DNA of 64,000 bases, taken from assembly GCA_025617745.1 (NCBI GenBank), contig CM046871.1, positions 30,439,094 through 30,503,093 on the forward strand, in the 5' to 3' direction. This DNA is from Heliocidaris erythrogramma. Taxonomy: Eukaryota; Echinodermata; Echinoidea; Camarodonta; Echinometridae. The notes beneath the pieces were generated by a model. That model saw only the letters and a list, made by a program, of their open reading frames with translations, was not told the origin of the DNA and made no database searches. The position numbers and the translations under genes were made by a program. Shown piece after piece: positions 1 through 64,000 of the stretch (its first letter is position 1; each line of letters begins with the position of its first letter).

Positions 1-300
1 TAATATAGTCTACAGTGTCTCAAGGAATAACATACTCCAAACGTGGTAATAAAATGCATCACCAGTGTCAGATGCACTTTGAAAAATTGTTGGGGGGGGG
101 GGGGGGGGGTTGTTGGGTCAAAGTTCAAAGGTCACAGAGGTCAATCAATAATAATATTTTTTCAGCTGAGTCTGATAATTTGCAGTATGACAAGGTAAAG
201 TTGACGTGTTATGTGCATATAAAACTATGCATCACATTAGGGAGGTAAAGTGAGCAGCGTTTGGAGAAAGGTCAGAGGTCATGAGCTGTCAATTTAGATT
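1..300. repeat. Non-coding sequence rich in AGGTCA half-sites
   Basis: No gene is seen. Four nuclear-receptor-like half-sites lie at 115-143 (GGGTCA, AGTTCA, AGGTCA, AGGTCA, with spacers of 1, 1 and 3 nt). A DR1 pair (AGGTCA-G-AGGTCA) lies at 269-281. A run of about 19 G sits at 91-109. The wording resembles the DR1 satellite at 33.7-35.6 kb, so this may be a distant relative of it. The open frame here is not credible as a gene. Confidence 0.4.
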
Positions 301-477
301 TATGAATGAATATTTAATTATATATCATTGTTTAATTAATGTAATTAACTATATAGGCAGAAAAAAAATGGGGAAAGTAGTCGGATTAATTTTGTTTCTT
401 GTATGATTCCCCTTATATCTTAAGAATTCACGTTCACTCACGCACACGATCAACAATAATGTTTTATTAATATATAG

Positions 478-618
478 ACAGAAATGAGAAAGAATGAACA
501 GAAAGAGAGAGTGGAGAGAGAGGGAGTGAAAGAGAGAATCGATGGAGAGAGAAGAGTGGAGAGAGAAAGAAAAGAGAGGGGAGAAAGATGGGAGAGAGAG
601 AGAGAGAGAGAGAGGGGG
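478..618. repeat. GA-rich simple repeat
   Basis: An impure (GA)n tract ends in a clean (AG)n run followed by eight or nine G. It resembles the GA-rich modules of the array further right. The serine/leucine-rich open frame on the opposite strand is a translation of this tract. I see nothing recognisable between 620 and 880. Confidence 0.7.
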
Positions 619-889
619 GGGATTACGGGAACGGACCCAAAGAAAAAGAAATGAAAAATGAAGTTTATAATATGTTTTCATTTAGAGCTCCTCCGAATTC
701 TCAGCAAGGACAATTATTACTTTTCTCGTTTCCCTTACATTTCAACTACAGGGTGGGCGAACTCTTGAGATATTGAAGAATGTACAGTACTTTTGGAGCT
801 TGATGATTTGCAGTTTTCATTAACTTTAGACTATTTTATTTTGAATTGAATGATTGATAAAGTAAATTACTGGTCAGATTGAGTTTTTA

Positions 890-1050
890 GAATAGGTTGA
901 CGACAGATCGTCCATTGGTTCGTTGCAGAAGTCGTTTGCGATGGATATGGCTATAGTAATCAAGTCGCCAGGTGGCGCTATACCGTTTCAAGCATTAGCG
1001 TATGCCAAGCATCGAGCGAAGCTACAAAAGAGAAGAGAGATAATTGTGAC
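890..1050 (+). repeat. Diverged copy of array module E
   Basis: It shares landmarks with the E modules of the main array in the same order: a GGTTGACGA block, a GTCCA-like block, GGTGGCGCTATA at about 971-982, a TTTCAAGCA-type sequence, then an AAGAGAAGAGAGA stretch. Much of the rest has diverged, so this is an old member of the family outside the array. Confidence 0.5.
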
Positions 1051-1280
1051 GGTAATTAATTTAATACATCTATGGATTTGACAAGAGGACGCGAGCATGT
1101 TCGTAGGTCAATTCGTAGTGCTCAGAATAGTTCCTCCCAAGGAAGAAATATAATTGCACATAGGCACACTTTATCAAACGTTTTAATTTCTACACTCGAA
1201 CAAAAATTCATGTGTATTTTTGTATAATACTGATGATTCCAGTACAAAAGAAATCTGATCTAAAAACAATAACAATTACT

Positions 1281-1473
1281 GTGTGTGTGTGTGTGTGTGT
1301 GTAATTGGGTTTTTACAGACGTGTATCAATCAGATATGATTATTTACGTCTGGGACCGACCTTTAACGTCACCATCCGAAAGACGTGACTCAGTCTCGAA
1401 CCTGGGTCCGCTGAATCAGTTTATAACTTCCACTGGTAGCTGGATTACAGGCGCACGCCACAACGCCCAGTTG
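1281..1473 (-). mobile_element. 7SL-derived (Alu-like) SINE, copy 1
   Basis: Read on the minus strand, the element begins near 1472 with AACTGGGCG and continues GTGGCGTGCGCCTGTAATCC then AGCTAC. This matches the 5' Alu domain of SRP 7SL RNA closely. A B-box-like GGTTCGAGACT follows at 1392-1402. The 3' half carries CTTTCGGATGGTGACGTTAA, which resembles conserved central domains of invertebrate SINEs (from memory). The body is 170 bp and ends in AATT followed by a (CA)n tail of about 22 nt at 1281-1302. The same 170-bp body with the same tail recurs in the other orientation at 42201-42382, so the unit is a dispersed SINE and not a chance match. Confidence 0.75.
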
Positions 1474-1514
1474 TTACTGGGGAACAGGAGATGAAACAGA
1501 GAGAGGGATTGGGT

Positions 1515-1690
1515 AGTCTACAGGTACAGACCCTAATTTGACAATTTATTCGAAAATCCTTGTATCTTGAGAGAAGCCTAACTCAGTTTCCTGCTGGTCG
1601 CGTCAGGAGCAGCTTTAGTATAGGGCTACGGTAGTCTTATAGTACAGACACTCAGTCTGTTACGACTGACCAGGGTTTGTGGTAGAGAGG
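1515..1690 (+). repeat. Diverged copy of array module D
   Basis: The order matches module D in the main array: ACAGACCCTAATTTGACA, a TTTAT..GAAAATC block, CTTGAGAGAAGCCTAA, CTGGTCG..GTCA, GTACAGACACTC and GACTGACCAGGGTTTGT. Similarity is partial, so this is an old dispersed copy. Confidence 0.6.
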
Positions 1691-1703
1691 GGACAGAGCC
1701 ATC

Positions 1704-1786
1704 CCCCCCAAAAAAAAAAAAACAACCCAAAACAACAAAACAAAACAAAACAAAGCAAAGCAAAGCAAAGCAAAAAAATAAAAAAC

Positions 1787-1817
<31 letters not shown>

Positions 1818-1925
1818 ACAAACAAACAAAACAAAACGAAAAACAAAACAAAACAAACCAAAGCAAACAAAAAACAAAAACTAAAACTAAATAAACAAAA
1901 ACAAACAAAAAACAAAATAAAAAAC
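1704..1925. repeat. A-rich (AAAAC)n-type simple repeat
   Basis: About 220 bp of runs of A separated by single C or G. It gives long phenylalanine/cysteine/leucine frames on the minus strand that have no gene-like composition. A run of about 22 G follows at 1987-2008. Confidence 0.85.
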
Positions 1926-2299
1926 TACAACCACAAATCAGTAGGTAAAGCAATTTTTTTCGCCAGACCTTCAAAATTCGGTCAGTGGGGGGGGGGGGGG
2001 GGGGGGGGCTTATGGGGGTCCAGTTTCCCTCCATAATTCCCTGACAAGCAAAAAAAACACACACACAAACAAAAGAAGATAAGTAGACAAAGAGGTATAT
2101 AGGTGTATGAATGAATAACATGTATATTGAAAATACTATTACTACACATTAGATATTATGCAAAAATATTTAAACGTACAATGTATCGTTTGGTAGAAGT
2201 ATTATCAATGTAGATAAGAAACTTCAATAATGAACATGGATATAACTAGCCGGTTTATGCCTGTAAACTTTCATCAGATTACCTGCCCTGTGTTTTAAG

Positions 2300-2475
2300 C
2301 GGTGTCATGGTCTTCGGGCTAGTGGGCATTCGGTGAAGTGTGGCTTAAGCTGACGAAACAGAAATAGGAAAAGGTCAAGGCGTAGTGTGGTGTAGCAGTT
2401 TTTTTTAATTTGACACTTTATCAGAAAATTATTTTGTCTTGAGAGAAGAGTAACCAAGCTACCTACTGGCCCGCG
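2300..2475 (+). repeat. Fragment of array module D
   Basis: It carries AAGGCGTAGTGTGGTGTAG, AATTTGACACTTTATCAGAA, TTTGTCTTGAGAGAAG and AAGCTACCTACTGG, in the order seen in the main array. It ends at a run of about 14 G, just as array copies end in CCCC/GGGG-rich sequence. Confidence 0.65.
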
Positions 2476-2509
2476 TGGGGGGGGGGGGGGGCACTCAGTA
2501 TATAGTGTG

Positions 2510-3010
2510 CGGTTGGTATGTGCCACCCAGAAGACCCCCATTTTTACACTCAAATTTCCGTTCCAAAGCATACCATTTTTTCATTCCGTCGTTACGGCCG
2601 TTCTGGCCCGCCTCGGCCCATTTCGAAGAATATCATTTTTGGTGAAAAGTTGAAAACGAGTTCCATTCCAGGTGCTTACCCCATTGCTTCCAGTCCGGTT
2701 CCAATCCACCCCAGGGAATTCAGTTTGCATTCATGCTGAGCGCATGCATGCGAATCAACCCCACTTATATGAATACACACACCATAGACTTGCCATGACA
2801 CACAGCGTATTTAGCTAATGGGAACTTGTGGGAACCAGTTCCGTATCATCATATTTATATTGTAATCGAGTTCCAAAGACTCCCTTTTTCCAAAATGTTA
2901 GTAGTTCCGAAGACCATCCTTTTCATGATACAGTAGTTCCGAAGGGCCCCTTTTTTGTCTTGCCAGCGGCACATACCTACCTCTTTTGGAGTCGAGTGCC
3001 CCCCCCCCCC
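2510..3010. repeat. Degenerate GTTCC(A/G)AAGAC subrepeats
   Basis: A short phrase of the form GTTCCRAAGAC followed by a C/T-rich stretch recurs roughly every 40-60 bp, at about 2560, 2697, 2870, 2908 and 2936. This is the layout of a decayed array of short subrepeats, such as one arm of a foldback element. The second arm is not visible nearby. No gene is seen. Nothing else recognisable follows to 3400. Confidence 0.4.
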
Positions 3011-3519
3011 GGCCTACTGGTAGCTAAATTATTGGAATTCTACTAGTTTATAGGCTTACTATTGTTATATTAATTGTCGTTGCTGCTCATGTTGTTATTA
3101 TTGTTATTATGCCTATTATTATATTCATCACCATGTATATAATATCCTGCAATTATTTGTTACTAACATTTGACCATTATTTTGTCTTTTTAGATATATA
3201 TATTTTTTTTGCAAAGAAGTTCAGTGATCGCCCCCATTAACATATGTTTACTAAGGTTTTTTTTTAACCGAAAGCCTGCGAGAAGTACTTCAATGGCTGG
3301 TAAGATGGCATGTCAAACAGGGTGGGGGAAAGTGTGAAGTACACATGTGCGGGCAAAGGCGAAATACTTTTGGGGCCCGTAATATATGCAATACCTTTTG
3401 TTTGTTTGTTTTTTTCCGGTACATGAAAATGACAAGAAAAAATATATAACAGAACGGATTTGTGAAAGAATATTCACTCAGGAATATGTAATTTTATGAT
3501 AAATAAAAGAAAATTTGAG

Positions 3520-5330
3520 GCGAAAATTACGGAGCCCCGCAAGGGACATTGAAAAAAAAGATTCAAGTGTGAAAAAAAAAAGGATCAGGTGAGGAAAAAA
3601 AATAACGCCGTAGCGGAAACATTTCATTTTTTCAAATAGCTAGACAGGCCGGTACAACGATCTCGCCGCGTGTGCGCTATAGCCTAGCAGCGTATGTTTA
3701 CTCCAGTTCTGCGAATGCTGCTGTGCCATCTAACGGTTACTTGTCTGCTTGTTTCATGCTTGTGGTCAGTTTAGAAAGCGGGGATATGATTGGAACTTAC
3801 AAGCTTTTTATGAATATGATTCTGATGTATGATTCTGAGAGCATAGTAAAAAATTATCCATTCCTAGGACAAAAACACAGAGATACAAAAAATCCTTTTG
3901 TTTACGAATACGAAAACCAAGGGCATGCATGGCCATGGAGTAGTCTTCATAATGACACTATTACTATTAGTAGTGCATGCCCCAAGTGTACATAAATTGA
4001 AGTTGCACTGGATAGATAATGGAACAATTAGCCTATCAAGTACGATTATGAATTGCCTGCCCCAGGAAATAATCCAGCCATCATGAAAAGGAAGAAAAAC
4101 TTCTAAATATAGATGCATAATGTGCCTGGGTTCAGTGTCTTCCCTAGGTATCCCTAATGTTAATATGGTAGTGTGACCATATTTCACGATTGATCTAATT
4201 TTGCTGACAGGGAAATATCTGAAAACCTAGTCCTAGAAATATTTTTGAAAATCTGATGGCACCAATGAATAGAGGAATCTGAGATTACCTAGGGATGATA
4301 TTTTCTTTGAAATTGGGTGATAAATTGTGGAGATATTACGGTTGAGTTCGTTAGCAACATTGCACTGCGCGCAACCGAAGCCAATGCGTAGCAAAGCCAG
4401 TATTCGGACATTGCATTAATCAGAGCTACCGTAAGATCTTGTCACTTGACGAAGAGTAAAGTGTCTATGTGTTGTGAAGTGTGAACAGAGAATATAAAAG
4501 ATCAAAGATGCATGTTACAAAACAGGGGAGATTTAAAGTACACTTTTTTTTTTATATATCTCCATTCTATATTTCCTTTACAACTTAACTACGTACCGGC
4601 CTGTCTAGCTAACTGAAAAAGAAACCGATCTATTTTTACAAAAAAAAAAAATTTAATTAAAAAAATTAAAAAGATATAAATTAAAAAAATTAAAACAAAT
4701 TAAATCAGTTAAAAAATTAAAAACAAATTAAATCTAAAAAAAAATTTAAAATAAAAAAACAAAATCTTAAAAATAATTAAAAAAAAAAATTTAATAAAAA
4801 TTTAAATTAAAAATTAAAAATTAAAAAATTAAAAAAAATTAAAAAAAATTTTTTTTTTAATAAAATAAAATAAAATAAAAAAATTAATTTTTTTTTTCTT
4901 TTTTAAATTAAATTACCCCCAAAAAAGATAAAATTGAAAAAAAAAATGACTTTCGTCTTTTTTTTTTATGTCTCGTTTTGGGGCGGATTTTTTTCCATTT
5001 TCCTCAACTGTTTTATTTTTTTTTCTCACTTGAATTTTTTTTGTTGATGTCCCTTTGAGATATATTCTATTCTTATCTTCTTATTTCCTTAACTTCAAGT
5101 TAACTTCATACCGGCCTGCCTAGCTATCTGAAAAGGAGACCAATCTATTTTTAGAAAAAAGCAAATTTAATTTAAAAAAAAAAATAATAAATTAAAGAAA
5201 AAAGAAAAAAAAATACAAATTAAATTACCCCCAAAATAGATAAATTAAAAAGAAAATGCTTTTTTTTTTTGTTCATGGCTTCCTTCCGGGTGGTGACTTT
5301 TTTTCGCCTAATTTTTTTGTTTTTTTTAAT
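3520..5330. repeat. AT-rich block with inverted and direct copies of a repeat
   Basis: The phrase TAGCTAGACAGGCCGGTAC at 3639-3654 recurs inverted at about 4594-4610 and about 5109-5125. An adjacent phrase (AGGGACAT, an A-run, TTCAAGTG, an A-run, then TGAGG) at about 3543-3595 also recurs inverted at about 5000-5060. The block between 4630 and 5260 is almost pure A/T with AAATT runs. The middle (3660-4560) looks unique and has no convincing gene. The whole may be a decayed DNA transposon with long inverted ends. Confidence 0.4.
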
Positions 5331-5715
5331 TACCAAATAAAACCAAACTAAGAAGAAGAAGGTAGTACAGGGCCTATGGTAGTCTTACAGTGCAGACACT
5401 TATACGATTGACCAGGGTTTGTGCCTGCAAACTAGTGTAGAAGAGAGAGAGGGGGATGAAAAACAAGAGATTTTGGCGAGAGAAAGAGGGAATGGTGTTT
5501 AACATGGGATATATACAATAGAGAGAGGGAGAGGTAGAAGGAGAGAGAGAGAGGGAGAGAGAGAGAGAGAGAGAGAGAAAGAAGGAAAGAACCAGAGAGC
5601 TAGGATAAGATGAGAGAGAAATGGAAAGATGTAGCCATAGATAAGCAAATGCAACCGAGTTTTCTTTAATAGATCCACAATGTACTATACCTGATATATA
5701 CATTGAACTATGAAT

Positions 5716-7089
5716 CTAAGACAACTATCCCCTGACAATAACAGCCCTAGGAAAATTACTCCAGGACAATTAACCCATGGACAATTACCCCAGGTCATTT
5801 ACCCCCGTAAAGTTAAAGTGATTTGGTAACTTTGTAGAGGCTTGATAAAATCTGAGCTCCCTGGCCTTACATGCTATCAGTGTATGTAATATGGTGTAAA
5901 AATGAAGCCCGGGGGGGGGGGAGCACTTCAAAATCATTATATCCTTCACAAAAGTAAACATATGCAAGTGACCGGAAATGCCAGACTCATTTTCCTCTAT
6001 AGACTCAGTGTTAGACTAAAGCGTATGGCCATACGCTTTCGTAAATGGGAGTATTTACTCACAGATATAGCATTGTATATTTGAAAACCTTTCTATGCCT
6101 GGCTATTTATTTATCCTTCTAAACATGATTATACAAGACAGATATCAAAATTCAACAATTTATTAAATCAAGCGTCCACAAAGTTAACGAATCCTTTTAA
6201 CCGTAGCACAATTAGCCCCAGGACGCTACAGCCTCATACACTCCCCCCCCCCCCCCCCCCCCCCCTCCGCCCGATTATAAGAAGTGCGAAGACGACGTTA
6301 AGTGCCCCACATTTTCAAGTACCCCAACTCTTTTTTTCTTCTGGTAAGTTCCCCCTTTCCTATTCTGATGAATAGAATTTGCACCTGTCAGTGCTCATTA
6401 TATATCTCATAAGTCCTCCTTTTCCCTTCTAATAAGTGTCCTTGTGACATCTAACAAGTGCTTTTATTTTACTCCCGATATTGGTCTTCATTTTTTATTT
6501 CTAATAAGGGCCCATTCCTCCTCTTTGACGTTTGATAAGTCACCTTTTTCTTTCTGTTAACTGCCCCTTCTCATCTCTGATATGTGCCCCCTTTCTCTTC
6601 CAGTACGTGTCCCTTTTTACTCCTGATAAGTGCCCCTTTTTGTATCTAATTAGTAGCCTTTTCCCGCTTCTTCTCAGCTGTGCCCTTTTGAAAAACCTAC
6701 TTTAGCATTGTCACTTTTAATATGAACTTGTAAAGTTCTCAAAAATGTCATATCTAGAGCAATTGAAAATGGGCTATTATAAGAGGTGAAAGGTGTTATT
6801 ATCAGGAGGGGAAAGGGCATTTAGAAACAAAAAGGGACACTTAATTGAAAAGAAAACACAGGCATTTAGCACCTCTGAAAGGGGTACTTGAAAGTAACAA
6901 GGGGCACTTATAAGAAAAAAGACATTTGGGGTACTTGTAAATGTGGGGGCACTGTTCCCCAAGCCTCCTGTAGCGCCTCCTCTGCCCTTAATAAAATGGG
7001 GACTGTCCCGGGGGTACCTGGGCGAGGGGGTAACTTTCCGGATGGGGTAATAGTCCGGGGGATAATTGTCTTAGGGGTAATCGTCTTAG
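5716..7089 (+). mobile_element. Foldback element copy 1, interrupted by a MITE
   Basis: The left end starts CTAAGACAACTATCCCC and runs through repeats of the type GGACAATTACCCC. The right end finishes in the inverted form, ending GGTAATCGTCTTAG. Between them, subrepeats like ATAAGTGCCCCTTT point one way on the left and the other way on the right (GGGGCACTTA). A 380-bp MITE with TTAA ends sits at 5817-6196. C-runs of about 22 lie at 6243-6265. Confidence 0.65.
5817..6196. mobile_element. MITE with TTAA target duplication
   Basis: Undisrupted array copies read GTAAAGTTAACCCGTAGCAC. Here that phrase is split, with TTAA at 5813-5816 and again at 6197-6200. The 380-bp insert has inverted ends of about 35 bp: AGTGATTTGGTAACTTTGTA on the left, and on the right strand AAGGATTCGTTAACTTTGTG, both continuing into GCTTGAT. 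It has no transposase frame. A TTAA duplication is typical of piggyBac or Kolobok superfamilies. The family assignment is open. Confidence 0.75.
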
Positions 7090-7546
7090 GGGGTAATTAT
7101 TTTTCCCGTTTTGCCTACATATTTTCGTTTCCATTTCTTGCATATCATTAGGTAGATGGTCCATGTGTATTTGGTACTGTGACCGTGACGATGTACTAAA
7201 AACATCATTTTCATGTAATTTGGTCTCTAAGATTTTGATTTAGATCACTTTTTAAGTACTATATTTATGCAGATATTTTGCACGTTAGGGTTGACGATTG
7301 GGTTGACGATGGCCGGTCCACAAACGACCGCGATAAGAAAGCTTTAAGAATGCTAACACGAGGTGGCGCTATAACATTTCACGCAATCACATCTTTGCAC
7401 ACAAGAGTCATTGTGTTTTTGTATGACAAAGAGAGCTGAAAATGCGTGGGAAACATAAGAGAGTTGTTGAGAGGGAGAGAAAGACATGGGATGAGAGGAA
7501 GAGAGAGAGAAAGAGAGAGATTGAGTCATGTTTGGTGAGATGAAGA

Positions 7547-7581
<35 letters not shown>

Positions 7582-7599
7582 ATAAACAGAATAGATAAG

Positions 7600-8257
7600 T
7601 AGATAAAAAGATAGATAGAAAGATAGACAGAAAGATAGATAGAAAGATAGACAGAAAGATAGATAGATAGATAGATAGACAGGTATATACAGATAGATAG
7701 ATAGACAGACAGATAGATGGATAGATAGATAAATAGATAGATAGATAAATAAATAGATAGATAGATATATAGAAGGACAGATAGATATATAGATAGACAA
7801 ACAGATAGATATATATATAGACAGATAGCTAAATAGATAGATAGATAAAATATATAGATAGATAAATAGATAGATAGATAGCTGGATAGATAGATAGACA
7901 GAAAGACAGATAGATAGACAGATAAATAGATAGACAGACAGATAGATAAATAGATAGATAGACATATAGATCGACAGATAGATAGATAGATAGATAGACA
8001 GATAGATAGATAGGTATATAGATAGATAGATAGATAGACAGATAGATAGACAGATAGATAGATAGATAGACAGATAGATAGACAGATAGATAGATAGGTA
8101 GATAGATAGATAGACAGACAGACAGATAGATAGATAGATATATAGATAGATAGATAGATAAATAGACAGATAGACAGATAGATAAATAGATAGACAGACA
8201 GATAGATAGATAGGTAGATAGAAAGATAGGTAGATAGATAGATAGATAGATAGACAG

Positions 8258-8288
<31 letters not shown>

Positions 8289-8322
8289 GAAAGATAGATA
8301 GACAGATAGATAGATAGACAAA
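7600..8322. repeat. Long (GATA/GACA)n microsatellite
   Basis: About 720 bp of imperfect GATA with interspersed GACA, GATG and AATA units. All frames on the complementary strand read as repeating Ser-Ile-Tyr-Leu runs of up to about 320 codons. That is the expected translation of the repeat and not a protein gene. It is the longest of the GATA tracts in the array. Confidence 0.9.
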
Positions 8323-8325
8323 CGG

Positions 8326-8621
8326 GTGAAAAGGTGTAATAATCAGGAAGGGGAATTGGCATTTAGAAACAAAAAGGGACACTTAACTGAAAAGAAATCA
8401 CGGGCACTTACCACGGCTGAAAGGGGCATTTAAAAGTAACAAGGGGCACTTATCAGAAAAAAAAAGACATTTGGGGTACGGCACTGAGCCCCCAGCCCCC
8501 GGTAGCGTCGCCTCCGCCCTTAATAAGATGGGGGCTTCCCCGGGGGTACCTGGGAGAAGGGGTAACTTTCCGGATGGGGTAATAGGCCGGGGGATAATTG
8601 TCTTAGGGGTAATCGTCTTAG
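8326..8621 (+). mobile_element. Foldback element copy 2, right half only
   Basis: It begins abruptly at the end of the GATA tract with GGTGAAAAGGTGTAATAATC and continues through the GGGGCACTTA-type subrepeats to GGGTAATCGTCTTAG. The left arm is absent, so it was lost by deletion or by replication slippage next to the microsatellite. Confidence 0.6.
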
Positions 8622-9878
8622 GGGGTATTTTTCCCCCGTTTTGCCTACGTATTGCATATTCTTAGATGGATGATCCATGTATATTTGGTACTGTGACCGT
8701 TACGATGTACTAAAAACATCGTTTTCATGTAATGTGGTCTCTAAGATTTTGATTTAGATCACTTTTTAAGTAATCTATTTATGCAAATATGTTGCACGTT
8801 AGGGTTGACGATAGAGTGGACGATGGCCGGTCCACGAACGGCCGCCGATAAGACAGCTTTAAGAATGCTAACACGAGGTGGCGCTATAATATTTCACACA
8901 ATCACACCGTTGCACACAAGAGTCGTTGTGTTTTTGTACGACAAAGAGAGCTGAAAATGCGTGGGAAAACATTAGAGAGTTGTGGAGAGGGAGAGAAAGA
9001 CAGAGAGGGAGGGAGAGACAGAGACAGAGACAGAGAGAGAAAGGAAGAGAGAGATTGAGTCATGTTTGGTGGGATGAAGGAGAGTGTGAGAGAGAGAGCG
9101 AGTAATAAACAGAAGCATACCAACATATTAATAGGTGAATATATAGTTTGATAATACAAATAGATAAATAGATAAAAAGATAGATAGAAACTGATAGATA
9201 GAAAGAAAGATAAATAAATTGATAGATAGAAAGATAGATAGATAGATAGATATATAGACAGATAGATAGATAGATAGACAGATAGGTAGATAGTTAGATA
9301 GACAGATAGATAGATAGATTGATAGTTAGACAGATAGATAGATAGATAGATAGACAAATAGATAGATAGATAGGCTGACGAGGGAGGAGGAGGGAATCGT
9401 AAGGACGTAGCGTGATATACAAGTAGTCTACAAGCACAGACCCTAATTTGACACTTTATCAGGAAATCATTTTGTTTTGAGAGAAGCCTATTAAGCTACC
9501 TACTGGTCGTGTCAATATAGCAGCTATATAGTACAGGTCCATGGAAGTCAGTACAGACACTCTTTTACGGCTGACCAGGGTTTGGTCCTGCAAACTAGTG
9601 TAGAAAAGGGGGAGAGCGAGAAATATGAGAGAGCGAGAGAGGGAGGGGGGATGAATCGAAGAGATCGAGGCGAGAGAAGAGGGAATGGTTTTGTACATGG
9701 GATATATACAATAGAGAAAGGGAGAGGGAGAAGGAGAGAGAGAGAAAGAAAGAAACAGAGAGCTAGGATAAGATGAGAGAGAAATGGAAAGATGTAGCCA
9801 TAGATAAGCAAATGCAACCGAGTTTTCTATAATAGATCCACAATGTACTATTCCTGATATATACATCGAACTATGAAT

Positions 9879-10773
9879 CTAAGACAACTATCCCCTGACA
9901 ATAACAGCCCTAGGAAAATTACCCCAGGACAATTACCCGATGGACAATTACCCCCAGGACATTTACCCCGTAAATTTAACCCCCGTAAAGTTAACCCGTA
10001 GCACAATTAGCCCCAGGTACCCCCAGGACACTACAGCCTCATCCCCTCTCCCCCAATCCCCTCGCCCGATTATAAGAAGTGCGAAGACGACCTTAAGTGC
10101 TCCCACATTTTCAAGTACCCCCAGCCTTTTCCCTTCTAATAAGTGCCCTTGTGACATCTAATAAGTGCTTTTATTTTACTCCCGATATTGGTCTTCCTTT
10201 TTTATTTCTAATAAGGGCCCATTCCTCGTCTTTGACCTTTGATAGGTCACCTATTTCTTTCCGATAACAGCCCCTTTCCATCTCTGATAAATGCCTCCCT
10301 TCTCTTCCAATAAGTGCCCCTTTTTGTCTCGAATTGGTAGCCTTTTCCCGTTTTCATCTTCTCAAATGTACACTGTTTGAAACCTAATAGCATTGTCGCT
10401 TTTTATATGCACTTTTAAAGTTCTCAAAAATGTCATATCCAGAGCAATTGAAAATGGGCTCTTAATTTATAAGAGGTGAAAAGGTGTAATTATCAGGAGG
10501 GGGAAAGGGCATTTAGAAACAAAAATGGAAAATTAATTGAAACGCGGGCACTTACCAAATCGGAATGGGGCACTTAGAAGTAACAAGGCATTAATTTGGG
10601 TATACTTTAAAATGTGAGGGCACTGTGCCCCCTGCCCCCATGTAGCGCCACCTCTGCCCTTTATAAGATGGGGGCTGTCCAAGGGGTATCTTGGGCTAAT
10701 TGTGCGAGGGTAACTTTCCGGATGGGGTAATAGGCCGGGAGGCCCCTAATTGTCTTAGGGGTAATCGTCTTAG
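9879..10773 (+). mobile_element. Foldback element copy 3 (most complete)
   Basis: This 895-bp copy shows the design best. Outer ends are CTAAGACAACTATCCCC and, inverted, GGGGTAATCGTCTTAG. Outer arms consist of 12-16-bp subrepeats like GGACAATTACCCCCA. Inner arms consist of TAAGTGCCCCTTTT-like subrepeats, reversed after the centre near 10400 (TATATGCACTTTTAAAGTTC). Foldback transposons, including sea-urchin TU elements, are known for such modular inverted ends. Whether this family is related to them is not shown. Confidence 0.65.
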
Positions 10774-12049
10774 GAGGGAATTATTTTTCCTATTTTGCCT
10801 ACATATTATCGTTTCCAATTCTTGCATATTATTAGAGAGATGATCCATGTAGATTTGGTACTGTAACCGTGACGATGTACCATGAACATCTTTTTCATGT
10901 AATTTGATTTCTAAGATTTTGATTTAGACCACTTCTTCAGTACCCTATTTATGCAAATATGTTGCACGATAGGGATGACGATAGGGCTGAAGACGGCCGG
11001 CCCACAAACGACCGCGATAAGACAGCTTTCAGAATCCTAACAAAAGGTGGCGCTATAACATTTCACGCAATCACACCGTTGCACACAAGAGTCATTGTGT
11101 TTTTGTACGGCAAAGAGAGCTGAAAATGAGTTGGAAAACATTAGAGAGTTGTGGAGAGGGAGAGAAAGACAGAAAGGGAGGGAGAGACAGAGACAGAGAC
11201 AGAGAGAGAAAGGAAGAGAGAGATTGAGTCATGTTTGGTGGGATGAAGGAGAGTGTGAGAGAGAGAGCGAGTAATAAACAGAAGCATACCAACATATTAA
11301 TAGGTGAATATATAGTTTGATAATACAAATAGATAAATAGATAAAAAGATAGATAGAAACTGATAGATAGAAAGAAAGATAAATAAATTGATAGATAGAA
11401 AGATAGATAGATAGATAGATATATAGACAGATAGATAGATAGATAGACAGATAGGTAGATAGTTAGATAGACAGATAGATAGATAGATTGATAGTTAGAC
11501 AGATAGATAGATAGATAGATAGACAAATAGATAGATAGATAGGCTGACGAGGGAGGAGGAGGGCATCGTAAGGACGTAGCGTGGTGTACAAGTAATCTAC
11601 AAGCACAGACCCTAATTTGACACTTTATCAGGAAATCATTTTGTTTTGAGAGAAGCCTATTAAGCTACCTACTGGTCGTGTCAATATAGCAGCTATATAG
11701 TACAGGGTCCATGGAAGTCAGTACATACACTCTTTTACGGCTGACCAGGGTTTGTTCCTGCAAAGTAGTGTAGAAAAGGGGGAGAGCGAGAAATATGAGA
11801 GAGCGAGAGAGGGAGGGGGGATGAATCGAAGAGATTGAGGCGAGAGAAAGAGGGAATGGTTTTGTACATGGGATATATACAATAGAGAAGGGAGAGGGAG
11901 AAGGAGAGAGAGAAAAAGAAAGAAAACAGAGAGCTAGGATAAGATGAGAGAGAAATGGAAAGATGTAGCCATAGATAAGCAAATGCAACCGAGTTTTCTA
12001 TAATAGATCCACAATGTACTATTCCTGATATATACATCGAACAATGAAT

Positions 12050-12951
12050 CTAAGACAACTATCCCCTGACAATAACAGCCCTAGGAAAATTACCCCAGGA
12101 CAATTACCCGATGGACAATTACCCCCAGGACATTTACCCCGTAAATTTAACCCCCGTAAAGTTAACCCGTAGCACAATTAGCCCCAGGTACCCCCAGGAC
12201 ACTACAGCCTCATCCACCCCCCCCCCCCCCAATCCCCTCGCCCGATTATAAGAAGTGCGAAGACGACCTTAAGTGCCCCCACATTTTCAAGTACCCCCAG
12301 CCTTTTCCCTTCTAATAAGTGCCCTTGTGACATCTAATAAGTGCTTTTATTTTACTCCCGATATTGGTCTTCCTTTTTTATTTCTAATAAGGGCCCATTC
12401 CTCGTCTTTGACCTTTGATAGGTCACCTATTTCTTTCCGATAACAGCCCCTTTCCATCTCTGATAAATGCCTCCCTTCTCTTCCAGCAAATGCCCCTTTT
12501 TGTCTCGAATTGGTAGCCTTTCCCGTTTTCATCTTCTCAAATGTACACTGTTTGAAACCTACTTTAGCATTGTCGCTTTTTATATGCACTTTTAAAGTTC
12601 TCAAAAATGTCGTATCCAGAGCAATTGAAAATGGGCTCTTAATTTATAAGAGGTGAAAAGGTGTAGTTATCAGGAGGGGGAAAGGGCATTTAGAAACAAA
12701 AATGGAAAATTAATTGAAAAGAAAACGCGGGCACTTACCACATCTGAATGGGGCACTTAGAAGTAACAAGGCATTAATTTGGGGTATACTTTAAAATGTG
12801 AGGGCACTGTGCCCCCTGCCCCCATGTAGCGCCATCTCTACCCTTTATAAGATGGGGACTGTCCCAGGGGTATCTTGGGCTAATTGTGCGAGGGTAACTT
12901 TCCGGATGGGGTAATAGGCCGGGAGGCCCCTAATAGGGGTAATCGTCTTAG
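12050..12951 (+). mobile_element. Foldback element copy 4
   Basis: This is the tandem-duplicate partner of the copy at 9879-10773. It differs by a C-run near 12215-12230 and by a deletion in the outer right arm near 12930, where one subrepeat containing TTGTCTTA is missing. Confidence 0.65.
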
Positions 12952-13352
12952 GAGGGAATTATTTTTCCTATTTTGCCTCCATATTTTCGTTTCCAATTCT
13001 TGCATATTATTAGAGAGATGATCCATGTAGATTTGGTACTGTAACCGTGACGATGTACCAAGAACATCTTTTTCATGTAATTTGATTTCTAAGATTTTGA
13101 TTTAGACCACTTCTTAAGTACCCTATTTATGCAAATATGTTGCACGATAGGGATGACGATAGGACTGAAGACGGCCTGTCCACAAACGACCGCGATAAGA
13201 GAGCTTTGAGAATCCTAACAAAAGGTGGCGCTATAACATTCCACGCTATCACACCATTGCACACAAGAGTCATATGTGTACGACAAAGAGAGCTAAAAAT
13301 GCGTGGGAAAACATAATAGAATTGTGGAGAGGGAGACAAAGACAGGGTATGA

Positions 13353-13393
<41 letters not shown>

Positions 13394-13397
<4 letters not shown>

Positions 13398-13980
13398 TAA
13401 TAAACAGAAGCATACTAACATATTAATAGGTGAATATATAGTTTGATACAAATAATAGCTGGATAGATAGACAGATAGATAGATAGACAGATAAACAGGT
13501 AGGTAGATAGATAGATAGATAGATAGACAGATAGATATATAGATAGAAAGATAGAAAGATAAAAAGATAGATAAATAGATAGATAGGTAGAAAGATAGAT
13601 AAATAGGTAAGTGGATAGGTGGACAGATAAATAGAGAGAGAGAGAGAGAAAGAGATGGAGAGTAATAAATAGAAGCATACTAACATATTAATAGGTGAAT
13701 ATATAGTTTGATACAAATAATTAGATAAATAGATAAATAGATAGATAGATAGGTAGATAAACAGGTAGGTAGATAGATAGATAGATAGATAGACAGATAG
13801 ATATATAGATAGAAAGATAGAAAGATAAAAAGATAGATAAATAGATAGATAGGTAGAAAGATAGATAAATAGGTAAGTGGATAGGTGGACAGATAAATAG
13901 AGAGAGAGAGAGAAAGAAATGAAGAGTAATAAACAGAAGCATACTAACATATTAATAGGTGAATATATAGTTTGATACAA
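13394..13980 (+). repeat. 264-bp subunit in tandem
   Basis: The phrase AGAGTAATAAACAGAAGCAT occurs at about 13395, 13659 (one change) and 13924. Each is followed by CATATTAATAGGTGAATATA and by GATA tracts with the same irregularities. This is local expansion of part of the array unit (the end of the GA stretch plus the start of the GATA tract). Confidence 0.75.
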
Positions 13981-14380
13981 ATAATTAGATAAATAGATAA
14001 ATAAATAGATTGAAAGATAGAGAGATGGAAAGATAGATAGATAGGCAGGTAGATAGATAGATAGGTAAATAGATAGATAGATAGTCAGATAGATAGATAG
14101 ATAGATATACAGACATATAAATAGATAGATAGATAGATATAGAAGTAGTCTGCCAGCACAGACCCTAATTTGACACTTTATCAGGAAATCATTTTGCCTT
14201 GAGAGAAGCCTATTAAGCTAGCTACTGGTCGTGTCAATATAGCAGCTATAAAGTACAGGGTCCATGGTGGTCAGTGCAGACACTCTTTTACGGCTGACAT
14301 CCAAGAAATTGAAGCGAGAGAAAGAGGGAATGGTTTTGTACATGGAATATATACAATAGAGAAAGGGGGAGAGGGAGAAG

Positions 14381-14414
<34 letters not shown>

Positions 14415-14526
14415 AACAGAGAGCTAGGATAGGAGGAGAAAGAAATGGAAAGATGTAGCAACCGAGTTTTCTATAATAGATCCACAATGTACTATACCTG
14501 ATATATACATGCATTGAACTATGAAT

Positions 14527-16210
14527 CTAAGACAACTATCCCCTGACAATAACAGCGCTAGGAAAATTACCCCAGGACAATTACCCGATGGACAATTACC
14601 CCCAGGACATTTACCCCCGTAAATTTATCTCCCGTAAAGTTAACCCGAAGTCCCAGGCATCCCAGGACACTACAGCCTGGTACCCCTCCTCCTCCTCCCC
14701 CCCCCCCCCCCGCCCGATTATATGAAGTGAGAAGACGACGTTAAGTGCCCCCACATCTTCAAGTACCCCAGCCTTTTTTCCTTCTGATTAGTTCCCACTT
14801 TCCTATTCTGATAAATAGAATTTGAACCTGTAAGAGCTCATTGTATATCTCATAAGTGCCCCCTTTCCCTTCTAATAAGTGCCCCTGTGACATCTAACAA
14901 GTGCTTTTGTTTCACGCCCGATATTGGTATTCATTTTATATTTCTAATAAGGGCCCATTCCTCCTCTTTGACCTTTGATAGGTCAAATTTTTCTTTCTGA
15001 TAACTGCTCCTTTTCATATCTGATAAGTGCCGCCCTTTTCTTCAAATAATTGTCCGCTTTCCTCTTCTCAGATGTACACTTTTCGAAACCTACGTCAGCA
15101 TTGTCGCTTATATGCACTTTTAACCCTAATAGGCCCGGGGGCGGATTCCCCCCCCCCCCCTCGACGTTTCGCGTAATATGTTCGCATCGCGAAAAGCAGT
15201 CACCACGCCGCTTCACTACTTTTTTCTTTCAAGTCTTGCGCAACTTTTGAGACCAAATTTGTGATGTCCGCGCGTGCGGTTCCGGAGTTACGCAACATTT
15301 CGTAAGTGCATGTCACACCCAAAATTGCTCAAAAACGTGATTTCGTGTACAAATCCAATGCAAATTGTGTTTCCAGCTAAAATTCATAAATGTTTCATTA
15401 TTTTTACTTTTACTGTTTAAAAACAATTAATTTTATGTTGTTTATGATTAAAATAGTGTCGCCGACGAATTCCATCGAAAAAACAATAAAAAACAAAAAG
15501 TCGAAAAACAAAGAAATACATAAGAAATTTAAAAAAACAATAAAATATATAAGAAAAAAAGGATTTTACAGAATTTCTTTTTTGGTTTATTTGATCAGAA
15601 TCTGACAAAGAGTCTCTATACAAAAAATTAGCAGTTTTGGGGCTTTATTTAATTAATTAGAGCAAACCATTAATTTTATGCATAAATTAGCATAATTAAT
15701 TAGTTGTGACATTTTTCGGGAGAAATTGACTATTTGTAGATTACGTGGTCGGCGGACGTGTGTGCCGATTTTCGTTGCGAATGCGCAGTGGACGGCCGAG
15801 ATCTAAGGGGGGGGGCGGAATCAGCCCCCCCCCCCCCGGCTGTGAGATGGGTCTAAATAACCGGCTCTATTAGGGTTAAAGTTCTCAAAAATGTCATATC
15901 CAGAGCAATTGAAAATATGCTCTTATAAGAGGTGAAAAGGTGTAATTATCAGGAGGGGAAAGGGCGTTTAGAAACAAAAAGAGAAACTTCATTGAAAAGA
16001 AAACGCGGGCACTTACCACATCTGAATGGGGCACTTAGAAATATCAAGGGGCATTTGGGGTATACTTTAAAATGTGAGGGGACTGTGCCCCCAGCCCCCA
16101 TGTAGCGCCACCTGTGCCCTTAATAAGATGGGGACTGTCCTGTGGGTACTTAGGGCTAATTGTGCCAGGGGGTAACTATCCTGATGGGGTAATAGACCGG
16201 GGGTAATTGT
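14527..16210 (+). mobile_element. Foldback element copy 5, interrupted by a TTAA/CCC MITE
   Basis: The left arm starts CTAAGACAACTATCCCC at 14527 and includes the variant CCCGAAGTCCCAGG. A 752-bp insert (15124-15875) splits the central CACTTTTAAAGTTC phrase. The right arm resumes at 15880 and fades near 16210, where the last GTCTTAG subrepeats are missing. Confidence 0.6.
15124..15875. mobile_element. piggyBac-like MITE
   Basis: Intact copies of the host repeat read GCACTTTTAAAGTTCTC. Here TTAA occurs at both borders (15120-15123 and 15876-15879). The insert begins CCCTAATAGGCC and ends GGCTCTATTAGGG, so the inverted end is CCCTAATAG. A TTAA duplication plus CCC-starting ends is the piggyBac signature. 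Inside are a C-run near 15160 and matching G- and C-runs near 15810-15837. The interior is AT-rich with no transposase frame. It is therefore non-autonomous. Confidence 0.75.
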
Positions 16211-16885
16211 TTTCCCGTTTTGCCTACATATTTTAGTTTCCATTTCTTGCATATCATGAGATAGATGATCCATGTAGATTTGGTACTGTGACCGTGACGA
16301 TGTACCAAAAACATCGCTTTCATGTCAATTTGTCTCTAAGATTTTAATTTAGATCAATTTTTAAGTGCTCTACCTATGCAAATATGTTGCACGATAGGGT
16401 TGACGATATGGTTGACGATAGCTGGTCCACAAACGACCGCGATAAGACAGCTTTAAGAATCCTAACATGAGGTGGCGCTGTAACATTCCACGCAATCACA
16501 CCATTGCACACAAGAGTCATGTGTACGACAAAGAGAGCTAAAAATGCGTGGGAAAACATAATAGAGTTGTGGAGAAGGAGAGAAAGACAGGGTATGAGAG
16601 GGAGAGGGAGAGAGAGAGATTAATAAACAGAAGCATATTAATAGGTGAATATATAGTTTGATACAAATAGTTAGATAAATACATGTACATAAATAGATAG
16701 ATATATAAAAACAAAGATAAATATTCAATAGATATATAGAAAGATAGATAGATAGATAGAAAGATAGATAAATAGATAGATATGTATCAAGATAGATAAA
16801 TAGGTAAATGGATAGATAGACAGATAGATAGATAGACAGATAGATAGATAGACAAAGAGATAGATAGATAGAAAAATAGATAGGC

Positions 16886-16921
<36 letters not shown>

Positions 16922-17041
16922 TGGTAAATATATAGATAGATAGATAGATAGACAGACAGATAGATAGATAGATAGACAGATAGATAGATAGATAGACAGA
17001 CATATATATATATATATATATATATATAGATAGATAAATTC

Positions 17042-17466
17042 ATAATGTTCCACGTATTGGCATAGGCTATGATGATATCAAAATAAAGGATGACTGAAAT
17101 GCATTGATTGCCAATTACAGAAATTTTATTCTCCAAATTTTCGGGGGTCCTCCCCCTTCGTCAGGGAAAACGTGAAGTGATTTCGACTGATAACAAACAA
17201 TAATAAAATAAAAGCAAACGCAGTCTAAGCGTATATTGCAAATGCATTATGCGCTAGTGTTGCTGAGGTTAAAATTAGGCATTATGACGTAATAATGTAT
17301 ATTATAGGTAAATGGACGTCTGTATATCTATCTATATAGATAGAAACAATTAATGAATTCCAGAGAAGACATTGGTAATGCATCGAATTCCAACTTTTAT
17401 ATTTATTTTCACCAAATTTTCGATCCTCACGGATCTTCCTCAGGGTAATGAACAAATATCATCATA
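17042..17466 (-). mobile_element. Penelope-like remnants with hammerhead-like motifs (tentative)
   Basis: Two related stem-loop signatures lie on the minus strand at 17139-17164 and 17418-17443. Each reads CTGANGAAG, a 5-bp stem, then CGAAAATTTGG. The stems are GGGGG/CCCCC and GATCC/GGATC. They sit between (TA)n/(GATA)n tracts, which are favoured landing sites of Penelope-like elements. Hammerhead motifs are known in the terminal repeats of such elements. The extra A after CTGANGA departs from the usual ribozyme core, so activity is doubtful. Confidence 0.35.
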
Positions 17467-18144
17467 TCTATATAGATAGATAGATATACAGACAGATAGA
17501 TAAATAGATAGTTAGATAGATAGGCTGACGAGAGAGAAGGAGGAAATGGTAAGGACATAGCGTCGTGTAGAAGTAGTCTGCCACCACAGACCCTAATCTA
17601 TCAGGAAATAATTTTGTCTTAAGAGCAGCCTATTAAGCTAGCTACTGGTCTTGTCAATATAGCAGATATATAATACAGGGTCCATGGTGGTCAGTGCAGA
17701 CACTCTTTTACGGCTAACCAGGGTTTGTTCCTGCAAACTAGTGTAGAAAAGGGAGAGAGAGAGAAACATGAGAGAGCGAGAGAGGGAGGGGGATGAATCA
17801 GAGAGTTGAGGCGAGAGAAGAAGGGAATGGTTTTGTACATGGGATATATACAATAGAGAAAGGGAGAGGGAGAAGGAGAGAGAGAGAAAGAAAGAAACAG
17901 AGAGCTAGGATAAGATGAGAGAGGAATGGAAAGATGTAGCCATAGATAAGCAAATGCAACCGAGTTTTCTATAATAGATCCACAATGTACTATTCCTGAT
18001 ATATACATCGAACTATGAATCTATTGGGGTGTTGCAAGAACGTTGAGATTGATTGCAAGTTGCAACTGATCAGTACTGACCAATCAAAATCATTGTTGCA
18101 AGCGCATCTTCTTGAATGGGCAGACCCTGAACCATTCACAATGG

Positions 18145-18737
18145 TTGGTCTTCCCTTTGTATTTCTAATAAGGGCCCATTCCTCGTCTTTGACCTTTGAT
18201 AGGTCACCTATTTCTTTCCGATAACAGCCCCTTTCCATCTCTGATAAATGCCTCCCTTCTCTTCCAGCAAATGCCCCTTTTTGTCTCGAATTGGTAGCCT
18301 TTTCCCGTTATCATCTTCTCAAATGTACACTGTTTGAAACCTACTTTAGCATTGTCGCTTTTTATATGCACTTTTAAAGTTCTCAAAAATGTCGTATCCA
18401 GAGCAATTGAAAATGGGCTCTTAATTTATAAGAGGTGAAAAGGTGTAGTTATCAGGAGGGGGAAAGGGCATTTAGAAACAAAAATGGAAAATTAATTGAA
18501 AAGAAAACGCGGGCACTTACCACATCTGAATGGGGAACTTAGAAGTAACAAGGGGCATTTGGGGTATACTTTAAAATGTGAGGGCACTGTGCCCCCTGCC
18601 CCCATGTAGCGCCACCTCTGCCCTTTATAAGATGGGGGCTGTCCCAGGGGTATCTTGGGCTAATTGTGCGAGGGTAACTTTCCGGATGGGGTAATAGGCC
18701 GGGAGGCCCCTAATTGTCTTAGGGGTAATCGTCTTAG
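18145..18737 (+). mobile_element. Foldback element copy 6, left arm replaced
   Basis: The copy resumes in the middle of the left inner arm (TTGGTCTTCCCTTTGTATTT) after about 120 bp of unrelated sequence (18020-18144, containing TTGCAAGTTGCAACTGATC). It then runs to GTCTTAG at 18737. It is closest to the copy at 12050-12951. Confidence 0.6.
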
Positions 18738-19136
18738 GGGGAAATTATTTTTCCTATTTTGCCTACATATTTTCGTTTCCAATTCTGGCATATTATTAGA
18801 GAGATGATCCATGTAGATTTGGTACTGTAACCGTGACGATGTACCAAGAACATCTTTTTCATGTAATTTGATTTCTAAGATTTTGATTTAGACCACTTCT
18901 TAAGTACCCTATTTATGCAAATATGTTGCACGATAGGGATGACGATAGGACTGAAGACGGCCTGTCCACAAACGACCGCGATAAGAGAGCTTTGAGAATC
19001 CTAACAAAAGGTGGCGCTATAACATTCCACGCTATCACACCATTGCACACAAGAGTCATGTGTACGACAAAGAGAGCTAAAAATGCGTGGGAAAACATAA
19101 TAGAGTTGTGGAGAAGGAGAGAAAGACAGGGTATGA

Positions 19137-19194
<58 letters not shown>

Positions 19195-19378
19195 CGGCTG
19201 ACGAAGCATACTACCATATTAATAGTTGATACAAATAGATAAATAGATAAACAGGTAGATAGATAGATAGATAGAAAGAAAGATAAAGAAATAGATACAT
19301 AAAGATAAATAGGTAGATAAATAGGTAGGTAGAAAGATAGGTTTATAGATAGTTAGATAAATAGATAGATAGATAGAC

Positions 19379-19409
<31 letters not shown>

Positions 19410-19476
19410 CAGATAGATAGTTAGAAAGATATACATATAGATAGATAGATAATTGTCTTACGGGTAATCGTCTTAA

Positions 19477-19801
19477 AGTTCTCAAAAATGTCATATCCAG
19501 AGCAATTGAAAATGTTCTCTTTATAAGAGATGAAAAGGTGTTATTATCAGGAGGGGATATGGCGTTTAGAAACAAAAATAGAAACTTCATTGAAAAGAAA
19601 ACGCGGGCACTTACCACATCTGAATGGGCACTTAGAAGTATCAAGGGGCATTTGGGGAATACTTTAAAATGTGAGGGCACTGTGCCCCCAGCCCCATGTA
19701 GCGCCACCTCTGCCCTTAAAAAGATGGGGACTGTCTTGGGGGTACTTAGGGCTAATTGTGCCAGGGGTAACTATCCTGATGGGGTAATAGACCGGGTGTA
19801 A
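19477..19801 (+). mobile_element. Foldback element copy 7, right half
   Basis: It starts at AAAGTTCTCAAAAATGTCAT, straight after a GATA tract and a short GTCTTA fragment. It runs through the GGGCACTT subrepeats to GTAATAGACCGGGTGTAATTA. The left arm is missing. Confidence 0.55.
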
Positions 19802-20280
19802 TTATTTTTCCCGTTTTGCCTACATATTTTCATTTCCACTTCTTGCTTATCATTATATAGATGATCCATGTAGATTTGGTACTGTGACCGTGACGATGTA
19901 CCAAAAACATCGTTTTCATGTAATTTGATCTCTAAGATTTTGATTTAGATCACTTCTTAAGTACTCTATTTATGCAAATATATTGCACAATAGGGTTGAC
20001 GATAGAGTTGACGACGGCCGGTCCACAGACGACCGCGATAAGACAGCTTTAAGAATGCTAACACAAGGTGGCGCCATATCATTTCACGCAATCACATCGT
20101 TGCACACAAGAGTCATTGTGTTTTTGTACGACAAAGAGAGCTGAAAATGCGTGGGAAAACATTAGAGAGTTGTGGAGAGGGAGAGAAAGACAGAGGATGA
20201 GAGGAAGTCAAACAGAGAGAGACAGAGAGAGAGAGCGATTGAGTCATATTTGGTGGTATGAAGAAGAAGAAGAAGAATTC

Positions 20281-20408
20281 AACCCCTTAAAACTAACCGT
20301 AGCACATTAGCCCAGGGTACCCCAAGGACACTACAGCCTCCTACCCACCCCCTCGCCCACAGCTTCGCCCGATTATAAGAAGTTACGAAGACGACGTTAA
20401 GTGCCCCC
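20281..20408 (+). mobile_element. Foldback element copy 8, short left fragment
   Basis: It carries AACTAACCGTAGCACATTAG, ACACTACAGCCTCCTACC and GATTATAAGAAG..GACGACGTTAAGTGCCCC. It ends at the breakpoint of the inverted segment that follows. Confidence 0.55.
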
Positions 20409-20414
20409 CACAAC

Positions 20415-20986
20415 ACAAACAAGTGTCCCTTATTAGAAAATAAAAAAGGAAGACCAATATCGAGAGTGAAACAAAAGCACTTGTTAGATGTCATAAGGGC
20501 ACTTATTAGAAGGAAAAGGGGCACTTATGAGATATACAATGAGCTCTTACAGGTGTAAATTCTATTTATCAGAGAATAGGAAAGGGGGAACTAATCAGAA
20601 GGAAAAAAGACTGGGGGTACTTGAAGATGTGGGGGCACTTAACGTCGTCTTCGCACTTCTTATAATCGGGCGAGGGGGGGGGGGGGGGTAGCAGGCAGTA
20701 GTGTCCTGGGTACCTGGGACTTCGGGTTAACTTTACGGGAAATAAATTTACGGGGATAAATGTCCTGGGGGTAATTGTCCATCGGGGAATTGTCCTGGGG
20801 TAATTATCCTAGGGCTGTTTTTTTTTAGGGTATAGTTTGTCTTAGATTCATAGTTCAATGCATGTATATATCAGGTATAGAACATTGTGGATCTATTATA
20901 GAAAACTCGGTTGCATTTGCTTATCTATGGCTACATCTTTCCATTTCTCTCTCCTCCTATCCTAGATCTCTGTTTCTTTCTTTCTT

Positions 20987-21045
<59 letters not shown>

Positions 21046-21092
21046 CTTCTCCTCTCCTCTTCCTCTATTGTATATATCCCATGTATATGATA
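20415..21092 (-). repeat. Inverted segment of the array unit
   Basis: Relative to all other units, this stretch is reverse-complemented. Read on the minus strand it gives, in order, ATATATACAATAG, a GA-rich stretch (CT-rich on the plus strand at 20985-21060), the AGATGTAGCCATAGATAAGC phrase, CTAAGACAAACTATACCC, the GGACAATTACCCCC subrepeats, and the inner TAAGTGCCCC arm. The plus-strand array resumes at 21093 with ATGTTTTGCCTACATAA. Confidence 0.75.
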
Positions 21093-21538
21093 GATGTTTT
21101 GCCTACATAATTTCGTTTCCATTTCTTGCATATTATTAGATAAATGATCCATGTAGATTTGGTACTGTGACCGTGACGATGTACCAAAAACATCGTTTTC
21201 GTGTAGTTTGATCTCTGAGATTTTGATTTAGACCACTTCTTAAGTACTCTATTTATGCAAATATGTTGCACGATAGGGTTGACGACGGCCAGTCCACAAA
21301 CGACTGCGATAAGACAGCTTTAAGAATGCTAACACAAGGTGGCGCCATATCATTTCAAGCAATCTCATCGTTGTACACAAGAGTCATTTTGTTTTTGTAC
21401 GACAAAGAGAGCTGAAAATGCGTGGGAAACATGAGAGGGTTGTGGAGAGGGAGAGAAAGATAGAGAGTGATGGTTAGATAGACGCAGAGAGAGAGAGAGA
21501 GAGAGAGCGATTGAGTCATGTTTGGTGGGATGAAGAAG

Positions 21539-21569
<31 letters not shown>

Positions 21570-22362
21570 TAATAAACAAAAGCAGACTAACATATTAATA
21601 GGTGAATATGTAGTTTGATACAAATATATAAATAGATAGACAGATAGATAGCTAGATAGATGAAAAGAAAGATAAATAAATAGATAGATAGAAAGATAGA
21701 TATAGAGATAGATAAATAGGTAGATAGACATATAGACAGATCGATAGATAGATAGATAAATAAATAGATAGACAGATAGATATATAGATAGATAGTTAGA
21801 TAGACAGATAATAGATAGATAGACAGATAGATAGACAAATAGACAGACAGATAGGCTGACGAGGGAGGGGGAGGGAATCGTAAGGACGTAGCGTGGTGTA
21901 GAAGTACTCTGCAGGCACAAACCCTAATTTGCCACTTTATCAGAAAATCATTTTGTCTTGAGAGAAGCCTATTAAGCTACCTACTGGTCGTGTCAATATA
22001 GCAGCTATATAGTACAGGGTCCATGGTAGTCAGTGCATACACTCTTTTACGGCTGACCAGGGTTTGTTCCTGCAAACTAGTGTAGAAGAGGGCGAGAGAG
22101 AGAGAGAGAGGGGGGGGGGAGAGGGAGGGGGGGAGATAAGTCCAAGAGATTGAGCCGAGAGCAGGAGGGAATGGTTTTGTACATGGGATATATACAATAG
22201 AAAGAGGGGAGAGGGAGAAGGAGAGAGATAGAGAGAAAGAAACAGAGAGCTAGGATAAGAGGAGAGAGAAATGAAAAGATATAGCCATAGATAAGCAAAT
22301 GCAACCGAGTTTTATATAATAGATCCACAATGTACTATACCTGATATATTCATCGAACTATG

Positions 22363-22690
22363 CCCTGACAATAACAGCCCTAGGAAAATTACCCCATGAT
22401 ATGACAATTACCCGAAGGACAATTACCCACAGGACATTTAACCCCATAAATTGAACCCCGTAAAGTTACCCGTAGCACAATTAGCCCCAGGTACCCCCAG
22501 GACACTACAGCCTCCTACAACCCCCCCCCCCCTCCTCGCCCACAGCTTCGCCCGATTACGAAGACGACGTTTAGTGCCCCCACATCTTAAAGTACCCCAG
22601 CCTTTTTTCTTCTGATAAGTTTCCCCCTTTCCTATTCTGATTAATCGAATTTGCACCTGTGAGTGCTCATTGTATATCTCATAAGTGCCC
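22363..22690 (+). mobile_element. Foldback element copy 9, left half
   Basis: It runs from CCCTGACAATAACAGCCCTA through the CCCC subrepeats and the GATTACGAAGACGACGTTTA phrase to CTCATAAGTGCCCCTTGAA. It then joins directly to a module-E (GA)n segment. The right arm has been deleted. Confidence 0.55.
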
Positions 22691-25079
22691 CTTGAATTTC
22701 AAGTGAGAGAGAGCGATTGAGTCATGTTTGGTGGTATAAAGAATTAGGGAGAGAGAGAGGGAGAGAGAGAGAGAGGGGGGGGAGAGAGAGAGAGAGAGAG
22801 GGAGAGAGAGAGAGAGAGAGAGAGAGGGAGAAAATATACTGTGTTTTTGTACGACAAAGAGAGCTGAAAATTCGTGGAAACATAAGAGAGTTGTGGAGAG
22901 GGAGAGAAAGACAGGGGATGAGAGGGAGAGAGAGAGAGAGAGAGAGAGAGGAAAGAGCATACTTTTAGTGAATATATAGTTTCATACAAATGTTTAGATT
23001 AATAGATAAATAGATAGATAAATAGAAAGAAAGAGATAAAAATAGATATATAGAGAGATAGATAAATAGGTAGGTACATAGCTAGACAGATAGGTAGATA
23101 GGTAGATAGACAGATAGATAGGTAGTCGGATAGAAAGATAGGTAGATAAATATATAGATATATAGATAGGTAGAAAGATAGATAGATAGATAGCTAGATA
23201 GACAGATAGATAGGTAGTCGGATAGATAGATAGGTAGATAAATATATAGATATATAAATAGGTAGATAGATAGACAGACAGACAGATGGATAGACAGATA
23301 GATAGATAGATGGATAGATAGACAGATAGATAGATAGGCTGCCGAGGGAGAAGCGAAAGGTAGCAACGTAGCGTGGTGTAGAAGTACTCTGCAAGCACAC
23401 ACCCTAATTTGACACTTTATCAGAAAATCATTTTGTCTTGAGAGAAGCCTAACCAAGCTACCAACTGGTCGTGTCAATATAACAGTTATATAGTACAGGG
23501 TCCATGGCAGTCAGTGCAGACACTGTTTTACGTCTGACCAGGGTTTGTTCCTGCAAACCAGTGTAGAAGAGGGAGAGAGAGGGGGGGGGGGGGGGGGGAG
23601 GTGGAGATGAAAGACAAGAGATTGGGGCGAAAGAAAAAGGGAATTGTGTTGTACTTGGGATATATACAATAGAGAAAGGGGAAATAGGGAAGGAGAGAGA
23701 GGGAAAGAAAGTAACAGAGAGCTAGGGTAGGATGAGAGAGAAATGGAAAGATGTAGCCATAGATAAGCAAATGCAGCCGCGTTTTCTATAATAGATTCAC
23801 AATGTTCTATACCTGATATATACATCGAACTATGAATCTAGGACAACTATCCCCTGACAATAACAGCACTAGGATAAATCTATTTATCCAAATATATTGC
23901 ACGAAAAGGTTGATGATAGGGTTGACGACGGCCGGTGTGGCGGCAGATCGTGTGACGGTGGCGTATCATGTAACGAGTACACAATCCGCCGGCAGATATC
24001 GTTCCCGCGAGAACCATATCCGCCGCGTCATATATTGCAGATTTTGTTCCAGCGGCGGATTTGGTTATTTTGGCGCGATAGTCTTTATTTCTAGACCCAA
24101 TTTAATTAAAGAGTCTTTCATTATAGACCCTTATTATAAGAGGATAATAATATCGATAATATTCGAATTTTGTACGTTATGCCATGTTGCAATTGATTTT
24201 TTTCAAAGCGTCATTCAAAAAATTATTCAAATTCGTTTGTCCTGCAACTTCATAATAAGGTCTAGTCAATATACGTCTTTCGCCATTCATTTTCGGAATT
24301 TATTTTTCATTTTGCTATCGATTTTTGTCGTAGACTGAAAGAGTTCAAAGAGTTATTCAAAATCGTCACCTGCTCGTTGTAAGGACTTGTCTATGTGACG
24401 AATTTGAATGACAATTTCTTGAAATCGACTTCCCAAAGATGGATTTGATGATAAGATTTTGCAACGGATTGCCAGGTCGGAAGAATTCGATTGAAATCTG
24501 ACGAAAATGAATGGAGATATGTTGAAGTTGACTGACAATTGAAACTGTTGAATGACATCGTAATTATTAAACTATATTTGACATCTGACATTTAGATGAT
24601 TATTGATTCCTATCAGCCTATAGGACGAAACTGAATAGCATGTTAATTTTTCAAAAGTGTTAGATTGGACAGGAAATCCTGACAAAACAAGGAAATAGAT
24701 TGCTTAAAACACCATACAAAGATAACGTGGGAAGATAAGCAGTGATAAGCATGATATAACTCAAATGAAATCTGTGGTAATGGACTATAATAGTGAAATA
24801 TAGAAACCATACTGGAAAATAGAGAGGAGTATTTAATGTGTATGTTTACTTTAAAATGGAATATTTTCCAGCTCTCAAGTTGCATGGAGTACTCCTGGCG
24901 GACCCGGTCTAGTCATTCAGGCCCTTAAATTATGGCCCTCTAATCCAGCCTGTTCAACCAGAGTGCCATGAGAGTATTTTATAAAACATCGACGTCTTTG
25001 AAAGTATAATAACAAATAACAAGATGCCCCGATATAACACTTGGGGTGTTTTGAAAATAACATTTAGGAGATAGAAAAG

Positions 25080-25850
25080 TGAGTTTCCGTCGCTCGCTTC
25101 GCTCATTCACAAAACTTTGAAACGAGATATTTTCAGGCTCTGGTTGCAGGCAGCGAGGACCATGGATATTTCCATAGTATGTTATTATAACAATGTCGAT
25201 GAATATTCAATGTTATGACAATAATTGTCGGGCACGCCACTGCCTTTTCGCCATGGCGCCCAGAAATTAGGGTTACCTTACTTTCTATATTGAAATGAGC
25301 AACAACTAATTAAAGTGCATTTTCCTTCGCTCGCTCGCAAATCTTAGAAATGAGTTTCAGGCAGCCAGGTCCATGAATATTTCCATACGGATGTTATTGC
25401 AATATCCAGGCAGGTTGCTGCCCTATCGCCATGGCACCCGAATACTTGTTAGGTCCACTTTCTATATTAAAAAAGCAAAAGCAAAGTAAAGTGCATTTTT
25501 TCCTCGCTCGCTTCGCTCGCTGGCACACCTTATAAACGAGATAGTTTCATGCAGCGAGGTCCATGAATATTCAATGTTCTGACAATTTCAGGCACGTCAC
25601 TGCCCTATCGCCATTGCGCCCAGATATTAGGGTTACTTTCTATAAAAGAACAGCAAAATGCCCCCGTTCGCTTCACTTCCTTAAAACTTTATTAATATGA
25701 ATGATTCCTGCATATGGCAACAAGATGACCGGAGATCTATACAACTGTACGTTTCACTTATTGGTGACTAATGAAATAAAATGTTGCCATTTAAAAGTAC
25801 ATTTTTATTTTTCTCTCGATCGCTTTCCTCGCTCGCAGTATTTGGAATCC
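25080..25850. repeat. Diverged satellite with CGCTCGCTTCGCTC motif
   Basis: Blocks such as CGCTCGCTTCGCTC appear near 25086, 25325, 25502, 25668 and 25815. Between them recur GCAGCGAGGTCCATGAATAT, TGCCCTATCGCCATGGC and ATTAGGGTTAC..CTTTCTAT. Spacing falls from about 240 to about 150 bp through partial deletions. It lies inside the 4,984-bp element. Confidence 0.6.
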
Positions 25851-26225
25851 TACACAGTGGTAGCATATGTTCGGGCTTCACATTTGACCCACCCCTTGTC
25901 ACATAAGTCTGACTACGCTCGTGCCCATACACTTCGAGGGGCACGCCCCCTGACCTCCCACCCGCCACCCCTACTCGGTCGCTTCGCTCCATCAGAAAGG
26001 TCCATTTTTCCAATGTTGAATCGCCCGCAAAAATCCTAGTTACGGCCTGAATTTAGTTATAGTTTCTTCTAATACCAGATAGGCTGGGCTTGCTTGCGGG
26101 CGGGCGTATGTCTGCTACAAGATCGTCTGCTAGCGCACGATCTCATTGGATGTCGTCGATCTCACGTGATCGGTACACGCCCGATCATCAATAAAAAAAA
26201 AAAACGGAATTCACGTGTAATATGG

Positions 26226-26258
<33 letters not shown>

Positions 26259-27029
26259 GGGGGGGGGGGGGGGGTTCCAAATCATGCATATTCCAGGGGA
26301 TTTATGGAGGGTTTATTGGACTCATATACCATTGCAGAACTTTAAATTTCATTTACATTATATATTTCATACAGGGTTGGAAAAAAGTTTGGAATATTTT
26401 TTTTGGCGATGAGTATGTCTGATTTTAAATGCTAGTTTCTACTATATTGTGATGAATAATTCATCCAAATCGGATTAACTGTGTTGAATGAAGTCTACTG
26501 TTCCATCTTGTACCAAAGATTACGTAATATTGTTAAACATGTTACAATGGCTGACCAATGAACCACATGTTGTCAGATTTGCTCTATTTGTGTTTGAACA
26601 TCTTGTTATACATTTCTGTACTTCACGTGGAATTTTGAAAAAGCTACGTGCAGTTTGCAGTCATTTTGAGGACTTCGGTATAGCAATTAAACTGTATCTG
26701 ATTATTTAACTTTTTCGTTAGACATTTGCAAAAACAGCAAATATACGCTTCCGAATTCCAAGTGGACCTCTGCACTGTGTGATAAGCCTGATTTTTAATG
26801 TTGTGCTTTTAAAGTTAAAAAGGGACACATATCATTTATTTGAACCTCAAAGAAGAACTTAAAATGACGAGGGATATGTTTAAGACAAGAAATAATTCTT
26901 GGAATAAAAATATTCCAAACTTTTTTCCAACCTGTAATTTCAAATAAATACTAGGGGAATTAAATCATTTCAAATAAATAGTAGGGGAATTAAAATCATT
27001 TCAAAATCCCTCTTTTCATGTGTTAAACT

Positions 27030-27630
27030 ATGGGGGCTGGAAGGCCAAAAGCTTGCATATTCCAGGGATTTATGGGGAGTTTATTGGACTCATCAAGCCT
27101 TAATTATACCTTTTCAGAGCTTTAAATTTCATGTAAGTCACATTTTTAAAATTTTCAAATAAAGACAAAGGGAATTTCATCCTAAAATTCCTTGTTTTCG
27201 CGTGTAAACCTATGACAAGCGACACTTTTTTGGGGTTAAAATCATGCATATTTCCGGGAATTTATGCGGGGTCTATTCGACTAGTTGAGTCTTAATTATA
27301 CATTTTCAGAGCTTTAAATTTTATTTATGGCACATTTTTCAAAATTTTAATATAATTCTGGGGGAATTATAATCATTCAAAATCCCTGTTTTTGCGTTTT
27401 AACCTATGGGAGATAGAAGGCCAAAAGCATGTATATTCCCGGGGATTTATATGGGGTCCCTTCCACTTTTTAAGCCTTCATTTAGCTTTTTCAGAGTCTC
27501 AAATTACATGTAAGCCACATTTACACTAAATTCAAGGTAATACTAGAGGAACTATAGTCATTTTTAAAATCCATGTTTTCACGTGTTAACCCTATGGCAG
27601 ATGGCTCTGTCAAAAAGCAGGCATGATCGC
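27030..27630. repeat. Satellite with a period of about 187 bp
   Basis: The phrase AAAAGC(A/T)TG(C/T)ATATTCC..GGGATTTATG..GG recurs at about 27054, 27243, 27427 and 27615. Each is followed by TTAATTATAC, TTTTCAGAGCTTTAAATTTC and a CATTTTTAAAATTT-like phrase. A separate first copy lies at about 26275-26360, just after T24 and G18 runs. No coding signal is seen. Confidence 0.65.
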
Positions 27631-28377
27631 GGGGATACATAGCGGCATTTATTGACAAGAAAGGTTCAAGAATTTTTTTTTTGGAACTATCCATCCTTTT
27701 TCTCGTGAAAAAATCAGACTTGAAAAAGATAGAGTAAGATATGAAATATCAAGGGAAAAAAAAATCTCTTCACGTGTTATAACTATGGCGAACGTATTTT
27801 TCCGAGTCTTTTTTTAACACAGCAATTTACACCTGCAAAATGTACTACGGAAGTAGGTGAGAGTAATCTGTCTTGGTACTATTAAAAGTTTTTTTGGTGT
27901 CAGTCAGCATCATAGCTAGCTAGCTCGCTAGATCAAGATCTCTAACTTTAGCTATTCTAGTAATCATGTCAGCATGCAGCGCATGTGCACACATTACAAG
28001 CGCTTGCGCGCCAACGTCATGCATACAATGAACAAAAAAGGGGGAGAAAATTTTCAAGCAAAATGTTAGATCTAACGTTAGATCGATATCGTTATTTTTT
28101 TATATTTTTCTATTCCTTTGTTTTCTAAGTACTACGCAACATTTATTTTTAAAGTATTGTTCATAAGAATAATTACACTTCCCTGATTTCTTATTATCAT
28201 CTAATTATGTATGGTCTGATTGTAAGAGACTATCATTTTTCAGGGGCTGATTACATGAGACTATCAAACGATATTCGCCAAATGGTACCAAATCTTCTCT
28301 TTTCTTCTTTCTTTTTGTCTGTTTTGTTTGTATGTGTGTCTGTTGTTTATTTGTTGGGGAAGGGGGAGGCTTTAATC

Positions 28378-28795
28378 TATAATATTCATTCAGTATGATT
28401 ACTTTGAACGCAATGTGTACTGTACATGTATATTTACTTATATTATTATGTACTACTGAAGACAGTCCTTTATTTATGATATGTTATGTACATCAACTAA
28501 AAATGAAGATGTATGATTTTTAATTTGTACTGAATGAATGCAATAAAGAATGCTACAAAACAAAAAAAGATAGGGAAGGGTGAGGGTGGGGGAAGGCTAT
28601 GATTTATAATATTCATTCAGTATGATTAATTTGAATGTACTATGTACTATATATTTCATTATATTGTGTATTGCTGAAAGCTGTATAATTTTCTATACAT
28701 TCTGATGATTGTGTTATGTACATCAAATAAAAATGAAGTTGCATGATTTCCATTTGTACTGAATGAATGCAATAAAGAATGCTACAAAACAAAAA
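28378..28795 (+). repeat. Tandem pair of 230-bp units with inverted borders
   Basis: Each unit begins TATAATATTCATTCAGTATG and ends TGTACTGAATGAATGCAATA then AAGAATGCTACAAAACAAAA. ATTCATTCAGTA and TACTGAATGAAT therefore form inverted borders. Inside is the shared TTATGTACATCAA(C/A)TAAAAAT. The AATAAAGAATG plus A-rich end resembles a polyadenylated 3' end. The two copies may be retro-derived or MITE-like. Confidence 0.55.
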
Positions 28796-28993
28796 TCCGC
28801 CAGCCCTTTCGCCGAGCTGAGTACCAAATCCGCCTGGCGGATTGTGTACCGTCACATAATCCGCCCGGCGTATTTGGTGACGTTACACGATCTGCCGCGT
28901 AACACGATCTGCCACCACACCGGTCCACAAACGACGGCGATAAGACAGCTTTAAGAATGCTAACACAAGGTGGTGCAATATCATTTCACGCAA

Positions 28994-29309
28994 TAAGCCA
29001 GTTCGGGGTTAGCGCATGGTACAAATGACCCCAAATATCCACAGATATTTTAGACATGGAGGGTCCCTTTATGTGCACTTCAGAAAAATAACTCTGGGAG
29101 TGATAGGTGCCTCATGAATAGCTTTTGTTTCCCCCTTTAAAAAGAATACTTCCACCTGGATATCATGGAATGCACCATTAGTGCATAATTGAATAATGAT
29201 TACATGACATTCATGAGCACATATCGAATATTAGTGTCAGTGGGTTTTAGAATTTGGTACAGATGACCTTTATCTGCTCATGCTCAGATTGCATCTCCGA
29301 AGTGGCTTA
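28994..29309. mobile_element. 316-bp MITE in module E
   Basis: The host phrase CACGCAATCACATCG is split. The left end is TAAGCCAGTTCGGGGTTAG. The right end on the other strand is TAAGCCACTTCGGAGATGC. A second phrase GGTACAAATGACC near the left recurs inverted as GGTCATCTGTACC near the right. TA lies at both edges, suggesting a Tc1/mariner-type insertion. There is no coding frame. Confidence 0.65.
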
Positions 29310-29583
29310 TCACATCGTTTTACACACGAGTCATTGTGTTTTTGTACGACAAAGAGAGCTGAAAATGCGCAGGAAAACATTTCAGAGTTGTCGAGAGGGA
29401 GAAGGACAGTGGATCAGAGGGAGAGAGACAGAGAGAGAAAGAGAGAGAGAACGATTGAGTCATGTTTGGTAGGATGAAGAAGGAGAGAGAGAGAAAGAGA
29501 GAGAGAGAAAGAGAGAAAGTAATAAACAGAAGCATACTAACATATTAATAGGTGAATGTATATTGTTTGATACAAGTAGTAAG

Positions 29584-29688
29584 ATGTTTTGTCAGTGATT
29601 TTTACCGACAACTTTGCTTTCAGTCAATCAGATGCAAGGATTTCAGTAGTTTTTAACAGTTGTCGGTAAAAATCATTAACAAAACACT
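29584..29688. mobile_element. Short MITE with inverted ends of about 30 bp
   Basis: ATGTTTTGTCAGTGATTTTT at 29584 pairs with AGTGTTTTGTTAATGATTTTT read from 29688 backwards. Both continue into ACCGACAACT. The loop contains AGTCAATCAGATGCAAGGAT. The target duplication is not clear. Confidence 0.65.
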
Positions 29689-29699
29689 TGATGAAACGC

Positions 29700-30535
29700 T
29701 CCCCTGGACACTACAGCCTCCTACCCCCCCCCCCCCCCCCCCCTCGCCCGATTTTAAGATGTGCGAAGACGACGTTAAGTGCCCTCACATTTTCAAGTAC
29801 CCCCAGCCTTTTTTCCTTCTAATAAGTTCCCCCTTTCCTATTCTGATAAATAGAATTTGTTCATTGTATATCTCATGAGTGCCCCTTTTCCCTTGTAATA
29901 AGTGCACCTGTGACATCTAACAAGTGCTTTTGTTTTTCTCCCGATATTGCTCTTCCCTTTTTATTTCTAGTAAGGATCCATTCCTCCTCTTTAACCTTTG
30001 ATAGGTCGCCATTTTCTTTCTAATAACTGCTCCTTTTCATCTCTGATAAGTGCCGCCCTTCTCTTTCAGTAAGTGTCAATTTTTACTTCTGATAAGTGCC
30101 CCTTTAATTAGTAGCCTTTTCCCGCTTTTCTCTTCTCAGATGTACCCTTTTTGAAACCTACTTTAGCACTGTCGCTTTTCATATGCACTTTTAAAGTTCT
30201 AAAAAATGTCATATTCAGAGCAATTGGGTTCCTATAAGGGATGAAAAAGGTGTAATTATCAGGAGGGGGAAAGGGCATTTAGAACAAAAAGGGGGAACTT
30301 AACTGAAAAAAACACGGGCACTTATCAATCTTAATAGGGCACTTACAAGTAACAAGGGGCATTTGGGTGTACTTTAAAGTGTGAGGGTATTGTGCCCCCA
30401 GCCCCCTGGTAGCTCCACCTCTGCCCTTAAAAAGATGGGGGCTGTCCCGGGGTATCTTGGGCTAATTGTGCGAGGGGTAACTTTCCGGATGGGGTAATAG
30501 GCCGGGGATAATTGTATTGGGGATAATTGTCCTAG
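29700..30535 (+). mobile_element. Foldback element copy 10
   Basis: It starts at CCCCTGGACACTACAGCCTC after the short MITE, so the outer left arm is lost. It continues through a C-run, GATTTTAAGATGTGCGAAG, the TAAGTGCCCC arm and its inverse, to GATAATTGTCCTAGGGGGTA. Confidence 0.6.
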
Positions 30536-31010
30536 GGGGTAGTTTTTCCTACATATTTTCGTTTCCACTTCTTGCATATTATTAGATAGATGATCCATGT
30601 AGATTTGGTGCTGTGACCGTGACGATGTACCAAAAACATCGTTTTCATGTAATTTGATTTCTAAGATTTTGATTTAGACCACTTCTTAAGTACTATATTT
30701 ATGCAAATATGTTGCACAATATGGTTGACGACGGCCAGTCCACAAACGAATGCGATAAGACAGCTTTAAGAATGCTAACACAAGGTGGCGCCATATCGTT
30801 TCAAGCAATCTCATCGTTGTACACAAGAGTTATTTTGTTTTTGTAGGGCAAAGAGAGTTGAAAGTTCGTGGGAAAACATTAGAGAGGAGAGGGAGAGGAA
30901 GACAGAGCGTGATGGAGAGAGAGACAGAGAGACAGAGAGACAGAGAGAAAGTAATAAACAGAAGCATACTACCATATTAATAGTTGATACAAATAGATAA
31001 ATAGATAAAC

Positions 31011-31053
<43 letters not shown>

Positions 31054-31849
31054 AAGATAAATAGATAGATACATAGAGATAAAGAGGTAGATAAATAGGT
31101 AGGTAGCTGGATATATAGATAGACAGAAAGACAGAAAGAAAAATAAATAGATAGATAGAAAGATAGGTATATAGATAGTTAGAAAGATAGACATAGATAG
31201 ATAGATATTTGTCTTAGCGGTAATCGTCTTAGGGGGTAATTATTTTTCCCGTTTTGCCTACATATTTTCGTTTCCACTTCTTGCATATTATTAGATAGAT
31301 GATCCATGTAGATTTGGTACTGTGACCGTGACGACGTACCACAAACATCGTTTTTATGTAATTTGATCTCTAAGATTTTGATTTAGATCACTTCTTAAGT
31401 ACTCTATTTCTGCAAATATGTTGCACGATAGAGTTGACGATAGGGTTGACGATGGCCGGTCCACAAACGACCGCGATAAGACAGCTTTAAGAATGCTAAC
31501 ACAAGATGGCGCTATAACATTTCACGCAATCACATCGTTGCACACAAGATCCATTGTGTTTTTGTACGACACAGAGAGCTGAACATTAGAGAGTTAAGAG
31601 GGAGAGAAAGACAGATGATGGGAGTGAGAGAGACAGAGAGACAGAGAGAGTGACTGAGTTATGTTTGGTGGGATGACCAAGGAGAGAGAGAGACAGAGAG
31701 AGAGAGAAAGTAATAAAAAGACGCATAATAACATATTAATAGGTGAATATATAGTTTGATAAAAAGGTAAGATAAATAATAGAAAGATAGATAGATAGAT
31801 AGAAAGATAAATAAATAGGTAGATAGAAAGATGAATAAAAGCTATGAAT

Positions 31850-32690
31850 CTAAGACAACTATCCCCTGACAATAACAGCCCTAGGAAAATTACCCCAGAC
31901 AATTACCCCCATGGACAATTACCCCCCAGGACATTTACCCCCGTAAAGTTAACACGTAGCAAAATTAGCCCCAGGTACCCCAGGACACTACAGCCTCCTC
32001 CCCCGACGACTTTAAGTGCCCCCACATTTTCAAGTGCCCCCTTTCTCTTCTAATAAGTGCCCTTGTGACATCTAACATGTGCTTTTATTTTACTCCTGAT
32101 ATTGGTCTTCCTTTTTTATTCCTAATAAGGGCCCATTCCTCCTCTTTGACCTTTGATAGGTCACCATTTTCTTTCTAATAACTGCCCCTTTTCATCTCTG
32201 ATAAGTGCCGCCCTTCTCTTCCAATAAGTGCCCCTTTTGTCTCTAATTAGTAGCCTTTTCCCGCTTTCCTCTTCTCAGATGTACACTTTTTGAAACCTTC
32301 TTCAGCATTGTCGCTTTTTATATGCACTTTTAAAGTTCTCACAAATGTCGCATCTAGAGCAATTGAAAGTGTGCTCTTATAAGAGGTGAAAAGGTGTAAT
32401 TACCAGGAGGGAAAGGGGCATTTAGAAACAAAAGGGACACTTAATTGAAAAGAAAACACGGCCACTTACCACATCTGTATGGGGCACTTAGAAGTAACAA
32501 GGGGCATTCGGGGTATACTTTAAAATGTGCGGGCACTGTGCCCCCAGCCCCCTGGTAGCGCCCCATCTGCCCTTAATAAGATGGGGACTGTCCCGGGGGT
32601 ACCTAGGGCTAATTGTGCGAGGGGGTAACTTTCCGGATGGGGTAATAGTCCGGGGGCGATAATTGTCTTAGGGGTAATGTTCCTAAGGGG
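31850..32690 (+). mobile_element. Foldback element copy 11
   Basis: It starts CTAAGACAACTATCCCC directly after a GATA tract, keeps both arms, and ends with GATAATTGTCTTAGGGGTAA then TCCTAAGGGGTAATTATTTT. The GATTATAAGAAG block is missing (deletion at about 32003). Confidence 0.65.
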
Positions 32691-33249
32691 TAATTATTTT
32701 CCCGTTTTGCCTATATATTTTCGTTTCCATTTCTTGAATATCATGAGATAGATGATCCATGTAGATTTGGTACTGTGACCGTGACGATGTACCAAAAGCA
32801 TCGTTTTCATGTAATTTTGTCTCTAAGATTTTGATTTAGATCACTTCTTAAGTACTCTATTTATGCAAATATGTTGCACGATAGGGTTGACGACGGCCAG
32901 TCCACAAACGACCGCCGATAAGACAGCTTTAATAATGCTAACACGAGGTGGCGCTATAATATTTCACACAATCACATCGTTGCACACAAGAGTCATTGTG
33001 TTTTTGTAGGACAAAGAGAGCTGAAAATGTGTGGGTAAACATTAGAGGGTTGTAGAGAAGGAGAGATAGAAAGCGAATAAAAGGGAGAGACAGGTAGAGA
33101 TATTTTTATATGGAAATATAAAAAGATTCACTGTTGTAGATAAATAGATAGATAGGTAGATAGATTGACAGATAGATAAATAGATAGATAGGTAGGTAGG
33201 TAGATAGATAGACAAATGGATATATAGATAAATAGATAGGTATTATAGG

Positions 33250-33254
<5 letters not shown>

Positions 33255-33280
<26 letters not shown>

Positions 33281-33400
33281 AAAAAAAAGAAAATAGGAAT
33301 GAAAAGTCCGTATACGATGAAAAAATTCGAATTTTCGGCCATAGGCCTTCATCAGGAAATGATATATTTTTATATATATATATATATATATAAGAGCAAC
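33255..33400 (-). mobile_element. Penelope-like fragment between (TA)n tracts (tentative)
   Basis: A minus-strand signature at 33333-33355 reads CTGATGAAG, a GGCC..GGCC stem, then CGAAAATTCGAAT. It is flanked by (TA)n at 33250-33275 and 33366-33393. It belongs to the same motif class as 17139-17164, 17418-17443 and 39029-39053. The AATTCGAATT that follows is self-complementary and could form the third helix of a hammerhead fold. Confidence 0.35.
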
Positions 33401-33645
33401 AATTGGCTCACACTCTTTAACATGGTGGGGTAGTGTACTCGGGTGCTAATTATATAGAGGCAACAAAATGAGTACATGAATATGTTCATATATTCTAGTT
33501 ATACTAGTTGTATCGCATTATATGTTCCCTGTATATATTATATATTATATTATTGTTTGTTCTGTATATATAATATGCGTTCAAATATCTTAGTTATTGT
33601 ATCCCCGGCAGTATGCCGGAGGATACTTTGGATTCAGCAGCGTTT

Positions 33646-33672
33646 CGCCGCCGCCGCCGCCGCCGCCGCCGC
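33646..33672. repeat. (GCC)9 trinucleotide repeat
   Basis: A short pure GCC run lies at the left edge of the DR1 satellite. A small hairpin (CCGGCAGTATGCCGG) lies about 35 bp before it. Confidence 0.8.
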
Positions 33673-33679
33673 GTCACAT

Positions 33680-35625
33680 TCTTGTGTGCGCTCTAGCGGT
33701 CACATTTCTCAACGGATTTTGTTCAAATTTTGTATGAAGGTGTCTCTTGGTAAAATCTGGAATCCTATAGATTTTGGTGATGCTGCCCCCAGTGTTCCGT
33801 CTTTTATAGGGTCAAAGGTCATATTTTGATAGATGTCTTGTGTGTACTCTTGTGTGCGCTCTGGCGGTCACATTTCTCAACGGATTTCGTTCAAATTTTG
33901 CATGAAGGTGTCTCTTGGTGTAATTTAAAAACCTATAGTGTTTGGTGATGCTGCCACCAGTGTTCCGTCCTTTATAGGGTCAAAGGTCATTTTTCCATTT
34001 CTTGCACTCTTACTTCTGCATTTCTTGACGGATTTCGTTCAAATTTTGCATGAAGGTGTCTCTTGGTGTAATCTAAAAACCTATAGTTTTTGGTGATGCT
34101 GCCACCAGTGTTCCGTCTTTTATAGGGTCAAAGGTCATACTTCAGGGCATGGCGTGAGTGCACTCTGCAGGCCACATTTCTTGATGGATTTCTTTCAAAT
34201 TTTGTATGGAGATGTATCTTGGTATAATCTACACATCTTTACTGTTTGGTGATGCTGCCCTCATTGTTCCGTCCTTTATAGGGTCAAAGCTCATTTGTCC
34301 CTTTTGTGTACTCTTCTGCATTTCTTGACGGATTTCATTCAAATTTTGTATGAAGGTGTCTCTTGGTGTAATCTAAAAACCTATAGTTTTTTGTGATGCT
34401 GCCACCAGTGTTCCGTCTTTTATAGGGTCAAAGGTCATACTTCAGGGCATGGCGTGAGTGCACTCTGCAGGCCACATTTCTTGATGGATTTCTTTCAAAT
34501 TTTGTATGGAGATGTATCTTGGTATAATCTACACATCTTTACTGTTTGGTGATGCTGCCCTCATTGTTCCGTCCTTTATAGGGTCAAAGGTCATTTTTCC
34601 ATTTCTTGCACTCTTACTTCTGCATTTCTTGACGGATTTCGTTCAAATTTTGCATGAAGGTGTCTCTTGGTGTAATCTAAAAACCTATAGTTTTTGGTGA
34701 TGCTGCCACCAGTGTTCCGTCTTTTATAGGGTCAAAGGTCATACCTCAGGGCATGGCGTGAGTGCACTCTGCAGGCCACATTTCTTGATGGATTTCTTTC
34801 AAATTTTGTATGGAGATGTATCTTGGTATAATCTACACATCTTTACTGTTTGGTGATGCTGCCCTCATTGTTCCGTCCTTTATAGGGTCAAAGCTCATTT
34901 GTCCCTTTTGTGTACTCTTCTGCATTTCTTGACGGATTTCATTCAAATCTTGTATGGAGATGTATCTTGGTATAATCTACACATATTTAATTTTTGGTGA
35001 TGCTGCCCTCATTGTTCCGTCCTTTATAGGGTGAAAGGTCATTTTTCCATTTCTTGCACTCTTACTTCTGCATTTCTTGACGGATTTCGTTCAAATTTTG
35101 CATGAAGGTGTCTCTTGGTGTAATCTAAAAACCTATAGTTTTTGGTGATGCTGCCACCAGTGTTCCGTCTTTTATAGGGTCAAAGGTCATACCTCAGGGC
35201 ATGGCGTGAGTGCACTCTGCAGGCCACATTTCTTGATGGATTTCTTTCAAATTTTGTATGGAGATGTATCTTGGTATATCTCTCAACACATTTCTTTCAA
35301 ATTTTATATGAAGATGTGTCTTAGTGAAACCTACACAATTGTTTGCTGATGCTACCCCCACTGTACCACTTTCTATACAGTCAAATGTCATATTCAGGTT
35401 GTTGTTAGGGTCAAATGTCATATTTTCGTTGCATGCATTCTGGAGGACACATTTGTTAACTCATTTCTTTCAGATTTTGTATGTAGGTCCATTATAGATT
35501 ACATCTCTACAGTTTTTGGTGATGCTGCCTCTAGTGTTCCGTCTTTCATAGGATCAAAGGTCATATTTTAGTGGATGGCTTATGTGCGCTTTGAGGTTAT
35601 ATTTCTTCCGAATTTTCTATAAAAA
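33680..35625 (+). repeat. Satellite of about 150 bp (300-bp dimers) bearing DR1 motifs
   Basis: Each monomer carries GACGGATTTCGTTCAAATTT, a TGAAGGTGTCTCTTGGTGTA-like phrase, TTTGGTGATGCTGCC and TATAGGGTCAAAGGTCA. Monomers of type A (GCCACCAGTGTTCCGTCTTT) alternate with type B (GCCCTCATTGTTCCGTCCTT), giving a 300-304-bp dimer. GGGTCA-A-AGGTCA starts at 33809, 33977, 34125, 34425, 34581, 34729 and 35177. One-base variants start at 34281, 34885, 35029 and 35551. The array breaks off into the gypsy remnant at about 35630. No gene is seen. Confidence 0.85.
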
Positions 35626-35629
35626 TGCA

Positions 35630-36425
35630 TTATACTCTAATCTGCACAAATCGTTTTGGTAATGCTGCTCCTAGTGTTGACAATATTCCGGGCCACTGGC
35701 GACAATTTCTACACCATCCTTTTGTTTGAGGGAGGGGATGGGGGAGGGTCTTTGTCCCTCCTTCAAATCGCTGCCAGTGCGATAGTGTCGAATCGGCATC
35801 GGTTTCTCGTTTCACATCCGCGACCCGTTGCGCTGAGAACTGGATGAGGTTGATTTGCATGTCAAGAGCGATATGTGTGTTGTCGTTTCCTGGAGACCGC
35901 GACAGAATAGCAGCGATTGGGACTTCCTTCCCTGGGCGATAGACTAAGGTGCAGTCGTACTGCTGAAGGCGTAGTAACATACGCTGTAAACGTGGCGGTG
36001 CTGAAGTTAGTGGCTTCTGGTGGATCATTTGCAACGGCTTATGATCTGACTCGACTGTGAAGTGCTTGCCGAAAACATAGGTATGAAAACGCTCACATCC
36101 GAAAACAACCGCGAGCATTTCGCGTTCTATGTTGGCGTATCGGGTCTCGGCATCACGCCTTCGATGCATACGCGATGGGTTCTCCTTCTTGAAGGAGTGT
36201 TGCTCCTAAACCACGAGAAGATGCGTCCACCTGCACAACAGTTTCCTTGTTGGGGTCAAAATATCGCAGGGTAGCACTCTCACAAATCTGGTTGCGTATG
36301 TCATCAAGAGCTCGCTGATGATTCTCGGACCATACAAACTCAGTATCTTTCCGAAGAAGTTCTCGAAGATCTGCTGTACGGCTAGACAGATTGGGGATAA
36401 ACGGGCTCAGATATGTTGCCATCAC
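35630..36425 (-). pseudogene. gypsy RT end and RNase H, frameshifted
   Basis: Two overlapping frames continue the pol homology. The frame at 36153-36425 carries the end of RT and the start of RNase H (FVWSENHQRALDDI, then VVQVDASSRGLGATLLQ, where D is the first catalytic acid). The frame at 35630-36169 carries NIEREMLAVVFGCERFHTYV and VESDHKPLQMI (second and later acids). A frame break lies between them. Homology fades after YRPGKEVPIA, near 35900. No integrase zinc-binding or core domain follows. Confidence 0.8.
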
Positions 36426-38545
36426 CAGGCCAGGAACTCCTGAAGTTGGTTCTTGTCACGTGGACCTGGCATGGACTTGACTGCTTTCACCTTAGCTGGG
36501 TCTGGATGAACACCGTGTTCATCGTACACCATGCCGAAGAATGCAATACGCGGCTGGTTGATAGCACATTTGCTGCTGTTGAACTTCAGGCCCCTGTTAG
36601 CAGCGACCTCCATCAACGCGTGAAGATTCCTATCATGGGACTGCTGGGAGTCACCAAAGACGATGTCATCTGCTATCCCGATGACACCTGTACACTGCTC
36701 TAAGATTTGGTCCATTCGATGTTGGAACACATCTTGACTCATCACTAGACCGAATGCCATACGCTTGTAGCAGCATCGCCCAAATGGGCTGTTGAACGTG
36801 GTCAGCAGTTGACTGTCCGCATCCAAGTGTACTGACCAATACCCATGTTTCGCGTCCAGTTTACTAAACACCTTAGCACCTGTGAGCTTGTGTGTGATTT
36901 CCTGCACTGTAGGTGTAGTGTGATGACATCGTTTGATGGCACTGTTCAGGTCCTTTGGGTCTAGACAGACGCGTAACTGACCGTTTGCCTTGCGTGCCAT
37001 AGCGAGACTACTGACCCAATCGGTGGGCTCACTGACTCGACGAATTACACCTTGTTCTTCCATGTCATCAAGCGCTGTTTTCAATTCATCACGGATGTGG
37101 ATAGAGCATTTCCGGGGAGCATGCACCACAGGTTGAGCACCATCATGCAGTACGATGTGGTACTCACCAGCGAAATCTCCAATGGTGCTTTGTGGTTTGT
37201 CCAGTGCGCTTCTCGAGTCAATTGAGAAGTTGAGAGCAACCAGCTTGAGCATTCGGGACGCACGAAGTCCTAGAATCGCTGGTTTGTTTGTGTCACATAT
37301 GTGGAACTCGATATCAGTCCAATCTTTGTTGCCATGACGACAAGGTAGTGTTATGGTTCCATAATGTGTTATGATTGTTTCGTTGTAGACCGAAAGGACA
37401 TCGCTTGTGTCTTTCAGTTGGCCTTTTCGCGGAAAACCTTCAGCATCAAGACTTGACGGAAACATACGACGGTAAACGCGTAAAGGTATGGTGTTCGGTT
37501 GTGAACCAGTATCGACCTTAACGAGAAGATTTACAATGCGCCGCTCTTTGTCCTGGCGGATCTGTACGCGTGTAAACCCTTCATCTTCGCTTTGATCGGA
37601 TATCGCGTCTAATGATGTGAAAATAGCATTCAGCGATAGTTGCTCAAAATTTTCACTAGTATCTGCTACAAGGGGCGTGTGTGCGTCAGTGTAGTGCACA
37701 TCACGAGAAGCTGTCCGTTGATCGCGAGGATTTTCATGCTTCCCTCGCTGGCGCGATTTTGACGGTGTCCGCCGTCGACGTCCGCGACCTCGACCCTTGG
37801 AGTCACGCTGCTGTTGTCGACCGCGAGACGCTTGGCCTCCTTGCTTGGATCGGCACATCTTAGCCCAGTGGTGCATCTTACCACAGCTGTTGCACGTCGT
37901 ATTGTATGCTGGGCATGAGACACGTGATGTCAGAGAGTGACTCCTACCACAGTTACGGCATTCTTGCTTGCGTTGAATCACGTCAACAGATGCTGACTGA
38001 GAATGAACACCTGCGAGTTGTTGCATGTGTGTTAACGATGCTTCGTGAGTGCGGGCATGGTCAAGGCATTGTTGAATATTCAAATCATCTTGGCCCAGAA
38101 GCAGTTTTTGTAATTCGGCGTAGCGTATGCCTGCTATGAATTGCTCAATTACTCTATCAGAAAATTCTCTGTCATCACGAAACCGGCAAGTTTGTGCGTG
38201 TAATTTGAGCCGTGACATGAAGCTATCAACAGTTTCGGTCCCTTGTTGGCGAAACCGCTGTAAGTATAGACGAGCAACCCTGAAGTTTACTTTCGGCTTC
38301 AGCTGTTCTTCAAAACGGTGCCAGACAACTGTTATATTTTTCCTTTTTTCCTCTGTGAGACCCCACGAATTATACATTTTGAGGCCAGGGGTCCCCATAA
38401 AGAGCAAGATGTGATCAACCTGCTTGTCAACCCTGACATTTTTGACGGAGAAGTATAGTTCACATTGTTGTCTAAATATCTGAATTGCCCCTGGTAGGTC
38501 ATCGTCATCCCATGACATTCGCGGCACGACTGAGTCAGTCATCAT
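36422..38545 (-). pseudogene. gypsy gag-protease-RT open frame
   Basis: The frame is open for about 707 codons from ATG-ATG at 38545. The frame continues upstream of this ATG only through a GTG at 38650, so the ATG is preferred. Residues about 10-190 look like a capsid domain. Residues 196-231 hold two zinc knuckles (CRNCG..H..., then CNSCGKMHHWAKMC), followed by an Arg/Lys-rich stretch. Residues 344-348 are VDTGS, the aspartic protease site. The RT domain starts near residue 475, with KLDAKHGYW near 562 and the catalytic IADD at 624-627. Gag and pol are in one frame. The frame ends at 36422 where homology continues in another frame, so a frameshift has occurred. Confidence 0.85.
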
Positions 38546-38775
38546 GTCTCGTATAAAATATTCCCGTACACACACACAGCACCACAACAATCTAGGCTGT
38601 ACACAGATAGTGCGAGGCCGTAAGTTCGGGGAACACTCACCGCGATTCACTGTCCATGAATGTAGCTGAATATAGCATCACTCTCGTGCAGACATTGCAC
38701 AATTCTCCCACTCAAAAGTCACATTTCTGAAGGGCAGAAACACAAGCAAATGGCACTGCTGGCGAGGTAAGAACC

Positions 38776-38786
38776 GCGCTGCCACC
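38776..38786 (-). promoter_or_regulatory. Retrotransposon primer binding site (tRNA-Leu type)
   Basis: On the minus strand the sequence is TGGTGGCAGCG. It is complementary to the CCA end and acceptor stem of a tRNA-Leu ending CGCTGCCACCA. It lies about 230 nt upstream of the gag ATG and directly after a CA that could end the 5' LTR. Confidence 0.65.
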
Positions 38787-38964
38787 ATGAAATGTACTGG
38801 AGACTCCAACAGATCATATCTTGATACAAAGATTACATTTCTGAAGGTATTTAATTAAGTCACAACTCGGACTTCGTATTGTCTGTATGGTAGTGTATCT
38901 TCAAAGTGCAAATAGTAAAGCAATATAGCTCAATATATTACAGTGCCGGGGGATACATTTCGCA
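38787..38964 (-). repeat. Possible 5' LTR of the gypsy element
   Basis: The right border is inferred from the primer binding site: the LTR would end ACATTTCA on the minus strand. A plausible start is TGCGAAATGTATCC at 38964, giving 178 bp with related ends (TGCGAAATGTA and TGAAATGTA). Without a second LTR in the window, the outer border is a guess. Confidence 0.35.
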
Positions 38965-39028
38965 TTGCGCGGCACCAGCAATGCACATTTCTAGTTCTTT
39001 TTGCCGTTTCTGTCGTACTCATGTAGAT

Positions 39029-39053
39029 CTGAAGAAGGGCTAATTGCCCGAAA
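39029..39053 (+). other. Hammerhead-like stem-loop signature
   Basis: CTGAAGAAGGGC, a five-base loop, GCCCGAAAGC. This is the same layout as the three minus-strand motifs at 17.1, 17.4 and 33.3 kb (CTGANGAAG, stem, CGAAA). A TC/TA simple repeat follows at 39110-39155. It is probably a fragment of a Penelope-like element end. Confidence 0.35.
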
Positions 39054-39539
39054 GCTAATTAAAAGCGTGGTACCAACAGCTACGTCTGCAGATGTACTCA
39101 TTATGTTGCCTCTCTCTATCTCTCTCTCTCTCTATATATATATGTATATAATATATAAAGATGTGTATAGACATATAGACAGATAGTAGGCTTAAATAGA
39201 CGAATGATATGTACAGAGCATATTTTAGCACTATGAAAAAGCAAGGTTTTAACACGCAATGTATGAAAATATCCAGACGTATTGTAACCGAAAAATAATT
39301 AGAGCCTGAGGACAGTATTAAAGAGGAGGGATTACATCTAATACTATCTATGTCACAGTAATCCCCTGGTTAAACAGATGCGAATCTTGCCAATCCACGA
39401 CATGATATCACTAAATATTTCTACTTTTTTGTTCACTGTGTATAACAATGTATCTCTACCATAGCCATTTAAAGATTATTTCACACAGAATTGTAAAATA
39501 CATCATTATGATACAAGATCTTCTCAAAACTTTCACCTT

Positions 39540-39980
39540 CCTTTGCACCGAACTTGTACTACCAAAAACACTGTATTTTTTCATGGCCCACTTGTATGGA
39601 ACGATCTACCTGAATCCATTAAAAATGTAAATCATTACAACATTTCAAAGGTTTATATAAGGGTCAATTAAATTCAAATAATATGAAATGCTGATATGTA
39701 AAAGGTATAAAAATTGTTTGCTTCTGAAATCACATTTTCTCTCCTCTCCCCTTTTTTTCAATCCATCTGTCCTATCCGTAGTTTAAGATATTCGTTCTAT
39801 GTTTCTTGTTCAAAATGTTTCAATTTCAATTACTATATATGTATATTTTCAGGGAATCATCTTTGACAAGCCTACATGGCTTTTTATGAGTCCCTCACTT
39901 CTTATCTGCAATCTGTTATGAAATATGTATTGTATAAATTTTGATGTTTTTTAAGAGAGTGAAATCAATGAAATGAAATC
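39540..39980 (+). mobile_element. LINE 3' end remnant
   Basis: The frame ending at the TAA at about 39628 reads RTCTTKNTVFFHGPLVWND, then LPESIKNVNHYNISKVYIRV. This is the standard end of a CR1/L2-like reverse transcriptase ORF (GP-x-x-WN-x-LP). An AT-rich 3' UTR follows, with the CCTACATGGCTTTTTATGAG phrase common in such tails. The rest of the ORF is absent. Confidence 0.7.
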
Positions 39981-39999
39981 TAGATAAAGAGAGAGGGAG

Positions 40000-41000
40000 A
40001 GAGAAAGAGAGGTGGAGAGATAGGTTTACCGATTATCAAACCTTATGTAGCATGTAGATGGAATGGTAGATAACATAACCGTGAGAAACAAAGAGAGAGA
40101 CAAGAAAGAGAGAAAAAAATTGTAAAAAGGAAATGTTACAAATGGAATGAAACAGGAGATATAAAAATGCATGTAGAAAAGAAGAGAAGATAGTAAGAAG
40201 GAAAGACAAGTAATAGAGGGACATGAGTAGGTTGAAAGAAAGAGAGAGAGAATGAGGGTGAACATGATAAAGAAAGAGAGAGAGAGGGGGGGGGGGAGAG
40301 AATGAGGGAGAACATGATAAAGAGAGATAGGGAGAGAATGATAGAGAAGGAGAGAGAGAGAGAGAGAGCGAGCGAATGAGGGAGAACATGATAAAGAGAG
40401 AGAGGGAGAGAATGATAGAGAAGGAGAGAGAGAGAGAGAGGGTGAACATGATAAAGAGAGAGAGAGAGCGAGTGAATGAGGGAGAACATGATAAAGAGAG
40501 ATAGGGAGAGAATGATAGAGAAGGAGAGAGAGAAAAAAAAAACGCACAAGGAGAAATATATGTGTAACCTCTATGTCAGAATTAGCTTTCCTCCTTTGCA
40601 AAATTCAGTAATGATAGATAAAGACAACCACAAAAGCGTGCTGAAAAGAACTCCTTCTCGGTTTCATCGATTTCATGTTTAACTCTAAATACGATATGCC
40701 AAATTACGTATATATTTGAATGTTAATTAATGTTTTTATCTGACCGTGACGATATACAAATTGCATCATCTTTATGTAGTATAGTCCCTACATTGTATGA
40801 ATAGATAGGTTTCGAAGTAATGTATTCGGTCAAATGTGTTTTACGATGGGGTTGACAATGGAACGACCTTCTGGTCCACAGAACTCGTATTTAGGAGTTC
40901 TGTGTTCTGGTCTTGCTATGCTGCATGCCATTCTACATGCCGCAAGATGGCGCTATTTCAGGTTTTATGCTGACGGACCTGATGCAAGAGATGCTTTACA
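40000..41000 (+). repeat. Old relative of the array unit, copy 1
   Basis: A GA-rich stretch with repeated GAACATGATAAAGAGAGA phrases (40010-40545) is followed at 40744 by GTGACGATATACAAATTGCA, TTCATGTAG-like sequence, TGTATGAATAGATAGGTTT, GGGGTTGACAATGGAACGAC, GGTCCACAG and GATGGCGCTATTTCA. The order matches module E of the main array, with the GA-rich part before it instead of after it. No gene is seen. Confidence 0.6.
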
Positions 41001-41039
41001 TTCATGTAGGCCCTATTGTGATGAACGCATAAGTGTTTT

Positions 41040-41920
41040 CTATTTATGATATGAATACACTTATTCTTTTGTGTGTAAACACATCATATGTAACGCATTA
41101 AAAAAGAAAGCTGAAACACAATAAAAAAAAAATAGGTAGAGATATGAGTCAAAATACAGAGAGAGAGAACATAAAAGGGAGCGAGAAAAGGAGAGGCTGG
41201 AGAGAGGTAGAAACGGGATAGAGAAGAGAAAGGGGAGTGGGTGAAGAGAGGAGGACAGGATTCAAAGAGAAGTATGAGAGAAAGAGAGTGAGTGAGAGAA
41301 AGAGAGAGAGAGAGAGAGGGGGGAGAGGTAATATATCTGTCTATCTGATGGAAATATAGATAACATAATTGCGAGAAATAAAGAGAGAAAGAAGAAAGAA
41401 AAACAAGCTGGATCTTCAAAAAGGAAATGTTACAAATAAACAGAAAATTAGAACAACAGTATGTGAAAAGAAGAGAGGATAGTGAGAAGGAAAGACAGTA
41501 AGAGGGAGAAAGAGAGAAAGGTGAAAGAGGGCGTGATAGAAAGAGAGAACACGAGAGACTAACGCACAGAAAAGGGGTGGTATGAGAGAGAGAGAGAGAG
41601 AGAAATTGAGGGTGGACATGGTAAAGAGAAATACGGAGAGAATAATAAAGAAGGAGAGAGAGGGAGAGCGAGAGAGAGAGAGAGAAAGAAAGAGCGCGCC
41701 AGGAGAAAAGTATGTACAAACAGTATTTTAGATAGATAAAAACAATCACAAAAGCCTTTTGAAATGATTACTTCTCTTTGGCAGTAATTTCATGTTTAAC
41801 GCTCAATACAATATGCAAAATTACGTATATATTTGAAGAATAAATATTCTTTTTTATCTGACCCTGACGATATAAAAATAGCTTCATATTCATGTAGCAT
41901 ATTCCCTACACTGTATGAAT
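41040..41920 (+). repeat. Old relative of the array unit, copy 2
   Basis: It has a GA-rich stretch at 41155-41700, then ACCCTGACGATATAAAAATA, TCATGTAGCATATTCCCTAC and CTGTATGAAT, ending where a MITE enters at 41921. The E-like part resumes at 42492 (GAGAGGTTTTGAAGTAATTT, GGGGTTGACGATGGAACGAC, AAGATGGCACTATTTCACG). Confidence 0.6.
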
Positions 41921-42074
41921 AGAGTACCGAAGTGATGACGTCACCAAAAGCTATTTTTTCATTTTGACATTTTTTATACCATATCTCAAAGGAACATGGT
42001 GAAAAACATCCAGATCCCAAATTTTATGGCAATTGGCTCATTGGGCCCCGAGATATGGCCGCATGAACACCTCC

Positions 42075-42160
42075 TTAGCCCCATTGAAGTCAGTGTTAAA
42101 TTGGCCTGGTTCTAAACTGTTAAGAACCAGGCCAATTTACACTGACTTCAATGGGGCTAA
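42075..42160. repeat. Near-perfect 39-bp palindrome
   Basis: The arms 42075-42113 and 42123-42160 pair along their length with one single-base indel. The 9-nt centre is AAACTGTTA. The arm begins TTAGCCCCATTGAAGTCAGT. It lies inside the TA-flanked MITE and may be its core or a separate hairpin insertion. Confidence 0.85.
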
Positions 42161-42200
42161 TTAGATATTATAGCCATACCTTGGGCCACCATGAACTGAT

Positions 42201-42382
42201 AACTGGGCGATGTGGCGTGCGCCTGTAATCCAGCTACCAGTGGAAGTTATAAACTGATTCAGCGGACCCAGGTTAGAGACTGAGTCACGTCTTTCGGATG
42301 GTGACGTTAAAGGTCGGTCCCAGACGTAAATAATCATATCTGATTGATACACGTCTGTAAAAACCCAATTACACACACACAC
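42201..42382 (+). mobile_element. 7SL-derived (Alu-like) SINE, copy 2
   Basis: A 170-bp body starts AACTGGGCGATGTGGCGTGC and continues GCCTGTAATCC and AGCTAC. It then has GGACCCAGGTTAGAGACTGA (B-box region, one change from copy 1), CTTTCGGATGGTGACGTTAA and AAACCCAATT, and ends in a (CA)6 tail. The tail is shorter than in copy 1 (about 11 units), the usual behaviour of a SINE microsatellite tail. It is nested in a MITE, so the SINE was mobile after the MITE inserted. Confidence 0.75.
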
Positions 42383-42631
42383 TGATTCATGTCAAATTTG
42401 ATGTGTGAACGTTTTCCATCATGCTCTACCTAAATATGGTCATAAAAATACTGAAATACAAAATTTGATGACGTCACACTTCGGTACTCTATAGAGAGGT
42501 TTTGAAGTAATTTATTCGGTCAAATGTATTTCACTATGGGGTTGACGATGGAACGACCTGAGGTCCAGAGATCTTGCGATACTACATGTAAAATGTATGC
42601 CGCAAGATGGCACTATTTCACGTTTTAGGCT

Positions 42632-43014
42632 AGAGTACCTTTATATAGAGAGTAGCGACATGGACGTCTGACTTTTCTGGAAACAAAATGGCGTTTGATT
42701 TCTTTCTATTGAGAACACCCAGGTGCTCATCGGAACTGAATAGAAATGTTGCATAGCAGTGGAAACAAAATGGCGTTCAAATCTTGAGATGTCGCTACTC
42801 TCTTTATGTAGGTAGTGTCCCTGTATTAAAGAGTTGCAACATGGACGTCCCACTTTTCTGGAAACAAAATGGCGTTCGAATTCTTTCTATTGAGAACACC
42901 CAGGTGCTCATCGGAATTGAATAGAAATGTTACGTAATAGTGGAAACAAAATGGCGTTCAAATCCCCAGTTGTCGCAACTCTCTAATACAGGGACACTAT
43001 ATGTAGGTACTCTA
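42632..43014. mobile_element. Composite element with two tandem inverted-end units
   Basis: TTTTAGGCT occurs at 42623-42631 and 43015-43023, a 9-bp target duplication. The flanks otherwise join into the E-like sequence. The outer ends are AGAGTACCT on the left and TAGAGTACCTACATAT on the right strand. Inside are two similar units of about 150 bp. Each is framed by GAGAGTAGCGACAT or AGAGTTGCAACA inverted ends, and both contain TTTTCTGGAAACAAAATGGC and GAACACCCAGGTGCTCATCG. No coding frame is present. Confidence 0.65.
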
Positions 43015-43040
43015 TTTTAGGCTGAAGGACGGATGATATA

Positions 43041-43490
43041 AAGGGAAAGTCTACCATGGTATCAAATTGATTTGAATAAATGAAGAAAATTGAGAGAAAC
43101 AGATTAGAGAAAGCTTGAGCAAAATCTGATAAGAAATAAGAAAGTTATGATTTTTTGAAGTTGTAACGTATCAATCACACATTGACAACTCGGTGACGTA
43201 TCTCAGTACAGAAAATCTCATAAATTTTAATTTTCTTAGCTTTTGATGAAGAAATAGATTTGTTTCATTACAGGTTTTGTGTAAAAACATATGAGCAGTA
43301 AGTATATCCGAGCTGCATGTATGATTGAATATTTTCTTAAGAGAAAATGGAAATTAATGATTTTTTTTTTGGGGGGGGGGGGGGTACAGGGCAAATGGGA
43401 AAGGAGCTCGCAAGATACGTCACGGAGTTGCCAATTTGTGTTTGGTTGATTACAACTTTAACATTTTTGAGCCTGGGTCACATTTGACCT
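43041..43490. mobile_element. MITE-like sequence with internal inverted repeat
   Basis: It starts AAAGGGAAAGTCTACC, similar to common AAAGGGGAAGTTCACC-type DNA-transposon ends. The phrase AAGTTGTAACGTATCAATCA, then CAACTCGGTGACGTATC (43158-43203), recurs inverted at about 43423-43466. A T/G homopolymer run lies at 43363-43384. The right terminus is not resolved. Confidence 0.45.
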
Positions 43491-43539
43491 ACTATTAACA
43501 TACACGAGCATATTCACATGTACGCAGCATACCTTTAAT

Positions 43540-44135
43540 TCATCCCTTGATGTGAATACAATGAATCATCTGTTTGTAAATATAACATATATGATGTACT
43601 TTTTTTTCAAAAAGACAATAAAACTGAAACATAATACATAAGGATACAGTTAAAATATTAAGAATGAAATATGTAGAGTGAGAACATAAAAAGGAAAGAG
43701 GAAGGGAGAGGAGAGAGGCATACAAAGATAGAGAAGAGAAATGAGAGCGGGTGAAGAGAGGAGAACAGGAGTCGAATAGGAGTATATGATAGAGAGAGAG
43801 AGAAAGAAAGAGAGGGAGAGAGGGAGAAAGAGAGAGGGAGAGAGAGAGAGAGAGAAAGAAAGAGAGGGAGATAGAGCAGAGAAGGATATGAGATGGAAAA
43901 GAACAGGGGACTAGCGAGGAATAGAACAAAGGTATGGGAAATGGTCTAATAAAGACAGATTAAGAGAGAGGGAGAGAGAAAGAGAGAGAAAAAAGGGAAA
44001 CGGGAAAGAAGAGTGAAGGAAAGGGAAGGCCGCGAATGGTTGAACTAAAAGGATGAAAAAGAGAATGAGATGGAGGAAAAAACAGATTGAAAAGAGAGGA
44101 GAAAGAGAAAATGTTGCATGAAAGAGTGATACCAT
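43540..44135 (+). repeat. Old relative of the array unit, copy 3 (GA-rich part)
   Basis: It begins GATGTGAATACAATGAATCA and ACAATAAAACTGAAACATAA, parallel to 41050-41130. It is followed by GAGAACATAAAAAGGAAAGA and a long GA-rich stretch. No E-like part follows. The complementary-strand Ser/Leu/Phe frame is a repeat translation. Confidence 0.6.
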
Positions 44136-46180
44136 CTATAACATACGATAGACGTTTTTTGGTAATTCATAATTATTTTTGTTCAAAATATATTATTTAT
44201 ATTTCTTTTCCCCAGACAGAACACACATGCTGACGTCACTGCATCCTGTGACTTCACTATGCCTTTGCCACCATCATCAGCCATGCATTTCACGTTAGCA
44301 CCCTACACTGAAGAGCAGTCTTTTCCTCCATATAGTAGACGATGCCCCCTTCTCCAGGCCTATTATAATAGTCACGTGCACCATAGAATGTGAACGACCC
44401 CGAGACCAGAAATCGTCTGAATTAAAGTTAAAAATTTTGTCTTTAATAATCTATTGAACAATTTAACATCACATTAGTATGTTATATAATGTATAATTTC
44501 ATTACCTTATTATCATCATTAATTTCGTAATTTTAAGATTATCAAGGTGATCGTATTTTAATGTAATGAAAAGATAACTCACTCTGTGACAAGGCAATTT
44601 TTCACGCAGAAAAGGGGAAAATTTTCCATACAAGAAATAATGTGCTCTTTACGCTATTGTTGGATTAAAGTCCTTTATGCATGGCTTGCAAAGAATCGCG
44701 TTACGCAGCAAGGAGCTACTTTGTGTACAGTTTACAACAAAAATAACAAGAAAAAAATAAAAAAGAAAGAAATACTATACTGCATGGTTAAACAATAATT
44801 GTGATTTATTAAAATTCAAATAGATAAGGTAGATAGGTAAGGTAGATAATAAGATAGATAAGATAGATAATAATAATGTAACGGCGATTGTGCAGCATTT
44901 TCAATATGTTATCATATTATATAAATTTATTTCGGAATGTTTGTGGTAAGGTGTATTTCTATACAATATACTCCAGTAGGAGCAGGTCATAAAATGGGAG
45001 AGAGCGGAGCTTGTTAGACAATTTCCCCCTGTGTTTAATCACCCCTTCCCTCAAATTTCATCACTTTCTATCATCATTGTCGTCATTTGTGTACACATTT
45101 CATTTCAAGAACATTACCCCCGAGCGAATACGTTCAGGTCGGAAAGGAAGGAAAATTATCCATAAGGCGCATTTTTTCTCGACATTCACCTTTTCTATAA
45201 TCCAAGATTTTCAAGAAAGTACATGTACATGTACTTCATCAGAAAATAATAACTTTAGGGATATAGATTGGAAAAATTACTCAGAATACCTTTGCAGGTT
45301 AACGTTATCTCAAATTGAGGTTGGTACGATTCTATAACTTTTTGTTGATCAGTGTTCTGCCTATTATTTGTAAAATATGATTTATGTAATTGTAATTTCT
45401 CGTTAAAAGCAAGCAATTCTATTCTAAAAATGGCTTCCCTGTAACCGGTTAACTGCGTCCTTATGATGTATTAGAGAAGAATTTATTCCAAAACTAGAAA
45501 TAAATTTTCCCCCTGAATAGTGACCCCCTTTCCGTGTTATGAATAGTGGAACTTCAGGTATAGGAACTTACGCGTTATAAATAGCGGTCATTATGACTAG
45601 AGAGGTTGCCCCAATTCAATTGGATGTACATTTGAACCAATGTGATTGTACGAAACGCACACGTAGAATTGTCAAGAATTAATCTTTGAACGTTTATCTT
45701 CAAAATTCTCTATTCATTTGTATTTCCCATTTTGCTACAAATGTATAATTGGCCTGTTCAATAAGTTTTTTAATAAGTAATGTAAAGTATGTGTTTACCT
45801 AAACTTCTTTAATATAATGTTATTTAATTATATTTGTATGTATACTGTATATATTCAGAGCATTTGTAAGTACTTTTCAATAGACTCCTCCACTTCTGTT
45901 TGCTATGCCTAATTTTACCGAAATTATGATAGTGCAACTGTTCATTATGTGTAATTATCTTCTTTCCCCCCTTTCCTTGTATGTAAACACTTCTTAATGC
46001 AATTTTGTTTGATATTAAGTGATATCAATTTGTGTATGTATGTTCGTTTGCTTATAGACATTTGTGGTAAAACAAACAAAAAAAACCCCCTTGAAATCTT
46101 GAAGTTATATCAGCAGCAATACTTTGCTAGAGTCATTAATATGATCATGCATGTCCTTCATACATTTACCCCCAGTTACA
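44136..46180. other. Non-coding AT-rich sequence
   Basis: No gene, RNA or clear repeat is seen. A short GATA-like stretch lies at 44818-44875 and a short ACATGTACATGTACT palindrome near 45220. Longest frames are about 70-110 codons with no recognisable content. Confidence 0.5.
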
Positions 46181-46187
46181 CCAAGAA

Positions 46188-46524
46188 GACCGACAACAGA
46201 CCGACAGCAGACCGACAACAGACCGGCAACAGACCGAAAACAGACCGACAACAGACCGACAACAGATCGACAACAGACCGACAGCAGACCGACAACAGAC
46301 CGATAACAGACCGACAACAGACCGACAACAGACCGACAACAGATCGACAACAGACCGACAGCAGACCGACAACAGATCGACAACAGACCGACAACAGATC
46401 GGCAACAGACCAACAGCAGACCGACAACAGACCGATAACAGACCGACAACAGACCGACAACAGACCGACAACAGACCGACAGCAGACCGACATCAGACCG
46501 ACAACAGACCGACAACAGACCGAA
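46188..46524. repeat. 11-bp minisatellite, about 30 units
   Basis: The unit is ACCGACAACAG with variants ACAGCAG, GATCG, GGCAAC and GATAAC. Because 11 is not a multiple of 3 and the unit has no stop, several frames on both strands stay open (Thr-Asp-Arg-Gln-Gln on plus, Cys-Cys-Arg-Ser-Val on minus). These frames are consequences of the repeat. The variants are shuffled, which suggests turnover by unequal exchange. Confidence 0.9.
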
Positions 46525-46686
46525 CAAACAACTTCATTGCTAGGAATTGGCAAGATTCGGTCGGTTTGGAACCGGGATGGAGTCGGTTTGGAGGTATGAC
46601 TCACGTATTAGAACCTGACTAATGAATGGATAAGCTGAAATTATACATGAAATCTGACTCCCCAAATGGTGATCTGTAGCTATTAA

Positions 46687-46758
46687 CCCGATGACTACTG
46701 AATTCTCTAATTCCCATAGGCTTCATACAGAGACAACCCGGTTCCCGTAGGCAATGGG
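46687..46758. mobile_element. 72-bp MITE with TTAA/CCC ends
   Basis: TTAA lies at 46683-46686 and 46759-46762. The left end is CCCGATGACTACTG. The right end on the other strand is CCCATTGCCTACGG. A left half of the same element (TTAACCCATTGACTACTGAA) occurs at 58824. Confidence 0.6.
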
Positions 46759-47164
46759 TTAAGGCCTTTTCATTCATTGTATATATTCGGACCTCATATT
46801 TTGCTTTGCCATTTTATTTTTGTCTCATGTACATTTTTGTCTCATGTACGTTTAACAGTTAGTGTTGAAACTTTACGGTACTAAAGTTTTCTGTTGTTTT
46901 TTAATTGTTTTTTTTAAGAAAAAAATATTTTGTAACGGCATGTCCTAAGTGCTTTTGGGACCACGCTCCTTCTTAGTATTTTTACCATGTATGAATTATA
47001 ACGAACAGTATTACTTATATCATTTCCAATAAAGGGAAAATAAGCTTCTTCAACAGAAAATGACTGGAGTACTAAGTGTATTATTTTGTTGTTAGACTTG
47101 ATATCAGTGTCTTAGCATTGAGTGTGTTTGCATTTCCAAGGACATGCCAAGCTGTAACCACCCA

Positions 47165-47168
47165 TAGC

Positions 47169-47205
<37 letters not shown>

Positions 47206-47800
47206 GATCTATCTTTCTCCCTCTCCGTCTGCACTTTTCTCTCAGCTTATTCTCGCCTCTCTTTCCTGTTGAGAGTAAGAACGCAGTGTAAATGACAATA
47301 TTGTGACATTGAATTGTATCTTTTAAAAGTCTACCCCCATAGCCCCCTTTCTCTATCTCTCTCTCTCTTTCACTTTCTTTCTATCTCTGTCTTTATCTAT
47401 CTATCTATCTATCTATATCTCCCTTTTTCTCTCTCCCCCTTTCTCTCCTGTTCCATCCTTTTAATTTCAACTCCTGCATAGAGGCCTATGAATTAATTTC
47501 GTAATTTGTCCAACCATGGAGTGTTCAAAACATTAATATGATTTGATTTGATTTTATTGATTTTTTTTTATTTTATAAACATATCAATCCAGAAATTATC
47601 TATAGGGTAATTTCTATAAAGGCTTCAACAGATCAATCACGCCACTTATTTTTTCTACCCCCTTCTCCCTCTCTCTCTCCCTTTCTCTCTCGCCCTTTCT
47701 CTCTCGCTCTCTTATTTTCTCTCTCGCCCCCTCTCTCTCTCTCTCAATCCCCCCCTCTCTCTCTCTCTCTCTCCTCCCCTCTTTTCTTTCTTATGATGTC
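47165..47800. repeat. CT-rich simple-repeat cluster
   Basis: Three blocks are seen: 47169-47280, 47340-47460 (with a TCTA run) and 47650-47790. They are separated by AT-rich sequence containing a TGATTTGATTTGATTTTATT run at about 47540. The blocks look like inverted relatives of the GA-rich modules. No gene is seen. Confidence 0.7.
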
Positions 47801-48104
47801 ACTCCCTCTCCTTATCTTCCCTATTGCCCTTGCACAAACATGAAAGCATATTTTCATACATCATTTTCTTAGCCATGATCATTTCAACTTTTCACCATTT
47901 CAATGATTTGAAAAATAGCACTTGACAATTGTCAAGTATTTGAAGTTTGAAGAGCCAGGACTTCATGTACTTATTCAAGAATTGTCTATTCATATACATA
48001 CATGTAATACCCGTTGAATCATTAAATACTGTTATAAACGTGGCCCTCTGGACGGAGGGCTGGTGCTGCAGCCTCGGTCAGTTGCAAGGGATATTAAAAT
48101 AATT

Positions 48105-48270
48105 ATGAGTTATTTCTTTTTTTATTTATTTATTATGTGTTCTTTATACAGGGTGGTCTCTTCAGTACATAAAAACTGCTTTGCAAGAGAGCCCTGTATT
48201 ACATAAAACAGTTAAAATACAATGTAGTACAATTCCAGAATAATAAAATATTACAACTAACAGAACAATA
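48105..48270 (-). mobile_element. LINE 3' end remnant
   Basis: On the minus strand: ACAGGGCTCTCTTGCAAAGC, TTATGTACTGAAGAGACCAC, CCTGTATAAAGAACACATAA, then (AAAT)n. This phrase order with a short AAAT-repeat tail is common at CR1/L2-like 3' ends. No RT coding part remains. Confidence 0.55.
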
Positions 48271-48279
48271 CAATTAAGA

Positions 48280-49360
48280 TAAAATTGGAACACAGCTCAA
48301 ATATACATTTATTATAACCAAAGATCAAAGTGAAAATATGAGTTATGACTTTATTCTTTAAAAATAATGAGAACGGTAGAAAAAAGGGGGAAAAAGAGTC
48401 CAATATTTACCAGGAACAGAGCAGAAAGTAAAGTTGTTAACAACCTTGTAAGATAATTATAAGGACATTGTCTGTGAGATACTTCTTTAAAAGGGGTCAA
48501 CAATCTTTAGATTATTTTAATTTCACAGAACAATTCATTTGGTAATAATAACGAACACCATCCACCTCGCTAACCTGTTCCATTACCATCTCCTTTCACT
48601 TGCTGATTGAACAAACAAAAGAAGTCGTAGAAAGTGTATTTATTCCCCATTCCCCATATCACGAGTGCCACCTTCCTCTTTGAATAAATGAACAAAAGAA
48701 GGTAAGCTGTAGAATAAAGATCTGAAGATGTGTGACTGACCGCAGTGGTATTGTACCTTTTACAGTAGCGTAGTTGCATAACAATACAAATCTAAACGTG
48801 TACACGTATTCAGTAATGCTGCATAGGGTTGTTACAGTCTTGACCAGCGGGTTGGGTGTGTTGGTCTATAGTGATCTCTAATTCCGAAAATGCCACTTCT
48901 TTTAAAACTCATCCGCATCGCCTGCAATCAGTTCTTACGAATCGTGGAAACCAGTGCCCTTTTCAGCATGTGTCATGGAGTTGACTACTCATAGACGTCT
49001 AGACCAAAGCTATACCAAACACAAATCTACAACGTAGAGTTACAGGATCTTCAATCAAGGCAACAGAACTTTCATACCGACACGATCTAAAAGTATAGTA
49101 TTTTGTGGTTTTGTACCATACTCTCGAGAAAATGTAAGGGAAGCAGATTTACTTTTCAAGATTTTTGAAAGCGGTAATAATCACGTAAGTACGTAACTGT
49201 CAGATTAAGTGACAAGTCTGTCAATAAATATCTGTGAATAACCTCGTACATGCATGTGTGAATGGTGAGAAGTGTTATCATGGTAAACATAAGGAAACTG
49301 TATTTTCATGATATTTCGATAGTGAGAACGCTAACTCATAATTTAGAAGATAGAGATTAT
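48280..49360. other. No recognisable feature
   Basis: AT-rich sequence without convincing frames. A tandem-looking pair of phrases (ACAAAAGAAG with GAATAA, near 48612 and 48690) suggests a small old duplication. The rest appears unique. Confidence 0.4.
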
Positions 49361-49975
49361 TCTTTTCGTTCTTCTTTTCGTTCTTTTTCTTCTTCTCCTT
49401 CATCTCCCTCTTCATCTGCTTTTCCTTCTCCATCTTCCTCTTCATTGTGATCATCATCTTCTTCTGCTCCCCCTCCTCCTCCTCCTCCTTCTTTTTTTTC
49501 TTCTTTTTCTTTTATTTTCTTCTTCATCTCCTTCATCATTATCTTATTCTTTTCTTCTTCATCTTCTTCTGCTCCTTCTTTTCCTTCTTCTTTTTCTTCT
49601 TCCTGTTTCTTTTCCTTTGTTCTATCTCATTCTTCATCTTCTTCTCCTCCTCCTCCTCCTCCTCTTCTTCTTCTTCTTCTTCTTCTTCTTCTTCTTCTCC
49701 TTCTCCTCCTCTTCCTCTTCCTCTTTTTCTTCCTCTTCCTCTTTTTCTTCCTCTTCCTCCTCCTCTTCCTCTTCCTCTTCCTCCTCTTCCTCCTCTTCCT
49801 CCTTCTTCTTCTTCCTTCTTCTTCTTCTTCCTTCTTCCTTCTTCTTCTTCTCCTCCTCTTCCTCTTTTTCTTCCTCTTTTTCTTCCTCTTCCTCCTTCTT
49901 CTTCTTCTTCTTCTTCTTCTTCTTCTTCTTCTTCTTCTTCTTCTTCTTCTTCTTCTTCTTCTTCTTCTTCATTTA
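49361..49975. repeat. 600-bp CTT/CCT polypyrimidine tract
   Basis: It is almost pure pyrimidine on the plus strand, ending in about 28 uninterrupted TTC units (49890-49970). Such mirror-like purine/pyrimidine tracts can form triplex (H-DNA). Ser/Phe frames on plus and Glu/Lys frames on minus are repeat translations. Confidence 0.9.
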
Positions 49976-50596
49976 TTTATTCTATCTATTTCTGATATTT
50001 AGACAGGGTGACTCATTATCACCAATAGTGATGGTCTTCCATGAGGCCCTGATAGCAATAATAAGTAACAATAATAGTCAACAAAATCATGAAAATAAAC
50101 TCATAACAAAAAATGAATAAAAACGTACGTAATATATACAAAGTATTTGGTATCCTCGTAATTAACGTTCTGTTTTTACGAAAATGTCGTTGCACATTTC
50201 TAGCATCTTAATAAATCATATGTATAGACGGTAATTATTTTCTAAAATCTTCGTTTCCTCCTCCTACTCCTACTCCTACTGGGTCAATTTGTTGATAGTG
50301 ACATAATTATTTAGAAGGTAATAACACAAACTATCCGAATCTGCCATCATTTTCCATGCCCCCAAAACATGAAAATTCAGTGACTTCTTAATTTCTGCTT
50401 GAATTTTACCTTGAAGGTCACATATATTCTGGAGATGAAATTTGGTGAGTTTATAATTATGCCAACATATTTTCTACATCATACACAAATTTGGAGATTA
50501 TAATATTCTTTTGCCTTTCAGCTTCTTTTAAAGTTCGCACAAAATCTGACTTTTGCCGTTTGAGTAATTTAGTCTCAAAGATTTGTCAATATCAGT

Positions 50597-50835
50597 AATA
50601 GACCTGTTTACTAAGTTATTCAAATTTATGGATGTTTCTTTCCTGGGGACCTAGTAACGAGATATTCCATTAACCTGTTATTAATGAATGAACTCCAAAT
50701 ACTTGGAATCCAGTTTGCATACATTACTTGTTGCTATGTCTGACAAGCCTCTGGCAAGCTTTCAGGTTGTCAAGAATAACCTTTGTGTTTCAAAAGTATG
50801 CATCAAATATGAATAACTTAGTAAACAGGTCTATT
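50597..50835. mobile_element. 239-bp MITE with long inverted ends, member 1
   Basis: The left end is AATAGACCTGTTTACTAAGT, then TATTCAAATTT. The right end on the other strand is the same, with TATTCATATTT. Inside: TTGGAATCCAGTTTGCATAC, TTGTTGCTATGTC and CTTTCAGGTTGTCAAGAATA. The second family member is at 51544. Confidence 0.7.
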
Positions 50836-51064
50836 GATTCAGAACGATCAGTGATTGATCAGGACAATCAGTAATTGATTCAGGACATAACGATACTCAT
50901 TGTATATCGCACATGTCATTCTGCAAATGCCTTTTCTGCCCAGTGTCATTAATCATTCATGATGACGTTGCCTGAACAAGATGTTGTGGAATGACAGATG
51001 TGATGCACAATGGGTATTATACTATTATATACTGTTGGATAAAGGGAATTTTTTTTAAATGGCT

Positions 51065-51211
51065 AGGTCTGTGGCCTCGTAGTTTCCCAGGGGTGTACTT
51101 GTCCGAGGGTAATTTTGCGGGGGTCGTTGTCCGTAGGGTAATTGACCTTAAGATGGTTGTCCACGGGTAGTTTCCAGGGGGTGATAATCCGGGGTAATAT
51201 GTTCCCGATGG
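51065..51211 (-). mobile_element. Isolated fragment of foldback-type subrepeats
   Basis: Subrepeats of the form GGGTAATT.TCC or GGGTAGTT (for example at 51107, 51137, 51164 and 51188) resemble the outer right arm of the foldback elements of the 5-33-kb array, but are diverged. It shows that the family exists outside that array. Confidence 0.45.
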
Positions 51212-51543
51212 TACATGATTTTAATATGTTTATCCAAACGTACATGTCTTTCGCCATGTAATGATTGAATATGAAGTATTCATTCACCATTTTAAATAAT
51301 CATCAAAAACACGCATGCCCAAACATAAGTTAAATTAATCCATGCTTTGGTAATTTGATTATATCAGTTGGTAACAAAATTAGGAAAAACTAAGTTATTT
51401 ACAAACAATGTAAGGGTGTAGGAGAAACAATCCCCCCCCCCCCCCCAAAAAAAAAAAAAAAAAAAAAAAACATAAAAGCAGCTTTAAAGATAATGTAGAG
51501 TTCTGGTCATGCAATTATATTGTGAAAGAAACTGTCTCAAAGG

Positions 51544-51772
51544 AATAGACCGCTTCTGTAATGTATACAAATTTATGCACATAATCGCTGAGCACCTAGT
51601 GACGAGCTATTCCATTAACCTATTTTGTTTTTTTTATAAATGAGCCTCAATGCTTGGAATCCAGTTTGTATACATTATTTGTTGCTATGTCCGGCAAGCT
51701 TTCAGGTTGTCAAGAACAACCTTTGTTTGAAAGGTATGTATAAAATTTGTATACATTACGAAGCGGTCTATT
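51544..51772. mobile_element. 229-bp MITE with long inverted ends, member 2
   Basis: Ends are AATAGACCGCTTC(T)GTAA then TGTATACAAATTT on both strands. The internal phrases are those of member 1 (GGAATCCAGTTTGTATACAT, GCAAGCTTTCAGGTTGTCAA). The tips differ from member 1 (CGCTTC against TGTTTA), and both ends changed together. Confidence 0.7.
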
Positions 51773-51802
51773 GGGAAAGGTTGACCATGCCTACATAAGA
51801 AT

Positions 51803-52029
51803 TAGTAAACGAAGAAGCTTGACTGGGGAGGAATTTTTAATTTGTAAACAAATCTTTCGGCATATTACTCCCAGTGTTAAAGATCGTATGCTCGATCTGT
51901 AATGAAAAACACAAGTCAGAAAAAAAATTTGTTCTTGACAACCAAAAAAATTTAACACTGCGAGTAATATGCCGAAAGATTTGTTTACAAATTAAAAATT
52001 CCTCCCCAGTCAAGCTTCTTCGTTTACTA
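51803..52029. repeat. 79-bp inverted repeat with 69-bp loop
   Basis: The arms 51803-51881 and 51951-52029 are complementary at 78 of 79 positions. The arm contains AAGCTTGACTGGGGAGGAAT and ATCTTTCGGCATATTACTC. The near-identity shows the inversion is young. The left arm plus part of the loop equals the tail of the tRNA-headed SINE at 52121-52276, inverted. Confidence 0.9.
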
Positions 52030-52120
52030 ACCATTGTCCACGGCGGACCGTTTGAATATTAATGAGTCAGAAAGAAGAGGATCTTGGGTATTTGTTTCTA
52101 GTTCGTCGTGACTTGGCCGT

Positions 52121-52276
52121 GAACCAGAATAGCCTGGTGGTTAAGTCGCTGCCCGGCAAGCAGTAGATGACAGGTTCGAATCCCGCTGGTTCCAATTTTT
52201 TCTGACTTGTGTTTTTCATTACAGATCGAGCATACGATCTTTAACACTGGGAGTAATATGCCGAAAGATTTGTTTA
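52121..52276 (+). mobile_element. tRNA-headed SINE
   Basis: 52121-52193 looks like a tRNA. GAACCAG pairs with CTGGTTC as a 7-bp acceptor stem. CTGC/GCAG frames a 7-nt anticodon-like loop CCGGCAA. GGTTCGAATCC at 52173-52183 is a perfect pol III B box. The T stem is imperfect, so it is a tRNA-derived head and not a working tRNA. The tail 52195-52276 (TTTTTTCTGACTTGTGTTTT, then ATCGAGCATACGATC and AATATGCCGAAAGATTTG) equals, inverted, 51842-51923 for about 82 bp. Confidence 0.65.
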
Positions 52277-52279
52277 CAT

Positions 52280-53402
52280 AAGAATTGTTTTAATTTAGAC
52301 TGTTGTTTTGGAATCATCGAAACAGATAAGATATTGACCCAATCTTGCTGAAAAGCACATGTAATGCACACAGAAATGGGTATATGGGACAATACACACA
52401 AGTGGCATAAATTTTCTGCCCGAACATTTCAGTTATTTCTAGTCCGCATTTCGAATGGAAGAGCATTTGAAGAGCAATCCTTTTCAGGGGATGTTTCTAC
52501 TATGGTAATCTTCCAAATTGACATAAAATTAGTGAGAAAGCTCACACATTATTTTTCACCTTTCCCAGAACTCAAGATTCCCTTTAAGGTCCGATCATAC
52601 GCACACCATACCTTCATACCACAGAGAATTGCCTCCCATAGAGAGTGTGTAATCTCCAGCACATGTGTTTTGAAGGAGCAAGATCGCCAGGCAAAAATAG
52701 CCTGAAAATTTTCACTTGATCAAGGTGGTAAGAATTCTACTGAAGAAATTAGATCTAGCGTAAAATCAGCTTTTCTATCATCCTCATCAGAAGTGTAGGA
52801 AGGAAGTGTTTTCTCAAAATTTAACTTATTGTATTCTGGTGTTTCACTTCTTCAACTAAGAGGTCGCGACCGCCGACGAAATTGACACAGCCCCACATAT
52901 TGTTGGTTCCACGAGTGGTTCATACGTTGCCCTCTCAACATGTTCAATGCCCTTAATTCCACCAAGGAGTTATCACAGACTCCTTGATTCCACCATGCCT
53001 ACTTGATTCCACCATGCCAACTTGCTGATACTACTACTACCCAGGGGCGTCGATCCGTTTATCGGATGGGGGGGGGGGGGGGGGGGGGGGGGGGCAAGAC
53101 AGCCTAATAGTACCCTTCACGATTTTCTTAACGCCTCGTAATCATGTTGTTGCCTTTGTTATACTTTCGTTTTCACATTTTTTTTTTTTTTTTTTTTTCC
53201 ACTCTATTTAGCTTTTCGTTTTACTCTGTTTTAGTCACTATGGATCTTTCCTTTTTTGAAGTTTTATATGTGTTTTTGTTACCTTTTAATCATTGTAGTT
53301 TATTAATCTCCCATACATGTGCTTATATGTTTACTGACAATCTTCTTGACATGTATTCCCAACAGTTAGACTTCACATTATATTTTGTGATTCTAATCCA
53401 AA
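52280..53402. other. Non-coding; possible LINE 5' region
   Basis: No gene is seen. A short tandem phrase CTTGATTCCACCATGCC lies at 52982-53018. A GGGGCGTCGATCCG phrase is followed by about 28 G at 53070-53096, and a T-run at 53178-53199. No ORF1-like frame is found upstream of the LINE ORF, so the LINE is either 5'-truncated or lacks ORF1. Confidence 0.4.
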
Positions 53403-56400
53403 ATGGCTAATATAGAAGAAGTTGCATGTAGCTTCCTTGAAAATAATGTAAGAACACTAGAGGTCAGTGTTAATGATGAATTTGTTAATGCTTCTCCAAT
53501 TGATTGTCACTATTGTTCTGAAAGTCAATTTATTGATGGGTTTCAAAATAAGCATGAAAACGATGTTACTGTCTTGCATTTGAATATTAGAAGTATGCCT
53601 AAAAATTTTGATGCTTTTAATGCCCTAACCAAAAATTTCAGTGATAGTTCTACAGTAATTGGGGTCACAGAGACTTGGTTCTCGAGTGAGAGTGATGTAA
53701 ATTTATATTATATTCCTGGATATAGTTTGGTGTCTAATCACAGACGTGATAAAAGAGGAGGAGGTGTTGCTTTATACATTCCAGCTGGAATGGACTTCCA
53801 AGTAAGGCATGAGTTAAATATAATGACTGACCAGTTGGAGTCAATTTTTGTGGAGTGTTTTATTCCAGGCAAAAAGAATGTTATATTTGGAGCTGTATAT
53901 AGACCTCCCCAGAGTAATTTAGACCTCTTTGTGAATGAAATGCAGAGTATTTTGTTGAACCCACTATTCATTAATAAGACAATATTCTTAATGGGTGATT
54001 ATAATGCAAACCTTCTTCTGTGTGATGAAAATGATCATCATGATGCTTTTTTGAATATGATGTTGTCCTTTTCTTTAATGCCATTGATTATTAAACCAAC
54101 AAGGGTTACTGAGAGTTCATCTACCCTTATTGATAACATATTTTGTAATATGCAACCTTTTCCATCTTCAGGAATTATAATATCAGATATTTCAGATCAT
54201 TTCCCCATCTTCACTAGGGTGAACTTGTGTAATAGAGCTTATAATCAGGAAGGCAAATACATTCGCAAAAACAATCCTACTAACATTGCGAAGTTTCGGG
54301 AAGCCCTAACGGCAACTGACTGGAGTGAAGTTTTAGTTGAACAAGATATAAATATCTCATTTAACTCTTTTTCTAAAAAGTTCATGCTACTTTATAATGA
54401 AAATGTTCCGATTATCAAACGTAATGGTAGAAATCGTAAGAAAATTCCTCGTATGCCATGGGTCAGTGCTTCTTTGTTAAGATCTATCAATAAGAAAAAT
54501 AAGTTGTTTTATTCTTATAAAGTAAGTGGAACTGAATTATCACGTAAACGATATGTTGATTATAAAAACACTCTTACTTCAGTCTTGCGTGCAGCAAAGA
54601 AAACATATTATTATGCTCAGTTTCACGCAACCTCAAACGATATCAGGGGAACTTGGAAAGTGATAAAAAATGTGTTTAAGTCAAAGAAAAAAACTTCTGA
54701 CGTAAAGAATATAAAAATTGATGGCCGTGAAGTGGAAGATAATAATATTATTGTTAAAAAATTCAATGATTATTTTTGCAGTATTGGTCCTAATCTGTCA
54801 CGGGCAGTCCCTTCCTGTCAACAATCTTATAAAGATTTTCTGAAAGAATCAAACAACAAAAGTTTGTTCTTTTTACCAGTTGATAGGGAAGAGTTGCTTA
54901 CTATTGTGTATTCACTGAAGAATGGGAAAAGTCCTGGTTATGATAGTGTCAATAATGATTTAATTAAGCAGATTATCTTAGGGATTATACAACCCCTAAT
55001 TCATGTTTTTAATTTATCAATGTCAAATGGAATAGTCCCTGTAGACATGAAAATTGCAAAAGTTGTACCCGTTTTTAAAAAGGGAGATCCCCAAGTTTTC
55101 ACTAATTACCGCCCCATTTCCCTCTTAACGTCCTTTTCAAAGATTCTCGAGAAAGTCATTTATGTCAGAACATTAAAGTTTTTTAACAAAAGTAAAATAT
55201 TCTCCAACTTTCAGTTTGGATTTCGAGAGAAACACACTACCTCCCATGCCTTGTTGCACTTTATTGATAAGATTTCACAATCAATAGACAAAAAGATGCA
55301 CACAATCGGTATATTTCTTGATTACTCCAAAGCTTTTGATACTGTAGATCATGACATTTTGCTTGGCAAATTATCACATTATGGTGTCAGGGGTACAGCA
55401 CTGGACTGGTTCAAGAGTTACTTAACCGACAGGAAACAATTTGTCTCTTTAAACAGTATTGATTCAGGGTTACAGAAGGTCACATGCGGCGTTCCTCAGG
55501 GATCTCTCCTTGGTCCGCTATTATTTATTGTGTATATTAATGATTTTCATTACTCATCTGATGTATTATCGTTCATTTTATTTGCTGATGATTCCAGTTT
55601 GTATTACTCGCACAAAAATCCACAGGCTCTTTTAGAAACAGTTAACTTTGAACTAAGTAAAGTTACTTTGTGGATCCAAGCAAATAAATTATCTTTAAAT
55701 CTGCAAAAGACAAATTATATGCTTTTTAGTAATACAATTAAAGTGCTTCCTGGAGATGTATTGTTTAATAATGTTTTGATAGACAGAGTACCAACGACAA
55801 AATTCCTTGGTTTGCACATTGATGAGCAACTGAGTTGGAAAATTCATATAAATCATCTCTGTAAGACATTGTCAAAAAACAGTGGTGTAATACATAAATT
55901 GAAATCATTTTTTCCTAAAGACATTCTTCTTATAATGTACTCAACATTAATTCTTCCGTATCTCAATTATGGTGTCCTTGCATGGGGTAATTCCCTTAAA
56001 ACTCACCTTGAAAAATTATATTTGATTCAAAAGAGAGTCTTAAGAATTATTTGTAATGTCAGCTTTCGTACGCACACTAACCCACTTTTTTATAGGCATA
56101 GAATTTTAAAGTTGCAAGATATTTATAACTTTCAACTGGGTGCTCTCATGTATGGCTTCAATTCTGGTGTCCTACCACTGGCTCTGGCCAGCATTTTTAA
56201 GAAAAATAGTCAAGTACATCATCATGATACACGAAATGCCTCTGCGTTTCACTTACCCCAAGTGAGGACAAAGTTTATTTTCAATACATTGGTTTGCACT
56301 GGTCCTAGGTTCTGGAACTCTCTTGATTCTAGCGTTAAGCAATCTGTTAGCCTCTTTGCATTTCAGCGTACACTTAAGTGTTTTCTTCTTGATAATTATT

Positions 56401-56411
56401 GTGACTCTTAG
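53403..56411 (+). CDS. LINE endonuclease/reverse transcriptase (1,002 aa)
   Basis: An uninterrupted ORF of a non-LTR retrotransposon. The N-terminal APE-type endonuclease shows LNIRS (N61), TETW (E90), RPP near 168, GDYNAN (D199, N201), a KPTRVT block at 231-236, DNIF at 244 and SDH at 264-266. The reverse transcriptase shows FKKGDP and NYRPISLL (about 560-575), DYSKAFDTVDH (about 640), GVPQGSLLGPLLF (from 696) and the catalytic FADD (727-730). The C-terminus has the usual GPRFWNSLD. The order and wording place it in the CR1/Jockey group, near Crack/Daphne-type families. It acts by nicking DNA and priming reverse transcription at the nick. The intact frame suggests a young, possibly active copy. 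The ATG at 53403 starts MANIEE. Confidence 0.9.
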   Translation: MANIEEVACSFLENNVRTLEVSVNDEFVNASPIDCHYCSESQFIDGFQNKHENDVTVLHLNIRSMPKNFDAFNALTKNFSDSSTVIGVTETWFSSESDVNLYYIPGYSLVSNHRRDKRGGGVALYIPAGMDFQVRHELNIMTDQLESIFVECFIPGKKNVIFGAVYRPPQSNLDLFVNEMQSILLNPLFINKTIFLMGDYNANLLLCDENDHHDAFLNMMLSFSLMPLIIKPTRVTESSSTLIDNIFCNMQPFPSSGIIISDISDHFPIFTRVNLCNRAYNQEGKYIRKNNPTNIAKFREALTATDWSEVLVEQDINISFNSFSKKFMLLYNENVPIIKRNGRNRKKIPRMPWVSASLLRSINKKNKLFYSYKVSGTELSRKRYVDYKNTLTSVLRAAKKTYYYAQFHATSNDIRGTWKVIKNVFKSKKKTSDVKNIKIDGREVEDNNIIVKKFNDYFCSIGPNLSRAVPSCQQSYKDFLKESNNKSLFFLPVDREELLTIVYSLKNGKSPGYDSVNNDLIKQIILGIIQPLIHVFNLSMSNGIVPVDMKIAKVVPVFKKGDPQVFTNYRPISLLTSFSKILEKVIYVRTLKFFNKSKIFSNFQFGFREKHTTSHALLHFIDKISQSIDKKMHTIGIFLDYSKAFDTVDHDILLGKLSHYGVRGTALDWFKSYLTDRKQFVSLNSIDSGLQKVTCGVPQGSLLGPLLFIVYINDFHYSSDVLSFILFADDSSLYYSHKNPQALLETVNFELSKVTLWIQANKLSLNLQKTNYMLFSNTIKVLPGDVLFNNVLIDRVPTTKFLGLHIDEQLSWKIHINHLCKTLSKNSGVIHKLKSFFPKDILLIMYSTLILPYLNYGVLAWGNSLKTHLEKLYLIQKRVLRIICNVSFRTHTNPLFYRHRILKLQDIYNFQLGALMYGFNSGVLPLALASIFKKNSQVHHHDTRNASAFHLPQVRTKFIFNTLVCTGPRFWNSLDSSVKQSVSLFAFQRTLKCFLLDNYCDS

Positions 56412-57030
56412 AGTATCGGTATACTATTGTAGTTATTTTGGTGCCTATTATTGTAATGTTAATATGATGTATAGTTTCCTTAAATTATTGATATCTTGTG
56501 TCTAACTGAATATTTTCAGATTGTCAGCTTATTATTCCTTTGTTCCCTATGTTTCTGTACTCGTCGTGTGATGTACCTATTGTTACTGTGTTGTACTCTT
56601 ACTTTTATCATTTCTCATATTTTCTTTTTTCTCTCCCGTCTTGTTATGTATAACTCTATTTCTCCCTTTTTTGTATATAGTTCGTTTTGTCTTTTGTTTT
56701 GGGGTTGTTTTGTTTTTGTTGTTTTTTTCTTACATCCCCCATTCTTTTCATAATGTACGTATTCTTAAGTAGTTATTAATGTATATACTCCCTTTAAATG
56801 CATTTATTTCGTTGCTCATGTATGTACCAGCCAATTATTTTGGCGCTGAGGGGACCCTACATCTTACAAGCGTTGCTTCTACCAGGGTCTCCTTGTCTTT
56901 CTTTCAATTTACTTCATTATATTATTGTCATGCATGATTTTGTTTGCATTGTAAATATGCGTAATAATTGAGTGTAATGTTCTATATGACTTGTAAAAAG
57001 GAAGAAAGATGAATAAATATATCAAAATAT
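53403..57030 (+). mobile_element. CR1/Jockey-group LINE
   Basis: The ORF is followed by about 600 bp of T-rich 3' UTR. It includes GCGCTGAGGGGACCCTACAT and GACTTGTAAAAAGGAAGAAA and ends in GATGAATAAATATATC, a short AT-repeat tail typical of CR1-like elements, without poly(A). The 5' boundary is not resolved. I could not identify target-site duplications. Confidence 0.75.
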
Positions 57031-57164
57031 ATCATATTAATTACCCGCTTCTCCACGCAGGGAAAATTGAAGTCTGATCGTGTAATACCTTTTATATTTC
57101 ATTGTTTGGAAGGTTTCATTTCCCGAGTTTTGCATAATTTTTCCTTACTTTACTTTACACTTCC

Positions 57165-57235
57165 ACTATTTTCGGCGGGGGGGGGGGGGGACTGCCCCCC
57201 CCCCCCCGCCACACTATAATCGACGTCCACTTTCG
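57165..57235. repeat. G-run/C-run palindrome
   Basis: CGGC, a G-run of about 14, ACTG, a C-run of about 14, GCC. It can fold into a hairpin. CGACGTCC follows at 57224, roughly mirroring the GGCGTCGAT phrase at 53046. The sequence from 57240 to 58550 shows no gene or clear repeat. Confidence 0.5.
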
Positions 57236-58558
57236 ATCTTCCATCTCTATTCTCTTTATTCTTCACAGTATTGGCACAGTGTGCTCTTGAGCGCCGTTTT
57301 CCCGATACATGCGCAAAAAGTGGAATTTAAAGATATGTGTTTGCTTAACAGCCAGTCAGACCATGCTTGATGACAAAAGAGGCTTTTTTACGAAGAGGGG
57401 TGACTCCACCTGAATACAATTGCAAAAACCATGAATATAAGAGGTTTTGAAATTCTAGAGGGGTAACAAACTGAAGAATACTTTCCTATGCCCTTTACCA
57501 AAGAGTTGCGTTGGCGTAAAACATAAACGTATCTCACTCATGTTCAGAGAGGCTGGGCTGCGCATGTACACGCACAAAAAAATACGATAGAAATTGACAA
57601 GATTCTTTTATAAGAAATAAAAATGATTTTAAAAAACCTGACGTAGACTATTCGAAAACCTCCCGGATGTACCGATATGTGCACAAATGGCAAAATTAGG
57701 TCGGGGTGGGGGTGCCGCTCTTTATACGAACACCCATTTGCTACCCACATGTCTGCAAGCATGTCAGGGGTTGTGAGACGAGACCCTCCCCGCTTATTTC
57801 ATATTATTCTGACCAAAAGCAAGACACACAGGAAAAGAAAAATGATAAGCACATTGAAAACTAACTAATAGCTAAGAATTGAGTTTTGAAATGAAAGCCA
57901 TATGAAAGGTCAAACAAAAAGAAAAAAACGAACAACGCAAAACAAATTAAAAGAAATTCCGAACATGATTGCTCGTGTACAAGATCAAAAATGACCTTTA
58001 CAGTTTACATGCAAAGATAAATATACATATTATTTTGGAGTGCACTTCAGTGTCTGAGACTGGAGAGGGTAGCAAATTCATCCTTTACCTCATTCGAGTG
58101 GCTTATATTACTTGAAGTTTAAATATCTTCTCTTTACGAGTATAAACTCATCTAGTGTCCATTGCAAATGATTGTAGAAACTATTAAAGTGAATACGACA
58201 AACGCATCACACGCCCATTTTATAATCTACGACCAATCTGAGCGATTGTCAGACTAATAACCTGGCATATCTTGCATGTTAATTAAATTTCATTAATGTT
58301 TGAAACAGCATGGAGAACAGCCATGTAAGTATAAATGTTTTCAGCATTTTGGGGTCACAAATTCGATTTGAAAGTTACTTTTTTAACGTTCTTAATTTTT
58401 TATTTGCGGTTGACTGCTTTTGAAAACCGATGGAAGAATGTCTCCATGAGAATTATCGTAACTTTATTGGGATTATTTTTAAAGCTGTAAATAATCTTAA
58501 ACATATTAATAAAATATATCATGATTTGTTAAGATGTCGTGCCTTAATTTGTTTATGT

Positions 58559-58640
58559 TAATAATAATAATAGCTGTTTCTTTCATAGCACCTTACCAGT
58601 TATAATGCAATCGACCAAAGCGCTTACAGCATTATTACCC
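58559..58640 (-). mobile_element. SINE/LINE-type 3' tail, copy 1
   Basis: On the minus strand: TGTAAGCGCTTTGGTCGATT, GCTATGAAAGAAACAGC, then (TTA)n. An AGCGCTT motif and a (TTA)n tail of this kind are widespread at the 3' ends of invertebrate SINEs. A related tail lies at 62605. Confidence 0.45.
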
Positions 58641-58844
58641 CGGTCCCTAGATTCAGTTGCGATTCTGCACATTACAGTGCATATCCATGGAATGTTATCA
58701 AATAATTTGTATCGAAATGTTTCAGTCACGATAGATACAAAGACAGGAATGGAGATTCCTTTAAGAGACAATCACTTACCATACCTCTCAAAATATACGA
58801 TAATAATTTCACTAAAGAGTATATTAACCCATTGACTACTGAAT

Positions 58845-59110
58845 TCTTTAAATTCAATTCAATTCAAAAATGGTTTATTGAAAGAAACATGTGTCGCAGC
58901 CAAAAGCTGAATAAAACATGTGTACAATATAAACTATCAATTACAAAGATTAACAAGAGCGAAAAAACTACTACCGGTAATACAAGGTATAAATACAGTA
59001 AATGAAAGTCAATCAAAGAAGTAAGCAAATTATAAGATACATCACTGAAATACGTTAAACACGTTAAACATTAAAGAAAATCAAAAAAGTACAAAAATTA
59101 TATTCGTCAC
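58845..59110 (-). mobile_element. LINE 3' end remnant with (GAATT)n tail
   Basis: On the minus strand: TATATTGTACACATGTTTTA, GCGACACATGTTTCTTTCAA, TAAACCATTTTTGAATTGAA, then GAATT repeats. The layout is that of an L2/CR1-like 3' UTR and tail. It lies directly next to a half copy of the TTAA/CCC MITE (58824). GA-rich sequence follows at 59170-59420 and 59680-59720. Confidence 0.5.
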
Positions 59111-59729
59111 ACATATTTTACATGTACTTATATGCATCTAATAACAGCTTAAGAATCATAATGTCTTCATGAAAAGAGGTATAGAGCCAGGTAATGACAA
59201 TGAGACAATGAGGTAATGAAATGGTGAGAGGAAAGGATAGAGTGAAAATAGATGAGATAGGAAAGAGTGAGCACTGACATTGGAAGACTAACAGAGAGAG
59301 AAAGAGAAGGGGTGAAAGGAGGGATACAAAGGAAGAAGGGTGAGGCATGATGACAAACGGTAGATTAAGTAATGGTAGAGAAAGAGAGAAAGAGAGAAAG
59401 AGTGAGGGAAGGTGTAAGTGGAAGATAAAAATACATTGACAAATAATATTTCAAAATTATATTATATATATATACATAGAAATTTCTACTTAGATATTCC
59501 ATTGGTAATTTGCAAGAAATATGAGTTTGAATATAGAAAATTAATGGGTAGTTCAATATACCAACTAGTTTGTGTAAACAATATACGTGAGATTAACATA
59601 AGGAAAGAATGAGTAGAGAAAAAGAAGCAAGAGAGGAGATACGAAGATATCATCAAAGAAGATCTTAATTCAAGAACTGTAGAAGAGAGAGAGAAAGAGA
59701 GGGGTGGAGGAAGAAAGGAGTAGTGGATA

Positions 59730-60711
59730 TTATTGCACAGTACATAAATAGGTCATAAAAAGTAATCATTAAAGTAGCTATTCAAAGAAAATCACAAATA
59801 TGGCAATTAATGTATCACTAGAAACTGGGAAGCTTACAGATGGCAATCGTATAATTAAGTTTTATGTCAACTGCGCATCTGGAATATCCGAGGATTCGCC
59901 AGAAATATAGCGATGTTTTGATGTCGTCACACTCGGGATGGATCCTGCTTAAGCAGACGACGTCCTATAATGAATGAACGTAATTGCAATGCAATTATTT
60001 ATCAAATTATAAAGAGTTTGGTGTATTTAAACATGACCTTATTTCACACCATTATAAAGGGAAAGTGAAACTGATTCTGATTGCTAAAACCGTTTGATTG
60101 TAAATACACAGGAGAAGGGTCAATGATCAATGAAATAAACCCCACTTTCAAATTGAAAAGCCCTCCGAATAATAGCAGGATGGTATTCGTTCCCTCTTGA
60201 AACGCCGAACATGCCCCGGTGCAAGCAGCTGAAAATACAATGGCGTCTTATTTTTTTTACAAGTGACTGATTCCTTTATTTTCTTAACGCTGCATTTTTC
60301 ATCAAAATAATACCATACACGAAGTTAAGAGTGAGGCAACAGACTAACATTAAGACTGACGCTAGTGAAGGAAGAGAAATAAGTGAAGAGGAGATGACAA
60401 AATAGGCTCTGAAAAATGTGTAAGATATATATATAATATCGAATGATATCGAAAAATTCAGAGCATAGAGCTCCTTTCATTGAAGCCAAAAGAGGCAATC
60501 GTTTCTGCTCCTATCCCGCCACATCGCCACCTCAACCCACCACCACAACCACAGCCACCACCACCACCACCAACAACAACAATAAGAACAATACTGAGCT
60601 AGCCTTGGAAGGCTGTAGGGATTCCCAAAATCTTGTTCTCGGGAAACCTCTCCACCCTCTTTTCTGACAATCCGCCCCTTATGTATGATTTTTACCAAAA
60701 CAGATCTATAT
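59730..60711. other. Upstream region of the fucosyltransferase gene
   Basis: No exon can be assigned with confidence. Microsatellite-like CCACCA/ACAACA sequence lies at 60535-60580. If the splice acceptor at 60751 is used, this region is intron and the first exon or promoter lies further left. No TATA-type core promoter stands out. Confidence 0.4.
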
Positions 60712-60751
60712 ATGTTCATCATCGTTTTTGTGCTTTTATGGTTTTACACAG
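60712..60751 (+). other. Probable 3' splice acceptor before the fucosyltransferase ORF
   Basis: A T-rich stretch (TTCATCATCGTTTTTGTGC, then TTTTATGGTTTTACACAG) ends in AG at 60750-60751, ten bases before the ATG at 60761. It fits a metazoan acceptor with a 5' UTR exon upstream. The exon would start GGCATCACTATG. Confidence 0.6.
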
Positions 60752-60760
60752 GGCATCACT

Positions 60761-61145
60761 ATGTCTTTTCGTCGGACCATGCATCATCTTTGCAACATAC
60801 GGATAGGGATCAAGTCGGCACTGCTCCTCATCCTGGCATGCCTCACCTTACACACAGCATTCCTGCTTCTGATACGGAACGGTTACCTCCTGCCCTCGAA
60901 GAGACACGAAGATGTGATAGACAAACGGCGAGATGTTTCGGAGCCGTCCGAGACACAGCCGGACGTCTCTAGACTGGTGAAGTCTCTGCAGGTCAGAGAA
61001 CAGAAGCTGTATACTGAAGGTGAATCAAAATCAGTAAACGAAATCGTCAGAAATGTCGCCCATTTGTCCAGCAACAGTACAGATGATGATTATAGCACAG
61101 GAAGTGAAAGCGTGACAGCAACTGAGAAAGGAAAAGAGAAAAAAC

Positions 61146-61180
<35 letters not shown>

Positions 61181-62356
61181 AGGTCTGCTAAGGAAAGCGT
61201 TGAGGAGAAAGTGCCTGCAGCTGACAAGAAGAGTTGCATCCGATATGTATCGATCTATTCGCCTCGCATGGAGCCGTTTCATTACTGGCGAGAGTATGTT
61301 AATCTAGAAAAGGCTTTTAAAGGAGCGAAAGATGTGAACAGTTCGCACTATGACAGCCGGATCATTCAGCGCCGGGAGTTCCCGACAATGTTCATTGAGT
61401 GTCCTGGATACCGATGCGACGTGGCCCTGAGGCCGACTGCCGACGAACAGTTCTTGGCCCGAAGCGATGCTGTACTAATTAATGTTGTTCCCCAGGAACT
61501 CCGGTATAAGATGCCCAAACTTTCAGAGCGACTCATCAAGAATCTCCCGAAGCGGGTCAAAGTTTTTTTTTACGCCATGGAGTGTCCGTTAATGATGAAC
61601 CATTGGGATTACACGATCGAAGATATCAAGTATCACTACACGATGACGTATCATTCCGAAAGCGATATCTACTTCCCATACGGTCAGTACATCCCTGGAG
61701 AGCCGATGGACACAGAAGTGATCAACTACGCCGAACACAAGACCGGTCTAGTGGTCTGGACAGCCAGCAATTGCAACAACACTTTCTGGCCGCGGTTGGA
61801 GTGGGTGCGGAACCTGGAGAAACTCCTGGAATTTGACACATATGGCAAATGCGGCAAGAAGACCTGTCTCCCGCCCTTATCTCCTATATGCACCAGGCAA
61901 CAGATGGTTTATAAGTTCTACCTCGCCCTTGAGAATGCACCATGTGATGAGTACGTCAGCGAGAAGGTCTGGGTAAACAGTCTCATGAGTGGACTCGTTC
62001 CGATCGTCTACGGTGGAAGACGCGAAGCCTACGAGCGCGTGATGCCACCGAATTCTTTCGTACACATCAGCGACTTCGCTTCCCAGCAGGAACTCGTAGA
62101 CTACCTCAAGATGATTGACAAAAACGACAATCTCTACAATGAGTTCTTCGCGTGGAGAAGAGAAGGTCGTGTGGAGAAGGTCTATCCCGATCTTTATCCC
62201 AAATCCTTCTGCAAGGTGCTTCCGAAGCTGTCAAAGTACAGTACACCTCCGGTCAAAAGAATCGGTGACTCAAAATACTTCGATGCGTGCCAAGGAGGTC
62301 CTCATAGAAATTTCACCAAAGCAGGAGATATTCACAACTGGTCTCCTTGGAGATAA
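60761..62356 (+). CDS. Alpha-1,3-fucosyltransferase-like (GT10), 531 aa
   Basis: A type II Golgi-type enzyme expected to transfer fucose from GDP-fucose to N-acetyllactosamine or core N-glycan acceptors. ATG 60761 is chosen because the longer open frame has only a TTG start and crosses the splice acceptor. A short basic cytoplasmic tail (1-18) precedes one membrane segment (19-38). A stem (about 40-155) includes ten consecutive Asp at 130-139. The catalytic domain starts near 160. GT10 hallmarks are MTYHSESDIYFPYG (294-307), SNCNN..W..DTYGKCG (336-365) and YLALENAPCDEYVSEKVW (387-404), followed by PIVYGG (414-419) and SFVHISDF (432-439). Likely N-glycan sequons are at 105, 193, 339 and 517. 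The length is larger than typical GT10 (about 360-480) because of the long stem. Substrate and linkage cannot be told from sequence. Confidence 0.88.
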
Positions 62357-62604
62357 CAAGTGCCCCACCTCTTAATTTATTTTCGTCGTTCCATATTATA
62401 TTTTCCTAATGCAAAATTTGATTCGTTTGTATTGTTTTATCAAGCCTCTTATTCCATTTCATAATTTTGCACATTCGATACTTTATGACATCGAAGTGTA
62501 ATGTAGCCTATATGAAAGAAATTAATCTGTGAAAATGTTTTTTCATTGGAAAAAAAGCTCCATGGAAACGCTTTCCGTGGCACCTAATGTAGATCCTACT
62601 ACTG

Positions 62605-62700
62605 TATAATAATAATAATACATGTGACTTGTATATCGCACTTTCCATCCTGATTAGATGCTCAAGGCGCTCCAGAGCAAATTAGTACACAAAGAATGAG
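62605..62700 (-). mobile_element. SINE/LINE-type 3' tail, copy 2
   Basis: On the minus strand: GCTCTGGAGCGCCTTGAGCA, GAAAGTGCGATATACAAGTC, then (ATT)n. It has the same layout as the tail at 58559 and lies about 250 bp past the fucosyltransferase stop codon, so it may be part of its 3' UTR. Confidence 0.45.
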
Positions 62701-63077
62701 AAGTAAAAATTATTAACACTGGAAGAATAATGAATGTCTGTCAAAAGGCACTCTTATACAGATACGTTTTTAGGTTGCGTTGTACAGATTTATCGACAAT
62801 CTATACATTATACGTTATCTCGTACTTCAACTTTGTTGTATTTGCATAGATGGATTTTTTATTTCAGTAAACTGTTCAGTAATTTCGTTTCATCCTTCCG
62901 TTTTTACACGATTGTGTTTCATACCACCTTAAGTTGATGTACTTTTAGAATGTATCCATTTTGAGATTTCATGATTATAATATTTGATGCTATCGTTCAT
63001 TGTTCGAAAGAACATTTTGAGTTCTTATAGCAAACATAAATTGACATGTACATGTATATAATATTACTTCATTATTT

Positions 63078-63228
63078 GATCTGGGCTTCGTTTCATAAAA
63101 CTCGTCATCAATAACAAATTACAATAACAGATATAAGCTACTGATAAACTTAAATCTGATTGGCTGAGAGCAAATTTGTCAAATAAAAAGCGCAGTTGTT
63201 ATAAGTTTTATGAAACGGGGTCCTGATC
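63078..63228. mobile_element. 151-bp MITE with CGTTTCATAAAACT ends
   Basis: The left end is GATCTGGGCTTCGTTTCATA, then AAACT. The right end on the other strand is GATCAGGACCCCGTTTCATA, then AAACT. The centre carries AATCTGATTGGCTGAGAGCA. There is no coding frame. The superfamily is uncertain. Confidence 0.65.
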
Positions 63229-63253
63229 AAAGCTTATGCTGTAGGGGCTTTAA

Positions 63254-63521
63254 CTTAAAGGGGAATTAACCTTAAAATATAAATGTGCTTATATTCAAAG
63301 ATTTAATCTATTCCTTCTTGTTGCCCTATGTAGTTTTGCATTAAAATATACGAGATGGGTATAAATCAGGATTTTCTCAGCAAGATTTATCGTCTGCTAG
63401 CGATACCAGGGGGCTGCCATTTTCTTGATGTGTACATAAAGATATTTTTAATCCGAATGCAAAATTGTCTGTCTTCCTGATACAAAATTCCATTTGAGAT
63501 TTAAAACATTTAACAGATATA
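63254..63521. other. Possible end of a DNA transposon; otherwise featureless
   Basis: TTAAAGGGGAATTAACC at about 63256 resembles a common AAAGGGGAA-type transposon end. No matching inverted end is found before the Tc1 element, so this is only a hint. Confidence 0.3.
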
Positions 63522-64000
63522 TACACTAAAGGAAAAAAGAAACTTATAAAAGTTCAAGAGATCACCAAATTAAATTCTCTGCATGGAAATGTACCAAATT
63601 TGGATATAATGTTGATTCAATGCATGGCTTTAAATGACAGTCAATAACAAAAAGTTTTCTTCAATGCCACAAAAGAAATGTGCACTGAAGCAAAGGACTC
63701 TCTAATCCCCAAGTCACAAAGACAAACTGCAGCCTTGTACACCATATGCATGTCAATGAATGAAACAAAAGAATTTCAAAAGGGATTTGCAAGTTCATAT
63801 CCAAACAGATTAATAGCCAGTATGTCCACCTCTAGCTTGCTGGCAAGCTGTACACCGTCTTCGCATGCTTCCGATCAGATTCGCGATGGTAGCCTGGGGA
63901 ACATTGTTCCATTCCTCTTGCAGTGCTGCAATGAGCGTCTCCCTATTGATGGGTTGATTGATGGGTTGACACACGTCGACCAAGCTCTTCCCAGAGATGT
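63522..64000 (-). mobile_element. Tc1/mariner element, 3' part (cut by window end)
   Basis: TA at 63522-63523 is followed by CACTAAAGGAAAAAAGAAAC, a typical Tc1 end. About 285 bp further the minus-strand transposase C-terminus begins. The other end lies outside the window, so the TA duplication cannot be checked. Confidence 0.7.
63810..64000 (-). pseudogene. Tc1-like transposase C-terminus, frameshifted, partial
   Basis: The minus-strand frame ending at the TAA at 63810-63812 reads ETLIAALQEEWNNVPQATI, then ANLIGSMRRRC and ARGGHTGY. This is the standard Tc1 transposase end. The preceding HLWEELGRRV lies in another frame, so at least one frameshift separates them, next to a tandem GATGGGTTGATT duplication at about 63947-63970. 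It is therefore a decayed copy. Catalytic acids would lie beyond the window. Confidence 0.8.

Follow-up and report, generated by a model that had tools for sequence, protein, structure and literature searches.

A probable SINE family with a head from the host's own 7SL RNA in the sea urchin Heliocidaris erythrogramma

The window analysed here, a 64,000-nt stretch of contig CM046871.1 from the sea urchin Heliocidaris erythrogramma, contains two copies of a short element whose head derives from the 5′-terminal part of host 7SL RNA. An exact 28-nt core of this head is found at 2,504 places in the same genome, the copies that were fetched share a common 3′ end, and target-site duplications occur around them in excess of expectation. 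We therefore regard the element as very probably a SINE family with recent copies, its head having arisen as a copy of this part of 7SL. An independent Alu-like origin, in which a 7SL head was joined to a non-7SL body in an invertebrate, had been proposed in the initial annotation of this DNA; the proposal is supported by the host-7SL identity of the head, by significant SRP covariance matches and by the presence of many copies.

The plus-strand copy (copy 1, 42201–42382) and the minus-strand copy (copy 2, 1291–1472) are identical at 180 of 182 nt (98.9%), and the element occurs nowhere else in the window. Both dispersed copies had thus been recognized correctly, although the minus copy had been given as 1281–1473; the element itself occupies 1291–1472, and the side towards 1281 is a continuation of the (CA)n run to about that position. 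Likewise, the annotated length of 170 bp holds for the unit (about 170 nt), with the (CA)n coming on top. Each copy starts with AACTGGGCG(T/A)TGTGGCGTGCGCCTGTAATCCAGCTACCAGTGGAAGT and ends with CCCAATT followed by (AC)n, in agreement with the AATT plus (CA)n end that had been described. In copy 1, the 7SL-derived head lies at 42202–42247 (+), aligned by cmscan to model positions 1–44; of the SRP Alu domain it comprises the 5′ half, with helices 2–4 and the UGUAA turn. The head contains an A-box-like GGCGATGTGG and differs from that of copy 2 by one base. The segment that follows (42248–42291, +) shows no 7SL similarity detectable against shuffled sequence and carries a B-box-like motif. This motif had been attributed to both copies; it is intact in the minus copy (GGTTCGAGACT), which we take to be close to a tRNA-type B box, and altered to GGTTAGAGACT in the plus copy. 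The remaining body (42292–42370, +) begins with TTTCGGATGGTGACGTTAAAGG and includes a hairpin, CAGACGT/ACGTCTG (z about −4.0 on copy 2), leading through CCCAATT (overall CTGTAAAAACCCAATT(AC)n) into the (AC)n tail at 42371–42382 (+). Nucleotides 53–92 of the element can also fold as a hairpin (z −2.3), weaker than the 3′ one. No TTTT, and hence no internal T4 terminator, occurs within the element as examined in copy 2. Candidate target-site duplications flank both copies: ACTGAT at 42195–42200 and 42381–42386 (+) for copy 1, a 6-nt match in which the right repeat overlaps the last AC of the tail, and, from flank comparison, CAGTAA at 1474–1479 (upstream side) and 1276–1281 (downstream side) on the minus strand for copy 2 (locus L003).

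The covariance model for metazoan SRP RNA (Metazoa_SRP, RF00017) matches copy 1 with 31.4 bits (E 9.4e-7) and copy 2 with 34.3 bits (E 1.4e-7, at 1379–1471), each searched as a 271-base stretch. The covariance check proposed with the annotation is therefore significant for both copies, although both score below the Rfam gathering score of 70, which is why a default Rfam scan of the window is empty. In a local alignment with nt 1–44 of the Rfam consensus, the head is identical at 30 of 33 positions and scores 27, as against 14 for the best of 20,000 dinucleotide shuffles and at most 11 for tiles of the window lying clear of both copies. The genome searched comprises 1.064 Gb in 26 contigs, and, of 11,405 first-look candidates in the SRP family search, 26 emerged as scored matches. 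Eighteen of these, above the cut-off at 247.8–277.6 bits, are full-length 7SL genes (12 on contig C16, five on C4 and one on C1); the 12 on C16 lie within 41.25–41.72 Mb, many of them spaced about 2 kb apart. The other eight are weaker (24–37 bits), and all eight proved to be copies of the present element, one of them ending early, after nt 65.

Five of the 18 full-length genes were fetched for comparison, together with all eight weak matches. Nucleotides 2–47 of the element agree with nt 1–44 of these five genes at 40, 41, 41, 42 and 43 of 44 positions, with a CA insertion in addition. The closest fetched gene, L065, matches the head of copy 2 at 43 of 44 positions plus the CA insertion, the first 36 nt being identical, and the 7SL part of the element begins at the first base of the Rfam 7SL match. 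Two copies (L070 and L071) carry CATTGG in place of the common form CAGTGG, so that the CA insertion is the sole difference of their 44 nt from L065. Chance resemblance to 7SL is ruled out by the shuffles and the host genes together. Mammalian contamination is likewise rejected, since it is host 7SL, and not the Rfam consensus, that the head follows. In the 5′ Alu domain of the element, 12 of 14 model pairs form, and the two exceptions are identical to those of host 7SL. The A-U and U-A pairs in helix 2, found in place of G-C and C-G, might be mistaken for new compensatory changes under selection; host 7SL has the same pairs, and they are therefore inherited.

The extent of the 7SL-derived part is narrower than had been suggested, in that the predicted 7SL head stands, nearly identical to host 7SL genes, but covers only the 5′ 44 nt and not the whole Alu domain. 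When compared with host 7SL, nt 48–92 of copy 2, which hold the B-box segment, were equalled or exceeded in score by 1,991 of 2,000 shuffles, and nt 94–170 were equalled by 1,820 of 2,000. The full-length covariance match of copy 2 is only about 3 bits above the 5′-only match of copy 1. With nothing 7SL-like beyond nt 47, the head consists of no more than the 5′ Alu half; the comparison with shuffles lends no support to a homologous 3′ arm, despite the hairpin fold of nt 53–92. Retention of both halves of the domain, of which only the 5′ one is recognizable here, is a trait common to Alu, B1 and the hagfish SINE1-1_EBu and is not a naming criterion.

That the host is an invertebrate, as the annotation had supposed, is borne out by its mitochondrial COX1, which fits the echinoderm and flatworm code better (table 9, 931.6 bits) than table 5 (919.1 bits) when scored against the best solved chain, 1occ_A, presumably the bovine protein. 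This gene lies on C24 (12.9 kb), a partial mitochondrial genome in which COX1 is broken under the vertebrate code and the gene order is echinoid-like. The closeness to the solved chain, taken with this gene order, favours an echinoderm, probably a sea urchin. C24 belongs to the small contigs C22–C26 (10–173 kb), of which C26 looks bacterial by eye, as a contaminant or symbiont, and C25 perhaps likewise (L041, L042).

Across the genome, the exact 28-nt head pattern occurs on such a scale (1,216 + 1,288 matches; reversed control, 0) that the description of the element as two copies has to be abandoned. The 193-nt stretch 1281–1473, used as a query, is found unchanged at no fewer than 14 places, its own included, on nine contigs; this search returned 49 matches from 40 scored of 792 first-look candidates. 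Fetched copies have the same junctions, bar a few with internal deletion or truncation, and the same 3′ end with (CA)n. The element is thus a fixed structure lacking most of 7SL, multi-copy and dispersed, as judged from the head matches and the fetched copies. Older copies are also present, such as L008 (77.5% over 89 nt) and another at 90% (L013, also in L050). No match to either of two patterns was found in viral contigs. An apparent preference for C directly before the element (34 of 35) is at least partly an artefact, because the query itself began with that C. Motifs of the form (T)ATAAAA lie about 19–25 nt upstream of the SINE in L005, L006, L022, L032 and L036, some of which have related flanks.

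Flanking sequence was compared at 41 loci, with up to 600 nt per side for L001–L020 and the window copy and about 300 nt for L021–L040. An abutting flank in common with another locus was found in 13 of the 41 and was absent in 28, which, together with the number of head matches, speaks against the possibility, named in the annotation, of just two copies within segmentally duplicated flanks. The sharing groups are L001/L016, L032/L040, L005/L036, L011/L013, L006/L022 and the right sides of L014/L024/L038; shorter flank stretches are common to a few other loci. By hand count, 22 of the first 100 listed head matches sit less than 1 kb from another. Part of the spread, then, is segmental or tandem duplication. 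One satellite-like SINE array (G000:C1:7720593–7721344) contains five exact head matches with 181-nt spacing.

Of 39 insertions, 12 are flanked by a target-site duplication of at least 5 nt, where about 1.1 would be expected. The excess is present in the first set (8 of 31; 0.95 in mismatched flank pairs) and in a second set that was not chosen by the leading base of the query (4 of 8; 0.14 in mismatched pairs). From the first set, seven of 40 loci were set aside as arrays or duplicates, and L033, L034 and L037 dropped out with tails not recognized by the rule; from the second, L069 was left out as a short copy and L071 was missed by the tail rule. Cruder counts, since replaced, were 8 of 35 (expected 0.77) and, in the second set, 2 of 9 (expected 0.12). 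Five of the duplications reach 12–16 nt, two of those five in one satellite array. The check on target-site duplications thus came out only in part as anticipated: 27 of the 39 insertions lack one of 5 nt or more, even though most of those examined (31 of 39) had been picked as near-identical and are presumably young.

These observations bear on two alternative origins. The copies might not be a mobile SINE at all but 7SL retropseudogenes, or satellite or segmental duplications in which a 7SL fragment happens to lie. The tandem arrays, one with exact 181-nt spacing, the shared abutting flanks at 13 of 41 loci and the many insertions lacking a target-site duplication would all fit such an explanation. 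Nevertheless, we consider it very unlikely: a single chimeric structure recurs on many contigs, most loci (28 of 41) share no abutting flank, target-site duplications are in excess, the 7SL content is limited to nt 1–44, and the common 3′ end has (CA)n and not poly(A). The retropseudogene form in particular is contradicted by the fixed foreign body and (CA)n tail of the fetched copies. Alternatively, the element might be a tRNA-headed SINE2 akin to known sea urchin SINEs, its 7SL resemblance being due to chance or convergence. Such a reading could draw on the B-box-like GGTTCGAGACT, tRNA-like by the B-box consensus. The sea urchin SINE entries consulted in a table of PMC3747384 are tRNA-headed, too. 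An origin of this kind is, however, extremely improbable. The identity to a host 7SL gene (43/44) starts from that gene's first base, none of the 20,000 shuffles reaches the observed consensus score, and ARAGORN, run in bacterial mode, calls no tRNA gene in the window; for the first 47 nt, a SINE2 origin is refuted by the 7SL identity. The sequence further downstream may nevertheless derive from a SINE2, in which case the element would be a chimera, and the B-box segment may go back to a tRNA. A search pattern for a tRNA-headed parent matched at one place; it was over-strict (11 differing bases required), and the result says little because, by calculation, only about 4% of unrelated upstream sequence passes it.

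For a SINE headed by host 7SL, a plausible life cycle can be sketched. RNA polymerase III would probably start at the 7SL start site, given an A box in the 7SL piece and the tRNA-like B box GGTTCGAGACT downstream; transcription by this polymerase is suggested by these A- and B-box-like motifs in the sequence. The transcript would begin at ACTGGGCG and read into the body. Its first 44 nt can adopt the 5′-half Alu fold of SRP RNA, and this head may bind SRP9/14 and dock on ribosomes. The 3′ end of the RNA would consist of the hairpin, CCCAATT and (CA)n, to be recognized by the reverse transcriptase of a partner retrotransposon, probably a LINE, which would insert copies through target-primed reverse transcription and leave target duplications of about 5–16 nt in part of the cases.

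A different partner is conceivable, namely Penelope-like elements in place of a LINE, with tandem copies lying between the TATA-like and hammerhead-like motifs of Penelope leaders and feeding into Penelope transcripts. The idea stems from Penelope-like C-terminal frames upstream of the element at four of 40 loci with E <1e-5 (L013, the query's own place; L006, 8e-26; L011, 9e-13; L022, 1e-6), each followed by a TATA-like motif. A Penelope-like N-terminal frame also follows the array in L011, and hammerhead-like patterns match beside L006 and L007, with similar letters seen by eye beside L011 and L013. The Penelope naming of these frames rests on motif resemblance, and Pfam names none of the three Penelope-like pieces. 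Moreover, at 36 of the 40 loci no neighbouring frame of this kind reaches E <1e-5, though half carry only 300 nt of flank; L038 (5e-5) and L007 (0.003) are borderline. Rfam reports no hammerhead at E 0.1 in L006, L007, L011 or L013, the pairs L011/L013 and L006/L022 have flanks in common, and plain insertion into Penelope copies accounts for the association, which may be no more than insertion beside Penelope-like frames followed by duplication. Mobilization by Penelope-like elements is accordingly unlikely in our estimation. The same doubt attaches to the fuller account built on it, in which a third origin in an echinoderm, with a 44-nt half-Alu head and a foreign B box, would be carried or mobilized by Penelope-like elements, its arrays set between TATA-like and hammerhead-like motifs, and not by a LINE. 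The SINE copies at L006, L007, L011, L013 and L022 are mostly in tandem arrays.

In the literature consulted, clear 7SL SINEs are known only from Euarchontoglires and hagfish (Kojima, 2020, PMC7245038; see also Kojima, 2024, PMC10886601). The hagfish family, SINE1-1_EBu of Eptatretus burgeri, is described in PMC7245038 as having 2,363 full-length copies and target duplications of about 17 nt. Like the urchin element, it joins a 7SL head to a non-7SL body and tail, ends in a microsatellite, and has young copies, thousands of copies and target duplications, the latter seen in part of the urchin insertions. SINE1-1_EBu, however, retains 96 nt from the 5′ end of 7SL plus a 7SL 3′ piece (a full Alu domain), whereas the urchin element has 44 nt and no recognizable 3′ piece. 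The hagfish tail derives from an RTE element, with AAC repeats at its end rather than (CA)n, and the two hosts belong to different phyla. Alu, B1, FLAM-C, Tu and GarnAlu of Euarchontoglires, Tu and GarnAlu being 7SL/tRNA chimeras, likewise have a 7SL head with Pol III boxes, which in the urchin element are predicted. As far as the same text goes, these families share 7SL positions 1–63, 76–83 and 267–299, as against 1–44 only here, and Alu and B1 are L1-mobilized with poly(A) tails, as against (CA)n (PMC7245038). Marsupial P7SL_MD and guinea pig P7SL_Cpo, also covered there, resemble the urchin element in being multi-copy, 7SL-derived and outside the classical families; unlike its 44-nt head and foreign body, they consist of full-length 7SL plus poly(A) and are not told apart from retrocopies (PMC7245038). 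Among SINEs of the same kind of host, SURF1/SINE2-4c_SP, SINE2-3_SP and SINE2-8_SP appear in the review PMC3747384 with tRNA rather than 7SL heads and with CR1 or L2 partners.

No invertebrate 7SL SINE was found in the titles and abstract openings of the open-licence literature, where an entry found only in Repbase, or one overlooked, is possible. As far as we have seen, we judge the element to represent a third independent origin of 7SL SINEs, in an echinoderm and in a reduced form that carries only half of the Alu domain. The existence of two 7SL SINE lineages has been taken, in PMC7245038, as support for the whole Alu-domain structure being needed in efficient spread. A half-Alu family with 2,504 exact head matches in another phylum would make it possible to distinguish what each Alu half contributes. 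The rarity of 7SL SINEs could then also be studied from three independent origins, not two, the new one being in an invertebrate and with apparently recent copies.

Other features of the window include a 1002-aa endonuclease-reverse transcriptase frame of a LINE (53403–56411, +), the 3′ region of which has no SINE-like tail by eye, and frames for reverse transcriptase and RNase H that probably belong to an LTR-type retrotransposon (35630–38650, −). The single long frame at 60728–62356 (+) encodes fucosyltransferase domains (glycosyltransferase family 10), and a long repeat unit recurs in roughly a dozen diverged copies over 7095–33110, among tetranucleotide and GA-rich tracts.
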